From Sphingobacteriaceae bacterium (GTDB lineage Bacteria > Bacteroidota > Bacteroidia > B-17B0 > Aurantibacillaceae): DNA of 64,000 nt. Below, one piece after another: positions 1 through 64,000 of the stretch. Position numbers and translations under genes: made by a program. Positions within the stretch are counted from its first letter, which is position 1, and every line of letters starts with the position of its first letter. The stretch is taken from contig CANGGP010000013.1 of NCBI GenBank assembly GCA_947453445.1, positions 1-64,000 on the forward strand, in the 5' to 3' direction. The notes beneath the pieces were generated by a model that was not told where the DNA came from, ran no database searches, and saw only the letters and a list, made by a program, of their open reading frames with translations.

Positions 1-1923
1 CAAAGCCAATTCGCGGTATAATTTTGGGTGCGGCGTATCGCTGTTTAGTTTGATGTTTTTTGCTGTGGCATAAACATTCATTTTAACATCCGGATATTGG
101 ATTTTTAATTTATGACTAACAAAATCAGCAAATGAAAAACCATTTGTGAAAGCACTGAAAAAATATTGTTTGAAAAATATTTGTTCAAAAAACTGTTGCA
201 GTAATTCGTTTAATTCGCCTGCTGCTTCTTTGCTTTCGGTTAGCATTGAACAGTTTTTTAAAGCATCTAAAAGCAGCGTGGTTTTATCATTAAAATAAAT
301 GGCTGCTTGTTTTATCCGGTTTTGTAGATTATCGTTTTGTTCAATGGCGATAGGGCTTTCGAGCAATTGACTTAATTGAGGTTTAAATTTATCGGCAATT
401 TCTTTGTTTTTCCTGATCTCTAAAATAAAGGTGTTTGCCCATTGAATACTATCGCCCGAAAGTTTGTTTTGAAAGGTATGCAAGGCTTTTTGTAAAGTTA
501 AACTCATTTCGAGCAGACTTTCAAAATCGAATAAATCGCTGATAATAACTTTAGAGTATGATTTTTTTGAATCAAAAAAAGATTGCTGCAATTCGTTATC
601 ATTTTGCTTTTGCTTTGAGAAGTTCAAAATATTTTTGTCGTTGAACAGGGCATTGTTTTGAATTTTCGAACTTAGGGTCAAGCCTTCTAAACTGCGACAA
701 CGGCTTAATGCCACGTATACTTGGCCTGCGCTAAACGATTCGGCAGCATCGATGATTAATTTATCAAATGTAAGGCCTTGGCTTTTGTGGATGGTGATGG
801 CCCAAGCGTAACGCAGCGGCAATTGGCTATAAGTACCCAAAACATCTTCTTGAATTTGTTTTGTTTTTGATTCAACTTGATAGGTCACGTTTTGCCATTT
901 TTCGGGCGTTACTTCAATTTCGTAATTGTCTTCTTCACATTTTACTTTCACCTTGTCTTTATCAAGAAAGGTAACCAAGCCAATTTTACCGTTGTAATAA
1001 TTTTTTTCGCTGTTGTTTTTTAAAAACATCACGCGTGTTCCAACTTTCAACACCAAGGTTTCGTCGACCGGATAATTTTTGTCAGAGAATATGCCATTTA
1101 TTTCGGCTTTGTAATTGAATGCCTTTGATTTAATGGCATTTAAATTTCGTGTGTTTATTTCGTCGGCTTTGCGGTTATGGGTGGTGAGGGTGATGTTGTT
1201 TTGATAATCGAGGTCGCTGATTTTATCTTTGAATCGTTTGTTGAGTAGATTTAAACTTTCAGCATCCAATTGGTTGTTGCGTACTTTGTTGAGTAAGGCA
1301 ACAAATGTTTCTTCACTTTGGCGGTAAATTTTTTCTAACTCAATGTATACCGGTGTGTGGCGTTGAATGGCGTAACTGTCAAAAAAGAAAGGGCTCAGGT
1401 AATGTTGTTCCATGATTTTCCATTCCTCTTGTTGTGCTACGGGCGGCAATTGATGCATGTCGCCAATGAATAGCAATTGCACGCCGCCAAAAGACTGGTC
1501 GTATTTTTTTCGCACCACCCTGAGGGTGTAATCGATGCGATCGAGCAAATCGGCTCGCACCATGCTGATTTCATCGATAATTAATAATTCGAGGTTTCGA
1601 ATAATGCTTAAACGTTGGGCATTGTACTTATGTGTATGCACTGACATTTTTGAATAATCGTATTGTCCGTTATCTTTAAAATAAGGCACAAAAGGATTAA
1701 AGGCGAATTGAAAAAACGAATGGATGGTTGATCCGCCAGCATTGATGGCTGCCACTCCGGTTGGGGCAATGATGGCCGATTGTTTGTATGTATTTTGCTT
1801 GATGTATCGCAGCAAAGTGGTTTTGCCTGTACCGGCCTTGCCTGTAAGGAAAACAGATTGGTTGGTTTGATTGATAAAATTCAACACCAACGAAAATTGT
1901 GGGTTTATTTCGATGCTTGACAT
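1..1923 (-). CDS. PIF1/RecD-like DNA helicase, C-terminus cut by window edge
   Basis: The minus-strand frame is open from ATG 1923 to the window start (at least 641 codons). It is an ATP-dependent helicase of the PIF1/RecD superfamily 1 type. Walker A is GKAGTGKTT near residue 30, Walker B is LLIIDEIS near 120, followed by GDMHQLPPV. The late motif TIHKSQGLTFD sits in the RecD/PIF1 C-terminal fold near residue 380. The last visible residues (SDTPHPKLYRELA) resemble the start of an HRDC-like domain, as in Bacteroidota helicases of this kind, but this part is cut. It probably acts in replication or repair. It is divergent from the T9SS gene at 2036, with about 110 bases between them. Family is confident; substrate is unknown. 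Confidence 0.85.
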   Translation of the reverse strand, partial: MSSIEINPQFSLVLNFINQTNQSVFLTGKAGTGKTTLLRYIKQNTYKQSAIIAPTGVAAINAGGSTIHSFFQFAFNPFVPYFKDNGQYDYSKMSVHTHKYNAQRLSIIRNLELLIIDEISMVRADLLDRIDYTLRVVRKKYDQSFGGVQLLFIGDMHQLPPVAQQEEWKIMEQHYLSPFFFDSYAIQRHTPVYIELEKIYRQSEETFVALLNKVRNNQLDAESLNLLNKRFKDKISDLDYQNNITLTTHNRKADEINTRNLNAIKSKAFNYKAEINGIFSDKNYPVDETLVLKVGTRVMFLKNNSEKNYYNGKIGLVTFLDKDKVKVKCEEDNYEIEVTPEKWQNVTYQVESKTKQIQEDVLGTYSQLPLRYAWAITIHKSQGLTFDKLIIDAAESFSAGQVYVALSRCRSLEGLTLSSKIQNNALFNDKNILNFSKQKQNDNELQQSFFDSKKSYSKVIISDLFDFESLLEMSLTLQKALHTFQNKLSGDSIQWANTFILEIRKNKEIADKFKPQLSQLLESPIAIEQNDNLQNRIKQAAIYFNDKTTLLLDALKNCSMLTESKEAAGELNELLQQFFEQIFFKQYFFSAFTNGFSFADFVSHKLKIQYPDVKMNVYATAKNIKLNSDTPHPKLYRELAL

Positions 1924-2035
1924 GGGTTAAAAGTAAAACAAAATAAGCGAAAAAATTTGTTCCTTATTTGTGATTTAAATTATAAATAACTAATTTTAGT
2001 TAAACGGTTTTATTAATCCATCAAAATCAGAAAAT

Positions 2036-4864
2036 ATGAAGACAAATTACAAACATGTATTGTTTTATTTTATTTGCGTGCTTTTGGCAAACAATTTGAG
2101 GGCCCAATGTGGTGCGCCTGTTAATCTAGGTTCCTCGGCCAATTTGAATACCATGATTCGAAATTCTACCAATCCGGTGGCGGTTGATAAAAACTTGAAC
2201 ACAGTGGTTTATGTACACCGTAACAACCCAACTAATTTTGGTGGTAATTCGGGGCATTTACGTTATGATGTTTCAACCAATGCCGGTACTACTTGGACTT
2301 TGAACCAAGGTGTATTAAATAATTTAAATACAAGTTATGGTCGTTATCCAAATGTGGCCATTTATAATCCAACCAATAATGTAACGCCTGCCAATGCTTA
2401 CATTGGTTATCTGGCGGCTACCATCAATACGGCCAGTTCGGCGTGGAATGGTGTTGTTACAGGCGTTAGTCAGTTAAGCGGCACAGGGCTTACAGAAAAT
2501 TACAATCAGCCGATTGTGAGTCCACAACTCATTGCACATTCATTGGTGAAAGGGGCCCCCGGCATTTATTGGGCAGTTGACGCCTTGTACAATGGCACTG
2601 CGATCACAGGTTTTGCCATTTATAAAGGCACTTGGAACAGCGGTACGAATGATATTGTTTGGGCGAACAACTTTACGGTTTCGCCTACTTTTAATACAGC
2701 CTATTCTTCTGCAGCTTATGTAGGTGATTACAATATTGCCTTTGATCCAACAGGCACCAATGGTTGGATGAGTTTTTTGGGACATGTTAGTCCGGGTCCG
2801 AGCAATTACGCGTATTACCCTGTGTTTTACAAAACCACCAATGGTGGCGCAACCTGGACAGGTCCGATTCAAGTGAACTTGACAACATTGGGATGTTTAA
2901 CGGCGAACATGACCGGAACGAATGTGCCAACAACAAATTTTGAACATGATTTAACGGTTGATGTAAATGGCAATCCACATTTATTTACGACTATTTGCAA
3001 TGGCACTAACAATTACAGCGTTTTGTATACAGCATGGCATCACATGTATGATATCACTTTAAGAAATGGTTTGTGGGTGGCCAACGATGTGGCCAACGTT
3101 TTAGCAGGCAGAGGTCAATGGGGTACTTCGCCGAACATTACCACACAAGACATGGCACCGCAAGTATCGCGTTCGCAGGATGGCACTAAAATATTTTTCT
3201 CATGGACAGATAACAGTAATTACACTTTGGGACAAGCCAATCAAACGCCAAATTTATTTACGAGGGGATACAATGTTTCGAACAATACCTGGACCCCAAC
3301 AAAAGATTTTAGTTCGTGTAATACGGGTGCGGCAGGTTTTATGTATGTGCCGCATGTGGCGGCGGAAGTTCTGGAGCCATCTTCAGGCGTGTTTAAAATA
3401 GCTCCGGTTTATGGTGTTTTAACCAACAACGATCCGGCTTTGGTTTGTGATTTTAGATTTTTGGATAATTCAACTTTTAGCAGCACAGATTTTTCGGTAA
3501 CACTTACTTCAACAACCAACATCAGTATTGCGCAAGGCACCAATGTGTTGTTGTGTCCGGGAAGTACCATTACCATTAACACTTCGAGCACCGTTGGACA
3601 AGCCATTTGGAGCACCGGTTCAACCAACACAGCCATCAGCATTTCGAGTTCAAGCATTACAACCTATTCGGTATTGGCGCAACAAAACTGTGCCATCGGT
3701 ACGGCATCGATAACGGTTACCAATATGTCGGTTTCGGTGAGCGGACCAAGCGCATCAATGTGTCCGGGCAGTACAGCCAGTTTAAGTATAAGTGGAAATG
3801 CCATCAGTTATCAATGGAATCCGGGAGCAGTGAGTGGCACTTCGAACGCGGTGAGTCCTACTGTTAGTTCGGTGTACACAGTGGTTGCCAATAGCAATGC
3901 CAATTGTTCAATTACCAATACGGTGGCTGTTGGTGTGTTTAATTTACCAACCATAACGGTTGTGGGCAGTACGAGTGTTTGTATGGGCTCGGCTGTAACA
4001 TTAACTGCTAGCGGCGCCAGTACATATACGTGGACGAACGGACCGAATACAAATGTGTACACCTTTACACCTAGTTTACAATACAACACCTATAGTGTAA
4101 CAGGTACTGATAACAATACTTGCGTGAATTCACAAACCTATGCGGTGCAGGTAATGCCTGTTCCAACAGTAAGTGCATTAAGCAGCAAGACTTTAATTTG
4201 TGACGGCGAAGTAGTTTTGTTAACTGCATTGGGAGCGAACACTTATTCATGGAGTACCGGCGCAACGGCCGGCAACATTAATGTTTCGCCAAGCGTCACC
4301 ACAGTTTACACTTTAACAGGTTTTGATGCCAATTTATGCAGCGACAGCAAAACTTTAAGCATTAAGATTAGTCCTACCCCAACTATAGTCATTACCAGTA
4401 GTCGGCCAAGTATGTGTATTGGCGAAAAAGCGATTTTAACGGTAACGGGTGCAGCCACCTACTTTTGGAGCAATGCGTCAACCAACAGCACCATACAAAT
4501 AACAGCCACCAGCACAGCGGCTTTGAGTTATACATCAACCGGCACATCAACTTTTGGTTGTATCGGAAAAGGTACCTATACGCAAACCGTTAGTGCCTGT
4601 ACGGGAATTGATGAAAACCAATCGAGTAAGTTAAGTTTATTGATTTACCCAAATCCTAATGCGGGTTATTTTACGGTTGAAAGTTTAAGTACCTGTGATT
4701 TATTGATTACAAATGAATTGGGGCAAGTGTTAAGGCATTTGCAGCTAGGTAATCAAAACTTAAAAGCGGAAATCAATTTGAGTGATTTACCAAGTGGTAT
4801 TTATTTTGTTCAAGGGCAGATGGCGGACGGAATGATTAAAGAAAAAATTGTGATAACGAAATAA
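2036..4864 (+). CDS. Secreted T9SS protein: sialidase-like N-terminus plus five Ig-like repeats
   Basis: 942 residues. A signal peptide ends at RAQ (about residue 24), so it is exported across the inner membrane and then by type IX secretion. Residues 40-480 contain phrases such as TTNGGATWTG and STNAGTTWT, typical of BNR/sialidase-like beta-propellers. Residues 500-860 hold about five repeats of roughly 75 residues, each opening with a Cys-Pro-Gly or Cys-x-Gly phrase (LCPGST, MCPGST, VCMGSA, ICDGE, MCIGE) and containing YxW; these are PKD/Ig-like surface domains. The last 80 residues are a type A sorting domain (YPNPNAGYFTVES ... LPSGIYFV ... KIVITK). No catalytic residues can be assigned, so adhesion or glycan binding is only a guess. 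It stands alone. Confidence 0.85.
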   Translation: MKTNYKHVLFYFICVLLANNLRAQCGAPVNLGSSANLNTMIRNSTNPVAVDKNLNTVVYVHRNNPTNFGGNSGHLRYDVSTNAGTTWTLNQGVLNNLNTSYGRYPNVAIYNPTNNVTPANAYIGYLAATINTASSAWNGVVTGVSQLSGTGLTENYNQPIVSPQLIAHSLVKGAPGIYWAVDALYNGTAITGFAIYKGTWNSGTNDIVWANNFTVSPTFNTAYSSAAYVGDYNIAFDPTGTNGWMSFLGHVSPGPSNYAYYPVFYKTTNGGATWTGPIQVNLTTLGCLTANMTGTNVPTTNFEHDLTVDVNGNPHLFTTICNGTNNYSVLYTAWHHMYDITLRNGLWVANDVANVLAGRGQWGTSPNITTQDMAPQVSRSQDGTKIFFSWTDNSNYTLGQANQTPNLFTRGYNVSNNTWTPTKDFSSCNTGAAGFMYVPHVAAEVLEPSSGVFKIAPVYGVLTNNDPALVCDFRFLDNSTFSSTDFSVTLTSTTNISIAQGTNVLLCPGSTITINTSSTVGQAIWSTGSTNTAISISSSSITTYSVLAQQNCAIGTASITVTNMSVSVSGPSASMCPGSTASLSISGNAISYQWNPGAVSGTSNAVSPTVSSVYTVVANSNANCSITNTVAVGVFNLPTITVVGSTSVCMGSAVTLTASGASTYTWTNGPNTNVYTFTPSLQYNTYSVTGTDNNTCVNSQTYAVQVMPVPTVSALSSKTLICDGEVVLLTALGANTYSWSTGATAGNINVSPSVTTVYTLTGFDANLCSDSKTLSIKISPTPTIVITSSRPSMCIGEKAILTVTGAATYFWSNASTNSTIQITATSTAALSYTSTGTSTFGCIGKGTYTQTVSACTGIDENQSSKLSLLIYPNPNAGYFTVESLSTCDLLITNELGQVLRHLQLGNQNLKAEINLSDLPSGIYFVQGQMADGMIKEKIVITK

Positions 4865-4930
4865 TTAGGGTTCATTTATTCATTTTGTGCAATTTTTAGT
4901 TCGAAAGGTCATGTAGTCGATCAAAAAAAA

Positions 4931-4960
4931 TTGTCCGAATCCAAATTTGAATTAACTTTG
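4931..4960 (+). promoter_or_regulatory. Bacteroidota-type promoter of yebC-recJ
   Basis: TTG at 4931-4933, 19 bases, then TAACTTTG at 4953-4960. This fits the Bacteroidota sigma consensus (TTG near -33, TAnnTTTG near -7). The yebC ATG follows 19 bases later. Confidence 0.7.
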
Positions 4961-4979
4961 TTCCCCTATAGAAAACATT

Positions 4980-5693
4980 ATGGGAAGAATTTTTGAAACT
5001 AGAAAAGCCACCATGTTTAAGCGTTATGCTAAAATGGCGAAGGCTTTTACCAAGATTGGAAGAGAGATTGTAATGGCTGTGAAATTGGGTGGTCCGAACC
5101 CAGACAGCAATCCACGTTTAAGGATGGTGATTCAAAACGCTAAGGCAGTGAACATGCCGAAGACAAATGTTGATTCAGCCATTAAAAGAGCGAGTGAAAA
5201 AGATACTGCCAATTACGAAGCCATTATTTATGAAGGTTATGCACCACATGGTGTGCCTGTATTGGTTGAGTGTACCACGAACAACCCAACAAGAACAGTG
5301 GCCAGTGTTCGCATGTATTTTAGTCGTGCCAACGGCGCTTTGGGTACGAACGGCTCGGTGAGTTTTATGTTTGAGCACGTGGTATTATTTAAGATTGAAG
5401 CTGCCAACTTAAACAAAGACGATTTAGAATTAGAATTAATTGATTTTGGTTTGGAGGACATTAATTTGGATGAAGAGCACAATCAGTATATTATTCAAAC
5501 CCAATTTGTAGATTTTGGCAAAATGCAAGATGCCTTAGAAGAAAGAAAAATTGCCGTGCTTGAAACCAGTAAAATATATGTTCCAACCACTACAAAAGAA
5601 TTGAGTGCTGAGCATGAAGCTGAAGTAATGGCGATGATTGAAAAGATGGAGGAGGATGATGACATAGAGGCTGTATATCATAACATTGCTTGA
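4980..5693 (+). CDS. yebC: YebC/PmpR family protein
   Basis: 237 residues, full length for the family. The N-terminus (MGRIFETRKATMFKRYAKMA) carries the Bacteroidota variant of the YebC start. The middle has the family signature NMPKTNVDSAIKRA and YEGYAPHGVPVLVE, and the C-terminus is acidic. YebC-type proteins were named as transcriptional regulators, and some members have been implicated in translation of difficult nascent chains; which role applies here cannot be read from the sequence. The stop overlaps the recJ start (TTGA), so the two genes are co-transcribed from the promoter at 4931-4960. Confidence 0.92.
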   Translation: MGRIFETRKATMFKRYAKMAKAFTKIGREIVMAVKLGGPNPDSNPRLRMVIQNAKAVNMPKTNVDSAIKRASEKDTANYEAIIYEGYAPHGVPVLVECTTNNPTRTVASVRMYFSRANGALGTNGSVSFMFEHVVLFKIEAANLNKDDLELELIDFGLEDINLDEEHNQYIIQTQFVDFGKMQDALEERKIAVLETSKIYVPTTTKELSAEHEAEVMAMIEKMEEDDDIEAVYHNIA

Positions 5694-7405
5694 GTTTGCA
5701 GAAAATTTGGAAAATACTTAAACCCAATCCAAATCATGTGGCATTGCAACAGGCGCTCAGTGTTGATCGCATTGTTTCAACCTTATTGAGTTTACGTGGC
5801 ATTCACAATTATGATGATGCCAAAACATTTTTCAGACCCGAATTAAATCAGTTGCATGATCCTTATTTGATGAAGGACATGGATAAGGCCATTGCGCGGA
5901 TTAAAACTGCCATTTCAAAAAATGAAAAAGTTTTAATTTACGGCGATTATGATGTTGACGGTACGACTGCAGTAAGTATTGTTTACAGTTTCTTCAAACA
6001 ACACATCAATCAAATTGATTATTACATTCCTGATCGTTATAAAGAAGGCTATGGCATTTCATTTGCCGGCATTGACTTTGCTGCGGAGAATAATTTTTCG
6101 TTAATTATTGCTTTGGATTGTGGCATTAAGGCCAATGATAAAATTAATTACGCTGCCGAAAAAAACATCGACTTTATTATTTGTGATCATCACTTACCAG
6201 GTGCTGAATTACCAAAAGCCTTTGCGGTATTAGATCAGAAGCGAAACGACTGCCCCTACCCCTACAAAGAATTGAGTGGTGCGGGAATTGGTTTTAAACT
6301 AATTCAAGCTTATTGCATTGATCAGGCATTAGCCATTGAGCAGTGTTACCAATATTTAGATTTGGTTGCTACCAGCATTGCTGCAGACATCGTTCCCATT
6401 ACCGGTGAGAACAGGGTGATGGCCTATTTTGGGTTGGAGCGCATCAATAAAAATCCAAGGCCCGGCATTAAGGCCCTTTTAAATATTAATCAATTAAAAT
6501 CGCCTGCAAATGTTGGTACATTGGTATTTACTTTGGCACCAAGAATTAATGCGGCGGGTCGTATTGAGCATGGCAGCAAGGCTGTAGAGTTGTTAAGTTG
6601 TGAGGAAGACACAAAAGCGGAAGAATTTGCCAAAGCCATTGACGACACCAATACACAGCGGAGAGATTTGGATTCGGGCACTACAATTGAAGCCTATGAT
6701 TTAATGAAAGCTGATCCGATGTGTGACAGCAAAAAAAGCACCGTGCTGTTTAACGAAGGCTGGCACAAGGGCATTGTTGGGATAGTGGCCTCACGCATGA
6801 TTGAAAAGTATTATAAACCCACTATTATACTCACTGAAAACGACGGCAAGGTAAGCGGCAGTGCGAGAAGCGTTAGAGAGTTTGATATTTATACGGCCAT
6901 TGAAAAATGCAGTGATTTATTGGAACAATTTGGCGGGCATAAATTTGCTGCCGGCTTAACCATGAAGCGAGAGAACGTAAAAGCCTTTCAAGAAAAATTT
7001 GAAAAAGTTGTATCAGCATCAATTACCGATGACCAGTTGATTCCAAAAATAGAAATTGATTGTGAACTCAATTTGAGTGAAATCAGCGACAAGTTGCTGC
7101 GTATTTTAAAACAATTTGCACCACATGGTCCGGAAAATATGAGTCCTGTGTTTTGCACCAGCGCTGTATTTGATGCCGGTTGGGGACAGGTGTTTGGCAA
7201 CAACCATTTACGATTAGAAGTATTTCAGAAATCAAATCCGAATATCCGCTTTCAAGCGGTGGCCTTTGATAAGGGAGATTATATTCATTTTTTTCAAAAG
7301 AAAACACCGATGGATATCGTTTATAAAATTCAGGAGAATGAATTTAAAGGTGTTAGTTCAATTCAATTGGTGATTGAAGATTTTAGGGTGAGTGAGAAGT
7401 TTTGA
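5690..7405 (+). CDS. recJ: Single-stranded-DNA-specific exonuclease RecJ
   Basis: 571 residues, close to the usual RecJ length. It degrades single-stranded DNA 5'->3' in recombination and repair. DHH-family motifs are visible: IYGDYDVDGTTA (motif I, near residue 85), IALDCGIK, ICDHHLPG (DHH, near 165), and the DHHA1 segment with GGHKFAAGLTMK near 420; an OB-like C-terminus follows. The start is TTG at 5690, overlapping the yebC TGA (TTGA). No ATG lies near this position in frame, and the N-terminus aligns well from here. It is the last gene before an 800-base gap. Confidence 0.95.
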   Translation: MSLQKIWKILKPNPNHVALQQALSVDRIVSTLLSLRGIHNYDDAKTFFRPELNQLHDPYLMKDMDKAIARIKTAISKNEKVLIYGDYDVDGTTAVSIVYSFFKQHINQIDYYIPDRYKEGYGISFAGIDFAAENNFSLIIALDCGIKANDKINYAAEKNIDFIICDHHLPGAELPKAFAVLDQKRNDCPYPYKELSGAGIGFKLIQAYCIDQALAIEQCYQYLDLVATSIAADIVPITGENRVMAYFGLERINKNPRPGIKALLNINQLKSPANVGTLVFTLAPRINAAGRIEHGSKAVELLSCEEDTKAEEFAKAIDDTNTQRRDLDSGTTIEAYDLMKADPMCDSKKSTVLFNEGWHKGIVGIVASRMIEKYYKPTIILTENDGKVSGSARSVREFDIYTAIEKCSDLLEQFGGHKFAAGLTMKRENVKAFQEKFEKVVSASITDDQLIPKIEIDCELNLSEISDKLLRILKQFAPHGPENMSPVFCTSAVFDAGWGQVFGNNHLRLEVFQKSNPNIRFQAVAFDKGDYIHFFQKKTPMDIVYKIQENEFKGVSSIQLVIEDFRVSEKF

Positions 7406-7578
7406 ATGTTGAATTTTAAGTCATTGCTGTCCGGAATAAATTATGCCCTACAGCTGTGTCATGCAATTTGCAAGAGTTTCTGGTAGCTACTCTGCTAGTG
7501 GGCTTAATTTAAAAAAAGTTTACATTGGAGTTTTCACTTTGAAAATGGAATGAGATTTCAGCCGCTTCACAGATAAAT

Positions 7579-7773
7579 TTCTTGTCTTCTTTTTTCTTGA
7601 AAAAAAAGAAGCAAAAATTCAAGGCTGACGAGAAATTTCTTGAAAACTACGTCGCAGCTTTCTGTTGCGCGCGAAGGTCGCGAAGGGCTGCTCATATACT
7701 TTTGTTGCACTAGCGACTGACCGCGCGCTAGAACGGCAGAAAGCTGCTCCTTGTTTTCGTACGAAATTTCTCG
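7579..7773. repeat. Palindromic intergenic element with paired inverted arms
   Basis: Outer arms CGAGAAATTTC (7629-7639) and GAAATTTCTCG (7763-7773) are perfect inverted repeats. Inner arms GCAGCTTTCTG (7654-7664) and CAGAAAGCTGC (7737-7747) are also perfect, with 14 and 15 bases between the blocks on each side. The centre is rich in GCGCGC. A separate hairpin (CTTCTTTTTT...AAAAAAAAGAAG, about 7584-7612) precedes it. The base composition differs from neighbouring genes. It resembles a dispersed REP/MITE-type element; copy number cannot be judged from one window. Confidence 0.6.
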
Positions 7774-8019
7774 AAGGCCGCGCCTGACCACCATTACTCG
7801 AAATCCGGTTAGTCAGCATAAAATAACGCCAATTTTTTAAAGCCAATTGCGGCCTTGCTTATTGATTTAAAGGTTCGTATTAGCGATATGAAAAGAATAG
7901 CCACAGTTCTAAAAAATGCCCCTTTAAAATTATCCCAGGTAGTAGTGATTTTAATTGTTAAAGTTTAAATGAGAACACTCGCATTCAAATATTCATCTAA
8001 TAATGCTTAGATGATTTCT

Positions 8020-8165
8020 GCGCCAACGATTGCAGCGAAAAGCCCGGAGGCAGATGCGCAGCGGAGCGAAGCAGATGCCGAGGACTTGAAGCGGAAAGCG
8101 TGGCCGCGAAGTAAAAAAACATCGAGAAAAATTGACGGTTTTTTTACTTTGCGGAGGCGCCCAAA
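8020..8165. repeat. Second GC-rich element with a 12-bp perfect hairpin
   Basis: AAGTAAAAAAAC (8109-8120) pairs perfectly with GTTTTTTTACTT (8138-8149) across a 17-base loop. The stem extends outward by a G-T pair and CGC/GCG. The preceding 90 bases are rich in GCGG and GAAGC, unlike the AT-rich flanks. It could terminate the convergent recJ and MATE transcripts, be a dispersed repeat, or be a small structured RNA; the sequence alone does not decide. Confidence 0.5.
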
Positions 8166-8205
8166 ATAGTTTGAAACAAAATGTGAAGTGATTTTTACGC
8201 TTGAA

Positions 8206-9555
8206 TTAGCTTTGTTTTAAATTTTTCCTCAGCAAATAATTTAATCGCCACAGCAGGCATAAAGCCACAAATACCAAGGAACTTAAGAGTGCGATCCAAA
8301 TACCAATGGTTTGCATTTTAAAAGTAAAAGCCAACACATAGGCCAAAGGCAAAGCCAAAACCCAGTATCCAACCAAGGTAATGGCCGTTGGCCAACGCAC
8401 ATCTTCGAGGCCGCGTAAAACACCGATGATGGTGACTTGCAAACCATCGAAGAGTTGAAACATGGCGGCAATGATTAATAGTGAGGCGGCAAGGTTTAGG
8501 ATGGAAAGTTCGCTGCTAAAAGCTTTGGGTAGTTGGTGGTTAAAAATTAATAAGATGATGCCGCAAGAGCCCATAACAAGCAACACAAGTTTAATGGCTG
8601 TGTATGCTGCGTTTTTAATATCAATCCAATTTTGTTGGGCTGAATAAATGCCCACGCGAATGGTTGCGGCCGAACTGATGCCTGAACCAAACATATAAGT
8701 AAAGGCTGCAATGCTTAATGCAACGCCGTGTGCATCGATTTGTTCTTTGCCAAAACTTCCGGCCATTAAACCGGCAATGACAAAAGCCGCTACCTCGAAA
8801 GTAAATTGCATGGCCGAGTTAAAACCAATTTTCCAAAGCTCGCGTAGTTCGGTCCAATTTAATTTTACTTGACTGTAAACCGATTTAATTTCGTTGGTGA
8901 TGGGTGATTTAAAAATGTAGACAAGAAAAGAAACACCCATGAACATGCGTGCAATGAAGGAGGCCCAGGCTGAGCCCATGTAGCCTAATTCAGGTAAGCC
9001 AAGTTTGCCGTAGATGAGCGCGTAATTTAAAATAATGTTGAGTAAGTTGCCAATCACACTAATGATGAGTGCCATTTTTGTATTGCTTAATCCTTCACAA
9101 TATTGTTTGCAAGTGAAGAAAAGTGAAACCGGAATCATTGAAAAAATGAGCACATCGAAAAAAGGGACCGCCATTGCAGCAACATCTTCGGGTTGTTGCA
9201 TATGGTGTAAAAGGTTGGAAGCAAAAAAGAGAACAATGAATAAAAGGATGGCTACGGCCAGATTCAAGAACAAGGAATTTTTAAACAGAGATGCTTTTTT
9301 TAAAAGATCCTTTTGCTCGTAGGCAGCGTTAACCAGCGGTGTTGTGGCGTAACTCATGCCAATGGCGAAAACCAAAAGCAATACGTACAAATTATTTGAA
9401 AGGATGCCTGCAGCTTGTTCGGTGGTGCCGATTTGACCGAGAAAAATATTGTCGACCATGCCGGTGATGATGTACCCTACTTGGGTGAGCACCAATGGCC
9501 AAGCCAATTGAATGGTTTCTTTTGTGTGTGCGTTATTGAAGAATTTTTTGAACAT
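8206..9555 (-). CDS. MATE family multidrug/metabolite efflux transporter
   Basis: 449 residues with about twelve hydrophobic segments and the internal twofold repeat of MATE transporters. The N-terminal half has WPLVLTQVGYIITGMVDNIF, the typical MATE opening, and the second half opens with IGFNSAMQFTFEVAAF. MATE proteins export cationic drugs or metabolites in exchange for Na+ or H+ across the inner membrane. It is a single-gene unit on the minus strand, separated from the esterase gene by about 85 bases. The substrate cannot be predicted. Confidence 0.92.
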   Translation of the reverse strand: MFKKFFNNAHTKETIQLAWPLVLTQVGYIITGMVDNIFLGQIGTTEQAAGILSNNLYVLLLVFAIGMSYATTPLVNAAYEQKDLLKKASLFKNSLFLNLAVAILLFIVLFFASNLLHHMQQPEDVAAMAVPFFDVLIFSMIPVSLFFTCKQYCEGLSNTKMALIISVIGNLLNIILNYALIYGKLGLPELGYMGSAWASFIARMFMGVSFLVYIFKSPITNEIKSVYSQVKLNWTELRELWKIGFNSAMQFTFEVAAFVIAGLMAGSFGKEQIDAHGVALSIAAFTYMFGSGISSAATIRVGIYSAQQNWIDIKNAAYTAIKLVLLVMGSCGIILLIFNHQLPKAFSSELSILNLAASLLIIAAMFQLFDGLQVTIIGVLRGLEDVRWPTAITLVGYWVLALPLAYVLAFTFKMQTIGIWIALLSSLVFVALCLLWRLNYLLRKNLKQS

Positions 9556-9640
9556 GCGGATGGTAAAGATAAGAATGAATTGGGTATCACAAATAGGCTA
9601 TCATAAGCCAGGTGGAATTTGTCGAGCAATTTTTAGTTGC

Positions 9641-10357
9641 TTAATGCATGGTTGCTTTATCTAACCACATTTTGATATCAGTAACTTCTTCTTGTGAAAT
9701 GGTGTGCCCCATTGGATAGGTTTTTAAAAAAAGTTGAATCACACCTTGCGCTTTAAAGAAGGAGCTTGCCTTTGTATATTCAGCAGGATCAATGACTTCA
9801 TCTTGGGTACCATGTGTGATAAAAATATTTTTTTTATTTAAAGTAGAGGCATGTTTAGGCGACATGCATGACTCATTGATGAGTCGTCCGCTTAAAGCCA
9901 AAATACCTTTGATGTTTAAGTTTGATTGCAGCAGCATTTCGTAGCTCATCATAGCGCCTTGGCTAAAGCCCATGAGGAAAACATTGTTTGAATCGGCCTG
10001 AAGACTTTTACAAAATTGTGAGATGAATGATTGTACTTTATTTCGGCTTTCGATGACTTGGGCGTAATTGTATTTGATTTGTTTGCCGGTTAAACGCTCG
10101 ATGTTATACCAGCAATAGCCATCTTGGTTCACTTGAATGGGTGCTCTGAGACTCACAATCACACAGTTGGGGGCTACTTGTTTGGCGAGATTCAACAAAT
10201 CATTTTCGTTGCTGCCATAACCGTGCATTACGATGAGCAATGCTCTACCTTTGATGGACTGATTGGCTGAAAAGACCGAGTAAGTTAATTCGGTTTTTAT
10301 ATTTTGGGCAAAGCATAAACTTTGTAGTGCCAATAAAATGAAGAGAATTTTTTTCAT
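9641..10357 (-). CDS. Secreted phospholipase/carboxylesterase-type alpha/beta hydrolase
   Basis: 238 residues. A signal peptide (MKKILFILLALQSLCFAQ) predicts a periplasmic or outer location. The nucleophile elbow GFSQGAMMS, a later Asp in THGTQDEVIDP, and the His in YPMGHTIS form the expected Ser-Asp-His triad of the carboxylesterase/phospholipase family (PF02230-like). Ester hydrolysis is likely; the substrate is unknown. Its ATG shares one base with the rnr stop (TAATG), so it is translationally coupled to rnr, an odd pairing with no obvious functional link. Confidence 0.85.
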   Translation of the reverse strand: MKKILFILLALQSLCFAQNIKTELTYSVFSANQSIKGRALLIVMHGYGSNENDLLNLAKQVAPNCVIVSLRAPIQVNQDGYCWYNIERLTGKQIKYNYAQVIESRNKVQSFISQFCKSLQADSNNVFLMGFSQGAMMSYEMLLQSNLNIKGILALSGRLINESCMSPKHASTLNKKNIFITHGTQDEVIDPAEYTKASSFFKAQGVIQLFLKTYPMGHTISQEEVTDIKMWLDKATMH

Positions 10358-12636
10358 TATCTGCCGCGTCGTCTTTTGTGGTCGATGAATTTTGTTTTGC
10401 TTGCTTCGGGCATTTTTTCTTCTTTGCCACGGCTGCCGCGCTTGCCTTTAAAACCTGCATTATTATTGCTTTGGGCCATATCGGCAAAAGCATAATTGAG
10501 TTGTTTTTTCATGAGGTCGGCATCCATTACAGTAATTTTAACGGTATCGCCGAGGGCATAAATTTTATTGGAGTTTCGACCAACGTAGCGGTAATTTTCT
10601 TCATCAAATGAAAATTGATCACCTTTTAAATCACGTGAGCGAATCATGCCTTCGCATTTGTTTTCAATCACTTCAACATAAATACCCCATTCAGTAACAC
10701 CTGTAATGATGCCATCGAAGGTTTGACCGATTTTATCTTTCATGAACTCCACCTGTTTGTATTTCACAGAGGCGCGCTCGGCTTCAGCGGCAACACGTTC
10801 CATGTCGCTACTGTGTTTACAGAGTTTTTCGAGTTCGTCGGCGTTTGAGTAATTTTTGTGGTTTAAGCGTGCCTCCAAAAGTCGGTGTACTAACACATCG
10901 GGATAACGGCGAATGGGCGAAGTAAAATGCGTGTAGTATTCAAAACCCAAACCGTAATGTCCTGCATTTTTGATGGTGTAAATGGCTTTCGGCATACTGC
11001 GAACCGCTAGTAATTCCATCATGCTTTGTTCCTTTTTGTTTTTTACATCCACCAATAATTTGTTGATGGATTGCGAAATTTTGGTTTTGTTGGTGATGTT
11101 CATCTGGTAACCAAAACGCGCAGCAAAACCGCTCAGTTCTTGCATTTTTTCATCACTTGGAATGTCGTGTATGCGGTATACGCAAAGGTTTTTGGCTGTA
11201 TTTTGCTTTTTGCTTTTTGCGCCTTCGGCGTGTTCATCTTTGCCTGAAGGTTTGCCTAAAAATTCGGCAACCTTTCTGTTGGCCAGTAACATAAAATCTT
11301 CAATGAGTTTGTGTGCATCCTTTTGGGTTTTAAAAAACACACCAATGGGATTGCCTTCTTCATCCAAATTAAATTTTACTTCGGCTTTATCGAAAAAGAT
11401 GGAGCCTTTTTTGGTTCGCTCGTCGCGTAATTTTTTTGCAAGTCGGTCCAACACCAAAATATCATCTTTGTATTCGCCTTGTTTGGTTTCGATAATGGTT
11501 TGCACCTCTTCGTAGGTAAATCGGCGGTCGCTTTTGATTACGGTTTTACCAAACCATTGCTCGTGTATTTGCGCATCGTCATCTAATTGAAACACGGCGC
11601 TGAAGCACAATTTTTCTTCATCGGGGCGCAATGAACAAACAAAATTGCTTAACACTTCGGGTAGCATGGGGATGCAACGATCAACCAAGTACACTGAGGT
11701 AGCGCGTTGTACAGCTTCTTTATCGAGTTCGGTATGTTCTTTTAAATAATGGCTTACATCGGCAATGTGCACACCGATTTCCCAAAAACCGTTTTCTAAT
11801 TTTTCGATTGATAAGGCATCATCAAAATCTTTGGCGTCAACCGGATCGATGGTGAAGGTGGTAATGCCCCGAAAATCACGACGCTTGGCGATTTCAGCAT
11901 TTGTAATTTCGGTCGGTAATTTTTTGGCTTCATTTTCAATGGCTGTTGGAAAATGTTCGGGCAAGCCATATTCGGCCATGATGGCGTTCATTTCAGTTTT
12001 GTGTTCACCGGGGAAACCAAAAACATTTTCAACAGTGGCGATTGGATTTTGATCACCTGCCTTCCACTCTTTTAATTTGATTTGTACTTTTTGGCCGTCC
12101 TTTGCGCCATTGATATCGCTGTTCCTGATAAAAAAATCGACATGTAACTTATTGCTATCTGGTACAACAAAAGCAAACTTCGGATTGATTTTTATGGTGC
12201 CTACAAATTCGGTTTTTGCTCTGGTAATCACTTCCACCACTGAACCCTCTTTGCGACGGCCGCGGTGACTTTTATCGATGAGCACTTTCACCAAATCACC
12301 TTGTAAAGCATCTTTTGATTTTCGGGCAGGAATAAAAATATCATTTTCGAGGTCGGCTACAATCACGAAGGCCGTTCCTTGTGTTGTAAAATCGATGGTG
12401 CCGGTTAAATATTCTTTGGTTTGTTTTGCTTCGTATCTCCCTTTTTCGGGTTCTATCACAAATCCTTGTTGTTTGAGTGTTTCGAGCGTTTCAATTAACA
12501 TAAAGCGTTCAGCTTCATTGTTAATTTCCATGGCTGCACCAAGTTGCTTATAATTGAATGCTTTTGATTGGTTGTGCTGTAAAAATGCGAGTACTTCTTC
12601 GAATAGAAAACGCTTTGGTTTTTTGTTTTTTGACAT
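10357..12636 (-). CDS. rnr: Ribonuclease R
   Basis: 759 residues, normal length. It is a processive 3'->5' exoribonuclease for structured RNA. Order: N-terminal winged-helix/cold-shock region, then the RNB catalytic domain with the metal-binding motif DPVDAKDFDDALSIE (about residue 265), HYGLGFEYYTHFTSPIRRYPD near 575, and a C-terminal S1 domain (FDGIITGVTEWGIYVEVIE). The tail is basic (KGKRGSRGK, DHKRRRGR), as is usual for RNase R. It is the first gene of a two-gene unit with the esterase. Confidence 0.96.
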   Translation of the reverse strand: MSKNKKPKRFLFEEVLAFLQHNQSKAFNYKQLGAAMEINNEAERFMLIETLETLKQQGFVIEPEKGRYEAKQTKEYLTGTIDFTTQGTAFVIVADLENDIFIPARKSKDALQGDLVKVLIDKSHRGRRKEGSVVEVITRAKTEFVGTIKINPKFAFVVPDSNKLHVDFFIRNSDINGAKDGQKVQIKLKEWKAGDQNPIATVENVFGFPGEHKTEMNAIMAEYGLPEHFPTAIENEAKKLPTEITNAEIAKRRDFRGITTFTIDPVDAKDFDDALSIEKLENGFWEIGVHIADVSHYLKEHTELDKEAVQRATSVYLVDRCIPMLPEVLSNFVCSLRPDEEKLCFSAVFQLDDDAQIHEQWFGKTVIKSDRRFTYEEVQTIIETKQGEYKDDILVLDRLAKKLRDERTKKGSIFFDKAEVKFNLDEEGNPIGVFFKTQKDAHKLIEDFMLLANRKVAEFLGKPSGKDEHAEGAKSKKQNTAKNLCVYRIHDIPSDEKMQELSGFAARFGYQMNITNKTKISQSINKLLVDVKNKKEQSMMELLAVRSMPKAIYTIKNAGHYGLGFEYYTHFTSPIRRYPDVLVHRLLEARLNHKNYSNADELEKLCKHSSDMERVAAEAERASVKYKQVEFMKDKIGQTFDGIITGVTEWGIYVEVIENKCEGMIRSRDLKGDQFSFDEENYRYVGRNSNKIYALGDTVKITVMDADLMKKQLNYAFADMAQSNNNAGFKGKRGSRGKEEKMPEASKTKFIDHKRRRGR

Positions 12637-12758
12637 AGGAATTGCTTCTTATTAAAAATACTTAATAGTCCTCAAGTGTAGCTCGCAGCATTTAAGTGTT
12701 TATTAACATTGGCTTGAAATGCCTATAATCAATGACAGCTATGAGTTTTGGCCCAATT

Positions 12759-13517
12759 TCAAACAAGCAGATTCACATTTTCCTTCACATACTTATAAGC
12801 CATGTCGATTATTTCCTTGGCTTTTTTTGTATCCAACAAATGAAATTGGTGCAAATTTGGGGGTTCGATAAAGAGATAAGCGTTTTGAATGGATTTTTTG
12901 ATTGTGTTTCGCAGCACGATGTGCATTGAACGGTCGATGATTTTTGCAGTTGAAAAATTTGATTGATAAGGACTCAATGGATTAACGTGACAAGCAATTG
13001 TTTTGACCTTGCTATTTTGAAAAGGTTCAGAGGGCAAGTTATTGGTCATGCCACCATCGGCATAAGGCACATTGTTGATCAATACCGGCGAGAAAATGGC
13101 AGGAATTGCAGAGGATGCGAGGAGCACCTCCAACAAGGGCCCGTTGTTGATGATTTCGCACTCACCGCTAGCAAGATTGGTGAGTGAAATAAATAAAGGC
13201 GTTTTTAATTCTTCGAAGGTTTTACTGCGAAGGTATTTTTTCAATATGCCTTGAATTGTGTGTGAAGAGAACAAGCCTTGTTTAATGCCAAGTGCAGACC
13301 AAGAAATTTTGGGTTCTTCGTTTAGAATAATTTCTTTGATTTGTGCGGGACTGTAGCCATCACAAATTAAGACACCAATTAAAGCACCGGCGCTTGTGGC
13401 GCTGATGGCGTTTATTTCCAATCCTTGTTCTTGTAAAGCTTGTAAAATACCGATGTGCGCATAACCTCGGGCACCGCCACCGGATAAAACCAAATTAAAA
13501 TTTAAGTCATTCACCAT
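12759..13517 (-). CDS. Patatin-like phospholipase family protein
   Basis: 252 residues. Patatin lipases use a Ser-Asp dyad to hydrolyse acyl esters. The oxyanion-hole glycine motif SGGGARGYAH is at residues 12-21. The nucleophile motif reads ATSAG (40-44) with Ser42, so the usual first Gly of GxSxG is Ala. The catalytic Asp is in DGG (Asp154). No signal peptide is seen, so it is probably cytoplasmic. It is separated from tdo by about 90 bases and seems a single-gene unit. The Gly-to-Ala change is conservative and activity is still likely. Confidence 0.88.
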   Translation of the reverse strand: MVNDLNFNLVLSGGGARGYAHIGILQALQEQGLEINAISATSAGALIGVLICDGYSPAQIKEIILNEEPKISWSALGIKQGLFSSHTIQGILKKYLRSKTFEELKTPLFISLTNLASGECEIINNGPLLEVLLASSAIPAIFSPVLINNVPYADGGMTNNLPSEPFQNSKVKTIACHVNPLSPYQSNFSTAKIIDRSMHIVLRNTIKKSIQNAYLFIEPPNLHQFHLLDTKKAKEIIDMAYKYVKENVNLLV

Positions 13518-13605
13518 GGTAAATATTGAAACAAAGATAAGGTGTTGTTAGAATTTAAAACCACAATTTGGCTCAGGTAATTAGTAGATGATGAGCGATG
13601 CGTTA

Positions 13606-14532
13606 TTAAATATTTTCTCCCCAGTGTGCAATTTCATCATCTGACCAAACTGATGGGAAAAAAATGCGGCGTTGGTATTTAGGCAACATGTATTTTTTCC
13701 AATCGCTGCCTCCAGTAGCTTCAACGGCTTTTCCATCGGGCTGCAAATATTTTTCGGCAGCATAATAATGTGCCATCACCCAAGTGATGTTTACTGTTTT
13801 GTCGAAGTGGCGCATGGCTTGTACTAATTCAGGATTTTTTTGCGCCTCAATTGGTAATGATTTGTAAAGAGTATAAAGATTTGTGGATCTGTAATCGACC
13901 AACTTTTGTAAGAACATCTTTTTGTAACGTTTTTCAAAATTGGTGATGAGTGTATTTTTCTTTCCGGTGTGATGGTCTTTACCGGCAGCTTGCCAATAGA
14001 GGTGCTCGTATATTTTTTCTTCTGAGGCATTGGCCTCAAAATCTTTTCTAAAACGGTTATCCACCAGATTGATGGCTTCGGTAGAAGCAAATTCGATGAT
14101 GCGGTATTGTGCGCTTTGAAAACCGGAAGCAGGTGTAAGTGTGTTTCTGAATTTTAAATACTGTTCGGTTTCCATGCCATTTTGCATGATGCTAAATGAA
14201 GAAGCCAGCATATCAAAATAACGGCTCACGCGATTTAGTTTTTCGGAGAAAAATGCCGGACTAAGATTGTCGTTGCTTGCTACCTGATCGATTTCCCACA
14301 AAATCATTTTGAACAACAGTTCATTGATTTGATGGTACATGATAAATACCATTTCATCGGGCAAAGTGGTGCGCTGCGTTTGCAGGTTTAACAGGGCATC
14401 GGTTTGAATGTAATCCCAATATGTAATTGGTTTTGCCCAAATAAGGCCTTCCAAATGCACATCAGGATTTTGATCTATGGCTTTAAACTTTTCTTCAATG
14501 CGTTGATGCAGTTTTTCTTGCTTTTCGGTCAT
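13606..14532 (-). CDS. Tryptophan 2,3-dioxygenase
   Basis: 308 residues, within the family range. It is a haem enzyme that uses O2 to convert L-tryptophan to N-formylkynurenine, the first step of the kynurenine route. Signatures: EMVFIMYHQINELLFKMILW, the substrate region FRNTLTPASGFQSAQYR (with the Arg and Thr expected for carboxylate binding), and VEATGGSDW near the C-terminus. It is the last gene of the minus-strand operon hmgA-pdxH-hppD-tdo, 26 bases after hppD. Kynureninase and later enzymes are not in the window. Confidence 0.93.
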   Translation of the reverse strand: MTEKQEKLHQRIEEKFKAIDQNPDVHLEGLIWAKPITYWDYIQTDALLNLQTQRTTLPDEMVFIMYHQINELLFKMILWEIDQVASNDNLSPAFFSEKLNRVSRYFDMLASSFSIMQNGMETEQYLKFRNTLTPASGFQSAQYRIIEFASTEAINLVDNRFRKDFEANASEEKIYEHLYWQAAGKDHHTGKKNTLITNFEKRYKKMFLQKLVDYRSTNLYTLYKSLPIEAQKNPELVQAMRHFDKTVNITWVMAHYYAAEKYLQPDGKAVEATGGSDWKKYMLPKYQRRIFFPSVWSDDEIAHWGENI

Positions 14533-14558
14533 TATAATTAAACTTTTTACAAATTTAA

Positions 14559-15716
14559 TTATAAAGTTCCTCTTCTGGCTTGTTCGGCTTCAATAGATTC
14601 GAATAAAGCTTGGAAATTACCTTTGCCAAATGATTTGGCGCCTTTGCGTTGAATGATTTCGAAGAATAATGTTGGACGGTCTTCTACAGGTTTGGTGAAA
14701 ATTTGAAGCAGGTATCCATCTTCATCTCTATCCACCATGATGCCCCATTTTTTAAGCACTTCCATGTCTTCTTCAATCAGTCCCACGCGGTCTTTTACAG
14801 TATCGTAATAAGTGCCCGGCACATAAAGGAAATCAACACCACGCTTACGCATTTCAGAAATTGTGAAAATAATATCGTCGGTTGCAACGGCAATGTGTTG
14901 GCAACCCGGACCATGGTAAAAATCGATGTATTCTTCTACTTGAGACTTCTTTTTACCGAGTGCAGGTTCGTTGATCGGAAACTTAATACGGCCATTTCCG
15001 TTGGTCATCACTTTGCTCATTAAAGCTGTGTATTCGGTAGAAATATCTTTATCGTCGAATGTGATTAAGTTTGCGAAGCCCATTACATTTTCATAAAATG
15101 AAGCCCATTGGTTCATGGTGCCTAATTCAACATTGCCCACCATGTGATCGATGTATTTTAAGCCGGTTGGGCGTGGGTGGTACTCGGTTCTCCAGGTTTC
15201 GAAGCCAGGCAAGAAAACACCTTTGTAATTTTTGCGTTCAACAAAAATGTGCAAGGTTTCACCATAGGTGTGAATACCTGATTTTACTACTTCACCATGT
15301 TCATCTTTAAACACGGTAGGTTTCATGAATGGTTTTGCACCACGCTTTGTGGTTTCTTCAAAAGCTTTGGTGGCGTCATCTACCCACAAGGCAATCACTT
15401 TAACACCATCACCGTGTTTACGAATGTGGTGCGAAATATCACTTTCAGGATCGAAAGGACTGGTGAGCACCAAACGAATTTTATCCTGGTATAAAACATA
15501 AGAAACCTTATCGCGAACACCGGTTTCAAGTCCGGCATACGCCAATTCTTGAAAACCGAAAGCTGTTTTATAAAAATGAGCGGCTTGCTTTGCGTTTCCT
15601 ACATACAGTTCAACATAATCAGTTCCGTTAATGGGTAAAAAATCTTGCGCTTTATCAAATATTTTTTCAATCCCGTAATTGTAATTGCTTACATGCGTTA
15701 AGTCTTTGGTTTCCAT
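14559..15716 (-). CDS. hppD: 4-hydroxyphenylpyruvate dioxygenase
   Basis: 385 residues. An Fe(II) enzyme that uses O2 to turn 4-hydroxyphenylpyruvate into homogentisate in tyrosine degradation. It has two vicinal-oxygen-chelate repeats. The second carries the ligand regions YIDHMVGNVE, GPGCQHIAVAT and LLQIFTKP followed by FFEIIQRKG. It sits ten bases after pdxH in the operon whose first gene, hmgA, encodes the next enzyme in the pathway. Confidence 0.96.
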   Translation of the reverse strand: METKDLTHVSNYNYGIEKIFDKAQDFLPINGTDYVELYVGNAKQAAHFYKTAFGFQELAYAGLETGVRDKVSYVLYQDKIRLVLTSPFDPESDISHHIRKHGDGVKVIALWVDDATKAFEETTKRGAKPFMKPTVFKDEHGEVVKSGIHTYGETLHIFVERKNYKGVFLPGFETWRTEYHPRPTGLKYIDHMVGNVELGTMNQWASFYENVMGFANLITFDDKDISTEYTALMSKVMTNGNGRIKFPINEPALGKKKSQVEEYIDFYHGPGCQHIAVATDDIIFTISEMRKRGVDFLYVPGTYYDTVKDRVGLIEEDMEVLKKWGIMVDRDEDGYLLQIFTKPVEDRPTLFFEIIQRKGAKSFGKGNFQALFESIEAEQARRGTL

Positions 15717-15726
15717 GTTTGTTTTT

Positions 15727-16371
15727 TTAAGGCATTAATCGGTTAATTTTCCAGTTGTGTTCTTTATCAAGATGATACTCAATTCTATCGTGAAGGCGGC
15801 TCATGCGGCCCTGCCAGAATTCAAAATGTTCGGGTTCTAAAACATAACCCCCCCAATGATCGGGTTTTGGTACTTTGGTTTGAAAACGTTTTTCTTTTTC
15901 ACGTTCGAACATATAATCCAATTCGTTGCGGTTGGCAATAATTTCGCTTTGGCTTGAAACATGAGCGGCCACTTGACTTTCGAAAGGGCGAGATTCAAAA
16001 TAAGCATCTGAAACGGCAGCAGGCAATTTATTTACGTGACCACGAATACGAATTTGTCGCTGTGTATCCAACCAAAAAAACAATAATGAAGCGCGGTTAT
16101 CGTGTGCTAAGTCCTTACCTTTTTTACTGTTGTAATTGGTGTAAAAAGTAAAACCGTTGAAACTGATGTTTCTTAACAATACCACGCGAGAATCAGGAAG
16201 GCCATCGGTGCCAATGCTTGACAGCACCATCGCATTCACTTGCTCATTGCCTCCGTCGAATTCTTCTTTCAACCAATGTTTAAATTGTTGAAAAGGATTT
16301 GGGTGTAAATCTTTTTCAAGCAATTCGAACTTATTGTAATCGGTGCGTATGGTATGTAAAATATCGTCCAT
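15727..16371 (-). CDS. pdxH: Pyridoxamine 5'-phosphate oxidase
   Basis: 214 residues, full length. An FMN enzyme that oxidises pyridoxine/pyridoxamine 5'-phosphate to PLP with O2 as acceptor. FMN-site motifs: SSIGTDGLPDSRVVLLRN and FYTNYNSKKGKDLAHD. The C-terminal FWQGRMSRLHDRIEY carries the family's conserved WQ...R.HDR signature. It lies between hmgA and hppD (gaps of 5 and 10 bases), so it is co-transcribed with aromatic catabolism. PLP is needed by aromatic aminotransferases, which may explain this. Confidence 0.95.
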   Translation of the reverse strand: MDDILHTIRTDYNKFELLEKDLHPNPFQQFKHWLKEEFDGGNEQVNAMVLSSIGTDGLPDSRVVLLRNISFNGFTFYTNYNSKKGKDLAHDNRASLLFFWLDTQRQIRIRGHVNKLPAAVSDAYFESRPFESQVAAHVSSQSEIIANRNELDYMFEREKEKRFQTKVPKPDHWGGYVLEPEHFEFWQGRMSRLHDRIEYHLDKEHNWKINRLMP

Positions 16372-16376
16372 TTTGT

Positions 16377-17549
16377 TTAACTAAGTTCTTTTTCGGTCAT
16401 CCAAGAATGGTAATAATCCTTCACCTCATACTTCATGGCTTCTTTGGTTACTTTTAAAGGATTAAAAGGATCAATCATTACAGCCAATTCTTTTGTTTCT
16501 TTTTTACCTATGCTTCTTTCAATTGCGCCAGGGTGAGGACCGTGAGGAATGCCCGCAGGATGCAAGGTGAACTGACCTTGTTTGATATTATTACGACTCA
16601 TAAAATCGCCATCTACATAATACAATACTTCATCGGCATCAATATTACTGTGGTGATAAGGAGCAGGTATGGCATCAGGATGGTAATCGTATAAACGCGG
16701 CACAAAAGAACAAATCACAAAATTACGGCCTTCAAATTGTTGGTGAATTGGCGGTGGCATGTGAATACGACCGGTGATGGGTTCAAAATTAAAAATTGAA
16801 AATGAATAAGGATAAGAATAACCATCCCAACCAACAACATCAAAAGGATGCGTTTCGTAAACGTAAGGATAAATTAAACCACGCTTTTTAATCATGATTT
16901 TAAAATCACCATGTGACGAATATGTTTCAAGATTGTATGGTAGTTTAAAATCACGCTCGCAAAATGGTGAATGTTCGAGCAATTGGCCGTATTCGTTGCG
17001 GTAACGCTTAGGTGTACGGATTGGGCTATGTGATTCAACGAATAAAATTTTATTATCGTTGGTATCGAATTCTAATTTATACACCGTACCTCTCGGAATG
17101 ATCACATAATCGCCATATTCGAAATCAACCGTTCCATACATTGATTTACAGCGTCCACTACCCTTATGGATAAAAAGCATTTCATCGGAATCAGCATTTT
17201 TGAAGAAATAATCTTCCATTGAGTTGCTTGGGCAAGCAATGCCAATTTGCATATCGTCGTTGAATAAAAACACTTTACGGCTTTTGATATAATCGGCTTC
17301 CGCTTCTACTTCATAACCCATAAAACTAAGGGCTTTTAAGTTTTCATCGATGGCTACCTCGGGTTTTACAGAAAAAGGTTTTCCTAATTCTTTCACCATT
17401 GTAGGCGGGTTTAAGTGATAAACCAAAGAAGATGTACTAGAAAAACCTTCTGTACCAAATAATTCTTCATGAAAAAGTTCACCATTTGCTTGGCGAAAAA
17501 CGACGTGTCTTTTGGAAGGGATTTTTCCGTGCTTTTGATATACCGGCAT
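16377..17549 (-). CDS. hmgA: Homogentisate 1,2-dioxygenase
   Basis: 390 residues, slightly shorter than the 430-440 of many members, as in Bacteroidota. A non-haem iron enzyme that opens the homogentisate ring with O2. Visible: HPFDVVGWDGYSYPYSFSIF, the metal-ligand stretch APYHHSNIDADEVLYYVDG (His and Glu ligands) and AGIPHGPHPGAIE. It is the first gene of the operon hmgA-pdxH-hppD-tdo. A TGA-N6-TCA site lies about 70-80 bases upstream (17618-17631). Fumarylacetoacetate hydrolase is not in the window. Confidence 0.94.
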   Translation of the reverse strand: MPVYQKHGKIPSKRHVVFRQANGELFHEELFGTEGFSSTSSLVYHLNPPTMVKELGKPFSVKPEVAIDENLKALSFMGYEVEAEADYIKSRKVFLFNDDMQIGIACPSNSMEDYFFKNADSDEMLFIHKGSGRCKSMYGTVDFEYGDYVIIPRGTVYKLEFDTNDNKILFVESHSPIRTPKRYRNEYGQLLEHSPFCERDFKLPYNLETYSSHGDFKIMIKKRGLIYPYVYETHPFDVVGWDGYSYPYSFSIFNFEPITGRIHMPPPIHQQFEGRNFVICSFVPRLYDYHPDAIPAPYHHSNIDADEVLYYVDGDFMSRNNIKQGQFTLHPAGIPHGPHPGAIERSIGKKETKELAVMIDPFNPLKVTKEAMKYEVKDYYHSWMTEKELS

Positions 17550-17617
17550 GTGTTATATTTTTTACAAAGAAGCGCAGGAAATGCCTAAAAAGATATGAGG
17601 AAACTCACTTTTCCCAA

Positions 17618-17631
17618 TTGACATTCGTCAT
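17618..17631. promoter_or_regulatory. Possible Crp/Fnr-type site upstream of hmgA
   Basis: TTGA-CATTCG-TCAT: one full TTGA half and one TCA half separated by six bases, about 75 bases upstream of the hmgA ATG. If real, it would place the O2-dependent aromatic operon under the same regulator type as the low-oxygen genes. Single sites of this degeneracy are expected by chance, so this is weak alone. Confidence 0.3.
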
Positions 17632-17686
17632 TCAGGCCATTGGCGAAACAGGCAAATTGCAACCGCAATAGGGATGTAATGCGAAA

Positions 17687-18031
17687 TTATCCGATGACTT
17701 TGTAAAGTCCATAAAAAACAAAACCAATACCAAAACTGGTAAGGCCATACATGGCGAAATCGAATGATTTGTTAGAATGAAAATTAAAAGCAGTAATTAT
17801 AAATCCTACTACAATTAAGATTGCACCAATTAATATTTTTCCAAAACCATCCTTGCGTAATTGTGTGAAATGAAATTTTCTTGCCTCCTTAATGGCAACG
17901 GCAATCATGATGGGATCTTCAGAAATTTTTTTCAGCTCAATTTCTATTAAGTCCTGTGTTTCGCCTTGCTCAAGCAATTCCAGTACCCGCGGGTATAGTT
18001 TGTCATATTCTGCTTGATCAAAATTTTCCAT
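17687..18031 (-). CDS. Hypothetical protein with two C-terminal membrane segments
   Basis: 114 residues, no recognised family. The first 60 residues are charged and helical (ELLEQGETQDLIEIELKK), then a KDGFGK turn and two hydrophobic segments (about residues 65-82 and 92-112). It is probably a small inner-membrane protein with a cytoplasmic helical domain. It is isolated: 137 bases downstream of the hmgA start on the same strand, with a similar gap to the rhodanese gene. Codon use fits the neighbourhood. Confidence 0.6.
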   Translation of the reverse strand: MENFDQAEYDKLYPRVLELLEQGETQDLIEIELKKISEDPIMIAVAIKEARKFHFTQLRKDGFGKILIGAILIVVGFIITAFNFHSNKSFDFAMYGLTSFGIGFVFYGLYKVIG

Positions 18032-18170
18032 TCCGTCTAAATATATCGGAATGAAATTAGTTAAAAAATGACATTTGTCACCTTTTGAAATATGATCCTA
18101 CATTTGGTTTAGGCCTGCTATCAATAAACAAGCCCAAACCACCTGTAAAAAGTAAATTAAAATATTGAAT

Positions 18171-18482
18171 TTAAATTTTTCCGTTTAGGCTCATCCATCC
18201 TCCGCCATTGTGCACTTCGGTGAAACCTGATGCAAGCAAAGTAGATTTTGCACCGGCGCTTCGCATGCCACTGGCACAGCAGGTAATTATTACTTGGTCT
18301 TTTTTTAATTTCTTCATTCCTGAAGAAAGTTCATTCAAAGGAATATTGATGCTGCCTTGGATGTGACCTGAAGCATACTCTCCCCTTGTGCGCACATCAA
18401 TAATTTTAGCGCCATTTTGAAGCAATTGTTTGTAATCAACGCTAGGACCAAAGCCCAACATGTTTTTTAGAGAATTAATCAT
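18171..18482 (-). CDS. Rhodanese-like domain protein
   Basis: 103 residues, a single rhodanese domain. It transfers or senses sulfane sulfur through a loop cysteine. Visible: KIIDVRTRGEYASGHIQGSINIPL and the active-site loop ITCCASGMRSAGAK, with the catalytic Cys in CASGMR preceded by a second Cys. Its ATG overlaps the stop of the DUF983 gene by 4 bases, so it is coupled to that membrane-protein gene. DUF2892, often found fused to rhodanese domains, is encoded nearby on the other strand at 19271. Confidence 0.88.
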   Translation of the reverse strand: MINSLKNMLGFGPSVDYKQLLQNGAKIIDVRTRGEYASGHIQGSINIPLNELSSGMKKLKKDQVIITCCASGMRSAGAKSTLLASGFTEVHNGGGWMSLNGKI

Positions 18483-18877
18483 TTGTTATTTATTTTTTGT
18501 TGTTGAAATTTTTTATTGAAGCCGTAGAAGAAATTAAGCCATAATAAGCGTGATAATCTCAAGGTTAATGGGCTGAGTAAAAGTATCGAAAAACTTACGA
18601 TTAGGGCAAAATACAAGGTATCGAAACTGCTTAAGAAGTAAAGATAAATTAAGTACCAAACAATGAACCAACCTGAAGTAAGCGCATAAGAAACATACAT
18701 GGCGCCATAAAAAAAGCTCGGTTCTCTTTCGTATTTGAGTTCGCAGTTTGAACACTTTTCATGTAAACTAAACATTTTACCCAATTTATATGGATTGGCC
18801 TCCTTAAATACTTGACCCTGATGACAGCGCGGACATTTATTTGTAAGTGTTGAATATGTGATATTAGCGAGCTTCAT
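18479..18877 (-). CDS. DUF983 family zinc-ribbon membrane protein
   Basis: About 132 residues from ATG 18877; the open frame extends 15 codons further upstream, but MKLANITYSTLTNKCPRCHQG is the usual DUF983 start. Two CxxC pairs (CPRCHQG and CSNCELKY) form a likely zinc ribbon, followed by REPSFFYGAMYVSYAL and three hydrophobic segments. Function is unknown; members are inner-membrane proteins. The start overlaps the end of the upstream DUF6132-like gene by 14 bases and the end overlaps the rhodanese start, giving a compact three-gene unit. Confidence 0.82.
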   Translation of the reverse strand: MKLANITYSTLTNKCPRCHQGQVFKEANPYKLGKMFSLHEKCSNCELKYEREPSFFYGAMYVSYALTSGWFIVWYLIYLYFLSSFDTLYFALIVSFSILLLSPLTLRLSRLLWLNFFYGFNKKFQQQKINNK

Positions 18878-19070
18878 TTTTCTTTTTGATAAGTCCTGTA
18901 AATAAATAACCCATAAATGCAAAATACGGCACAGCTACCCATGGATTGGATGCAATCATGCATGTACCGCTACTGCAGCCAATAAAGAAATAATACAAGT
19001 AACCGGCTAAAGCACCTATTAAAACACCGATTATTGATTTTTTATGGCGATTGATCAAACTTAAAATCAT
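18864..19070 (-). CDS. Small membrane protein, DUF6132-like
   Basis: 68 residues from ATG 19070 (the frame continues to a GTG at 19127, but MILSLINRHKKSIIGVLIG is the more natural start). Two hydrophobic segments flank GCSSGTCMIASNPW, a Cys-rich phrase typical of a small family seen with sulfur-transfer genes in Bacteroidota. It probably works with the downstream DUF983 and rhodanese proteins. A CAACTTTG sequence just upstream of ATG 19070 resembles a -7 element, supporting the later start. Confidence 0.7.
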   Translation of the reverse strand: MILSLINRHKKSIIGVLIGALAGYLYYFFIGCSSGTCMIASNPWVAVPYFAFMGYLFTGLIKKKNEAR

Positions 19071-19212
19071 AGCACAAAGTTGCAATATAAAAAGCGCAGC
19101 TTTGGTGATAAATGTTCCCGAAAGCACATTTTAACAAGTTTTTATACTAAAAGGTGATTCTTCAATCATTTTTGACTGAATTTTCGAATACTGACTTCTG
19201 TCATACCCATAT

Positions 19213-19226
19213 TTGAGTTTTATCAA
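19213..19226. promoter_or_regulatory. Crp/Fnr-type operator, best match in the window
   Basis: TTGA-GTTTTA-TCAA matches the TTGA-N6-TCAA core of Fnr/Crp-family operators. Its centre is about 40 bases upstream of a plausible start near 19260 (a CCTTTG element at 19252-19257), the distance expected for direct activation of the DUF2892-ccoI unit. A weaker pair, CTGA-CTTCTG-TCAT, is at 19191-19204. The region is divergent, so the minus-strand sulfur genes may also respond. Confidence 0.5.
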
Positions 19227-19270
19227 AATAAAAAGGCCGCAGGTGCATGACCTTTGGGAAAAATTGAATT

Positions 19271-19480
19271 ATGAAATCAAACGTAGGCAGCACGGATAAA
19301 ATTCTGAGAATCTTGGCAGTTATATTAATACTCTTTTTGTACTTCAATCATTTAATAAGCGGTGGCATTGCAACCGTATTAATAGTCGTTGGTGGCATTT
19401 TTGCCCTCACATCAATTATTGGTTTTTGTCCGCTGTATGCTATCTTTGGTATTCAATCAAATAAAATTCCCGATAAATAA
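19271..19480 (+). CDS. DUF2892 (YgaP-like) small membrane protein
   Basis: 69 residues. MKSNVGSTDKILRILAVILI and the closing FCPLYAIFGI are characteristic of DUF2892, the membrane part of YgaP-type rhodaneses. Two hydrophobic segments. It sits 16 bases before ccoI and behind the Crp/Fnr-like site at 19213-19226, so it is probably the first gene of that unit. Role unknown; an accessory role in sulfur or thiol chemistry is an inference from the fusion partners of the family. Confidence 0.85.
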   Translation: MKSNVGSTDKILRILAVILILFLYFNHLISGGIATVLIVVGGIFALTSIIGFCPLYAIFGIQSNKIPDK

Positions 19481-19496
19481 TTGATACTATCCAATT

Positions 19497-21923
19497 ATGG
19501 CATCAAATCAAAAAGTAATTGAGAAGACAAAGTGCTTTCACTGTGGTGATGATTGCCATGAAGAAACCGTTGTGATTGAAAACAAGGCATTTTGTTGTGA
19601 TGGCTGCAAAATGGTTTATGAAATTTTAAACCAGAATGATCTTTGTGAATATTATGATATCACAAAAAATCCGGGATTAAATCAAAAAGTAAAAGTTCGT
19701 CCGGGTAAATTTGCATTTTTAGAAAATGAACTCGTTCAACAAAAATTAATTCATTTTGCCGAAGGTGATCACAAGCACGTTACTTTTTACTTGCCGCAAA
19801 TGCATTGCAGCAGTTGCATTTGGCTCATTGAACATTTACCTAAACTCAATAAAGGCATTATCCATTCAACGGTGAATTTTTTGAAAAAAGAAGTCACAAT
19901 GGTTTACAACAGCAAATTAATTCATTTGCAACAAGTGGCTGAATTACTCACGAGTATAGGTTATGAACCACACATTAGTTTAAACGATATTTCGAGTACA
20001 AAAATTAAGAAATACGACAAAACACGCATCTATAAAATAGGGATTGCCGGTTTTTGTTTTGGCAACATTATGTTGTTAAGCTTCCCGGAATACTTTTCAT
20101 CGGGTAACATTGAAGAACAACAATTAAAAACACTTTTTAGTTTTTTGAATCTAGGACTTTCATTGCCTGTTTTCTTTTATTGCGCATCTGAATTTTTCAC
20201 ATCGGCTTACAAAAGTTTAAGGCAGAAATTTCTTAACATCGACGCACCCATTGCGCTTGCGGTGTTGATGGCTTTTGGCAGAAGCATTTATGAAATTTGC
20301 ACTTTTAGCGGTGCGGGTTATTTGGATTCGATGTCGGGTATTGTATTTTTTATGTTGGTTGGGCGATTTTTTCAGGACAAAACTTACCAAAGTATTTCTT
20401 TTGACAGAGATTACAAATCATACTTCCCGCTAGGCGTTACGGTGATAGATACAGATGGCGAAGAGCAACAAAAATCGGTTTCCGAAATTAAGAAGGGTGA
20501 CCGAATAAAAATACATAGTCAAGAAATTGTTCCCGCCGACGGTATTTTATTTTTAGGTAAGGCCAATATTGATTATAGTTTTGTAACCGGCGAATCACTG
20601 CCAACAGAAAAAAGCATTGGTGAAATTATTTATGCAGGCGGAAAACAAATTGGCGGCGCCTTGGAGCTTGAAGTGGTAAAAGAGGTTTCACAAAGTTACC
20701 TTACTCAATTATGGAACAACGACACTTTTAAAAACAAGAGTGGCGAAAAGAAGGTTTCATTTGTGCATGCGGTGAGTCGTTACTTTACTTATATTTTATT
20801 TTCGATAGCAATTATTTCTGCTGTTTATTGGTCGATGCACAATCCCAACAAAACTTGGAATGCTGTAACAGCTATTTTAATTGTTGCTTGTCCTTGCGCT
20901 CTTTTGTTATCCGCTACATTTACCAATGGCAACATGTTAGGCATATTGCAAAAAGCCAAATTATATATTAAAAATGCCAATGCTCTTGAGAATTTATCAG
21001 AAGCAGACACCATTGTTTTTGACAAAACCGGCACCATTAGTTTGCAAGGTGAATCAAGTGTTGTGTTCTCAGGCAGCGTGTTGAATGAATATCAAACACA
21101 AGTGATACGCACCTTGGCGAACCAATCGAACCATCCTCTCAGTAAGGCCATTGTGTCGAATTTACCATTTCAAAAAAACCTACATGTTAAAAGTTATTCC
21201 GAAATAAAAGGGCAAGGTGCTTCGGCCATCATTAATGGAGAGATGGTTAAATTGGGGTCAGCTTCATTTGTAAGTGGGGCCGTTGCGCAACAACACGGTG
21301 ATGGTAGTAAGGTATATATTTCAATCAATGATGAAATATTGGGCTGCTATGTGATTAAAACAAAGTACCGTGATGAACTGGAAAAATTAATTCCTGCCTT
21401 GAAAGAAAAATACCAATTGGCTGTTATTTCGGGCGACAATGATTCGGAAGCAGGTAAATTAAGAAACATATTTGGTGATGATGTTGAATTAAAATTTAAC
21501 CAACATCCGCAAGATAAACTCAATTTTATACAATCGTTGCAAAACAAAGGGCACAAAGTGGTGATGGTTGGCGACGGATTAAATGACGCAGGTGCTTTGC
21601 AGCAAAGTAACGCGGGCATTGCCATTTCGGATGACATCAATAATTTTTCTCCGGGCTGTGACGCCATTTTAGACGGTAAATCATTCGGACAATTAAAACT
21701 AATTTTAGAATACTGCACAAAAGAAAAACCCATTATTTACGGCAGCTTTGTAATTTCCATTTTATACAACATAGTCGGACTATTCTTTGCTGTACAAGGA
21801 GAATTATCGCCGGTGATTGCTGCTATTTTGATGCCAATCAGCTCAGCCTCCATCATGTTGTTTACAACCGGCATGAGTGCATTTTATTCGCGAAAATTAA
21901 AATTGGAAAACTTTATCCATTAA
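19497..21923 (+). CDS. ccoI: Copper-translocating P1B-type ATPase, CcoI type
   Basis: 808 residues. It exports copper for assembly of cbb3 oxidase. Order: N-terminal zinc/copper finger with six cysteines (C13, C16, C20, C33, C34, C37), a heavy-metal-associated domain with MHCSSCIW near residue 103, membrane helices, the intramembrane CPC motif (C465-C467), the phosphorylation motif DKTGT (D509), and the hinge GDGLNDAGAL. The N-terminal finger followed by an HMA domain is typical of CcoI/FixI rather than CopA. The cbb3 structural genes lie 13 kb downstream on the same strand, with the nor operon between. Confidence 0.9.
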   Translation: MASNQKVIEKTKCFHCGDDCHEETVVIENKAFCCDGCKMVYEILNQNDLCEYYDITKNPGLNQKVKVRPGKFAFLENELVQQKLIHFAEGDHKHVTFYLPQMHCSSCIWLIEHLPKLNKGIIHSTVNFLKKEVTMVYNSKLIHLQQVAELLTSIGYEPHISLNDISSTKIKKYDKTRIYKIGIAGFCFGNIMLLSFPEYFSSGNIEEQQLKTLFSFLNLGLSLPVFFYCASEFFTSAYKSLRQKFLNIDAPIALAVLMAFGRSIYEICTFSGAGYLDSMSGIVFFMLVGRFFQDKTYQSISFDRDYKSYFPLGVTVIDTDGEEQQKSVSEIKKGDRIKIHSQEIVPADGILFLGKANIDYSFVTGESLPTEKSIGEIIYAGGKQIGGALELEVVKEVSQSYLTQLWNNDTFKNKSGEKKVSFVHAVSRYFTYILFSIAIISAVYWSMHNPNKTWNAVTAILIVACPCALLLSATFTNGNMLGILQKAKLYIKNANALENLSEADTIVFDKTGTISLQGESSVVFSGSVLNEYQTQVIRTLANQSNHPLSKAIVSNLPFQKNLHVKSYSEIKGQGASAIINGEMVKLGSASFVSGAVAQQHGDGSKVYISINDEILGCYVIKTKYRDELEKLIPALKEKYQLAVISGDNDSEAGKLRNIFGDDVELKFNQHPQDKLNFIQSLQNKGHKVVMVGDGLNDAGALQQSNAGIAISDDINNFSPGCDAILDGKSFGQLKLILEYCTKEKPIIYGSFVISILYNIVGLFFAVQGELSPVIAAILMPISSASIMLFTTGMSAFYSRKLKLENFIH

Positions 21924-22054
21924 TTTTTTGTAGAACCATAGTCTTTCGATTTTAGGTTCTAATTTGCTATCGTTCATAACGATTCCTGAGGTCGAATTTC
22001 TGAATTCATTGATTTCAAATTGCTGTTGACAATCAAATTTAGCGCGGTCGGTTT

Positions 22055-22068
22055 ATGATATAAATCAT
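22055..22068. promoter_or_regulatory. Crp/Fnr-type site upstream of the orf602-nor operon
   Basis: ATGAT-ATAA-ATCAT: the inner TGAT-N4-ATCA core of Fnr-family sites is perfect. The centre is about 75 bases upstream of the likely transcription start, in an activating position, and 40 bases upstream of the Rrf2-type palindrome. This suggests dual input to the operon. Confidence 0.45.
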
Positions 22069-22092
22069 GCACAGGCTTAACTAAACTCAATA

Positions 22093-22110
22093 TCGGATAA
22101 CTTAGTCCGA
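22093..22110. promoter_or_regulatory. Predicted Rrf2 operator at the orf602-nor operon promoter
   Basis: TCGGATAA-CT-TAGTCCGA is an inverted repeat with a 2-base spacer. It differs by one base per arm set from the perfect palindrome in front of the Rrf2 gene (31926-31943). It ends 13 bases before the -7 element and so covers the -33 region, a repressor position. Recognition by the window's own Rrf2 protein is an inference from the shared sequence and placement. Confidence 0.65.
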
Positions 22111-22123
22111 ATTTTTTAATTGA

Positions 22124-22131
22124 TATCTTTG
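22124..22131 (+). promoter_or_regulatory. -7 promoter element of the orf602-nor operon
   Basis: TATCTTTG matches TAnnTTTG. The expected -33 position falls on a weak TTA inside the palindrome at 22093-22110. ATG 22157 is 25 bases downstream. Confidence 0.6.
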
Positions 22132-22156
22132 CCCAAATAATTCCTAATTGTCTTTT

Positions 22157-23965
22157 ATGGAAAATCCCAAATTACACACCTTTCACATTCCTGTAATGGG
22201 ATTAGCATTTACCATCGACACGCCAGTGAAGGTGGCACGATACGGTATCAATTCGGTTATTTCAATTATTGAAGATCATTTGGTTGAAAAAATGCGCAAG
22301 GTTATCTGCAAGAATGAAAATTTGCCGTACACAGCCATTGAAGAAAATGAAACGGATGCCAGGGCAAAACGAATAACGGCCTATTTGAATTTATTAGATT
22401 CAATTATTGACCAACAAATTTCGAGAATTAAAGCCCAAAATTTTGACAGCGATCATGAAATCAATGCTTACTTCGAGATGCTGCACAATGACCATGAATT
22501 AAAACAACTTTATAAAAAATTTAAGAACTCAAAGGCTGAGGAAAAGTTAGCTTTAGAAGCTGAACTTAAATCGCATATTTTCCCCGGCACCATTGATGTA
22601 AACATTATGACGAAATTGGATAAAACCAATTACGATGAAAACAACAATGAATTACCACAGGAGTATTGCGATGCGTTGGCAGCTTTAAGAGGTTATGCCC
22701 AAAGCAAGATTAAATCATCTATTATTTTTTCAGCAGGCATGAATCCTCGCTTATTCAGCTATTGTGAACAGTTTGATGATTTTTTTCCTGATAGCACCGG
22801 CCAATTAAAAAAAGAAATCGTTTTAAAAGTGAGTGATTATCGCTCAGCATTAATTCAAGGGAAATACTTGGCGAAAAAAGGTTTATGGGTGTCTGAATTC
22901 AGAATTGAATCGGGCATTAATTGTGGTGGACATGCCTTTGTATCGAACGGAATGTTATTGGGTCCTATTTTAGAAGAATTTAAAAATAAACGTGAAGAAC
23001 TGGCACAAGAATTATACACTGAATGTTGCAATGCTTTAAAAAACAAACAAAAACTTGCATTTATTAATCGTCCTAATTTAAAAATTACAGCACAAGGCGG
23101 CATTGGTACTGCATTTGAAAATGATTTTTTACTGCATCACTATAATTTAGATGCCACCGGCTGGGGCAGTCCTTTTTTACTTGTACCTGAAGCCACTAAT
23201 GTAGATGAAGATACACTTCAGAAATTAGCACATGCCAATCAAGAAGATTATTATGTGAGTCATGCTTCACCCTTGGGCGTGCCCTTTAATAATTTTAGAA
23301 GAAGTAGCTCAGAGGATCAAAGAAAAAACAGAATTCATAAAAACAGACCCGGTAGTCCTTGCTATAAAAAATTCCTAATTTCTAATAAAGAATTTACAGA
23401 TAAGGCCATTTGTACCGCATCACGCGAATACCAACGTTTAAAAATTAAAACACTCGAAAATTCAATTAGTGATAAAGCCATTTTGCAAGCTAAAATTGCA
23501 GAGATAGAAGAAAAAGATTGTTTATGTGAAGGATTAGGTGCTGCTGCCTTATTGCTAAACAAGGCAGAATTATCGCATAAACTTAAAGCGGTAACGATTT
23601 GTCCCGGTCCCAATTTAGCTTACTTTTCGGGCACATTCTCCTTAAAACAAATGGTAGATCATATTTATGGCCGATTAAACATTTTAAACAATTTAAACAG
23701 ACCTAATCTTTTCATCAATGAACTTCAATTGTACATTGACTATTTAAAAAAAGACATTGAAAAAAATTTAACGGAACTCAACGGCAAAAAAATTGAGCAT
23801 TTTCAAAATTTCAAAAAGAACTTGAATGACGGTATTGCCTATTATGAGGAATTATTTCAAAATGTTCGTGACAATACCTTCTTAAAAAGCAACATGGCGA
23901 TTTTAGACCATTTGAAGGACAATTTAAATAGAATGCTAATTCCATTAACACCTCAAACCGTTTAA
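22157..23965 (+). CDS. Unrecognised large cytoplasmic protein, first gene of the nad-tna-nor operon
   Basis: 602 residues from ATG 22157 (a TTG at 22148 would add three). I cannot name the family with confidence. No signal peptide or membrane segment is seen. The first 200 residues are charged and helical. The middle has GINCGGHAF (near 260), ITAQGGIGTAFENDFLLHHY (near 315), and DATGWGSPFLLVPEATNVD. The C-terminal part has RPGSPCYKKFL, CTASREYQ, CLCEGLGAAALL and CPGPNLAYFSG. The GGIGTA phrase recalls the phosphate-binding loop of FMN TIM-barrel enzymes (nitronate monooxygenase type), but this is only a resemblance. Several Cys-containing motifs (NCGG, SPC, ICTAS, CLCEG, ICPGP) suggest metal, Fe-S or thiol chemistry. 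The gene is five bases before nadA. Confidence 0.7.
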   Translation: MENPKLHTFHIPVMGLAFTIDTPVKVARYGINSVISIIEDHLVEKMRKVICKNENLPYTAIEENETDARAKRITAYLNLLDSIIDQQISRIKAQNFDSDHEINAYFEMLHNDHELKQLYKKFKNSKAEEKLALEAELKSHIFPGTIDVNIMTKLDKTNYDENNNELPQEYCDALAALRGYAQSKIKSSIIFSAGMNPRLFSYCEQFDDFFPDSTGQLKKEIVLKVSDYRSALIQGKYLAKKGLWVSEFRIESGINCGGHAFVSNGMLLGPILEEFKNKREELAQELYTECCNALKNKQKLAFINRPNLKITAQGGIGTAFENDFLLHHYNLDATGWGSPFLLVPEATNVDEDTLQKLAHANQEDYYVSHASPLGVPFNNFRRSSSEDQRKNRIHKNRPGSPCYKKFLISNKEFTDKAICTASREYQRLKIKTLENSISDKAILQAKIAEIEEKDCLCEGLGAAALLLNKAELSHKLKAVTICPGPNLAYFSGTFSLKQMVDHIYGRLNILNNLNRPNLFINELQLYIDYLKKDIEKNLTELNGKKIEHFQNFKKNLNDGIAYYEELFQNVRDNTFLKSNMAILDHLKDNLNRMLIPLTPQTV

Positions 23966-23970
23966 TTGTT

Positions 23971-24921
23971 ATGCAAATTAACTCTGCGCAAAAGATTAAT
24001 TATTCGCAAAAAATAATTGAACTCAAAAAACAAAAAAATGCAGTGATTCTGGCGCATTATTATCAGCGCCCGGAAATACAAGACATTGCTGATTTTGTTG
24101 GCGACAGTTTAGCGCTTGCTAAAAACGCGGCTTCTACAACGGCTGATATCATCGTTTTTGCAGGCGTACATTTTATGGCTGAAACAGCTAAAATTTTAAA
24201 CCCCAAAAAAAAGGTTTTGGTGCCAGACATGGATGCCGGTTGTTCATTAGCGGATTCGTGCAGTGCAGAAGCATTTAAACAATTTCGCCAATTATATCCC
24301 AATCATATTGCGGTTACATACATAAATTGCAATGCAGAAGTTAAAGCACAAAGCGACATAATTTGTACTTCATCGAATGCTAAACAAATTGTTGCGTCGA
24401 TTGATAAAAATCAACCAATACTTTTTAGTCCCGATAAAAATTTAGGCAGATACCTCATGAAAGAAACCGATAGAAACATGGTGTTGTGGAATGGTGCTTG
24501 TTTGGTGCATGAAGCATTTTCGTTTCACAAAGTATTGCAGCTATGCGCAAAACATCCTGAGGCCAAAATAGTGGCACACCCTGAGTCAGACCGTCAGATA
24601 ATAGAAATAGCAGATTTTATTGGTTCTACTTCTGCTATGATAAATTTCATTCAAAAGAGTGAAGCCAAAAGTTTTATTGTAGGTACGGAAGCCGGCATTT
24701 TACATCAATTAAAAAGTGAAGCAGTCAATAAAGAAATAATACCAATGCCTGTTCAAGATGACAATGCTTGTGCTTGCAGCGAATGCGGTTATATGAAAGT
24801 AAATACCTTGGAAAAAATAGCCGCTTGCTTAAGTCAAGAGAGTCCTGAAATTATACTGCAAGAAGATTTAATTCAGAGGGCCTTGTTGCCTTTACAAAAA
24901 ATGATGTCCTTATCAAATTAA
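23971..24921 (+). CDS. nadA: Quinolinate synthase NadA
   Basis: 316 residues. An O2-sensitive [4Fe-4S] enzyme that condenses iminoaspartate with dihydroxyacetone phosphate to quinolinate, an NAD precursor. Signatures: LAHYYQRPEIQDIADFVGDS at the N-terminus, and cluster-ligand regions GCSLADSC, IICTSSN and CACSECGYMK. It is followed by nadB after three bases. The kynurenine route from tryptophan (tdo at 13606) is an O2-dependent alternative source of quinolinate in some bacteria. Confidence 0.97.
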   Translation: MQINSAQKINYSQKIIELKKQKNAVILAHYYQRPEIQDIADFVGDSLALAKNAASTTADIIVFAGVHFMAETAKILNPKKKVLVPDMDAGCSLADSCSAEAFKQFRQLYPNHIAVTYINCNAEVKAQSDIICTSSNAKQIVASIDKNQPILFSPDKNLGRYLMKETDRNMVLWNGACLVHEAFSFHKVLQLCAKHPEAKIVAHPESDRQIIEIADFIGSTSAMINFIQKSEAKSFIVGTEAGILHQLKSEAVNKEIIPMPVQDDNACACSECGYMKVNTLEKIAACLSQESPEIILQEDLIQRALLPLQKMMSLSN

Positions 24922-24924
24922 GCC

Positions 24925-26454
24925 ATGGAAACAGATGTACTCATCATAGGTTCAGGAATTGCCGGTTTATCCTTGGCAATAAAACTTAATGATGGTCATC
25001 CTGATTTGCACATTACAATCATCAGCAAATCAGAAGCCGATGATTGTAATACACGTTATGCGCAGGGTGGTGTTGCGGCAGTAACAAATTTACGCAACGA
25101 TTCATTCAACAATCACATACATGATACCTTGGCTTGCGGTAAAGGCTTGTGCAGTTCCGCCATAGTAAAAATGGTTGTTGAGCAAGCGCCTGCCCGCATT
25201 AACGACTTAGTTCAATTGGGTGTAAAATTTGATTATCAAGACAACAAACATTTTCATTTGGCATTGGAAGGTGGTCACTCACTGCCACGTGTGGTGCATC
25301 ACAAAGACAAAACTGGATTTGAAATTGAAAGTGTATTGCTAAAGCAGGTTCAAGCTAGAAGCAGGATACAGCTATTGACCAATACCACGGTGATTGATTT
25401 GTTGACGGAAAACATCAATCACAAAAAAACATGTTCCGGAATTAAAATACTTGATACAAAATCGAATCAAATCATTTCCTTTAGATCACAAGTAACAGTA
25501 TTGGCCAGTGGCGGTTGTGGGCAAGTGTATGCCAACACAACCAACCCCCGCGTGGCAAGTGGCGATGGTTATGCAATGGCCTTTAGAGCCGGTGCTGTCA
25601 TAAAAAACATGCGCTTCATGCAATTTCATCCTACATCATTGTATCAAGCCGCAAATCATCATGTTTCATTTCTCATTTCAGAAGCTTTAAGAGGTTTTGG
25701 TGCACATGTGGTTGACGGCAATGAAAAAAGATTTTTGTTCCTATATGATAATCGCGGAGAATTGGCTACAAGAGATGTGATTAGCAATGCCATTTACGAT
25801 TACATGCAAACAAAAGGGCTTTCCTTTGTTTATTTAGATTTAAGACACCTCGATATCAAATCGGCTAAAAATCATTTCCCGCAAATTTTTGCTGAATTTA
25901 AAAGAGCAAATTTAAATCCTAAATACGATTTAATTCCGATTACTCCTTCAGCCCATTACCAATGCGGTGGTGTTGCTGTTGACCAAGATGGGCTCACAAG
26001 CATTCAACAATTATATGCATTGGGTGAAGTGTCTTATACAGGCTTACACGGGGCCAACCGTTTGGCATCGAACAGTTTGTTGGAAGCATTGGTTTTTGCA
26101 CATAATGCTGCCGAAAAAATTAATTCTGAATCTTTTATAAACAAGGCATCACATCAAAAAACTGAAAGCATTGATATACAAATATTCGAGAAAAAAGGCA
26201 TCAAGGAGTTGATTTTTCAATTGAAAAAAACAATGACCAAAACTGCTTTCGAAAATGATTATGAAGAATTATTGAAGGCCCGCACACTTAGCACTGATAT
26301 CCTAACTATGATTGAGCAAGAAATTGCAAACATGAAGTTTTCACAAGAGCTTCTTTTGTTGCGCAATTTGTCGCAAACAGCCAATTTAATCCTTAATGAT
26401 AAAATAGAAAATTTTAAAACAGCAGATAAAGAAATTCAATCCATCCATTTTTAA
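24925..26454 (+). CDS. nadB: L-aspartate oxidase NadB
   Basis: 509 residues. A flavoprotein that oxidises L-aspartate to iminoaspartate for NadA; it can use fumarate as well as O2, so it works without oxygen. FAD-binding IIGSGIAGLSLAIKL at the start, RYAQGGVAAV, HHKDKTGFEIE, MQFHPTSLY, and TPSAHYQCGGVAVD with LGEVSYTGLHGANRLASNSL place it in the succinate dehydrogenase/NadB family. It sits between nadA (3-base gap) and tnaA (8-base gap). Confidence 0.96.
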   Translation: METDVLIIGSGIAGLSLAIKLNDGHPDLHITIISKSEADDCNTRYAQGGVAAVTNLRNDSFNNHIHDTLACGKGLCSSAIVKMVVEQAPARINDLVQLGVKFDYQDNKHFHLALEGGHSLPRVVHHKDKTGFEIESVLLKQVQARSRIQLLTNTTVIDLLTENINHKKTCSGIKILDTKSNQIISFRSQVTVLASGGCGQVYANTTNPRVASGDGYAMAFRAGAVIKNMRFMQFHPTSLYQAANHHVSFLISEALRGFGAHVVDGNEKRFLFLYDNRGELATRDVISNAIYDYMQTKGLSFVYLDLRHLDIKSAKNHFPQIFAEFKRANLNPKYDLIPITPSAHYQCGGVAVDQDGLTSIQQLYALGEVSYTGLHGANRLASNSLLEALVFAHNAAEKINSESFINKASHQKTESIDIQIFEKKGIKELIFQLKKTMTKTAFENDYEELLKARTLSTDILTMIEQEIANMKFSQELLLLRNLSQTANLILNDKIENFKTADKEIQSIHF

Positions 26455-26462
26455 AAACAAAT

Positions 26463-27845
26463 ATGAAAAACAAACTCCGCACATTAACCGAACCCTTTAG
26501 AATAAAAATGGTTGAACCATTAAAAATCACCACTGAAGAATTTCGTGTAAGCACATTAAAAAACGCCGGTTACAATCCTTTTTTATTACGATCGAGCGAT
26601 GTATTTATCGATTTACTAACCGACAGCGGAACAGGCGCTATGAGCGACAAACAGTGGGCCGGCATTATGATTGGTGATGAAAGTTACGCCGGTGCCAGAA
26701 GTTGGGAACACCTTGAAGCAGTTGTGAAAGAATTAACGGGCATGAAATACATTTTACCAACCCACCAAGGGCGTGCAGCAGAAAGAATTTTGTACGGAAT
26801 TTTGGGCGGTCCGGATAAAATATTTATCAGCAATACCCATTTCGATACAACGCGCGCGAATATTGAATTTACCGGTGCCACAGCCATCGACATTATATAT
26901 GATGAAGCCAAAGACCCCGAAGTAGATTTACCATTTAAAGGCAACATCGATTTGGGTAAATTAAAGTCATTGATCACCAAACATGGTAAAGAAAACATAG
27001 CAGCGGTAATCATAACGGTTACCAATAACTCGTCAGGCGGTCAACCGGTAAGCATGCAAAACGTAAAAGAACTCCGAAAAATTTGTGATGAACACCAATT
27101 ATTACTGGTAATTGATGGTTGCAGAATTGCTGAAAACGCCTACTTCATTAAACACCGTGAAGAAGCCTACAAGGATAAAAGTTACGAAGATATAGCAAAA
27201 GAAATGTTAAGGCTCGGCGACGCATTTATCATGAGCGCCAAAAAAGACGGCATGGTAAACATCGGTGGATTATTGACAATGAAAGACGAGGCCTTGTCGC
27301 TAAAATGTAAAAACCAACTCATTATTTCTGAAGGATTCACTACTTATGGTGGTTTGGCCGGGCGCGACATGGAAGCGCTTGCCATTGGTTTAACTGAAGT
27401 GTTTGATGCCGATTATTTACATTATCGTATTCGCAGCACTGCTTATCTCGGTGAAAACTTAAGAGCCAAAGGTATTCCTGTAGTATGGCCCATTGGTGGC
27501 CACGCGGTATACATTGATGCCAAAAAATTGTATAGTCATATTCCTGTGGAAGAATTTCCGGGTCAGGTGCTTGCTTGTGATTTGTATGTAAAGGGCGGCA
27601 TTCGCTGTTGCGAAGTGGGTTCGGTGATGTTTGGAAAGTATGATGAAAACAACAAACTGATTGCAGCCGAAAATGAATTGGTTCGGTTGGCTATTCCGCG
27701 ACGTGTTTATACGCAAAGCCACATTGATTATGTACTGGATGTATTCGATGATATTTTAGAACTTAAAGAACAAACCAAAGGATTCCACATTACATATGAA
27801 CCGCCATTTTTAAGACATTTTACTGCACGTTTCGAAAAAAATTAA
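26463..27845 (+). CDS. tnaA: Tryptophanase
   Basis: 460 residues. A PLP enzyme that cleaves L-tryptophan to indole, pyruvate and ammonia. Family motifs: EPFRIKMVEP, IDLLTDSGTGAMS, PTHQGRAAE, and the PLP lysine in SAKKDGMVN (Lys261). At the position where tyrosine phenol-lyases have the substrate-selecting Arg (Arg381 in Citrobacter), this protein has Val385 (CCEVGSV), like TnaA, so tryptophan is the better guess. It is eight bases after nadB and 18 before its paralogue tpl. No TnaC-like leader or Mtr/TnaB permease is present. Confidence 0.88.
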   Translation: MKNKLRTLTEPFRIKMVEPLKITTEEFRVSTLKNAGYNPFLLRSSDVFIDLLTDSGTGAMSDKQWAGIMIGDESYAGARSWEHLEAVVKELTGMKYILPTHQGRAAERILYGILGGPDKIFISNTHFDTTRANIEFTGATAIDIIYDEAKDPEVDLPFKGNIDLGKLKSLITKHGKENIAAVIITVTNNSSGGQPVSMQNVKELRKICDEHQLLLVIDGCRIAENAYFIKHREEAYKDKSYEDIAKEMLRLGDAFIMSAKKDGMVNIGGLLTMKDEALSLKCKNQLIISEGFTTYGGLAGRDMEALAIGLTEVFDADYLHYRIRSTAYLGENLRAKGIPVVWPIGGHAVYIDAKKLYSHIPVEEFPGQVLACDLYVKGGIRCCEVGSVMFGKYDENNKLIAAENELVRLAIPRRVYTQSHIDYVLDVFDDILELKEQTKGFHITYEPPFLRHFTARFEKN

Positions 27846-27863
27846 ACAAATAAAAAAATAAAG

Positions 27864-29249
27864 ATGAAAAAATCAGATATAAAACATTCTTGGGCTGAGC
27901 CTTACAAGATTAAGATGGTAGAGTTATTAAAAATGACCACCAAACAACAACGCATTAAAGCCATTAAAGAAGCAGGGTATAATACTTTTCTTTTAAAATC
28001 GGAAGATGTTTACATCGACTTACTCACCGATAGTGGAACAAATGCCATGAGCGATATTCAATGGGCGGCATTGATGCTTGGCGATGAAGCATACGCAGGC
28101 AGCAAGAGTTATTACAAACTTGAAGCAGCCATTCAAAAATATTATGGTTACAAATACATAGTTCCCACACACCAAGGTCGTGCTGCGGAAAATATTTTAT
28201 CTAAAATTTTAATTAAAAAAGGGGATGTGATTCCCGGCAATATGTATTTCACCACCACCCGCTTACATCAGGAACTAGCAGGTGGTACTTTTACCGATAT
28301 CATTATTGACGAAGCACACGATCCTTACAGCGACCATCCATTTAAAGGTAATGTTGACATGGCTAAATTGGAAAAAGTAGTGAAGAAGTACGGCGCAAAA
28401 AAAATTCCGTACATCAGTATTGCAACCAATGTGAACATGGCAGGCGGACAACCTGTGAGCATGGCCAATTTAAAAGAACTACGCGCTTATACCAAAAAGC
28501 TTGGTATCCGCATTATTCACGATATGACCAGGGTTGCAGAAAATGCCTATTTTATTCAACAACGTGAAAAAGGATACGCCAAAAAAAGCATCAAAGACAT
28601 TGTGAAAGAAATTTGTTCTTTAACCGATGGTGCCACCATGAGTGCTAAAAAAGACGCCTTGGTAAACATTGGCGGGTTTATGGCCACCAATGAATGGGAT
28701 GTGTTTGAAGAAGCACGCAATATGGTGGTAGTTTATGAAGGATTACACACCTATGGCGGTTTAGCCGGCAGAGACATGGAAGCCATTGCCGTTGGGATTG
28801 CGGAAAGTTTGGACGACAACCATCAACGTGCCAGAATTGGTCAGGTTGAATACTTGGGACATAAAATGATGGAATACAATGTGCCAATTGTTCAACCCAT
28901 TGGTGGTCATGGTATTTTTGTGGATGCTAAAAAATTCTTACCGCATTTAACGCAAGATCAATTTCCTGCACAAACATTGGCAGCAGAAGTATACATCGAT
29001 TCAGGCGTAAGAACAATGGAGCGCGGTATTGTTTCGGCGGGTCGCAAAGCCAACGGTGAAAATTATTATCCGAAATTAGAGTTGGTGCGATTTACCATGC
29101 CACGCAGGGTTTATACACAAGCCCACATGGATGTAATTGCCGAGTCGGTAGCATCTGTATATGAAAGACGCAATTCAATAAAAGGATTAAAAATGGTTTA
29201 CGAACCAAAATACTTAAGATTCTTTCAAGCCAAATTTGAAAAATTATAA
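27864..29249 (+). CDS. tpl: Tyrosine phenol-lyase
   Basis: 461 residues. A PLP enzyme that cleaves L-tyrosine to phenol, pyruvate and ammonia. The region TMERGIVSAGR carries Arg387 at the place of Arg381, which discriminates tyrosine phenol-lyase from tryptophanase. AGYNTFLL, IDLLTDSGTNAMSD, GNMYFTTTR, LTQDQFPAQTLAA and PLP Lys263 (SAKKDALVN) also match that enzyme closely. It is a tandem paralogue of tnaA and lies five bases before norC, so it is co-transcribed with both. Specificity is predicted from residues, not shown. Confidence 0.88.
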   Translation: MKKSDIKHSWAEPYKIKMVELLKMTTKQQRIKAIKEAGYNTFLLKSEDVYIDLLTDSGTNAMSDIQWAALMLGDEAYAGSKSYYKLEAAIQKYYGYKYIVPTHQGRAAENILSKILIKKGDVIPGNMYFTTTRLHQELAGGTFTDIIIDEAHDPYSDHPFKGNVDMAKLEKVVKKYGAKKIPYISIATNVNMAGGQPVSMANLKELRAYTKKLGIRIIHDMTRVAENAYFIQQREKGYAKKSIKDIVKEICSLTDGATMSAKKDALVNIGGFMATNEWDVFEEARNMVVVYEGLHTYGGLAGRDMEAIAVGIAESLDDNHQRARIGQVEYLGHKMMEYNVPIVQPIGGHGIFVDAKKFLPHLTQDQFPAQTLAAEVYIDSGVRTMERGIVSAGRKANGENYYPKLELVRFTMPRRVYTQAHMDVIAESVASVYERRNSIKGLKMVYEPKYLRFFQAKFEKL

Positions 29250-29254
29250 AGGTT

Positions 29255-29668
29255 ATGAAAATAGGCATCACATCTGTATTTATTTTTTTAAGTGCATTGT
29301 TTCTTGCCTATTCCTTTAGTATTTATTTACAACCACTTTCAGAAAAAAAAGTGCTTGGTTTCAATCAACAAAAAGCTGCTGATGGTAGACTTATCTGGCA
29401 AAAATACAATTGCCAAAGTTGCCATCAGCTTTTTGGCTTAGGCGGTTATTTAGGGCCCGACCTTACAAACACGATTTCAAATCCCAACAAGGGCGAAAAC
29501 TTCATGCGCGCCATGATACAATCCGGTATTAAACAAATGCCGGCCTTTCACATTCCCGAAAACGAATTAACAGATTTATTTGAATTTTTAAAATCAACGA
29601 ACGCCAGTGGTGTTGCTGACCCTAGAAAATTTAACACCAATGCTTTTGGCATGATTCATCACCAATGA
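29255..29668 (+). CDS. norC: NorC-like membrane-anchored cytochrome c
   Basis: 137 residues. One N-terminal membrane anchor (about residues 5-25), then a periplasmic cytochrome c domain with a CQSCH haem site (C53, C56, H57) and a likely Met95 ligand (KQMPAF). HQLFGLGGYLGPDLTN after the haem site is the NorC signature region. It would pass electrons to NorB. It overlaps norB by four bases and follows tpl by five. Confidence 0.88.
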   Translation: MKIGITSVFIFLSALFLAYSFSIYLQPLSEKKVLGFNQQKAADGRLIWQKYNCQSCHQLFGLGGYLGPDLTNTISNPNKGENFMRAMIQSGIKQMPAFHIPENELTDLFEFLKSTNASGVADPRKFNTNAFGMIHHQ

Positions 29669-30987
29669 ACAAATTAAAAAACAATAGCGGTCAACAATTT
29701 TTATTTTTAGCACTGTGTATTTTATTTGTCGCGTTGCTTTTTGGTGTATTTACTGCTGTTGTGTATTTAATACCCGATTTTTTAAAAGAGAGTTTTGGTT
29801 TTGCAGCACTCAGACCCTTACACGTAAGCTCGGCATTATTTTGGATCATACTTGGTGCCAGCGGATGTGTTTATAGTGCCTTGCAAGCAATAACTGGCAA
29901 ACTTATTTTTAACATTAAAAGCAAAGCACAAATCGCTTTTTGGTTATTTGCATTACTGAGCATTTATTATTCTTATTTCACAAAACAATTCGGCGGCCGC
30001 GAATATTGGGAGTTTAATCCTATTTGGTCATTGCCCATTGTGATTGCTTGGGTATTATTTCTTATTAATTTTATTAGCATTGTCAGAAAAATAAAAAACT
30101 GGCCCGTTTACATGTGGATGTGGCTCACAGGTATTGTTTTTTTTCTGTTTATATTCCTCGAAAATTATTTGTGGGTGTTTCCTTATTTCAGAAGTCATTT
30201 TATCACCGATATGACAATTCAATGGAAGGCTAACGGTTCTTTGGTTGGTGCATGGAATCAAATTTTATATGGAACAGCTTTTTATTTAATGGATAAGATT
30301 GAGAACAAACAAGACGTTGGCAAAAGTAAATTAGCATTTGCTACCTTCTTTCTTGGTCTTGTTAACCTAATGTTTAATTGGGGGCATCATGTATATACCC
30401 TTCCAACAGTAAACTATGTGCGGTATGTGGGTTATGCGGTAAGTATGACTGAATGGATTTTCTTTCTAAAAATATTTTACAATTGGAAAAAAAGTGTAAG
30501 CGCTGTGCAAAAAAATTATCATCATTTTCCTTATCGCTTTTTAATGATGGCTGATGTATGGGTGCTAATCAATCTAAGCCAAGCCTTGCTCATGTCGATT
30601 CCCGCCATCAATATCTATACACATGGCACACACATTACAGTAGCGCATGCCATGGGAACAACAATTGGCATAAACAGCATGATCATCTTGGCCTGCTGTT
30701 TTGAATTTATGGCTCCAAAAAACATATCCTTGTTTAGTGCAAAGTTTTTAAACCTACAATTTTGGGTATTACAAATTGGCATTTTTATTTTATGGGCTTC
30801 CTTAAATTTGGCTGGCATAAAAAAAGGAATTTGGCAGATGAGCAATCCGCAGAGTACATATGCTGAGATGATGGCAAGTTTAAAGCCTTATTTTATTGCC
30901 TTCGGATTGGGAGGAACAATTATCACAATAGCACTATTTGGCATCGCATTTAAATTAATTCAATGGACTTTAAAAAATAATACTTAG
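29665..30987 (+). CDS. NorB-like haem-copper oxidase family protein (divergent nitric oxide reductase)
   Basis: 440 residues, about 12 membrane helices, close to NorB length. Conserved: His53 (haem b), GGREYWEFNP, NWGHH with His241/His242 (two FeB ligands), Glu263, YTHGT and His328 (haem b3). Aligned by eye to Pseudomonas NorB, the third FeB His (207) falls on Asn190, the FeB Glu (211) on Val194, and the second haem b His (349) on Met330. Pairing with norC makes NO reduction the first guess, but the catalytic site is atypical. Divergent NOR families with altered sites are known; I cannot place it in one. Confidence 0.8.
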   Translation: MNKLKNNSGQQFLFLALCILFVALLFGVFTAVVYLIPDFLKESFGFAALRPLHVSSALFWIILGASGCVYSALQAITGKLIFNIKSKAQIAFWLFALLSIYYSYFTKQFGGREYWEFNPIWSLPIVIAWVLFLINFISIVRKIKNWPVYMWMWLTGIVFFLFIFLENYLWVFPYFRSHFITDMTIQWKANGSLVGAWNQILYGTAFYLMDKIENKQDVGKSKLAFATFFLGLVNLMFNWGHHVYTLPTVNYVRYVGYAVSMTEWIFFLKIFYNWKKSVSAVQKNYHHFPYRFLMMADVWVLINLSQALLMSIPAINIYTHGTHITVAHAMGTTIGINSMIILACCFEFMAPKNISLFSAKFLNLQFWVLQIGIFILWASLNLAGIKKGIWQMSNPQSTYAEMMASLKPYFIAFGLGGTIITIALFGIAFKLIQWTLKNNT

Positions 30988-31012
30988 AAAATTAATCACA
31001 AAAAAAAACAAC

Positions 31013-31195
31013 ATGGGTACAGCAATATATTTCATTTTAGGTTTGGTTTGGGTTTTCGCTTGCTTAGGCATTGGCCTCTACATCAGTGGTATCGGTGTTA
31101 GTGCCGAACAACAAGTAAAATACGGCTTTAGAACAATGGTGATTACCTTTTTATTAGGTGTGTTTATGCTCATCGCCATCATTGCGCGATTGTAA
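31013..31195 (+). CDS. Small two-helix membrane protein following norB
   Basis: 60 residues: hydrophobic segments at about 4-26 and 40-58 separated by GVSAEQQVKYGFR. No family recognised. It is 25 bases after norB on the same strand and is the last gene of the operon. The two-helix form and position suggest a small accessory or third subunit of the NorCB-like complex; this is inference. The convergent flavoprotein gene ends four bases further on. Confidence 0.65.
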   Translation: MGTAIYFILGLVWVFACLGIGLYISGIGVSAEQQVKYGFRTMVITFLLGVFMLIAIIARL

Positions 31196-31198
31196 CTT

Positions 31199-31642
31199 TC
31201 AAGCTTGTTCTAAATCACGATTCCAAACGGTTTTGTTTCCGAAACCCAAAGTATTGTCGGTATATTTTATGTAGGTGAGGTTTACGATCCAAAAATATCC
31301 CGGCAACATTAAACTCATTGGAAATGCTTTGGCATAATGCGCATTGAAAGTAGAAGCACCTAGCATAAAATCAGGTTTAACTGAGCCGTTAAATTGAATC
31401 CCTTTTAAATTGGTAAACTGAATTTGATCCGGTAAAATGGTACCCGCCACCGCAGCGCTCGCCTTGATTAAAGTTTCGTGTTTTGTGCCATAAGATGATT
31501 TAAATATCAAGGCGTTTTCATTTTCGTCAAATGCATAAAAACAATTGATACAGTATGGTTGATTATTTGTATCAACAAAACAAATAGTCACGACTTTATT
31601 TTCTAGAAGAAATTTTTTTATTGAATCAGGTAATGTCTGCAT
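31199..31642 (-). CDS. Pyridoxamine 5'-phosphate oxidase-like split-barrel protein
   Basis: 147 residues, single-domain FMN-binding split barrel (PNPOx-like family). Visible: VVTICFVDTNNQPYCINCFYAF, KSSYGTKHETLIKASAAVAGT, and IKGIQFNG-type core, with no membrane segment. Such proteins bind FMN, haem or F420, and many are of unknown function. It is convergent with the nor operon and divergent from the Rrf2 gene, so its promoter shares the regulatory gap 31643-31983. A link to NO or low oxygen is suggested by location only. Confidence 0.75.
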   Translation of the reverse strand: MQTLPDSIKKFLLENKVVTICFVDTNNQPYCINCFYAFDENENALIFKSSYGTKHETLIKASAAVAGTILPDQIQFTNLKGIQFNGSVKPDFMLGASTFNAHYAKAFPMSLMLPGYFWIVNLTYIKYTDNTLGFGNKTVWNRDLEQA

Positions 31643-31925
31643 AAATCAATTGTTTTCGTTAATGGCCCATCAAATTTTGAATTTGTAAATTCAGGATACA
31701 AATGAATCCCATTTCATTGATTGAGATTTGAACCAACATGCAAATGTAAAATACATTCTCATATGATGATTATCGTATTACAATAGAAACGCAAATTAAT
31801 TAATTAAATTTTTTAAGGGTTACCATAATTTAGCGATTTAAAAGGCTGAGAAAAGTCATAAAATTTTTAATCAACAGATTTATAAACCGAATTGTTAAAT
31901 GGACAGTTATCTGTTCACAATTATA

Positions 31926-31943
31926 TCGGATAAAATTATCCGA
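31926..31943. promoter_or_regulatory. Predicted Rrf2 operator (autoregulatory)
   Basis: TCGGATAA-AA-TTATCCGA, a perfect 8-base inverted repeat with a 2-base spacer. It ends 15 bases before TATATTTG and so covers the -33 region of the promoter for the Rrf2 gene and nrdJ. The near-copy at 22093-22110 has the same geometry. Self-repression is usual for Rrf2 proteins. Confidence 0.7.
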
Positions 31944-31958
31944 CTTTTAGATTAGGTT

Positions 31959-31966
31959 TATATTTG
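31959..31966 (+). promoter_or_regulatory. -7 promoter element of the Rrf2-nrdJ unit
   Basis: TATATTTG matches TAnnTTTG; ATG 31984 lies 17 bases downstream. Confidence 0.6.
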
Positions 31967-31983
31967 GAGCATATAAATTAATT

Positions 31984-32421
31984 ATGATATTTAGTAAAGC
32001 TTGCGAATACGGAATAAGGGCCACCATTTATATTGCGCAACAATCACTAAATAATAAGCGTCCCAATTTAAAAGACATTTCAAAAGAAATAGATTCACCG
32101 GAAGCATTTACGGCCAAAATCTTACAACAATTAGTAAAAGGCAAGGTAATTCAATCGGTGAAAGGTGCGAATGGAGGATTTGAAATAAACAACAAAAAGA
32201 TGGGGAAGGTAAAACTGAAGGATATTGTAAAAGCCATCGACGAAGATTTTGATTACAAAATTTGTGTCCTCGGTTTAAAACTTTGTTCTGAGTTACGCCC
32301 TTGTCCTGTACACCATAAATACAAACACATCAAAGCCGAATTAAAAAACATGTTGCAAAGCACCAATTTATTGGATTTGTCGGATGGTTTAAAAGACGGC
32401 AAAACTTGCTTACGATTCTAA
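31984..32421 (+). CDS. Rrf2 family transcriptional regulator, NsrR/IscR-like
   Basis: 145 residues, normal Rrf2 length. Winged helix at the N-terminus (IFSKACEYGIRATIYIA, then KILQQLVKGKVIQSVKGANGGFEI). Three cysteines, C94, C101 and C107 (C-x6-C-x5-C), match the cluster ligands of NsrR and IscR in position and near-spacing, so an NO- or redox-sensitive Fe-S cluster is likely. It probably represses its own promoter and the orf602-nor operon through the shared palindrome. It lies 18 bases before nrdJ. Whether the signal is NO, O2 or cluster status is not decided by sequence. Confidence 0.9.
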   Translation: MIFSKACEYGIRATIYIAQQSLNNKRPNLKDISKEIDSPEAFTAKILQQLVKGKVIQSVKGANGGFEINNKKMGKVKLKDIVKAIDEDFDYKICVLGLKLCSELRPCPVHHKYKHIKAELKNMLQSTNLLDLSDGLKDGKTCLRF

Positions 32422-32439
32422 CTTCTAAAACAATACACT

Positions 32440-34449
32440 ATGTTAAATTTTAAACTCGATGAAGAATTTGTGAATTCTTACAAAGACATCAAGCCTGATT
32501 TTGGTTTTAACGGGCTCGGACAACTAACTTATTACCGTACGTATTCCCGACTGACGGAAAACGGTCATAATGAACAGTGGTACGAAACCGTGAGACGCGT
32601 AGTTGAAGGAGCCTATACTTTACAAAAAGAGCACATATTAAGTAATGAACTTGGTTGGAATAACCGCAAAGCGCAACATTCAGCCCAAGAAATGTACGAC
32701 CGTATTTTTAAAATGAAATTTTTACCGCCCGGCAGAATGCTGTGGGCTTTAGGCACACCCATTATTCATCAAAAAAGAGTTGGCCAAGCTTTATTTAATT
32801 GCGCTTTTGTTTCGACTGAAAATATTGGCAAAACCTTAGAGGAAGCCTTAAAACCATTCACGTTTATGATGGACATGAGCATGGTGGGTGTTGGTGTTGG
32901 GTTTGATGTTGAAGGTGCCAAAAAAATCGAAATCAACGCTCCAACAAGTAAACACGAAGAAATTTTTGTGATTCCCGATTCTCGCGAAGGCTGGGTAATG
33001 AGCTTAGAAAAATTATTATTCACTTATTTTTCAAAACATTTTGGCTTTAACAATGCCTCGGTTGTAAAATTTAATTATGAAGAAATTCGTCCCGCAGGCA
33101 TTCCCATTGCAGGATTTGGCGGCATTTCATCGGGCCCTGCCCCACTCGAAAAATTACACAACCAATTAAGGGATGTGCTACATAGATTAGACGGCAAGAA
33201 GATAACCGTTACCGCCATTACGGATATCATGAACATGATTGGTCAATGTGTGGTTGCTGGCAACGTAAGAAGAACGGCTCAAATTGCTTTGGGTGAAGTG
33301 AAAGACAAAGAATACCGCAGTTTAAAAGATTACAGATGGAATTCAGAATCACAAAAATACGAAGGCAGCATGGCCCACCGAGCCCAATGGGGCTGGGCTT
33401 CAAACAACAGCGTGAATGTAGATGAAAGCACCGACTTTGAAGAAGTGGCCAAACAAACAGCCATTAATGGCGAACCGGGTTTTGTGTTTATGAATAATAT
33501 TCGCGCCTTTTCTCGTATGTGTGATCCGGCCGATAACAAAGATATCAAAGCAAAAGGTACCAATCCATGCGGCGAACAAACTTTAGAATCTTACGAATTG
33601 TGCTGCCTTGTTGAAACCTTTCCTTCAAGAGCAGAATCTAAAGAAGATTATTTAAGAACCTTAAAATTTGCCTATTTATTGGGTAAAACGGCCACCTTGG
33701 TGAATACCACTTGGCCTGAAACAAACCGTGTTCAAAAACGCAATCGCCGCATTGGCACTTCGGTATCAGGCATTACAAATTTCATTGGCGAACATTCATT
33801 GGATGTTTTAAAACAATGGCTCGATGAAGGTTACCATGAAATTCAAAAATGGGACGATATTTACTCTTCTTGGTTATGTGTTCCAAAAAGCATCAAAACC
33901 ACCAGTGTAAAACCAAGTGGCACCGTAAGTTTATTGGCTGGTGTTAACCCCGGCTGTCACTTCCCGGAATTTAATTATTACATCCGAAGGATGCGTTTAT
34001 CAAAAAACTCGAGTTTGTTGCCTGCCATTTTAAATTCAGGATTGCACATTGAAGACGATGTGGTAGACGCAAGTTCGGTGGTGGTAGAATTTCCAATCCA
34101 CAACCAAGGAAAGTCGCTGAATACTGTAAGCATATGGGAACAGGTTTCGCTGGCTGTTTTTTTACAAAAATACTGGTCCGACAATCAAGTTTCTTGCACT
34201 GTAACAGTGAAACCCAACGAAAGCCATGAAATTAAAACTGTGTTAGATTATTTCAAATACGATTTAAAATCGATTAGTTTTTTACCAAAACTCGAATTCG
34301 GCGCATATGCTCAAATGCCTTATGAAGCCATTTCTAAAGAGCGTTATGAGGAAATGTCGGCAAAAATTACTTCGGTAGATTTTAAACAGGTTTCTGAAGA
34401 TTCTATCGGCGAAAAGTTTTGTAACAACGACGTGTGCATGGTGGTATAA
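32440..34449 (+). CDS. nrdJ: Class II (adenosylcobalamin-dependent) ribonucleotide reductase
   Basis: 669 residues, the monomeric Lactobacillus-RTPR type. It makes deoxyribonucleotides with a B12 radical and needs no O2. C121 (FNCAFVS), the thiyl-radical site C377 in NPCGE and the partner C388 eleven residues later match RTPR Cys119, Cys408 and Cys419; the C-terminal relay pair is CNNDVC. It is somewhat shorter than the roughly 740-residue prototype. It is co-transcribed with the Rrf2 regulator and followed by a strong terminator. Cobalamin genes are not in the window. Confidence 0.92.
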   Translation: MLNFKLDEEFVNSYKDIKPDFGFNGLGQLTYYRTYSRLTENGHNEQWYETVRRVVEGAYTLQKEHILSNELGWNNRKAQHSAQEMYDRIFKMKFLPPGRMLWALGTPIIHQKRVGQALFNCAFVSTENIGKTLEEALKPFTFMMDMSMVGVGVGFDVEGAKKIEINAPTSKHEEIFVIPDSREGWVMSLEKLLFTYFSKHFGFNNASVVKFNYEEIRPAGIPIAGFGGISSGPAPLEKLHNQLRDVLHRLDGKKITVTAITDIMNMIGQCVVAGNVRRTAQIALGEVKDKEYRSLKDYRWNSESQKYEGSMAHRAQWGWASNNSVNVDESTDFEEVAKQTAINGEPGFVFMNNIRAFSRMCDPADNKDIKAKGTNPCGEQTLESYELCCLVETFPSRAESKEDYLRTLKFAYLLGKTATLVNTTWPETNRVQKRNRRIGTSVSGITNFIGEHSLDVLKQWLDEGYHEIQKWDDIYSSWLCVPKSIKTTSVKPSGTVSLLAGVNPGCHFPEFNYYIRRMRLSKNSSLLPAILNSGLHIEDDVVDASSVVVEFPIHNQGKSLNTVSIWEQVSLAVFLQKYWSDNQVSCTVTVKPNESHEIKTVLDYFKYDLKSISFLPKLEFGAYAQMPYEAISKERYEEMSAKITSVDFKQVSEDSIGEKFCNNDVCMVV

Positions 34450-34470
34450 AATACAATCATCAGTTGTATG

Positions 34471-34501
34471 AAAAAGCCCTTCAAAACCGAAGGGCTTTTT
34501 T
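34471..34501 (+). terminator. Rho-independent terminator after nrdJ
   Basis: AAAAAGCCCTTC (34471-34482) pairs with GAAGGGCTTTTT (34489-34500) across a 6-base loop and runs into T residues. It separates the Rrf2-nrdJ unit from the cco operon. Confidence 0.9.
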
Positions 34502-34604
34502 CATTGCATCAAAAAATTCAAACTTATCCCTTTTAAACAATTACCAAGGCCTTGCCTCGGGCCAAATAGCTATTTTTCCACAATACTTTTGATTTCTCAA
34601 AAAC

Positions 34605-34618
34605 ATGACTTTTATCAT
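34605..34618. promoter_or_regulatory. Crp/Fnr-type site upstream of the cco operon
   Basis: ATGA-CTTTTA-TCAT, a TGA-N6-TCA pair centred about 60 bases upstream of the predicted start of ccoS transcription, a common activator distance. cbb3 operons are classic Fnr/FixK targets, which supports it. Confidence 0.5.
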
Positions 34619-34662
34619 AAGTTAAAAAGAGTAATGTCAGTACTATTGCATCCATACAATTA

Positions 34663-34670
34663 TAATTTTG
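34663..34670 (+). promoter_or_regulatory. -7 element of the cco operon
   Basis: TAATTTTG fits TAnnTTTG. ATG 34681 is only ten bases further, so the ccoS leader would be a few bases long. No good TTG at -33 is seen, as expected for an activator-dependent promoter. Confidence 0.5.
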
Positions 34671-34680
34671 AAATCGTTAA

Positions 34681-34854
34681 ATGAGCGTCGTTATTATCCT
34701 TATATCAGCTAGTCTTATGATTGCAATAGGCTTCTTAATCGCCTTTATTTGGTCGGTTAAAAGTGGGCAATACGACGATGATTATACCCCATCGGTACGC
34801 ATGCTGTTCGACGACACACCAAAAGCAGAAAACACAGATCAATCAAATAAATAA
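34681..34854 (+). CDS. ccoS: cbb3-type oxidase assembly protein CcoS
   Basis: 57 residues, normal for this small family. One membrane helix (about residues 3-25) followed by SVKSGQYDDDYTPSVRMLFDD, the CcoS signature (W-x-xKSGQ-D-D). CcoS is needed for cofactor insertion in cbb3 oxidase. It is the first gene of the operon, 24 bases before ccoNO, and the start follows a -7 element closely. Confidence 0.9.
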   Translation: MSVVIILISASLMIAIGFLIAFIWSVKSGQYDDDYTPSVRMLFDDTPKAENTDQSNK

Positions 34855-34878
34855 AAAACAAATAACAACGAAGCGTTT

Positions 34879-37017
34879 ATGGAAATAGAAAAATTTCAGT
34901 ACGACAATAAAATTGTAAAAAACTTTGCCTACGCCACGATGCTTTGGGGCATTGTGGGAATGTTAGCCGGTTTAGTTGCCGCGCTGCAATTGGTTTGGCC
35001 AATGTTCAATTTTGAATTACCCTATACCTCTTTTGGTAGGGTTCGACCTATTCACACGAACGCCATTATTTTTGCCTTTGTGGGCAACGGTATTTTTATG
35101 GGCGTTTATTATTCATTGCAACGCCTTTTAAAAGCACGTATGTTTAGTGACTTTTTAAGTAAGGTACATTTTTGGGGCTGGCAATTAATTATAGTTTTAG
35201 CGGCGGTTACGCTTATACTTGGTAAAACAACAGGTAAAGAATACGCTGAATTAGAGTGGCCAATTGATATTTTGATTGCTTTAATTTGGGTGGTTTTTGG
35301 CTGGAACATGTTTGGCACCATCTTAAAAAGAAGAGAGCGTCACTTATATGTTGCTATTTGGTTTTACATCGCCACTTTTATTACGGTGGCCATGTTGCAC
35401 ATCGTTAACTCATTAGAAATTCCTGTTTCGTTTTGGAAATCATATTCATTGTATGCAGGCGTTCAAGATGCATTGGTTCAATGGTGGTATGGTCATAATG
35501 CGGTTGCATTCTTCTTAACAACACCTTATTTAGGTTTGATGTATTATTTCATTCCTAAAGTGGCCAATCGTCCTGTTTACTCATATCGCTTATCCATCAT
35601 TCACTTTTGGGCCTTAATTTTCATTTACATTTGGGCCGGACCTCACCACTTGTTATACACTGCAGTTCCTGATTGGGCTCAATCATTGGGTGTTGTATTT
35701 TCAATCATGTTAATTGCGCCATCATGGGGTGGTATGATCAACGGTTTATTAACCTTACGCGGGGCATGGGATAAAGTACGTGATAATGTTGTGCTTAAAT
35801 TTTTAGTGGTTGCTGTTACAGCATACGGTATGGCCACTTTTGAAGGCCCAATGTTATCCATTAAATCCATCAACGCCATTTCTCACTTTACCGATTGGAC
35901 CATCGCACACGTGCACGTTGGTGCCTTGGGATGGAACGGCTTCATGACATTCGGTATTTTATATTGGTTAATCCCGAAAATGTTTAACACAAAATTATAT
36001 TCTAATAAATTGGCCAACATGCACTTTTGGATTGGCACATTGGGTATTGTGTTATATGCAGTGCCAATGTATTGGGCCGGTATCATGCAAAGTTTAATGT
36101 GGAAAGAATTTACTCCGGAAGGTCAATTAAAATGGCAATTCATGGATAGCGTTACTAAAATGGCGCCATTCTACGCTGCCCGTGCCGTTGGGGGATTATT
36201 ATTCTTGGTTGGCGCATTGTTAATGATTTACAACTTAATTAAAACCATTAAAGTTGGCACCTTTGTACCGAATGAAAATGCTGAAGCACCTGCATTGCAA
36301 GGCACTTACCATGCACATGGTAAAGACCACTGGCACCGTTGGATTGAACGCAGCCCTATTCAAATGTTAATCGTTAGTTTGGTGTTGGTACTCATTGGCG
36401 GTATTGTTGAATTTGTTCCAACATTCTTGGTAAAATCAAACATCCCTACCATATCAAGTGTAAAACCTTATACACCGCTTGAATTACAAGGTCGTGATAT
36501 TTATATCCGCGAAGGTTGTTATACATGTCACTCACAAATGATTCGTCCTTTCCGCAGTGAAACAGCCCGTTACGGCGAGTATTCAAAAGCCGGTGAATTT
36601 GTTTATGATCATCCATTCCAATGGGGTTCAAAACGTACCGGTCCGGATTTAGCACGCGAAGGCGGCAAATACCCCGACAGTTGGCATTACAATCACATGA
36701 TGGATCCAACATCGATGTCGCCCGGTTCAATTATGCCAACTTACCCTTGGTTATTGGAAGACAAAGTGGATGTTGAAAGTACTGTAGGAAAAATCAAAGC
36801 CATGCAAAAACTTGGTGTGCCATATCCTGAAGGTTACGAAAAAATTGCTTCGGCCGACATGGAAAAACAAGCCAAGGGCATTGCAGAAAGCTTGAACAAA
36901 GATGGTATCAAAACAGCAGCAGATAAAGAAATTATTGCCTTGATATCATACTTACAACGTTTGGGTAAAGACATTAAAGCTGCACCAAAAGAAGAAGTAG
37001 CAAAATTGACCAATTAA
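34879..37017 (+). CDS. ccoNO: cbb3-type cytochrome c oxidase, fused CcoN-CcoO
   Basis: 712 residues: catalytic subunit I joined to the monohaem subunit II. The CcoN part has about 12 membrane helices, with haem/CuB ligand regions RPIHTNAIIFAF, WWYGHNAVAFFL, GPHHLLYT and HVHVGALGWNG. A linker and one further helix lead to the CcoO part with CYTCHSQMIRPF (C547, C550, H551). It reduces O2 with high affinity at the inner membrane. The fusion is common in Bacteroidota and is not an assembly fault. It shows the intact His set that the NorB-like protein lacks. Confidence 0.97.
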   Translation: MEIEKFQYDNKIVKNFAYATMLWGIVGMLAGLVAALQLVWPMFNFELPYTSFGRVRPIHTNAIIFAFVGNGIFMGVYYSLQRLLKARMFSDFLSKVHFWGWQLIIVLAAVTLILGKTTGKEYAELEWPIDILIALIWVVFGWNMFGTILKRRERHLYVAIWFYIATFITVAMLHIVNSLEIPVSFWKSYSLYAGVQDALVQWWYGHNAVAFFLTTPYLGLMYYFIPKVANRPVYSYRLSIIHFWALIFIYIWAGPHHLLYTAVPDWAQSLGVVFSIMLIAPSWGGMINGLLTLRGAWDKVRDNVVLKFLVVAVTAYGMATFEGPMLSIKSINAISHFTDWTIAHVHVGALGWNGFMTFGILYWLIPKMFNTKLYSNKLANMHFWIGTLGIVLYAVPMYWAGIMQSLMWKEFTPEGQLKWQFMDSVTKMAPFYAARAVGGLLFLVGALLMIYNLIKTIKVGTFVPNENAEAPALQGTYHAHGKDHWHRWIERSPIQMLIVSLVLVLIGGIVEFVPTFLVKSNIPTISSVKPYTPLELQGRDIYIREGCYTCHSQMIRPFRSETARYGEYSKAGEFVYDHPFQWGSKRTGPDLAREGGKYPDSWHYNHMMDPTSMSPGSIMPTYPWLLEDKVDVESTVGKIKAMQKLGVPYPEGYEKIASADMEKQAKGIAESLNKDGIKTAADKEIIALISYLQRLGKDIKAAPKEEVAKLTN

Positions 37018-37054
37018 CAGAATCGAATTAATTAATCAATAAAAAAAAGAAAAC

Positions 37055-37213
37055 ATGAAATTCATTAATTATCTCGAAAGCATCAGTGGCGTGGGCATAT
37101 ACCCAATGGTATCCTTTGCCATATTCTTTCTGTTTTTTGTTGGCGTAGCATTATACGTTGCCAAAGCTGATAAGGCGCACATAGAAGAAGTATCAAATAT
37201 TCCATTAGACTAA
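37055..37213 (+). CDS. ccoQ: CcoQ-like small subunit
   Basis: 52 residues. One membrane helix (about 15-36) preceded by MKFINYLESISGVGIYPMVS and followed by a charged tail (VAKADKAHIEEV). Position between ccoNO and ccoP and the one-helix form identify it as CcoQ/FixQ-like, a stabilising subunit of cbb3 oxidase. Confidence 0.82.
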   Translation: MKFINYLESISGVGIYPMVSFAIFFLFFVGVALYVAKADKAHIEEVSNIPLD

Positions 37214-37233
37214 TTAAAATAAAATCGATTTGT

Positions 37234-38436
37234 ATGAATACATCGACCATAAATAAAAACAAAAGCCGTTTCATCACTTTGGGCCTCATGGCTCTTCCGT
37301 TTCTGTCAGTTGCACAAGAAAACGAAGTGGCAACCGTAAGTTATTTTTCAAACGCCCTTTTCAACACATTAATTTGTGTGATTATTTTATTGGCTGTCAT
37401 CATCATGGCTTTGAGCGGGGTGTTAAAAAACATTACGGGCTCCGACCTCTTTATACAAAGGCTGAAAAAAAGTGCTGAAGAAGCTGCCAATAAAGCCAAG
37501 CCAACAGCCATGTTATTTGTATTGTTTTCGCTATTGAGTTTTTCGGCAATGGCTGGCAACAAAGTGGCGGCAGTTGCAAATGATCGAATTGGCGGCATCG
37601 ATCAATTTACATTCTACTTCTTAATCACTGTAATTTTGCTCGAAATCATTTTCATTATGGTGATGCTTTCAACCTTACAATTTTTATTGAAGTCTGAAAT
37701 CCAAGCCAATTTACACATTGCAAACAAACCAAAAGAAAAAACCATTTTGGACAAATTAAGCGATGCAGTTGAAGTTGAGAATGAAGAGAGTATTTTAATG
37801 GACCATGATTACGATGGTATTAAAGAGTTGGACAACAATTTACCGCCTTGGTGGAAATATGGTTTCTACCTTACTATTTTTATCGCCATCATTTATATGG
37901 TAAACTACCACGTAACCGGCACCTCTCCATTACAAGGTGAAGAATATAAATTAAGCATGAAAAAAGCTGAAGCTGATATTGCTGAATTCATGAAAACATC
38001 AGCAAATAACGTTGACGAAAGCACAGTAAAACTTTTAAAGGAACCTGCTGATATTGCTGCCGGCAAAGATATTTTCTTAACAACATGTTCTGCTTGCCAC
38101 GGTAAATTAGGTGAAGGTGGCGTTGGTCCGAACTTAACCGATGACTATTGGTTACATTCAGGTAGTGTAAAAGATATTTTCAAAACCATTAAATATGGTT
38201 ACCCTGATAAAGGTATGAAATCATGGAAAGAAGATTATTCACCAATACAAATTGCTCAATTGGCTTCATTTATTAAAACACTTCGTGGAACCAATCCACC
38301 AAAAGGCAAAGACAAACAAGGTGATTTATATGTTGAAGAAGCAGCTGCGCCAAGCGATTCAAGTGCCGTTGTAAACGACAGTTTGAAAGTAGTTGTAACA
38401 GCCGATACATTAAAAAAAGACGTCCTTAAAAAATAA
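37234..38436 (+). CDS. ccoP: cbb3-type oxidase subunit CcoP, one haem c
   Basis: 400 residues. Hydrophobic helices near residues 45-65, 90-108 and 125-150 precede the CcoP N-terminal motif DHDYDGIKELDNNLPPWWKYGF and another helix; then one cytochrome c domain with CSACH (C285, C288, H289) and a likely Met328 ligand. Proteobacterial CcoP has two haems; one haem and an extended, membrane-rich N-terminus is a known Bacteroidota form. Its predicted N-terminal signal-like segment ends at SVAQ. The tail after residue 365 is low-complexity. Confidence 0.93.
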   Translation: MNTSTINKNKSRFITLGLMALPFLSVAQENEVATVSYFSNALFNTLICVIILLAVIIMALSGVLKNITGSDLFIQRLKKSAEEAANKAKPTAMLFVLFSLLSFSAMAGNKVAAVANDRIGGIDQFTFYFLITVILLEIIFIMVMLSTLQFLLKSEIQANLHIANKPKEKTILDKLSDAVEVENEESILMDHDYDGIKELDNNLPPWWKYGFYLTIFIAIIYMVNYHVTGTSPLQGEEYKLSMKKAEADIAEFMKTSANNVDESTVKLLKEPADIAAGKDIFLTTCSACHGKLGEGGVGPNLTDDYWLHSGSVKDIFKTIKYGYPDKGMKSWKEDYSPIQIAQLASFIKTLRGTNPPKGKDKQGDLYVEEAAAPSDSSAVVNDSLKVVVTADTLKKDVLKK

Positions 38437-38439
38437 AAA

Positions 38440-39840
38440 ATGCCTCCAGAAGATAAGCACAACGACCAAGATAGTTTCAGAGATTCGATTGCAACAATCG
38501 GAGAAGACGGTAAACGATCTTGGTTGTTTCCCAGCCAACCATCAGGTAGATTATACAATTTAAGATCATATCTAAGCTGGGTTTATCTCATCATATTTTT
38601 TGGTTTACCATTCATTAAATTCCATGGTGAACCTCTCTTCATGTTAAATGTGCTCGAACGCAAATTCATTTTGTTCGGCATGATTTTTTGGCCACAAGAT
38701 TTTTTCATTTTTGGATTGGGCATGCTCATTTTTATTGTGTTCATCGCCCTGTTTACAGTTATTTTCGGTAGAATATTCTGTGGCTGGGCTTGTCCACAAA
38801 CCATTTTCATGGAAATGCTCTTTCGCAAAATCGAATACTGGATTGAAGGTGATGCTAACTATCAACGTGCGCTTAAAAAAGCACCTTGGCATACCGAAAA
38901 AATATTAAAAAAATCTGTCAAATGGATTTTGTTTTTCCTATTGTCATTTCTTATCGCCAACACTTTTTTATCATACTTAAAAGGCATTGATGAAGTTTTT
39001 GCATATTATAAAAATCCAGCAAAATACACCAGTGGCATCACTTCACTTTTAATTTTCACAACCGTTTTCTTCTTTGTGTACTCGTGGTTTAGAGAGCAAG
39101 TTTGCTTAATTGTTTGTCCATATGGCCGCATGCAAGGGGTATTGCTCGATAAAGAAAGTATTGTTGTGGCATATGATTACGTGCGCGGTGAACCCCGCCA
39201 TAAGTTCACCAAAAAAACAGATCCAACCAAAGGCGATTGTATCGACTGTGGTTTATGTGTTAAGGTTTGTCCCACCGGTATCGACATTCGGAACGGCACA
39301 CAATTGGAATGTGTAAACTGCACAGCTTGTATCGATGCGTGTGATCACATGATGGAAGGCGTGCATCTGCCAAAAGGTTTAATCAGATATGATTCTGAAA
39401 AAGGAATAGCAGAAAAAAAGAAATTAAGGTATACCAATCGCATGAAAGCCTACACGGCTGTATTAATTGTTTTGATTGGTATTGAAGTAGTTTTATTATC
39501 AACCCGCTCCGATTACGACGCCACCATATTGAGGGCAAAAGGCATGTTGTATCAAGAGCAGCCCAATGAAGAAGTGAGTAATTTGTACACCATCAAACTG
39601 GTAAATAAAACGCGCGACAGCATGCCCGTTGATTTAAAGGTTGAAAATTTTGATGGTAGAATTGAAATTGTCGGTAAAAAATTAGGCGTTAAAAAAGAAG
39701 ATATTTCACAAGGCGAGTTTTTTGTTTATTTAAAAAAATCTGAAATCAAAAACCGAAAAACCAAACTGGTCATTGGGGTATACAGCCACGGAAAAAAAGT
39801 GAAAAATGTGAAAACAAATTTCTTAGGTCCGGTAGAATAA
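38440..39840 (+). CDS. ccoG: cbb3 oxidase accessory ferredoxin-type protein CcoG
   Basis: 466 residues. Membrane helices in the first half (FCGWACPQTIFMEM region included), then two [4Fe-4S] motifs, CIDCGLCVKVCPTGID and CVNCTACIDACD, and a C-terminal Ig-like FixG domain. CcoG/FixG reduces copper for CcoI-dependent delivery to cbb3 oxidase. It is three bases after ccoP. Confidence 0.96.
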   Translation: MPPEDKHNDQDSFRDSIATIGEDGKRSWLFPSQPSGRLYNLRSYLSWVYLIIFFGLPFIKFHGEPLFMLNVLERKFILFGMIFWPQDFFIFGLGMLIFIVFIALFTVIFGRIFCGWACPQTIFMEMLFRKIEYWIEGDANYQRALKKAPWHTEKILKKSVKWILFFLLSFLIANTFLSYLKGIDEVFAYYKNPAKYTSGITSLLIFTTVFFFVYSWFREQVCLIVCPYGRMQGVLLDKESIVVAYDYVRGEPRHKFTKKTDPTKGDCIDCGLCVKVCPTGIDIRNGTQLECVNCTACIDACDHMMEGVHLPKGLIRYDSEKGIAEKKKLRYTNRMKAYTAVLIVLIGIEVVLLSTRSDYDATILRAKGMLYQEQPNEEVSNLYTIKLVNKTRDSMPVDLKVENFDGRIEIVGKKLGVKKEDISQGEFFVYLKKSEIKNRKTKLVIGVYSHGKKVKNVKTNFLGPVE

Positions 39841-39862
39841 TTAATTTTAATAAAAAATCATC

Positions 39863-40300
39863 ATGAACTGGGGAACAAGAATTACCATTTTATATTTGGC
39901 CTTTGTTGCATTGATACTCACATTGGTGTTTACATGTTTCGGCCAAAAATCTGAACTCGAATCAAAAGATTATTTTGCCAAAGAAATTCAATTTCAGAAA
40001 CAAATCGACGCAACTGAAAATGCCAACGCCCTAACCACGCCAATTGAACACATGGTAAAAGGTAAATCAGTTGATATTAAAATTCCACTTGCGTTATTGA
40101 GTGCCGATTTTAAAGGACAAGTTGAGTTCATTCGCCCTTCGGATGAAACCCTAGATAAAAACATTGCCCTCATGCCGAACCAAAGCGGGGAACAACGCAT
40201 CACTGAAAACAGCTTTGCGAAGGGTGTTTATAAAATGAAAATATCATTTACCAGCAATGGTAAATCATATTTTAAAGAAAATGTGGTTAAATTTGAATAA
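39863..40300 (+). CDS. ccoH: FixH/CcoH family protein
   Basis: 145 residues. One N-terminal membrane helix (MNWGTRITILYLAFVALIL) and a periplasmic domain with SKDYFAKEIQFQKQIDATENA, the FixH signature. It helps cbb3 assembly. Its stop overlaps the next ATG by one base (TAATG). Confidence 0.9.
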   Translation: MNWGTRITILYLAFVALILTLVFTCFGQKSELESKDYFAKEIQFQKQIDATENANALTTPIEHMVKGKSVDIKIPLALLSADFKGQVEFIRPSDETLDKNIALMPNQSGEQRITENSFAKGVYKMKISFTSNGKSYFKENVVKFE

Positions 40301-41076
40301 TGTCATTTATTTGGGCCGCCATAGGATTGGGTTTTGTCAGCAGTTTTCACTGCATCGGCATGTGCGGACCAATCGCACTTGCGCTTCCAATTGGTAAAGT
40401 AAATCCTTTACAAAGACTTTTCTTTGTTTTGATTTATAATTTAGGACGCATCTTCACTTACGCCTTACTCGGCGCACTCTTTGGCATATTAGGCAGCAGT
40501 CTTGTTATTGGATCCTTCCAAAATACAGTGTCAATTACCATCGGTTTATTTTTAATGGCTTCTGTTTTTTTTGGCAGAAACGCTTTACAAAATTCATTAA
40601 ACAATAGCCTATTCGGTTTTTTTAATGCGATTAAATCAGGCTTATCAAAATTATTTTCAAAAAACACCAAGTCCTCTATTTTATTTATCGGCTTATTAAA
40701 CGGTTTATTGCCTTGCGGCATGGTTTATTTGGCCATTGCGGGCGCAGTAACCACCGGTAGCTTCGTCAACGGTGCCTTGTTTATGTTTTTTTTCGGTATT
40801 GGCACATTCAGCATAATGCTCACCCTGCCTTTGTTTGGAAATTTAATTGGTCAAAGTTTTAGAAAGCAAATGCAAAAAATATCTCCGGCCTTTAAAGTAG
40901 GTATGGCTGCGCTTTTAATTTTACGCGGACTCAACCTGGGCATTCCATATATCAGTCCGGAATCAACTGAACAAAACGGCATTGTTTGTCATGTTGATGA
41001 ATCAACCAATAAAGCACACCCTTTGATTTTATGCGCCAAGCCTAAAACCGTTATTAACGAAGTCAAGAAACCATGA
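40300..41076 (+). CDS. Sulfite exporter TauE/SafE-like membrane protein
   Basis: 258 residues, six or seven membrane helices. FHCIGMCGPIALALPI near residue 15 carries the paired metal-binding-like CxxMCGP motif seen in the UreH/SafE-like proteins of cco clusters; LNGLLPCGMVYLAIAGA is the repeat in the second half. In cco operons these proteins are thought to handle copper or sulfur during oxidase assembly. It overlaps hemN by four bases (ATGA). Confidence 0.85.
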   Translation: MSFIWAAIGLGFVSSFHCIGMCGPIALALPIGKVNPLQRLFFVLIYNLGRIFTYALLGALFGILGSSLVIGSFQNTVSITIGLFLMASVFFGRNALQNSLNNSLFGFFNAIKSGLSKLFSKNTKSSILFIGLLNGLLPCGMVYLAIAGAVTTGSFVNGALFMFFFGIGTFSIMLTLPLFGNLIGQSFRKQMQKISPAFKVGMAALLILRGLNLGIPYISPESTEQNGIVCHVDESTNKAHPLILCAKPKTVINEVKKP

Positions 41077-42425
41077 ATCTCATTTCAAAATACAATGTGG
41101 CTGCCCCACGTTATACTAGCTACCCAACCGTACCTTATTGGGGTACTGCGCCAACACAAGAGGAATGGAAAGAAGCCGTTTCCAATTGTTTTAAAAAAAC
41201 CAACACCAGTCATGGTATAAGCATTTATATTCATTTACCATACTGCGAAAGCTTATGCACCTATTGCGCTTGCAACACGCGCATAACAGTGAATCACCAG
41301 GTTGAAAAACCATACATCGACACCTTAATTAAAGAATGGAAACTTTATTTAGAAGTTTTTGCCAGCAAACCGCGCATCAAAGAAGTTCATTTGGGCGGCG
41401 GAACACCAACATTTTTTAGTCCCGAAAACCTTCATCTTTTATTAAACACAATCTTTGAAAGCGGCACCGTAGCCCCTGATGCGGAATTTAGTTTTGAAGC
41501 CCACCCCAATCATACCAGCGAGGCGCATTTAAAAACTTTATTTGACTTAGGATTTAAACGCGTGAGTTTTGGTATTCAAGATTTTGATCCCATTGTGCAG
41601 GATGCCATTAACCGCATGCAAAGTTTTGAGCAAGTAAAGGAAGTGGTGGCCATGGCACGCAACATTGGTTACAATTCAATTAACTTTGATTTAATTTACG
41701 GTTTGCCATTTCAAACCCAAAAAGGATTGAGTCAAACCATTGATCAAGTGGTTGACTTAAAGCCCGATCGCATTGCCTTTTATTCCTATGCCCATGTACC
41801 TTGGTTAAAACCGGGACAACGAAAATTTACCGAAAAAGATTTGCCCGTTGATTTGGAAAAAAGAAACCTTTACGAAATGGGATTAGAAGCCTTCGAAAAA
41901 AATGGTTACAAAGCCATTGGTATGGACCATTTTGCATTACCCAATGATGAACTGTTTCATGCCCAAGAAAAAGGCAGTATTCACCGCAACTTTATGGGTT
42001 ACACTACCTCTTTTACAAAATTATTGGTTGGTTTAGGCGCTTCATCAATTGGTGATACATGGAATGCCTTTATGCAAAACATTAAAACGGTTGAAGCGTA
42101 TATTGAGGCGATTAACAATAATGAATTCCCAATTTTTAAAGGTCATCTTTTGAGTCATGATGATTTGATACTCCGCAAACACATTTTAAACATCATGTGT
42201 CATGGCAAAACTGCATGGCACAATGAACTCATGCAATGTGAAGGTGTTTATAAAGGTCTCGAAAGATTAGAAGAATTAAAACACGATAAACTTGTTCATG
42301 TACAACATAATCAGTTGGAAGTAACCGAATTGGGTCAAGCCTTTTTAAGAAACATCTGTTTGTGCTTTGATGAACTTTATTGGAAAAAAACCCCGGAGGC
42401 TAAAATCTTTAGCTCTGCTGTGTAA
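41073..42425 (+). CDS. hemN: Oxygen-independent coproporphyrinogen III oxidase
   Basis: 450 residues. A radical SAM enzyme that converts coproporphyrinogen III to protoporphyrinogen IX without O2. Cluster motif YCESLCTYCAC near residue 57, the SAM-binding GGGTP, RVSFGIQDFDP, and NFDLIYGLPFQT identify HemN rather than HemW. It is the last gene of the cco operon, giving haem for the oxidase under low oxygen. Confidence 0.95.
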   Translation: MNLISKYNVAAPRYTSYPTVPYWGTAPTQEEWKEAVSNCFKKTNTSHGISIYIHLPYCESLCTYCACNTRITVNHQVEKPYIDTLIKEWKLYLEVFASKPRIKEVHLGGGTPTFFSPENLHLLLNTIFESGTVAPDAEFSFEAHPNHTSEAHLKTLFDLGFKRVSFGIQDFDPIVQDAINRMQSFEQVKEVVAMARNIGYNSINFDLIYGLPFQTQKGLSQTIDQVVDLKPDRIAFYSYAHVPWLKPGQRKFTEKDLPVDLEKRNLYEMGLEAFEKNGYKAIGMDHFALPNDELFHAQEKGSIHRNFMGYTTSFTKLLVGLGASSIGDTWNAFMQNIKTVEAYIEAINNNEFPIFKGHLLSHDDLILRKHILNIMCHGKTAWHNELMQCEGVYKGLERLEELKHDKLVHVQHNQLEVTELGQAFLRNICLCFDELYWKKTPEAKIFSSAV

Positions 42426-42441
42426 GCTTAATAAACTGTAA

Positions 42442-43497
42442 CTAAAGAAATTTTAAGGTAAGTGTTTTAAAGTACTTGTGCGCGAAGGCATAAAGTAATT
42501 TTGTGATTTTGATAATCAAAAAACTTAAAAGAAATATGATGGGCAACAAAATGCCATAGTGTTTTATTTCGATTAGGTTGCCAAAGAAGAACAATTTACA
42601 CAACAATGACAATAATAGCGGATGTATGATGTAGAGCAAAAAGTGACTTGATCGGTTGTAAATAGTATCATGCGGATGGAAAAACTTCTTGATGATATAA
42701 ATTGAAATAAAGAAAATAACAATGGTAACTGTAACGCTGTTTACCATATACAACAAAGCAAAATTATATCTGGTGACTTCGGGTAAATACAATAGAATGA
42801 TCACCGCTAAGCTTGCCAAACTATAAACCCAAGCCTTATCCATAAAGGCATGCAGCCATTTCTTATTTAAAGAAACAAAAGCCCCGATTAAATAAAATAC
42901 AATAAAACGGTATTTGATTACGTGGTGTGCCTGATCGTGACTGGGATCAAAATAATAATAGTAATAAATCGGTACAAGCAAGAGTGCAATTATGTATAAC
43001 CAGTGATGTTTGTTTAACCACAGTATAAAAGGTGTGGCTATAAATAAAAACAACAAATTATTTAAATACCATAAATGTTTAGCCACGGCCAACTCCGGAT
43101 ATAAGAAGGCCATCAAATAATTTCTGATTGTGATTGGGGTGTATGCGCTTACAAATAAACCATCGCTGTACCGAGTACTAAAATATATTAATAGATTATT
43201 AAACAAAAAGAAAATCGTGATCCAAAAAAAGTAGGGGATAAAAATTGATTTAATCCGCTTCAAGTACTTGTCTTTAAAAAACACCCGCCAGCTTTTGTGG
43301 TGTTCGTAATAATCTTTAAAAAACAAAAATCCTGAAATTGCTGCCAATAGGGAAGCAGGATGAAAATAAGACAAAAAGTTGTTGTAAAAATACACCAACC
43401 AATTGGCTACTTTCACTTGGGTATAAGAAATTAAGAAGATGTGGGTGTGAATAAACACTACAATAATTAGGGCATAATTTCGAATGGCGTTGATCAT
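42442..43497 (-). CDS. Acyltransferase 3 family membrane protein
   Basis: 351 residues, about ten membrane helices. N-terminal RNYALIIVVFIHTHIFL has the conserved His of OafA-type acyltransferases, and WYLNNLLFLF with FYLIGAFVS fits the family. These transfer acetyl or other acyl groups to surface glycans. It is divergent from the hexapeptide acyltransferase by 36 bases, so both may act on the same glycan. The substrate is unknown. Confidence 0.82.
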   Translation of the reverse strand: MINAIRNYALIIVVFIHTHIFLISYTQVKVANWLVYFYNNFLSYFHPASLLAAISGFLFFKDYYEHHKSWRVFFKDKYLKRIKSIFIPYFFWITIFFLFNNLLIYFSTRYSDGLFVSAYTPITIRNYLMAFLYPELAVAKHLWYLNNLLFLFIATPFILWLNKHHWLYIIALLLVPIYYYYYFDPSHDQAHHVIKYRFIVFYLIGAFVSLNKKWLHAFMDKAWVYSLASLAVIILLYLPEVTRYNFALLYMVNSVTVTIVIFFISIYIIKKFFHPHDTIYNRSSHFLLYIIHPLLLSLLCKLFFFGNLIEIKHYGILLPIIFLLSFLIIKITKLLYAFAHKYFKTLTLKFL

Positions 43498-43533
43498 TAT
43501 TTTATAACTTTAGACAATCGAACATTTAAAACT

Positions 43534-44085
43534 ATGACTTTAAATAATAACATTTCTCCCAAAGCAAAACTGGGAAAAAACATTAAAATCGGACAATTTA
43601 ATATTATTGAAGATAATGTTGAAATTGGAGATAATGTTGAAATTGGGAGTTTTTGCATAATCCGATCAAATGTAAAAATAAAAAACAATGTGATCTTAAA
43701 AAATCACATCGAAATTCGAGAAAACACCAACATCAATGTTTCCACTTTTGTTGATTCTTATGTTGCTATTTCAGGCAACGTAAAAGTAGGGAAAAATGTC
43801 ACGCTTCGCTACGGCACCATATTGGCGCGCGGAGCAGTTGTAGGCGATAATTGTTATTTATCTCCTCGTGTAATGCTTAACAATTTGAACCAAGAAAAAA
43901 AGCAAATTGGCGGCGCTAACATTGGTAAAAATTCATTCATCGGCACACAAAGCGTATTGCACCATGGCGTTAAAATAGGCGCCAATGTTACAGTTGGCGC
44001 TATGTCGTTTGTAAATAAAGATTGTAAAGCAAACAAAACTTATGTCGGTATCCCGGCCAAAGAAATTGTAAAAAAGAAAAAATAG
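43534..44085 (+). CDS. Hexapeptide-repeat acyltransferase
   Basis: 183 residues made of left-handed beta-helix repeats ([LIV]-G-x4), e.g. AKLGKNIKIGQFNIIEDNVEIGDNVEIG. The C-terminal half has GANIGKNSFIGTQSVLHHGVKIGANVTVGAMSFVNKD and ends VGIPAKEIV, as in sugar O-/N-acetyltransferases. A trimeric acetyltransferase of nucleotide sugar or glycan is likely. A TAACTTTA element lies upstream between it and the divergent acyltransferase 3 gene. Confidence 0.85.
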   Translation: MTLNNNISPKAKLGKNIKIGQFNIIEDNVEIGDNVEIGSFCIIRSNVKIKNNVILKNHIEIRENTNINVSTFVDSYVAISGNVKVGKNVTLRYGTILARGAVVGDNCYLSPRVMLNNLNQEKKQIGGANIGKNSFIGTQSVLHHGVKIGANVTVGAMSFVNKDCKANKTYVGIPAKEIVKKKK

Positions 44086-44180
44086 TTTTCTGCTATCATT
44101 CTTAAAAACAATCACCTAATTCCTGTTCTTTCGCCAGCAACAATGGCCATGTTCGTTTATTTAGTTAAATTTATTTTTGA

Positions 44181-45086
44181 ATGAAAAATTTAGCGCATGG
44201 TATCATTTTCGGTAATTATTTCTACGGCCTCTGTGCCCTTGCATTAAGCATTGAATGTAGCTTGCAGCAAAAGGCAGGATTAAATGATATTTCTTTTTAT
44301 GTTTTGCTTTTTTTATGCACCGTGGTTTATTATACAAAAGCCTATGCAGACTCTGAAAACGAATTGCATCAAAATAATCCGCGCAGTTTTTGGTATGCGA
44401 AGCATCAGCAAACAATCAAACTAACCCAATTCTTCTACCTGGTCTGCATCATCTTGCTTATAGCTTATCTCTTCTTATTGTATAAAATCACAATTCTTGC
44501 ATTCAGCATTAGTGAAATTGCATTCACCGCTGTATTCCCTTTGGTTGGCTTATTCTATTATGGCATCGAACGCCAACAACATGGCAAATTTCAATTTCGT
44601 CAAATTGGTTGGTTGAAGCCTTTTTGCATCGGTTTTTGTTGGGCGGGTGTGGTCACCATTTACCCGATGCTGTATGCAAGCATTTCCAAAGCACAACATT
44701 TTCACCCAAGCTTTTTTGGCTCCTTGCTCTTCATTAAAAATTTTATGTTTATTTCTGTGTTAAGCATTATGTTCGACATTAAAGATTATGCAAGCGATTA
44801 CAACAATGAACTAAAAACATTTGTTGTAAAATTTGGTCTACGCAAAACCATCTTTTATATACTTATCCCTCTCACGACGCTTGGCTTTGCATCATTTATC
44901 ACCTATGCCTTTTCCCAAAATTTTAGTCCCGGAAAAATTGGCCTGCATTTGATTCCTTTTCTCCTCATTTTAACAGTCTCCTTCTCCCTTCAAAAACGAC
45001 AATCCATTTTTTTTTATTTGATCATTATTGATGGTTTGATGCTCATCAAGGGCATTTGCGGAAGTTTGGCAATGCTCCTTTTTTGA
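44181..45086 (+). CDS. UbiA-like polyprenyl transferase-fold membrane protein with altered Asp motifs
   Basis: 301 residues, eight or nine membrane helices. YYTKAYADSENELHQNNPRSF near residue 55 sits where UbiA enzymes have NxxxDxxxD, and FDIKDYASDYNNELKTFVVKFG near 195 resembles the second DxxxD motif. The first motif is changed (Tyr-Ala-Asp-Ser-Glu), so activity on a prenyl diphosphate is uncertain. Family resemblance is by pattern only. No co-transcribed partner. Confidence 0.55.
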   Translation: MKNLAHGIIFGNYFYGLCALALSIECSLQQKAGLNDISFYVLLFLCTVVYYTKAYADSENELHQNNPRSFWYAKHQQTIKLTQFFYLVCIILLIAYLFLLYKITILAFSISEIAFTAVFPLVGLFYYGIERQQHGKFQFRQIGWLKPFCIGFCWAGVVTIYPMLYASISKAQHFHPSFFGSLLFIKNFMFISVLSIMFDIKDYASDYNNELKTFVVKFGLRKTIFYILIPLTTLGFASFITYAFSQNFSPGKIGLHLIPFLLILTVSFSLQKRQSIFFYLIIIDGLMLIKGICGSLAMLLF

Positions 45087-45167
45087 AACATTTCCCATAG
45101 TATATTGTTAATTATATTGAATTAGTATATTTGCTTGTTAGCGTAATTAAATTGAAACTCGCTTATA

Positions 45168-45587
45168 ATGAACATGATAAAAAATACCCTCATACTGCTT
45201 AGCGTCTTCCTTTGCCTCAGCATTAATGCCCAAACCAAATCAAAACAAAAAACCATAAGCAAAAATTATCCCGAAAGCTTCAGCATTCAAAAAAGTGATT
45301 TTGAAATAATTATGAATTCGGCGAATAACAGCAGCTTAAAATTCTCTAACAATATATATATCGACAAAGGCATTGTACAAATGAACAGCAAAAATGGCGA
45401 CATGCACTTTATGAGAATAAAACTAAACTTCTTCCCAAAAAGTTTCTTACTCATTCAAGAAAATGGCAGCTATTCAACCATTGTATTTATTATGTCTGAC
45501 GATAAATCGGTATTTTACAAAGGCAAACTCGATAAAGAAATACTGAACATGAAAAAATGTTCTGAAGACGATATTGTTTCTGAATAA
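45168..45587 (+). CDS. Hypothetical exported protein
   Basis: 139 residues with a signal peptide ending at SINAQ (about residue 21) and a soluble domain rich in Ser, Asn and Lys. No family recognised. It ends 13 bases before the ATG of the T9SS metalloprotease and may be co-transcribed with it. Confidence 0.6.
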   Translation: MNMIKNTLILLSVFLCLSINAQTKSKQKTISKNYPESFSIQKSDFEIIMNSANNSSLKFSNNIYIDKGIVQMNSKNGDMHFMRIKLNFFPKSFLLIQENGSYSTIVFIMSDDKSVFYKGKLDKEILNMKKCSEDDIVSE

Positions 45588-45600
45588 AGCATCTCACATT

Positions 45601-47883
45601 ATGAAATTAAAACTATACTCTTTTCTCTCCATAATTCTTTTGTTTCAATTTGGTGTTGCTCAAATACCAATTTTAAACTCTTATCCTTCTATTACCAACA
45701 AGGTGATTTACCTCGATTTCGACGGACAAGTTGTGAGTGGAACCATGTGGAACAATGGCGCTACCATCAATGCATTACCTTCTATCGCTTCGGCAGCAAC
45801 CATACGCAATGTGTGGCAACGCATGAGTGAAGATTACCGCCCATTCGACGTGAACATCACCACTGATTCGATGCGCTTTAACAATGCCAATCCTGCCTCA
45901 CGCATTCGCGTAGTATTCACCCCTACATACCAATGGTTTGGTAACGGTGCCGGTGGTGTTGCTTTTGTTGGCAGCTTCACTTGGGGGGGTACTCCCGGTA
46001 CGCCATGTTGGATTTTTGAAAGTCAATTGGGTAATGGCGCCAAAAACATGGGCGAAGCTGCTTCGCATGAAGTAGGTCATACCCTTAGTTTAAAACACCA
46101 AAGCACATACAACAGTGCTTGCACTAAAACCAATGAGTATAATCCGGGATTAGGCACAGGCGTTACTTCTTGGGCACCCATCATGGGGGTGGGCTATTCT
46201 AAAAACATCACACTTTTTCACAACGGCAAAAGCGCTGATGGTTGTAATTTAATACAAGATGATTTAAGTAGTTCTTTTATGGCAGGTATTACCGGCTTAC
46301 CATACTTAAATTATTTGGCTGATGATATTGGGAATAATTTTCAGAATGCAAAAATTTTAAATCTAAACACCACAACAGCCATTGATTCAGGCTTAATCAA
46401 TACCACCGGCGATATTGATGCTTTTCGTTTTACCATCTGTAGCAACCGTTATGTATCCATTAACGCCAAACCATGGGCACTCGATACCACCACTTATACA
46501 GGTGCCAATATGGATGTGAAATTAAAATTATACAATTCAGCGGGAACATTAATCGCCTCCGATTCAGCCATCAGTAAGCTAAGTGCTTTGGTTGGCTTAA
46601 ATCTAAGCTCCGGCTCCTACTTTTTTACTATCGATGGTGATGCCTCAGCTTATTATACCGATTATGGTGTATTGGGAAAATACTATGTGAGCATAAAAAG
46701 CAACAATCCCCCGGCCGTTACAAATACCATTACATTAAACAGCAGCATTTGTGCGCCCCAAACATTTAGTCTTAACTTTTCTTCGAACATTGCAACCACC
46801 GCTTGGCAGTGGACTGTAAACGGCACAAGCAGCAGCACCTACAATGTACAAAACCCCATTTACGCATTTTCAAATCCCGGTATTTATACAATATCATTGT
46901 TGGCCAATACAAACAGTTCTACTTCTTGTGTGGTTACCAATACTTACAATATCGGCAGTCCGCCGAGTTTAACTGCAAGCGCCACCACTGCCTCCATCTG
47001 CCCTCAAAATACAGGAACAATAAGCGTTTCGGGGGCAAGTACCTACACGTGGTTACCGGGTAATTTAGCAGGCAATTATCAAATCGTGACTTTTAATTCA
47101 GTAAACACTTATACCATTAATGGCAGCAATGGCACTTGCTCGGCATCTATTACAAAGTCAATTGGCTTCAGTCCTAATTTTACTTTGAATCTTACAAACT
47201 CTGCGGGTGCTGCCATTTGCCCGGGCAAAACTGCCACTTTAAGCCCTATCGGCGCCATTAATTACACGCTTTTACCGGGTGGTTCAAATACAATTCCTTT
47301 TGTTGTGCAACCAAGTGTGAACACCACTTATACGATTCTAGCTGATAATGCCGCTTGCAAAAAATTTACGGTAACAAGCATTCAGGTGAATCCAAGCTTC
47401 ACCATTGGTGTTGATCGTTCTGACTCGGTGGTTTGCGCCAATCAACCTGTCACCATCTTTGCTTATGGCGGCATCAATAACTTTACCACCAATCCGGGTG
47501 GACAAACCGGTTACCAAGTGGTGGTTAGTCCTTCGGTGAGCACAGTATTTACAGTTACCGGTCTCGATAACAACCAATGCACCTCTGATTCTTCATTTTT
47601 TATTCGTGTGAGCAATTGTAATTATTTGGGCTTGTTTGAACAATCTAAAGCAAATCTTGTGCAAATATTTCCCAATCCAAGTAAAGGCATTTTAAACATT
47701 GTTGCTGCGCAAAATAACAGCGAATGCGAAGTGTATGATGCTACAGGAAAGAAAATAAAGACATTTATTTTACAAACAGCACCAACAAGCCTCAACACCG
47801 AAAACTGGAGCAAAGGCATGTATTTGTTTTTGATTAAGAATGGTGAAGCCCAATTTTCTGCTGAAAGGGTGGTGATTGAATGA
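45601..47883 (+). CDS. Secreted T9SS zinc metalloprotease with Ig-like repeats
   Basis: 760 residues from ATG 45601 (nine in-frame codons upstream are not needed; the signal peptide MKLKLYSFLSIILLFQFGVAQ starts here). The catalytic site HEVGHTLSLKH (H156, E157, H160, H166) is the metzincin HExxHxxxxxH zinc motif, and a likely Met-turn is PIMGVGYSK. A prepeptidase-like domain (residues 250-375) and four Cys-containing PKD/Ig-like repeats follow (ICAPQT, ICPQNT, ICPGKT, VCANQP), then a type A sorting domain (IFPNPSKGILNI...). A surface or extracellular protease. Confidence 0.88.
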   Translation: MKLKLYSFLSIILLFQFGVAQIPILNSYPSITNKVIYLDFDGQVVSGTMWNNGATINALPSIASAATIRNVWQRMSEDYRPFDVNITTDSMRFNNANPASRIRVVFTPTYQWFGNGAGGVAFVGSFTWGGTPGTPCWIFESQLGNGAKNMGEAASHEVGHTLSLKHQSTYNSACTKTNEYNPGLGTGVTSWAPIMGVGYSKNITLFHNGKSADGCNLIQDDLSSSFMAGITGLPYLNYLADDIGNNFQNAKILNLNTTTAIDSGLINTTGDIDAFRFTICSNRYVSINAKPWALDTTTYTGANMDVKLKLYNSAGTLIASDSAISKLSALVGLNLSSGSYFFTIDGDASAYYTDYGVLGKYYVSIKSNNPPAVTNTITLNSSICAPQTFSLNFSSNIATTAWQWTVNGTSSSTYNVQNPIYAFSNPGIYTISLLANTNSSTSCVVTNTYNIGSPPSLTASATTASICPQNTGTISVSGASTYTWLPGNLAGNYQIVTFNSVNTYTINGSNGTCSASITKSIGFSPNFTLNLTNSAGAAICPGKTATLSPIGAINYTLLPGGSNTIPFVVQPSVNTTYTILADNAACKKFTVTSIQVNPSFTIGVDRSDSVVCANQPVTIFAYGGINNFTTNPGGQTGYQVVVSPSVSTVFTVTGLDNNQCTSDSSFFIRVSNCNYLGLFEQSKANLVQIFPNPSKGILNIVAAQNNSECEVYDATGKKIKTFILQTAPTSLNTENWSKGMYLFLIKNGEAQFSAERVVIE

Positions 47884-47896
47884 TTTTAACTTAAAC

Positions 47897-49114
47897 TTAA
47901 TTGACAATAAGTTTTTTATTGCTAATCATTTTATTCTTAAATTTCAAAGTGAATATGTAAGTACCACTATTCAGAATATCAATATTGACTTTCATTTTCC
48001 GATCTTCAAAATTTACCTTTCCCTCCAAAATTTTAGTTCCGATTATATTATAAACTTCATAAGTTTCTAAATCTCCAAAATACAGTTCCTTTCTTATTTC
48101 CAAGTAAACATTATTTGAACCGGGATTCGGATACAATATCCAATGCGTATCTATTTTGTCATTTATTTCAATGCCCACATGATCTTCAAAAACAGTAACT
48201 GTGTCAAATTTTACTAAACCGCAAATTTCTTGTTTCACTACAAAAGTAGTTGTACGGGCAACACTCACCCATAATCCGGCAGCTGTGTCAATTGGAATCA
48301 TTCCGGGAAGTATAAACCAATAACACTTATCATCAAAACCAGTATTACCGGAAGGTCTGCCAATATGCACACTTTGTCCAAAAACACATGACACGTCCTT
48401 TCCTGCATCCGCAGGTAAATTAAGTGGTATACATGCCACCTGATCAACATAGGTATTTACAAAATAATTGGTGTAAGTGTTACTGGGATTGATAGTCGGT
48501 GTGTTCGAAATATCATTAAAATTTCCAATCGTTAAACTTTTTTCTTTTCCCGTGGCAGTGTATGTACCTTCTACTTTTATCCATTTAACCGTATCTGTAA
48601 TGAAATTACTCGCAGGATTCTGAATGTGCGGCGTTACCAAAAAAGGAGCAAATTGATTCTGGATGGTATCCATTTCTAAGCCACCAAAATAAGCGCCATA
48701 ACTGGAACTGGCGATCGTGCTCGATTCCATTTGGTTAATGTAAAAGCTAACACAATACACTTCTCCCGCGACTAATTTTTTTACCAAAACATTGGTTAAA
48801 TACATTCTATCGGATCCCTGTTGACAATATGGTCCAAATGGACTACAATAAGTTTCTATCCCAACAAAAGTTCCACCGTTTTTAGGAAATTGATAACCAT
48901 ATCCCGTATGGGGCACATTCGAAAAACCGGGTTTTGTTGAAAATGTTACATAGAACGCACCGCCTTTTGGACTAAGTCCGGTCCAGCCTAAATTTGGCAT
49001 TGCATAATCATTAACAAATGCTTCAAAACTTCCGTTCGTGACATAATCGAGCACTTGCGCATCACAACACATTACACTTACGGTGAAAGCAAATATTAAT
49101 TTAACAATATGAAT
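47897..49114 (-). CDS. Secreted T9SS type A sorting-domain protein (non-ATG start likely)
   Basis: 391 residues from ATG 49072, but that start gives no signal peptide. The open frame continues upstream and encodes HIVKLIFAFTVSVMCCDAQ, a clear signal peptide, beginning at an ATT codon (49114) with CTG at 49120 as an alternative; no ATG, GTG or TTG lies there in frame. The mature part opens VLDYVTNGSFEAF, as in many T9SS proteins with carbohydrate-binding-like N-terminal domains, and ends with a sorting domain (LYPNPGSNNVYLEIRK ... KLIVN). It is convergent with the metalloprotease gene. Confidence 0.78.
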   Translation of the reverse strand: MHIVKLIFAFTVSVMCCDAQVLDYVTNGSFEAFVNDYAMPNLGWTGLSPKGGAFYVTFSTKPGFSNVPHTGYGYQFPKNGGTFVGIETYCSPFGPYCQQGSDRMYLTNVLVKKLVAGEVYCVSFYINQMESSTIASSSYGAYFGGLEMDTIQNQFAPFLVTPHIQNPASNFITDTVKWIKVEGTYTATGKEKSLTIGNFNDISNTPTINPSNTYTNYFVNTYVDQVACIPLNLPADAGKDVSCVFGQSVHIGRPSGNTGFDDKCYWFILPGMIPIDTAAGLWVSVARTTTFVVKQEICGLVKFDTVTVFEDHVGIEINDKIDTHWILYPNPGSNNVYLEIRKELYFGDLETYEVYNIIGTKILEGKVNFEDRKMKVNIDILNSGTYIFTLKFKNKMISNKKLIVN

Positions 49115-49181
49115 AGTCAGATTTTTGAGTGTTAGAAAAAATAATACTAAATATACAATTATTTATTATCTTTAACGATAC

Positions 49182-51083
49182 TTGAAGTATAGAATCCTAT
49201 ATATTTTAATTCACTTACACTTCCTTTCTTTCACGCAAACTTTTTTTGAGGACTTCACCAATACGCAAACCGGCAATGTTGCAAATGCTTGGTTGGAAAA
49301 GAACCTTGACGGATTAACCATTTCAGGTCAAATTTCAAACTATGGCATTGGCAATAAAGCTTGGACTTGTGTAAACCTTTCATCCAAGTATCCCGAACAC
49401 GGACACGTGATGTGCAGCACCTCATGGTATATACCTGCAGGTACTTCAAACGATTGGTTAATATCACCACCATTTGCCGTATCGGCTAATTCAATACTTT
49501 CTTGGGAGGCAATGTGTGGCGATAAATATAATGCAGATGGATATGAAGTTAGAGTTTCATTAGGGGGTGTACTTCCTTCAGATTTTACCTATACCATATC
49601 AAATATAAATACAGAAGCAGGTGATTGGAAAACTCACAGTATTAGTTTAAATAATTTCACAAACCAAATTGTTAGAATTGCGTTCGTTAACCGATCAACA
49701 AACAAATATTTGTTATTTCTTGACAATGTTGAAGTTAAAGTCCCCATTGCCAATGATGGTGGTGTATTAAATCTAAATAGTCATTCCAAATTTTTCAATG
49801 GCGATTTCCAGTCTTTTTTTAAACCTTTTTGCGGCACCATAAAAAACTTTGGATACAATCCTATTTCTTCAGCTCAGATTGGCTTTCAATTAAAACACGA
49901 TACTATTGTTTATGAAAATTTCCAATTCTCACCACCAATTAATTACCAGGAGACTAGGCGCTTTTGTTTTAGTTATTTCCCTACCACATTCACAGATACC
50001 ACTAATAACAAACTTAAGGCATGGACAACCATGGTAAACAATGTATCGGAAACAAACCGCAATAACGACACTGCAAAAAAAGACCTATATCTTCCGGAGT
50101 ATAATGTTTATAGTATCCCCAAAGCAGATCTTTTAGAAGTGTTCGGTGCTTCTAATAGCGAAGCTTGTGCCTCAGTTTTTAATGTTTTTGATTCCTTAAT
50201 CATTCAAAAAAGGGCGAATATTACTTCTAACTTTAATGTGATAAAATACCAAGTAGAATCCCCTCCTGATTTAATTGATCCATCTTCCAATAAATTTACT
50301 TTGGCAAGGAAAAATTATTATCAAGTCAATTATTTACCAAGCGCTATCATTAATGGCACCAACAGTGTTTTAAACTACGATAAGACAACATTAAATTATT
50401 CTACAGGTGGTGCTACGTACTTTCATCTAATGTTCGCTCACCCAATTATTGAAAATGGTGTTTTAACAGGTACCTTAAATTTCACCTCCTTATATAACCT
50501 CAGAAATGAATCACCGATTCGTGCATTTATAGTGCTAAATCAAAAACACTACACTTTTGAAAATAGTGGTTCCTCTCAAAAGGAGTATTATCAAGTATTG
50601 AGAACAATGATTCCGGATGAACATGGACACATAATTTCTCTAACCGCAGGAACCAATACTTTGATTCCAATTAGTCACACCTTAAATTTCAGCGACAATC
50701 CTAAAGTTAATTCCGAAGATTTTTGGGATGGAAAAATTGTTGATTGCGAATTAATTGCATTCGCCCAGGATACAGTAACTAAGGAAATCTTACAAAGTGC
50801 ATCTATCCCGCTTTTGGGAAAAGTTTTGTCTGTCAAAAGTTTATTTAATGCCAATACAGCTATTTTTCCAAACCCTGCAAACAATTTTGTGTTTTTTACC
50901 GGCTTTAATAACTATCGGTGCTCAGTTGAAATTTTTGACATAAATGGAAGGCTCATATTAAGTAAGGAAATTACTTTAAATGACAACTTAATTGACACTG
51001 AAAATTTTACAGAAGGGCTCTACCTCATCAAATTAAAATCTAATTCAACAACGTCTTACCACAAAATACTTATAGCCCATTAA
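49182..51083 (+). CDS. Secreted T9SS protein with a jelly-roll (choice-of-anchor J-like) domain
   Basis: 633 residues. The TTG start at 49182 precedes a signal peptide ending at SFTQ; a TATCTTTA element lies just upstream (49158-49165). Residues 20-190 (FFEDFTNTQTGNV ... DWLISPPFAV ... LFLDNVEV) match the choice-of-anchor J pattern. The middle includes a Ser/Cys-containing thioredoxin-like region in other members (EVFGASNSEACASVFNVFDS), so a redox or binding role is possible. Type A sorting domain at the end (AIFPNPANNFVFFTG ... LYLIKLKS). The divergent partner is another T9SS gene. Confidence 0.78.
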   Translation: MKYRILYILIHLHFLSFTQTFFEDFTNTQTGNVANAWLEKNLDGLTISGQISNYGIGNKAWTCVNLSSKYPEHGHVMCSTSWYIPAGTSNDWLISPPFAVSANSILSWEAMCGDKYNADGYEVRVSLGGVLPSDFTYTISNINTEAGDWKTHSISLNNFTNQIVRIAFVNRSTNKYLLFLDNVEVKVPIANDGGVLNLNSHSKFFNGDFQSFFKPFCGTIKNFGYNPISSAQIGFQLKHDTIVYENFQFSPPINYQETRRFCFSYFPTTFTDTTNNKLKAWTTMVNNVSETNRNNDTAKKDLYLPEYNVYSIPKADLLEVFGASNSEACASVFNVFDSLIIQKRANITSNFNVIKYQVESPPDLIDPSSNKFTLARKNYYQVNYLPSAIINGTNSVLNYDKTTLNYSTGGATYFHLMFAHPIIENGVLTGTLNFTSLYNLRNESPIRAFIVLNQKHYTFENSGSSQKEYYQVLRTMIPDEHGHIISLTAGTNTLIPISHTLNFSDNPKVNSEDFWDGKIVDCELIAFAQDTVTKEILQSASIPLLGKVLSVKSLFNANTAIFPNPANNFVFFTGFNNYRCSVEIFDINGRLILSKEITLNDNLIDTENFTEGLYLIKLKSNSTTSYHKILIAH

Positions 51084-51313
51084 TTGAGCAATATCCAAAA
51101 TATGAGGTAAGGATAGCTGCGTCTTAAATTATACTGATAGTCAAGCGGCTTTTATTTATTCCGCTTTAACAGCGGTGAAGATATAAGGGTGGTGAAGATA
51201 TAGTAATTTTTAATTGTTTGCTTCTGAACAATTTTGTGACTTTTTTTTCGTAACTCGTTCATAATCTCATGCGCCGTAACATGGCAAAATGTGTAAATTC
51301 AAGCATTCATTTT

Positions 51314-52258
51314 ATGACAACATTAAACCAAACGGCCTTCCAATTACCGGGCCAAACAAAATATTACAAAGGCAAGGTGCGGGATGTATATACCATTAAC
51401 AACAAAACCTTGGTGATGATTGCCAGCGACCGCATCTCTGCGTTCGACGTTGTGTTGCCAAAAGGCATTCCGTATAAAGGCCAAGTATTGAATCAAATTG
51501 CTGAACAATTTTTAAATGCCACTAAAGACATTGTGCCAAATTGGTTATTGGCTACACCCCACCCCAATGTGAGCATTGGTTTGATGTGCGAACCTTTTAA
51601 GGTTGAAATGGTGGTGCGTGGTTATTTGGCCGGTCACGCTGCACGCACTTACGCCAGTGGCTTAAGAACTTTGTGTGGTGTATCACTTCCTGATGGATTA
51701 AAAGAAAACGACCGATTGCCAAATCCCATCATTACCCCAACCACCAAGGCTTCTGAAGGTCATGATGAAGACATTAGCCGTGAAGAAATTATTAAACAAG
51801 GCATCGTCAGCAAAGAACATTACGAACAACTTGAGAAATACACCTTGGCGCTTTACGCACGGGGACAAGAAATTGCCAATAAAATGGGTTTGATTTTGGT
51901 AGATACCAAATATGAATTTGGTTTGTACAATGGCCAAATTATCTTGATGGATGAAATACATACACCTGATTCTTCAAGGTATTTTTATTTAGAAGGATAT
52001 GATGAGCGCCAAAAGCAAGGCATTGAACAAAAACAATTGAGCAAGGAATTTGTACGCCGTTGGTTAATTGAAAATGGTTTTCAAGGTAAAGAAGGTCAAC
52101 AGGTACCGAACATGAATCAAGAATGGGTGAATGAAATCAGTGCCCGCTATATCGAATTGTTTGAAAAGGTAACCGGTAAAAATTTTATCAAAGGCAATTA
52201 TCAAAACATTCAAAGTGATGTTGAGAAAGCCATCATTTTAGCATTGGAGAAATTATAA
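51314..52258 (+). CDS. purC: Phosphoribosylaminoimidazole-succinocarboxamide synthase
   Basis: 314 residues from ATG 51314; the frame extends 15 codons upstream, but [26 protein letters not shown] is the normal PurC start. It ligates aspartate to CAIR in purine synthesis. [51 protein letters not shown], and LVDTKYEFG are diagnostic of the long (yeast-like) SAICAR synthase subgroup. Directly followed by ytxJ with no gap. Confidence 0.95.
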
Positions 52259-52597
52259 ATGAACTGGCATCCACTCACTACAAGCGATCAATTAAATTCA
52301 ATCGATCAAGCTTCGCAACAACAATTGCAACTTATTCTTAAACACAGCACCCGCTGCAGCATTAGCTCTGCCGCTTTGTCAAGAATAGAAAGGAACTGGC
52401 AAGATGAAGATTCTAAAAAAATAAATCCGAATTACCTCGATTTAATTCAGTACCGTGATGTTTCAAACTTCATTGCTTCACATTACGGCATCGAACACCA
52501 ATCGCCACAGATATTAATTATTAAAAATGGCAAGTGCATTTATTCAGCCACGCATTTCGATATCAATTATCAGGAGATTATGTCACAATCGATTTAA
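52259..52597 (+). CDS. ytxJ: YtxJ family bacillithiol-linked redox protein
   Basis: 112 residues, thioredoxin-like fold with a single-Cys site: LKHSTRCSISSAALSRIE matches the YtxJ signature (HSTRC-SISS). YtxJ is a proposed monothiol bacilliredoxin in bacteria that use bacillithiol. Its ATG directly follows the purC TAA. No bacillithiol synthesis gene is in the window. Confidence 0.88.
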   Translation: MNWHPLTTSDQLNSIDQASQQQLQLILKHSTRCSISSAALSRIERNWQDEDSKKINPNYLDLIQYRDVSNFIASHYGIEHQSPQILIIKNGKCIYSATHFDINYQEIMSQSI

Positions 52598-53228
52598 GTT
52601 GTTGAATTTCCTGATATTATACAATCAACCTTTCTCCTGTCATCTTGTTTCTTGAGTCTCTTATGTCTCTTCAGTCCCTCCAGTCTTTTAAGTCCCTTCT
52701 GTCTCTTCAGTCCCTCCAATTCATTATTTCGAGTTACGGGTTACGGATTGGCTTCAAGGAATTTTAAAAGCCTCACTATTTCGTCTATTTTAAATTACCC
52801 AATGAATTATTTATAATGTTTAACCCGTCATCATTTTGAATTATTAATTTTGAAATATTAATTATTACTCCCTCCTCATTCAACATTTAAAATTCAACAT
52901 TTAAAATTCATTCCTGCCGTCTTGACGCTTGTCTCTTTTTCACCACTAAGGCACTCAGGTCACTAAGGTGAATTTGTAACTTCAATCAAGATTACTAAGA
53001 GCATTTCGCTTTGCTCAACGTGATGCAATTACCATCCATTCAACATTTTTAATTATTCATTATTTCGAGTTACGGGTTGGCATTGCGGAATTTAATATTC
53101 ATCGCAATTGCACCCAAATTAAATCGTGACTTAAACTTCCAAGTAATAGCATTATTAATTATCAATTCCCCCCTCATTCAACATTTAAAATTCAACATTT
53201 AAAATTCTCTTCAGTCCCTTCTGTCATC
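52598..53228. repeat. Gene-free region made of short direct repeats
   Basis: About 630 bases without a gene. A 36-base segment at 52874-52909 recurs identically at 53172-53207, and itself contains a tandem 14-base unit (TTCAACATTTAAAA). A 24-base segment near 52719-52742 (core TTATTTCGAGTTACGGGTT) recurs near 53055-53078. Several short units of the type TCTCTTCAGTCCCTCC repeat between 52655 and 52718, and one reappears at 53208. Related ATTCAACATTT units occur at 57001-57092. It is not a CRISPR array: spacing is irregular and units differ. Confidence 0.65.
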
Positions 53229-53257
53229 AAAAAAAATCCCGGATAAAAAACCCGGGA
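53229..53257 (-). terminator. Rho-independent terminator after pckA
   Basis: On the minus strand, TCCCGG (53257-53252) pairs with CCGGGA (53242-53237) around a 9-base loop and is followed by eight T. Confidence 0.85.
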
Positions 53258-53281
53258 CCTTTTAAAATTTTAAAACAATAA

Positions 53282-54895
53282 TTATGCTGTTACTTGCACT
53301 TTCGGTGCTGCAGCCATAATTTCTTCATTCGCAGCAGATGCATATTGTGCAAAATTCTTAATGAATTGCTCAGCTAAATTCTTCGCTTTTTCATCGTATG
53401 CATTTTTATCTTTCCAGCTGTTACGTGGGTCTAATAATTCGGTTGGAACGCCTTCGCATGCTTTAGGGAAAGCCAAGTTGAAGAAATTGGTGGTGCCAAA
53501 TTCTACATTGTCTAATTGACCATTTAAAGCAGCAGTGATTAAAGCACGTGTGTAAGATAATTTAATACGGCTACCAACGCCATAAGAACCGCCTACCCAG
53601 CCGGTGTTTAATAACCATACGTTTACTTTGTGTTTCTTTAATTTATCACCCAATAACTCAGCATATTTTGTAGGATGCAATGGTAAAAAGGCTTTACCAA
53701 AACAAGCTGAGAAGGTAGTGGTTGGTTCAGTAATACCCATTTCGGTACCGGCTACTTTTGCAGTGTAACCACTGATAAAATTATACATGGCCTGGCCAGG
53801 CGTTAATTTGCTGATTGGCGGTAAAACACCAAAAGCATCACAGGTTAAGAAGAAAATGTTTTTAGGAATATCACCAACTGCAGGTGTTACTGCATTGTCG
53901 ATGTAATTGGCAGGATAACTTACGCGTGTATTTTCAGTTCTGCTGATGTTGGCATAATCAACTGTTGTTGTGCCTTCATAACATCCAATGTTTTCTAACA
54001 ATGAACCAAATTTAATGGCATTAAAAATTTGCGGCTCTTTTTCTGCTGTTAAATCAACACACTTGGCATAACAACCGCCTTCAAAATTAAACACACCTTT
54101 ATCGCTCCAACCATGCTCATCATCACCAATTAATTTACGGTTTGGATCAGCGCTTAAAGTGGTTTTTCCTGTTCCTGATAAACCAAAGAAAATAGCGGTA
54201 TCGCCGGCTTTACCAATGTTAGCCGAGCAGTGCATACTCAATACTTTTTTCTCGTGCGGTAAAATGTAATTTAATACTGAGAAAATTGATTTTTTAATTT
54301 CACCTGTATAAGCAGTGCCACCAATTAAAATGATTTTTTTGGTGAAATCTAAAATGGCAAAATTATGTTGACGGGTGCCATCGATTTTAGGATCGGCTTT
54401 AAAACCCGGTGCATTGATGATTAACCAATCGTGTGTGAAGGTCTTGATTTCTTCGTTGGTTGGACGTAAGAATAAATTATAAGCGAATAAGTTGCTCCAA
54501 GGATATTCGTTCACTACACGCACATTGATGCGGTGCGTTGGATCAGCACATGCGTATGAATCACGCACCCAAATTTCTTTGCCACTTAAGTATGCCAACA
54601 TTCTGTTGTGCAAACTATCGAACTTATCAGATTCAAAACGGTTGTTTACATCACCCCACCAAACAGAATCCTTCGTTTTTTCATCGTACACCACAAATTT
54701 GTCCTTTGGTGATCTACCTGTAAATTCACCGGTATCGATCGCCAGAGCGCCAACGTCCGTTAAAAACCCTTCACCTCTTGTAATTGTATCTTCTACTAAT
54801 TCGCTTGGGTGTAAATTCCAATAGGCCATCTCAACATTAGAAAGGCCAAACTGTGCTACCGATGCATTCTCTGCTTTTAATCCAATTTCGTTCAT
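53282..54895 (-). CDS. pckA: Phosphoenolpyruvate carboxykinase (ATP)
   Basis: 537 residues from ATG 54895; the open frame runs 22 codons further upstream into a terminator hairpin, so the later start is correct. It converts oxaloacetate and ATP to phosphoenolpyruvate. Kinase loop GLSGTGKTTLSAD near residue 240, the upstream FTGRSPKDKFVV, and the metal-binding GDDEHGW are all intact. Sits behind a TACTTTTG -7 element (54918-54925). It could feed gluconeogenesis from pyruvate produced by tnaA and tpl. Confidence 0.97.
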   Translation of the reverse strand: MNEIGLKAENASVAQFGLSNVEMAYWNLHPSELVEDTITRGEGFLTDVGALAIDTGEFTGRSPKDKFVVYDEKTKDSVWWGDVNNRFESDKFDSLHNRMLAYLSGKEIWVRDSYACADPTHRINVRVVNEYPWSNLFAYNLFLRPTNEEIKTFTHDWLIINAPGFKADPKIDGTRQHNFAILDFTKKIILIGGTAYTGEIKKSIFSVLNYILPHEKKVLSMHCSANIGKAGDTAIFFGLSGTGKTTLSADPNRKLIGDDEHGWSDKGVFNFEGGCYAKCVDLTAEKEPQIFNAIKFGSLLENIGCYEGTTTVDYANISRTENTRVSYPANYIDNAVTPAVGDIPKNIFFLTCDAFGVLPPISKLTPGQAMYNFISGYTAKVAGTEMGITEPTTTFSACFGKAFLPLHPTKYAELLGDKLKKHKVNVWLLNTGWVGGSYGVGSRIKLSYTRALITAALNGQLDNVEFGTTNFFNLAFPKACEGVPTELLDPRNSWKDKNAYDEKAKNLAEQFIKNFAQYASAANEEIMAAAPKVQVTA

Positions 54896-54917
54896 CTCTG
54901 ATAATATTTGTAGAAGG

Positions 54918-54925
54918 CAAAAGTA
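54918..54925 (-). promoter_or_regulatory. -7 promoter element of pckA
   Basis: TACTTTTG on the minus strand fits TAnnTTTG and lies 22 bases before ATG 54895. The expected -33 region is inside the terminator hairpin at 54927-54957. Confidence 0.6.
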
Positions 54926-54926
54926 C

Positions 54927-54957
54927 AAAAAAAAACAGTCGATAGTCGACTGTTTTT
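54927..54957 (-). terminator. Terminator hairpin of the 54986 gene, directly upstream of the pckA promoter
   Basis: AAAAACAGTCGA (54931-54942) and TCGACTGTTTTT (54946-54957) form a perfect 12-bp stem with a 3-base loop. On the minus strand it is followed by a run of T, so it stops transcription coming from the upstream gene before pckA. Confidence 0.85.
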
Positions 54958-54985
54958 GCACAATGTTTAAGGCAATTTTTTAAGG

Positions 54986-55351
54986 CTATCTAATTGACAG
55001 AGAGACTAGTTTGCCTTCTTTTGCGATATTTTTCAACTGACTGATAAATCTCATTTTTGCCTTGCGCTTTAATTCAGTTAATGGTAAACAAATGCGTTGT
55101 TCACCTTCGCGACCAATATTTTTAGAGGTATATGCCAGATTCTTGTCTTTAATTAACGACATTACTTTATCAAAACTGGGCGCATCAATGCCCGAGCCAT
55201 AACTGCCAAATGCAACTTCAAGGGCACAGGCTTGATCGGTTACGCCTTTATACACTGTGGGCTCTTTGGTAACCTTAGGTTCGTTTTGGGCAGTTAAGCG
55301 TGTGTTGAATGCCAATAAAATTAATGCTGTGAGGAAGGTTAGTTTTTTCAT
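54986..55351 (-). CDS. Hypothetical exported protein
   Basis: 121 residues, signal peptide ending at RLTAQ (about residue 22). The mature part contains ACALEVAFGSYGSGIDAPSFDKVMSLI and a basic C-terminus with two cysteines in all. No family recognised. It is last in the minus-strand run def-lipoprotein-DUF423, 51 bases after DUF423, and is closed by the hairpin at 54927-54957. Confidence 0.6.
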   Translation of the reverse strand: MKKLTFLTALILLAFNTRLTAQNEPKVTKEPTVYKGVTDQACALEVAFGSYGSGIDAPSFDKVMSLIKDKNLAYTSKNIGREGEQRICLPLTELKRKAKMRFISQLKNIAKEGKLVSLSIR

Positions 55352-55402
55352 AATGCTTTGCTAAACTGATAATAATATTGCAGAGTACAAAATTTAATCC
55401 AA

Positions 55403-55819
55403 TTATTGGGCTTTAACTTTTTTAAACATTGAGAAGGCCAACAAAAGCCATCCGGCCATAAAAAATAAACCACCCAATGGTGTAACAGGACCTAAAAACC
55501 TCAACCACTCAGCACCTAACAAATGGCGCGTGCTCAATAGATACAATGATCCGCTAAAAAATAAAATACCTAGAAAGAAACACCAATAGGCAGATTTTAA
55601 ACTTTTTGACTGCAATTTATCATGCAACAAAATCATCCCAAACATGGCCAAGGTGTGAAACAATTGGTATTTGGATGCTGTATCAAAGGCATTTAATTCG
55701 TTTAAACTAATAAGCCCGGTTTCGAGTTGCGCTTTTAGCGCGTGTGCCCCCAAAGCACCAAGACCTACAGCCATTGCACCGGAAAAGCCAACAACCATTA
55801 AATATTTTGATGACAGCAT
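55403..55819 (-). CDS. DUF423 (YgdD-like) membrane protein
   Basis: 138 residues, four membrane helices. GALGAHALK near residue 23, TASKYQLFHTLAMF and GSLYLLS with PLGGLFFMAGW are characteristic of DUF423. Function unknown. One base separates it from the lipoprotein gene, so it is co-transcribed with def. Confidence 0.9.
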   Translation of the reverse strand: MLSSKYLMVVGFSGAMAVGLGALGAHALKAQLETGLISLNELNAFDTASKYQLFHTLAMFGMILLHDKLQSKSLKSAYWCFFLGILFFSGSLYLLSTRHLLGAEWLRFLGPVTPLGGLFFMAGWLLLAFSMFKKVKAQ

Positions 55820-55820
55820 T

Positions 55821-56390
55821 TTATTTTTTTTGATTAATGATGATTTTGGTAATCTCCTCGTCGCTTTTACCTATAAAGGCAATTGCACCTTTTGCACTCA
55901 TGGCCCATTCACTTTTTGGATAGTCATCAATGATTTTTTGATACAAACGTTTGGCTTCGTTTTCATCGTTCATGTAATTATGGTCATCGTATAACTGACC
56001 CAATAAAAATAAAGCAGCCGGACGTTCCTTAAAATTAGGGTAATCTTCGATGCATTTATCCAATGCCATTTTAGCTTGCGGAATATTGTTGATGGCCCTT
56101 GCTACCTGTGCGGTTTTCACTAAAAAAATAGCACTCAAACTGTCGCTCTGGCAATAATTGGCGAACTCTGTAAAAGCAATGATCGCCTTTTGGGCCGATA
56201 CAGTATCGAGTTCCATTTGGGTAAACAAAATACTATCCATGTAAAAGGCTTGACTTTTCAGCTTTTTGCAATCACTAAAATAGGCACCCTTATTTTTTCC
56301 ATTTTCCCCATTCTCGTTTTCAGCATTGTTTTTATTGTTACAAGAAACGAGTAAGGTTAAAAGAACAAGCGATAAAACAATTTTCTTCAT
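55821..56390 (-). CDS. TPR-like lipoprotein
   Basis: 189 residues. Lipoprotein signal MKKIVLSLVLLTLLVSCNNK with the lipobox Cys at residue 17, then an Asn/Glu-rich spacer and TPR-like helices with AKRLYQKIIDDYPKSEWAMSAKGAI. It resembles the TPR part of YbgF/CpoB-type proteins. Probably attached to the outer or inner membrane. Two bases after def. Confidence 0.75.
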   Translation of the reverse strand: MKKIVLSLVLLTLLVSCNNKNNAENENGENGKNKGAYFSDCKKLKSQAFYMDSILFTQMELDTVSAQKAIIAFTEFANYCQSDSLSAIFLVKTAQVARAINNIPQAKMALDKCIEDYPNFKERPAALFLLGQLYDDHNYMNDENEAKRLYQKIIDDYPKSEWAMSAKGAIAFIGKSDEEITKIIINQKK

Positions 56391-56392
56391 GG

Positions 56393-57001
56393 TTATTTTT
56401 TTGGCTTATATACTTTTATCTTGTAATTGGGATGTACCTTGCCATTGGCAATATCATTGAGTTTGCCGCTGATCATCTTTCTTTTAAAAGGACTGATGCG
56501 GTCGGTGAATAACTTTCCTTCAATGTGATCGTATTCATGTTGAATAACACGGGCAATCACACTATCGTATGTTTCAGTGTGTTTTTTAAAATGCTCATCG
56601 TAATACTCCACAGTAATTTTTGAATGGCGACTCACATCCTCATTAATTTTTGGAATGCTCAAACAGCCCTCGTTAAATTTCCATTCTTCGCCAACTTCTT
56701 CTATCATGCGGGCATTGATAAACACCTTCTTAAAATTACGCAGCTCCTCCAATTGTTCGGCTGTGAATTTTTCATCGCCTTCTTCATCATCTTCATCCTT
56801 TTCCGCAAATGGTGTGGCATCTATCACAAACAAACGAATGCTTTTACCTACTTGTGGTGCTGCTAATCCCAAACCATTGGCTTTGTACATGGTTTCAAAC
56901 ATGTCCTTGATGAATTGCGATAATCCTTCATACTTGGCATCAATGTCTTGTGCTACTTTGCGGAGCACCGGATCGCCATAAACTACTATTGGTAATACCA
57001 T
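56393..57001 (-). CDS. def: Peptide deformylase
   Basis: 202 residues. It removes the formyl group from nascent proteins. All three motifs are intact: GLGLAAPQVG (43-52), EGCLS (111-115) and HEYDH (155-159) with the zinc/iron ligands Cys and two His. An acidic insert at residues 67-85 (EKDEDDEEGDEKFTAEQ) lengthens it relative to E. coli Def (about 168), as in other Bacteroidota. It leads the run def-lipoprotein-DUF423. Confidence 0.95.
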   Translation of the reverse strand: MVLPIVVYGDPVLRKVAQDIDAKYEGLSQFIKDMFETMYKANGLGLAAPQVGKSIRLFVIDATPFAEKDEDDEEGDEKFTAEQLEELRNFKKVFINARMIEEVGEEWKFNEGCLSIPKINEDVSRHSKITVEYYDEHFKKHTETYDSVIARVIQHEYDHIEGKLFTDRISPFKRKMISGKLNDIANGKVHPNYKIKVYKPKK

Positions 57002-57099
57002 TTTTAATTTTAAATTTTGAATGTTAAATGATGAATGAAAGCCATTTAAAATTTAACATGTTTCATTCAACATTTATCATTTATCATTCAACATTTCTC
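57002..57099. repeat. Short ATTCAACATTT-type repeat between guaB and def
   Basis: AT-rich 98 bases with several near-copies of TTCAACATTT and its complement (AAATTTTGAATGTTAAAT near 57010; TTCATTCAACATTT near 57062-57075; CATTCAACATTTCTC near 57086). The same units make up the repeats at 52874-52909 and 53172-53207. Partly self-complementary. Confidence 0.5.
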
Positions 57100-58590
<1,491 letters not shown>

Positions 58591-58610
58591 TTAAGGAATT
58601 AAAATTCGGG

Positions 58611-58618
58611 CAAATATA
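58611..58618 (-). promoter_or_regulatory. -7 promoter element of guaB
   Basis: TATATTTG on the minus strand, 32 bases before ATG 58578. Confidence 0.5.
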
Positions 58619-58715
58619 CGCTAAAATTTTTAATTGAATAGCATGTCCTTCCTGGTACAAAGCCAATTTTTTAAAATTAAGTCAATGTTAAGAATGCAAA
58701 CTTCGGAATCGCATT

Positions 58716-59465
58716 TTATCCCTTATTCAATTTATCCATAAAGGCCTCTTTTTTGCGGCGCGATATTTCAATTTTGCTGCCGTCGCTCATAATGGCGTAA
58801 CCGCCGTCTTCCTTTAAAAAGCGGAGCACATGGTTCATGTTAATGAGGTGATGGTGGTGCACCCTAATAAAATCAGATTCAGGTAATAATTCCTCATAAT
58901 GTTTTAAACCAAAACTAATCATGAGCTTGCGTTTATCGGCCAGGTAAAAGTTGGTGTAAGAACCGTCGGCTTCACAACGGATAATGTCTTTAATATTTAC
59001 AATTTCGTAGGCATTGCCTGTTGGCAAGGTGATTTTTTGGAAATTTTCATCTGCCCTTTTTAGGTGTTGAATTAAAAATTGCAAATTTTCCATACTTGGC
59101 ACCGATTTCTTTTTGTTCAATACCTTGTTCACCGCCGATTTTAATTCATCCATATCGATGGGTTTCAACAAATAATCGCAGGCCGAATACTTAATGGCAC
59201 GAATGGCATGTTGATCACTGGCTGTGGCAAATATCAATTCGAATTTGTGTCCTGATACTTGTTCAAGCAAATCAAAGCCGCTGCCATCGGGCATGCTGAT
59301 GTCGAGAAACACCAAATCGGGTTGCAGTTCCTTGATCAAGGCAACACCTTCTTTTACATCTTTGGCGAGGCCGGCAATTGTTATTTCAGGACAATTGCGT
59401 TCGAGCATGGCGGCCAACATTTGGCGGCTCTTTGCTTCATCTTCAATAATCAATGTTTTTATCAT
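58716..59465 (-). CDS. LytTR-type response regulator
   Basis: 249 residues. Receiver domain at 1-120 with the phospho-acceptor Asp55 (LVFLDISMPDGSG) and Lys in DYLLKPI, then a LytTR DNA-binding domain (CEADGSYTNFYLADKRKLMIS ... RVHHHHLINMNHV). It is ten bases after the sensor gene; the pair forms one operon and one signalling pathway. The target promoter is unknown. Confidence 0.95.
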   Translation of the reverse strand: MIKTLIIEDEAKSRQMLAAMLERNCPEITIAGLAKDVKEGVALIKELQPDLVFLDISMPDGSGFDLLEQVSGHKFELIFATASDQHAIRAIKYSACDYLLKPIDMDELKSAVNKVLNKKKSVPSMENLQFLIQHLKRADENFQKITLPTGNAYEIVNIKDIIRCEADGSYTNFYLADKRKLMISFGLKHYEELLPESDFIRVHHHHLINMNHVLRFLKEDGGYAIMSDGSKIEISRRKKEAFMDKLNKG

Positions 59466-59475
59466 AACACAGGTT

Positions 59476-62430
59476 TTAAATACTTATTGGCACAAACAGT
59501 TGCACTTGGGTGCCGGTGGCATTGCCCTGTGCATCTTTTAAATCGGTAATAATCACACTTAGTTGGGAGCGATTGATTTCGTTCAAAATTTTTAAGCGGT
59601 CTTCTGTAATTTTCATTCCCAAACTTTTGTGTTTGTTTTGCGGCATGGTGCGTCTAATTTCATTCGATTTTTCGCGACCAATACCATTGTCCTTTATGGT
59701 GCAAATTAGAAAATTATTTTTTGATTGCAGATCGATGCTTAATTTTCCTTTGTGTGGCAAAGGATTTAATCCGTGTAAAATGGCATTTTCAACATAAGGT
59801 TGCATGAGCAATGGCGGCATGATGTCGTAATCCGGATCGACGCTGTCATCAACCTTCACTTCAAAGTCAAACTTTTCTTCAAAACGCATTTGTTCTAATT
59901 CGAGATAAAGTTTTAAAGCTTCCAAATCCTCACCCACTGTAACAGTTGGCTTTTCTGAATTATTTAAAATAACACGCACTAGGCGAGCAAATTTGTTCAG
60001 GTATTTGATGGCCTCATCGCTTCGTGTATTAAAAATGTAATGTTGAATTGAATTGAGCGAGTTAAAAATAAAATGCGGATTCATTTGCGAGCGCAAGGCC
60101 TTTAATTCAATTTTACTCATTTCTACTTTGCGCTCAAATTCAACTTTTTGTTTCTTTTTAATTTTGACAATTCTTAAGGCAATAACTATATAGATGCTTG
60201 CCACAAGCAATACAATCACCAAAACAATAAACCACCAGGTTAAATAAAATGGCGAACGGATGGTAAAACTAAAAGCAATATCCTCTGTATCCCAAATACC
60301 TTCATTATTGCAAGAGCGAACCTTAAAGGTGTATTTACCCGGCGCCAAATTGGTGTATTTAATATAATCTTCTTTACTAGGAGCACTCCATTCCTTATCC
60401 TGTGCCAAACCTTCTAATTTTTTTTGATAAAGCACTTTATCGGGATTGGTGAAGCAAATACCGCGGTAATAAAATGAAATGGTATTGTAATCGCTTGGCA
60501 ATACTGAGTTGTTTGGCAACAGGGTATCTTCATTTAATAATTTAATCTTTTGAAGAAGGGTAATGTTTTGTTTTCTGTTTTGCCTGAAATACCTTGGCTG
60601 ATGCTTGATTAATCCACTTACGGTTCCGAACCACACGGTGCCATCCTCGTCTTCCCATATACCATTCGAATTGCATTCTACGCCTGCAAATCCTTCTTGT
60701 TTACCAAAAGAGCTGATTTCTATTTTATTTTCATTAAAATATTTGTACAAATTTAATTTGTTGATGCCTTGATTGGTTCCAATCCACAAGGCATTTTGGT
60801 AATCGGTAAATTCAATCGAATAAATTAATTCTGAATTTAAACCATCGAAATCATTGATCCTTCGCAACTGATGGTTTTTCAAATTGTATACCAGCAAACC
60901 ATTTAATGAAGCAGCTATGATATGGCCTTTGTAATAACGAATGGTGAAAAAATTCTCTTCATTTAGTCGATTGGTAATGCTTAGGTTTTGAAATCGTCCA
61001 TCCTTAAATTTGAGCAATCCATTTTTAAAAGTGCCCACATACAAATTATTTTCCTCGTCTTCACAAAATCCATACACGGCAAAATCAACACTTGCCAGTA
61101 TCGGATAAAAATGTGTAAGGGCTTTTCCATTCAGCCATTCGAGCGATACAATGCCGTTTGAGCCACCCAACCAAACCAATCCGTTTTTGGCTTCATACAT
61201 TACTTCATAAGGCCCCTTGCTTTCTTTTGGAAGTGGGATACTATGGAATTTTTCTTGTTTAAATTCAACCAATTCATTCGCCATGCCAAACAAAATATGG
61301 CCTTGTTTATCTTGTAAGCCCGAGTGACTGGTGTTTGATTTTAAACCGTCTTTTCTTGAATAATTTTTAAAGAAACCTTCTGATTCGCGGTAAATACCGT
61401 TGTTTTGAGAGCACACCCATAAATTTTTATTGCGGTCTCTGAAGATTTGAAAAATGAAAGAATTACCCAATCCCGCTATTTTATCAAAGGTGGTGAAGGA
61501 TTGATCGCGGTACTTATACAATCCGTTGTTGGTACCAAACCACATGTTGTCTTCACGGTCTTTAAAGATGGAGCGAATTTGATTTGAATTCACGTCCTTG
61601 TTAATGTTGAAATAATTAAAATTCTTTCCGTCGAAATTTAAAAGACCGCTGCTGGTGCCTATCCAAATACTTTGGTTGTTTTGGTTGTATAAAGCAATGA
61701 TGTGTTCGTCAATCAATCCATTGTAAACATTCAAATTGGTGATTTTTTGAGTTTTCAAATCCACAAAACACAAACCATTGTCGGTACCCAACACCAGCTG
61801 ATTTTTAAATTTGGTGATGGCTGTAATTTTATCAGATGGTAGACCTTTGCTTTGATCAAGACATTTATAAGTATCGTGTCCATAGATGATTAAACCCCTG
61901 TCGGTACCAATAAAAATCACTGTGCTATCAGGATTGAGGAGGGCGTTTATTTTTTGGCCTTCTAACTTTTTTACCGGTTTTAGCAATTTATCTTTATACA
62001 TGAAGAGTCCTTTGGTCGTCCCCACATACACTTTATTATGATATCCTTTGCAAAAGGCGGTTACATGGTGGTTCATTAATCCCTCCTTGTTGGGAAAATT
62101 ACTAAAGCCACGCCCATCGTAAACACTCATGCCTTTGTTGGTGCCAACATAAATAAAGTTGGAATCATCTTGACAAATAGCATTTACATTGTGATCGATT
62201 AAACCTGAGCGGCGGTTAAAGTTGGTAAATACCTTTCCGTCGAATCGGCTGAGCCCGCCATATCCGCCAATCCATAAGTAACCATTGTGATCTTGATACA
62301 TACAGGCCACCTGCACAAAAGGTAAACCATTTTCGACATTGTAATTTTTAAAAAAGTATTGCTGTGCTTTTAGGGGCGAAAAAAAAGCGAGTGTGAAAAT
62401 GAAAAATATGTGAGCAATGCCTCTGATAAT
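59476..62430 (-). CDS. Propeller-type sensor histidine kinase, LytS-like (non-ATG start likely)
   Basis: 946 residues from a GTG at 62316, but the frame stays open to TAG 62437-62439 and encodes a signal peptide (IRGIAHIFFIFTLAFFSPLKAQ) plus QQYFFKNYNVENGLPF, the normal start of two-component propeller proteins. In-frame ATT 62430 or ATA 62433 would be the start; no ATG, GTG or TTG is available. Then: about 14 propeller blades (YLWIGGYGGLSRFDG type) to residue 640, a Y_Y_Y-like domain (TNLAPGKYTFKVRSCN), one membrane helix (about 715-740), and a His_kinase domain with QMNPHFIFNSLNSIQ (phospho-His) and an ATPase domain with DNGIGREKS. Periplasmic sensing, partner of the LytTR regulator. Confidence 0.9.
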   Translation of the reverse strand: MIRGIAHIFFIFTLAFFSPLKAQQYFFKNYNVENGLPFVQVACMYQDHNGYLWIGGYGGLSRFDGKVFTNFNRRSGLIDHNVNAICQDDSNFIYVGTNKGMSVYDGRGFSNFPNKEGLMNHHVTAFCKGYHNKVYVGTTKGLFMYKDKLLKPVKKLEGQKINALLNPDSTVIFIGTDRGLIIYGHDTYKCLDQSKGLPSDKITAITKFKNQLVLGTDNGLCFVDLKTQKITNLNVYNGLIDEHIIALYNQNNQSIWIGTSSGLLNFDGKNFNYFNINKDVNSNQIRSIFKDREDNMWFGTNNGLYKYRDQSFTTFDKIAGLGNSFIFQIFRDRNKNLWVCSQNNGIYRESEGFFKNYSRKDGLKSNTSHSGLQDKQGHILFGMANELVEFKQEKFHSIPLPKESKGPYEVMYEAKNGLVWLGGSNGIVSLEWLNGKALTHFYPILASVDFAVYGFCEDEENNLYVGTFKNGLLKFKDGRFQNLSITNRLNEENFFTIRYYKGHIIAASLNGLLVYNLKNHQLRRINDFDGLNSELIYSIEFTDYQNALWIGTNQGINKLNLYKYFNENKIEISSFGKQEGFAGVECNSNGIWEDEDGTVWFGTVSGLIKHQPRYFRQNRKQNITLLQKIKLLNEDTLLPNNSVLPSDYNTISFYYRGICFTNPDKVLYQKKLEGLAQDKEWSAPSKEDYIKYTNLAPGKYTFKVRSCNNEGIWDTEDIAFSFTIRSPFYLTWWFIVLVIVLLVASIYIVIALRIVKIKKKQKVEFERKVEMSKIELKALRSQMNPHFIFNSLNSIQHYIFNTRSDEAIKYLNKFARLVRVILNNSEKPTVTVGEDLEALKLYLELEQMRFEEKFDFEVKVDDSVDPDYDIMPPLLMQPYVENAILHGLNPLPHKGKLSIDLQSKNNFLICTIKDNGIGREKSNEIRRTMPQNKHKSLGMKITEDRLKILNEINRSQLSVIITDLKDAQGNATGTQVQLFVPISI

Positions 62431-62526
62431 TATTGTCTAATTTAACCTTAATCGCCAAAAAACTAAAAAAAGAATTAAAACTGGTTGATTTCACTTTTTA
62501 AGTGGAAATATTAAACTAAGTTACTT

Positions 62527-62534
62527 TAGATTTG
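62527..62534 (+). promoter_or_regulatory. -7 promoter element of idi
   Basis: TAGATTTG fits TAnnTTTG, 27 bases before ATG 62562. Confidence 0.5.
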
Positions 62535-62561
62535 TTGTGGTTATAAGAACAAAATCGATCG

Positions 62562-63062
62562 ATGCAGGAACAAGTAATATTGGTGAACGAACAAGACGAA
62601 CAAATTGGCTTGATGGACAAGATGGAAGCCCACGAAAAAGGCTTATTGCACCGTGCCTTCTCAGTGTTTATTTTTAATGCTCAAGACGAATTACTGTTGC
62701 AACAAAGAGCTTTGCATAAATACCACAGTGCCGGTTTGTGGACCAACACCTGTTGTTCGCATCCCCGCGAAGGCGAAACTAATTTAGCCGCAGCGCAACG
62801 TCGACTAAAAGAAGAAATGGGATTTGAAACAGAATTAAATCTATTGGATTCATTTATTTACAAAGCCAAATTCGATAATTCTTTAACTGAACATGAATTC
62901 GATTATATATTTACAGGTCGTTACGAAAACAATCCGCGCATTAATGCCGACGAAGTTGCGGCTTTTAAATGGGTGGATTTAGACAGTTTGAAACTGGATA
63001 TCGCAAAACATCCCGAACAATACACAGTGTGGTTTAAAATTGCACTTGAACGATTTTTCTGA
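62562..63062 (+). CDS. idi: Isopentenyl-diphosphate delta-isomerase, type 1
   Basis: 166 residues, Nudix-fold. It isomerises isopentenyl to dimethylallyl diphosphate for isoprenoid synthesis. The catalytic Cys is in LWTNTCCSHPREGE; the Nudix-like LAAAQRRLKEEMGFE and the catalytic Glu region EHEFDYIF are present. Standalone gene; the sensor kinase is divergent. Confidence 0.95.
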   Translation: MQEQVILVNEQDEQIGLMDKMEAHEKGLLHRAFSVFIFNAQDELLLQQRALHKYHSAGLWTNTCCSHPREGETNLAAAQRRLKEEMGFETELNLLDSFIYKAKFDNSLTEHEFDYIFTGRYENNPRINADEVAAFKWVDLDSLKLDIAKHPEQYTVWFKIALERFF

Positions 63063-63065
63063 AAA

Positions 63066-63356
63066 TTAAACAAGTACTTCTTTTACCGACCAAGCCTGAG
63101 GTTTATCATTGAATAAAACTTTGGTGGCGCTCCATACTTTGGCAAACAACTCCGAGTCACGGTACTTGTTCACAGCCTCTTCGCTTTGCCACAAACTATA
63201 AGTAAAAAAAATGGAGGGATTGTTTTCATCTTGCAACAATTCAACATGGCTGCAACCTTCAAATCCTTTGATGTGGTGCCAATTGGTTTTAAAAATCAAT
63301 TTAAAGTCTTCAATCTTTTCAGGCTGAAAACTCATCTTCACAATGCGTTTAATCAT
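63066..63356 (-). CDS. Antibiotic biosynthesis monooxygenase (ABM) family protein
   Basis: 96 residues, ferredoxin-like dimeric alpha/beta barrel. IKRIVKMSFQPEKIEDFKLIF and SIFFTYSLWQSEEAVNKYRDSELF match the YgiN/ABM family, members of which act as quinol monooxygenases or haem-related enzymes. The ATG overlaps the end of the next gene by eight bases, so it is translated with it. Specific role unknown. Confidence 0.8.
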   Translation of the reverse strand: MIKRIVKMSFQPEKIEDFKLIFKTNWHHIKGFEGCSHVELLQDENNPSIFFTYSLWQSEEAVNKYRDSELFAKVWSATKVLFNDKPQAWSVKEVLV

Positions 63357-64000
63357 AAAATTCTATCAATAAATTAAAATCGAAAGTACTGCCAATATCG
63401 CGTGGACACAGCATGTTTAAAGCGCTTTTTCCGTTTATGGCCACTTCGAGGTAATCGAAGCTATTGAAAAACACAAGCGCCGAACCATATTTTACATCGT
63501 CGTATGTATTGTGCAATTTGGTGATGCGAGAGCCGGGTAAGGTGATGGTGAAATTTTTGTTGCCCACCACTTCATTAAATCTTTGGCGCGTAATGTTACA
63601 AATGATGTTTCCAAAATCATCCACATAAATGCCTTTGCCGCGTAAAAGGTTACCATTCACATAACTTTCAAACTGAAATGCCTTGTAATAGTCGTTGGTG
63701 GGTGCAGCAATTTCTTCCACCTTTTTGCCTTCCAATAAATGCAAGGCCACCTCAACAAAAACATCTTTTAAAAAGAAATGTTGTTTGTGTTCACCTTCAT
63801 AATAAATCTGAAACACATCGGCATGAAAGTCTTTATCGATAAGGGTTAACAAACCGTTATCAGGACAAACAATAATTTGGTTTTGGTATTTCGCCAAAAG
63901 GAAACGCGAATTGTCAACGGCGTTACCCTTGTTAAAACCACTGCGATCGGCGATGAATTTTATGGCCACCAAATGTATGGTGCCATCAGGAAAATTGGGC
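63349..64000 (-). CDS. SAM hydroxide adenosyltransferase (DUF62 family), N-terminus cut by window end
   Basis: At least 217 residues are visible; the frame is open to the window edge, beginning NFPDGTIHLVAIKFIA. It matches the S-adenosyl-L-methionine hydroxide adenosyltransferase family (related to chlorinase/fluorinase), which hydrolyses SAM to adenosine and methionine. Visible: IIVCPDNGLLTLI, the PTNDYYKAFQFESY linker and the C-terminal YVDDFGNIICNITRQRF domain. The usual N-terminal TDFG motif lies outside. It overlaps the ABM gene by eight bases. Confidence 0.85.
   Translation of the reverse strand, partial: PNFPDGTIHLVAIKFIADRSGFNKGNAVDNSRFLLAKYQNQIIVCPDNGLLTLIDKDFHADVFQIYYEGEHKQHFFLKDVFVEVALHLLEGKKVEEIAAPTNDYYKAFQFESYVNGNLLRGKGIYVDDFGNIICNITRQRFNEVVGNKNFTITLPGSRITKLHNTYDDVKYGSALVFFNSFDYLEVAINGKSALNMLCPRDIGSTFDFNLLIEFYD

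Follow-up and report, generated by a model that had tools for sequence, protein, structure and literature searches.

A conserved NorB-like family of Bacteroidota without the helix VI ligands of FeB

The locus described here raises the question of whether a NorB-like protein missing metal ligands formerly regarded as indispensable is a decaying gene, an artefact of alignment or a member of a functional family and, in the last case, what such a protein might do. The two genes concerned, which we call norCx and norBx, overlap by 4 bases in the window (the whole stretch of DNA that was analysed, 64,000 nucleotides); they are listed together with their neighbours and the residues discussed below in Table 1.

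Table 1. Features of the norCx-norBx locus in the window (Pa, Pseudomonas aeruginosa cNOR)
Feature	Positions	Strand	Remarks
605-aa protein	22148..23962	+	first gene of a tightly packed run ending in norCx-norBx
nadA-nadB (quinolinate synthase, L-aspartate oxidase)	23971..26454	+	same run; names from inspection of the sequence, not from a family search
tryptophanase-family gene (26463-27845) and tyrosine phenol-lyase (27864-29249)	26463..29249	+	same run
norCx, NorC-like subunit (NorCx)	29255..29668	+	137 aa, one N-terminal TM, one haem c (CxxCH)
haem c motif CQSCH of NorCx, residues 53-57	29411..29425	+	family alignment
norBx, NorB-like catalytic subunit (NorBx)	29665..30987	+	440 aa, ATG start, HCO fold; PF00115 111 bits
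His53	29821..29823	+	Pa His60, low-spin haem b ligand, kept; alignments
Lys188	30226..30228	+	family-invariant, start of helix VI, Pa W204 or V205; alignments
Asn190-Gly191	30232..30237	+	expected place of helix VI FeB His207, lost; alignments
Val194	30244..30246	+	FeB Glu211, lost; alignments
Asn198	30256..30258	+	Glu215; Asn invariant in NorBx family; alignments
His241-His242	30385..30390	+	FeB His258/His259, kept; alignments
Glu263	30451..30453	+	Glu280 near FeB, kept; alignments
His328	30646..30648	+	His347, high-spin haem b3 proximal ligand, kept; alignments
Met330	30652..30654	+	replaces His349, second low-spin haem b ligand; invariant Met; alignments
Rrf2-family regulator	31984..32421	+	downstream of norBx

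A residue set conserved across a family

Residues were paired with those of the solved P. aeruginosa cNOR (3o0r), with which NorBx aligns in phmmer at E 1.8e-8. This alignment bears out the preliminary description of a NorB-like protein that has neither the FeB histidine of helix VI nor the glutamate that binds FeB, and no second histidine ligand for haem b, and it reproduces exactly the pairings proposed there (N190/H207, V194/E211, N198/E215, H241-H242/H258-H259, H328/H347 and M330/H349). The residues that had been listed as kept, His53, His241/His242, Glu263 and His328, are likewise confirmed and are all invariant in the family. The register of helix VI is uncertain by one residue: an anchor at the end of the helix, K211-I212, gives N190 = H207 in agreement with phmmer (K-I or K-V lies 21 residues on from this position in cNOR, cbb3 and NorBx alike), and a MAFFT alignment of 49 sequences gives G191 = H207 and G195 = E211. 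Either register leaves the site with no His and no acidic ligand, and the helix is without any conserved His in NorBx. Helix X reads HAM where cNOR has HGH. Set beside the conserved histidine sextet by which the heme-copper oxidase (HCO) superfamily is recognised (PMC3413370), NorBx keeps four of six; the helix VI His and the second haem b His are gone in 23 of the 23 family rows tabulated, whereas the same comparison finds all six in cNOR, qNOR and cbb3 sequences and five in the single NO-dismutase-like row. Only the equivalents of His258 and His259 survive from the FeB ligand set of cNOR (His207, His258, His259 and Glu211), and the bis-histidine low-spin haem b of cNOR is not found either.

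Other residues might be thought to stand in for the lost ligands. Asn190 is an unlikely substitute because distant members have Ser, Tyr or Ala at this position. An arrangement that the preliminary description had considered, with His178 or His320/His323 at the FeB site, is rejected by the alignment: His178 is not conserved, and His320/His323 correspond to Pa H339/Q342 on helix X, shortly ahead of the haem b3 ligand and away from FeB.

A search of a genome collection with one query sequence, by which distant phyla could be missed, returned 34 norBx loci at 49-65% identity, all from Bacteroidota where named (one is titled only 'bacterium'). Further members from whole genomes bring the family to about 43 across Bacteroidota, with relatives 40-66% identical. 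Across 43 aligned members, R50, H53, K188, N198, H241, H242, E263, H320, H323, H328 and M330 are conserved in every covering row, while N190 and V194 are each found in 41; no member has His at either helix VI register, and Asn predominates at position 190. In a 25-row set reaching down to 40% identity the same ligands do not vary either. Values of dN/dS between near relatives are 0.03-0.19, and norCx adjoins norBx at every locus where the contig reaches; in the alignment of its own family, C53, C56, H57 and M95 of NorCx are invariant. The altered residue set is a trait of a functional family, and decay, which had been disfavoured on account of the intact NorC partner, or a frameshift of norBx is ruled out by the dN/dS values and the family conservation. 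The two missing signature histidines might still suggest that a copy of NorB is decaying or that the alignment misleads, but the chance of either is very slight given that about 43 relatives share the residue set, that selection is purifying, that NorC pairing is maintained and that the ligand loss holds in both registers of helix VI.

Place among the NO reductases and oxidases

In an IQ-TREE phylogeny NorBx forms a monophyletic clade (100/99) outside the cNOR clade, sister to cNOR plus qNOR (92/88) and apart from cbb3; this would make it a third lineage alongside cNOR and qNOR, with the caveat that the sister branch is long and drew a program warning about possibly false joins of this kind. 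An AlphaFold2 model (pLDDT 83, weakest at 185-187) has the 12-helix HCO fold and scores Z 39.8 to cbb3 and Z 39.1 and 37.9 to cNOR in a comparison with the PDB; the model is haem-free, and ligand placement was judged by alignment, not by distances. A plasmid search gave only distant cbb3/NOR matches at about 24% identity. The earlier suggestion of a divergent NOR family with a different metal site thus stands in its first half, for a separate conserved clade under purifying selection with NorC adjacent; a different metal site may go with it.

Like cNOR, NorBx and NorCx are two subunits of which the haem c protein is encoded beside norB, and NorBx shares with cNOR the HCO fold, the equivalents of His60, His258, His259, Glu280 and His347, the Arg-Glu of the GRE motif and an equivalent of Glu138. 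It differs, at about 20% identity, in lacking helix VI His207 and Glu211, in having Asn for Glu215 and Met for His349, in the absence of the carboxylates on which NorD docks and in the absence of NorD itself from most carriers. Whereas qNOR is a single fused chain with an N-terminal cytochrome c-like domain, NorBx is a protein of 440 aa with a separate NorC. The CcoN subunit of cbb3 oxidases gives similar fold and sequence scores, but it has all six histidines and other partner subunits, and the tree splits it from NorBx. The His-to-Asn change had also raised the suspicion of a substitution like that of the putative NO dismutase (NOD), another NOR relative with a substituted FeB histidine; a nod-like gene adjoins one copy of norBx. 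In NOD, however, HH has become HN and Glu280 has become Gln while the helix VI His and Glu are kept (PMC3413370, PMC10286720); NorBx is the mirror image, and a NOD-like substitution is rejected since NOD changes the HH pair and not helix VI (PMC10286720). Putative NOD genes with HH to HN and Glu to Gln lie in two Bacteroidota genomes (L127:9375-11681 in G469 and L128:2823-5201 in G254:C27), one directly adjoining norCx-norBx; in the two proteins SHN takes the place of HH and the Glu280 motif reads STLQ, with helix VI His and Glu kept.

The families eNOR, sNOR, gNOR and nNOR were reportedly defined in a paper by Murali et al. Together with CuANOR, the first three are HCO relatives that carry a changed residue in the active site and whose reduction of NO has been proposed or demonstrated. 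This residue is listed as Gln, Asn or Asp, and eNOR, sNOR and gNOR have a cupredoxin subunit II (PMC8756737). If the residue is taken as the Glu211 position, and by description only, NorBx differs from all of them in having Val or Gly there, a haem c subunit and no helix VI His. A search of the open-access literature found no earlier description of the NorBx residue set; a prior mention may exist elsewhere, for example in Murali et al.

Gene neighbourhood and co-occurrence with nosZ

In the window, norCx and norBx close a run that begins with the 605-aa gene and continues through nadA, nadB, the tryptophanase-family gene and tyrosine phenol-lyase. The 605-aa protein had no family match (window copy against PHROGs and the PDB, a relative against Pfam and NCBIfam), and its model (pLDDT 65) gave no confident PDB fold match; its family is present at 14 of the 34 norBx loci (e.g. 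L014:2289-4097, L015:3659-5467), at 49-65% identity and with many invariant residues. The pairing of adjacent beta-eliminating lyases recurs in relatives. About 14 of 34 relatives have Rrf2 genes close to norCx-norBx. A B12-dependent ribonucleotide reductase (window 32440-34449) adjoins the Rrf2 regulator; Flavobacterium relatives have, in place of this reductase, an anaerobic NrdD upstream. The start of a gene for a cbb3 oxidase lies 4 kb downstream of norBx. Promoter and terminator scans of the norCx-norBx operon found nothing above chance, and candidate FNR-like boxes were listed for it, unweighted.

The source genome carries clade II nosZ on another contig; apart from NorBx, PF00115 matches in it only one enzyme of the aa3 type and one of the cbb3 type, and a search of it gave no nirK match, no canonical NorB and no NorD. 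Among 87 genomes of the order, 18 carry NorBx and 20 have a clade II nosZ that exceeds the cut-off, with nosZ in 17 of the 18 carriers vs 3 of the 69 non-carriers (Fisher p 4e-14); phylum-wide, among 395 genomes, nosZ is present in 8/8 carriers vs 127/395 overall (p 3e-4 excluding the source genome). These counts are not phylogenetically independent, and the linkage is partly shared synteny. In nine genomes norCx-norBx lies 7-16 kb from nosZ, and in several a DUF2249/ScdA-N/hemerythrin protein, a fasciclin protein and a thioredoxin are encoded between them. The association is not obligatory in either direction: one genome (G052) has norBx with no nosZ detected, and 119 of the 127 sampled nosZ-bearing Bacteroidota genomes are without NorBx, so that NorBx is not needed for N2O reduction and a strict dependence of NosZ on it is rejected.

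Links to NO-metabolising genes are also seen. The order norC-norB-ric-norQ-norD-norCx-norBx is found at two loci (L010 and L012), and norQ-norD lies upstream of norCx-norBx at a third (L014), norQ and norD being assigned by their sequence and their place in the gene order; in G469 norCx-norBx diverges from a 768-aa nod-like gene, with about 70 bp between. Six genomes of the order have nirK (in two pieces in one of them); NorBx is present in every one of the six, and four of the six have canonical cNOR. The remaining two, G019 and G063, combine nirK and nosZ with no clear cNOR or qNOR among their PF00115 matches, and NorBx is therefore the sole visible candidate for the NO-reducing slot there; G063 has one more divergent HCO of 731 aa, outside the classification. 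Because six NorBx carriers also have cNOR, NorBx is not simply its replacement. In one of these the cNOR norB looks interrupted, with stops in its first part (G278:C3:6683-7902), NorD being intact and NorBx present. Taken as a whole, the genomic surroundings make a part in NO/N2O metabolism more likely than action on an unrelated substrate.

Two sets of membrane proteins, of 410-434 aa, were seen in the same surroundings. Those of the first (L117:1900-3129, L029:4351-5583) carry an HAHSHFAFAGW motif, lie near Crp/Fnr regulators and nosZ or norBx, and have no Pfam match; those of the second (L111:10085-11386, L116:7685-8977) lie between nosZ and norBx and give weak PF00115 matches of about 36-41 bits. 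Both are possibly further far-diverged HCO relatives. Separately, a COX1 match at G072:C549:9968-11638 contains TGA codons in frame, six of them in one piece and one in another, which suggests that mitochondrial-type DNA contaminates that assembly.

NorQ and NorD are essential for FeB insertion into cNOR, which without them is haemylated, FeB-free and inactive, and NorD docks on surface carboxylates of NorB (D220/E222 in P. denitrificans) (PMC9976466). NorD is present in 6/6 NorBx carriers with cNOR and in 0/19 without it, the source genome among the latter. The docking carboxylates, which we take to be D233/E235 in P. aeruginosa because the FeB ligands are offset by 13 residues, are retained by 7/7 cNOR sequences of the alignment and, as a pair, by no NorBx. 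With both NorD and its docking residues absent, NorBx in most carriers has therefore no access to the known factor for loading FeB. This pattern fits, but does not prove, a changed or empty B site; the absence of NorD alone proves little because qNOR requires neither NorQ nor NorD (PMC9976466).

What NorCBx might do

We favour, at a probability of about one half, the reading that NorCBx is a conserved NO-reactive variant of the cNOR type whose FeB site is altered or empty and which serves Bacteroidota that reduce N2O. Electrons from a c-type donor would enter at the haem c of NorCx and pass to a low-spin haem b whose ligands would be His53 and Met330 (a His/Met pair in place of His/His), and from there to a high-spin haem b3 on His328. 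The canonical FeB site above haem b3 would be dismantled, with only His241, His242 and the nearby Glu263 left, and the B site might hold a metal on the two histidines (plus Glu) or none. NO would be bound and reduced, or otherwise consumed, at haem b3 at low oxygen, in cells with N2O reductase. Consumption or binding of NO is the most economical function because of the company of nosZ, nor, nod and RIC, and the invariance of His241, His242 and Glu263 argues for a retained metal or catalytic role.

The main rival explanation, which we consider unlikely but to be taken seriously, is that NorCBx is non-catalytic, a haem electron relay or NO/O2 sensor-buffer derived from NOR whose vacant B site would be filled by Lys188 or other polar residues. 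Since FeB-free cNOR is fully haemylated but inactive (PMC9976466), NorBx, two of whose FeB ligands are missing (the helix VI His and a Glu), may not reduce NO at all; the lack of NorD in carriers without cNOR and the coexistence with a full cNOR in some genomes are also consistent with this explanation, and a His/Met haem would probably suit a relay. A pure relay, however, would have no need of invariant His241, His242 and Glu263, nor of the haem b3 ligand His328. It is rather improbable that NorCBx instead gives electrons to, or otherwise helps, the clade II N2O reductase without acting on NO: the very strong co-occurrence and linkage with nosZ would be explained, but not the great majority of sampled nosZ-bearing Bacteroidota that do without NorBx, nor the carrier with no nosZ detected, nor the presence of norCx-norBx in canonical nor operons and beside a nod-like gene. 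Less probable again is the reduction or oxidation of another small molecule, such as O2 at very low level or NO to nitrite. Here the cbb3 oxidases are among the closest profile scores and the window copy has a cbb3 gene nearby, yet NorBx is without the CuB histidine set and the tree groups it with cNOR and qNOR, not with cbb3.

NorBx is almost confined to bacteria that break down N2O, a greenhouse gas, and may be an unrecognised NO-handling step there. Genes for nor have been found in only 17% of nosZ-only Bacteroidetes, and a third of Bacteroidetes with nirK and nosZ are without norB (PMC4250227); a recent survey, in which the majority of nosZ 'terminators' came from Bacteroidota, removed sequences without conserved ligand-binding positions (PMC12569097). 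We would suggest, tentatively, that the family may consume NO without a canonical FeB and with a His/Met low-spin haem, and that some 'nor-less' nosZ bacteria may process NO after all. If NorCBx does not consume NO, it would be a rare natural HCO complex that is without B-site ligands and under strong selection, and would be useful for testing the role of FeB. If it does, the NO-to-N2 capacity of nosZ-bearing Bacteroidota would have been undercounted.
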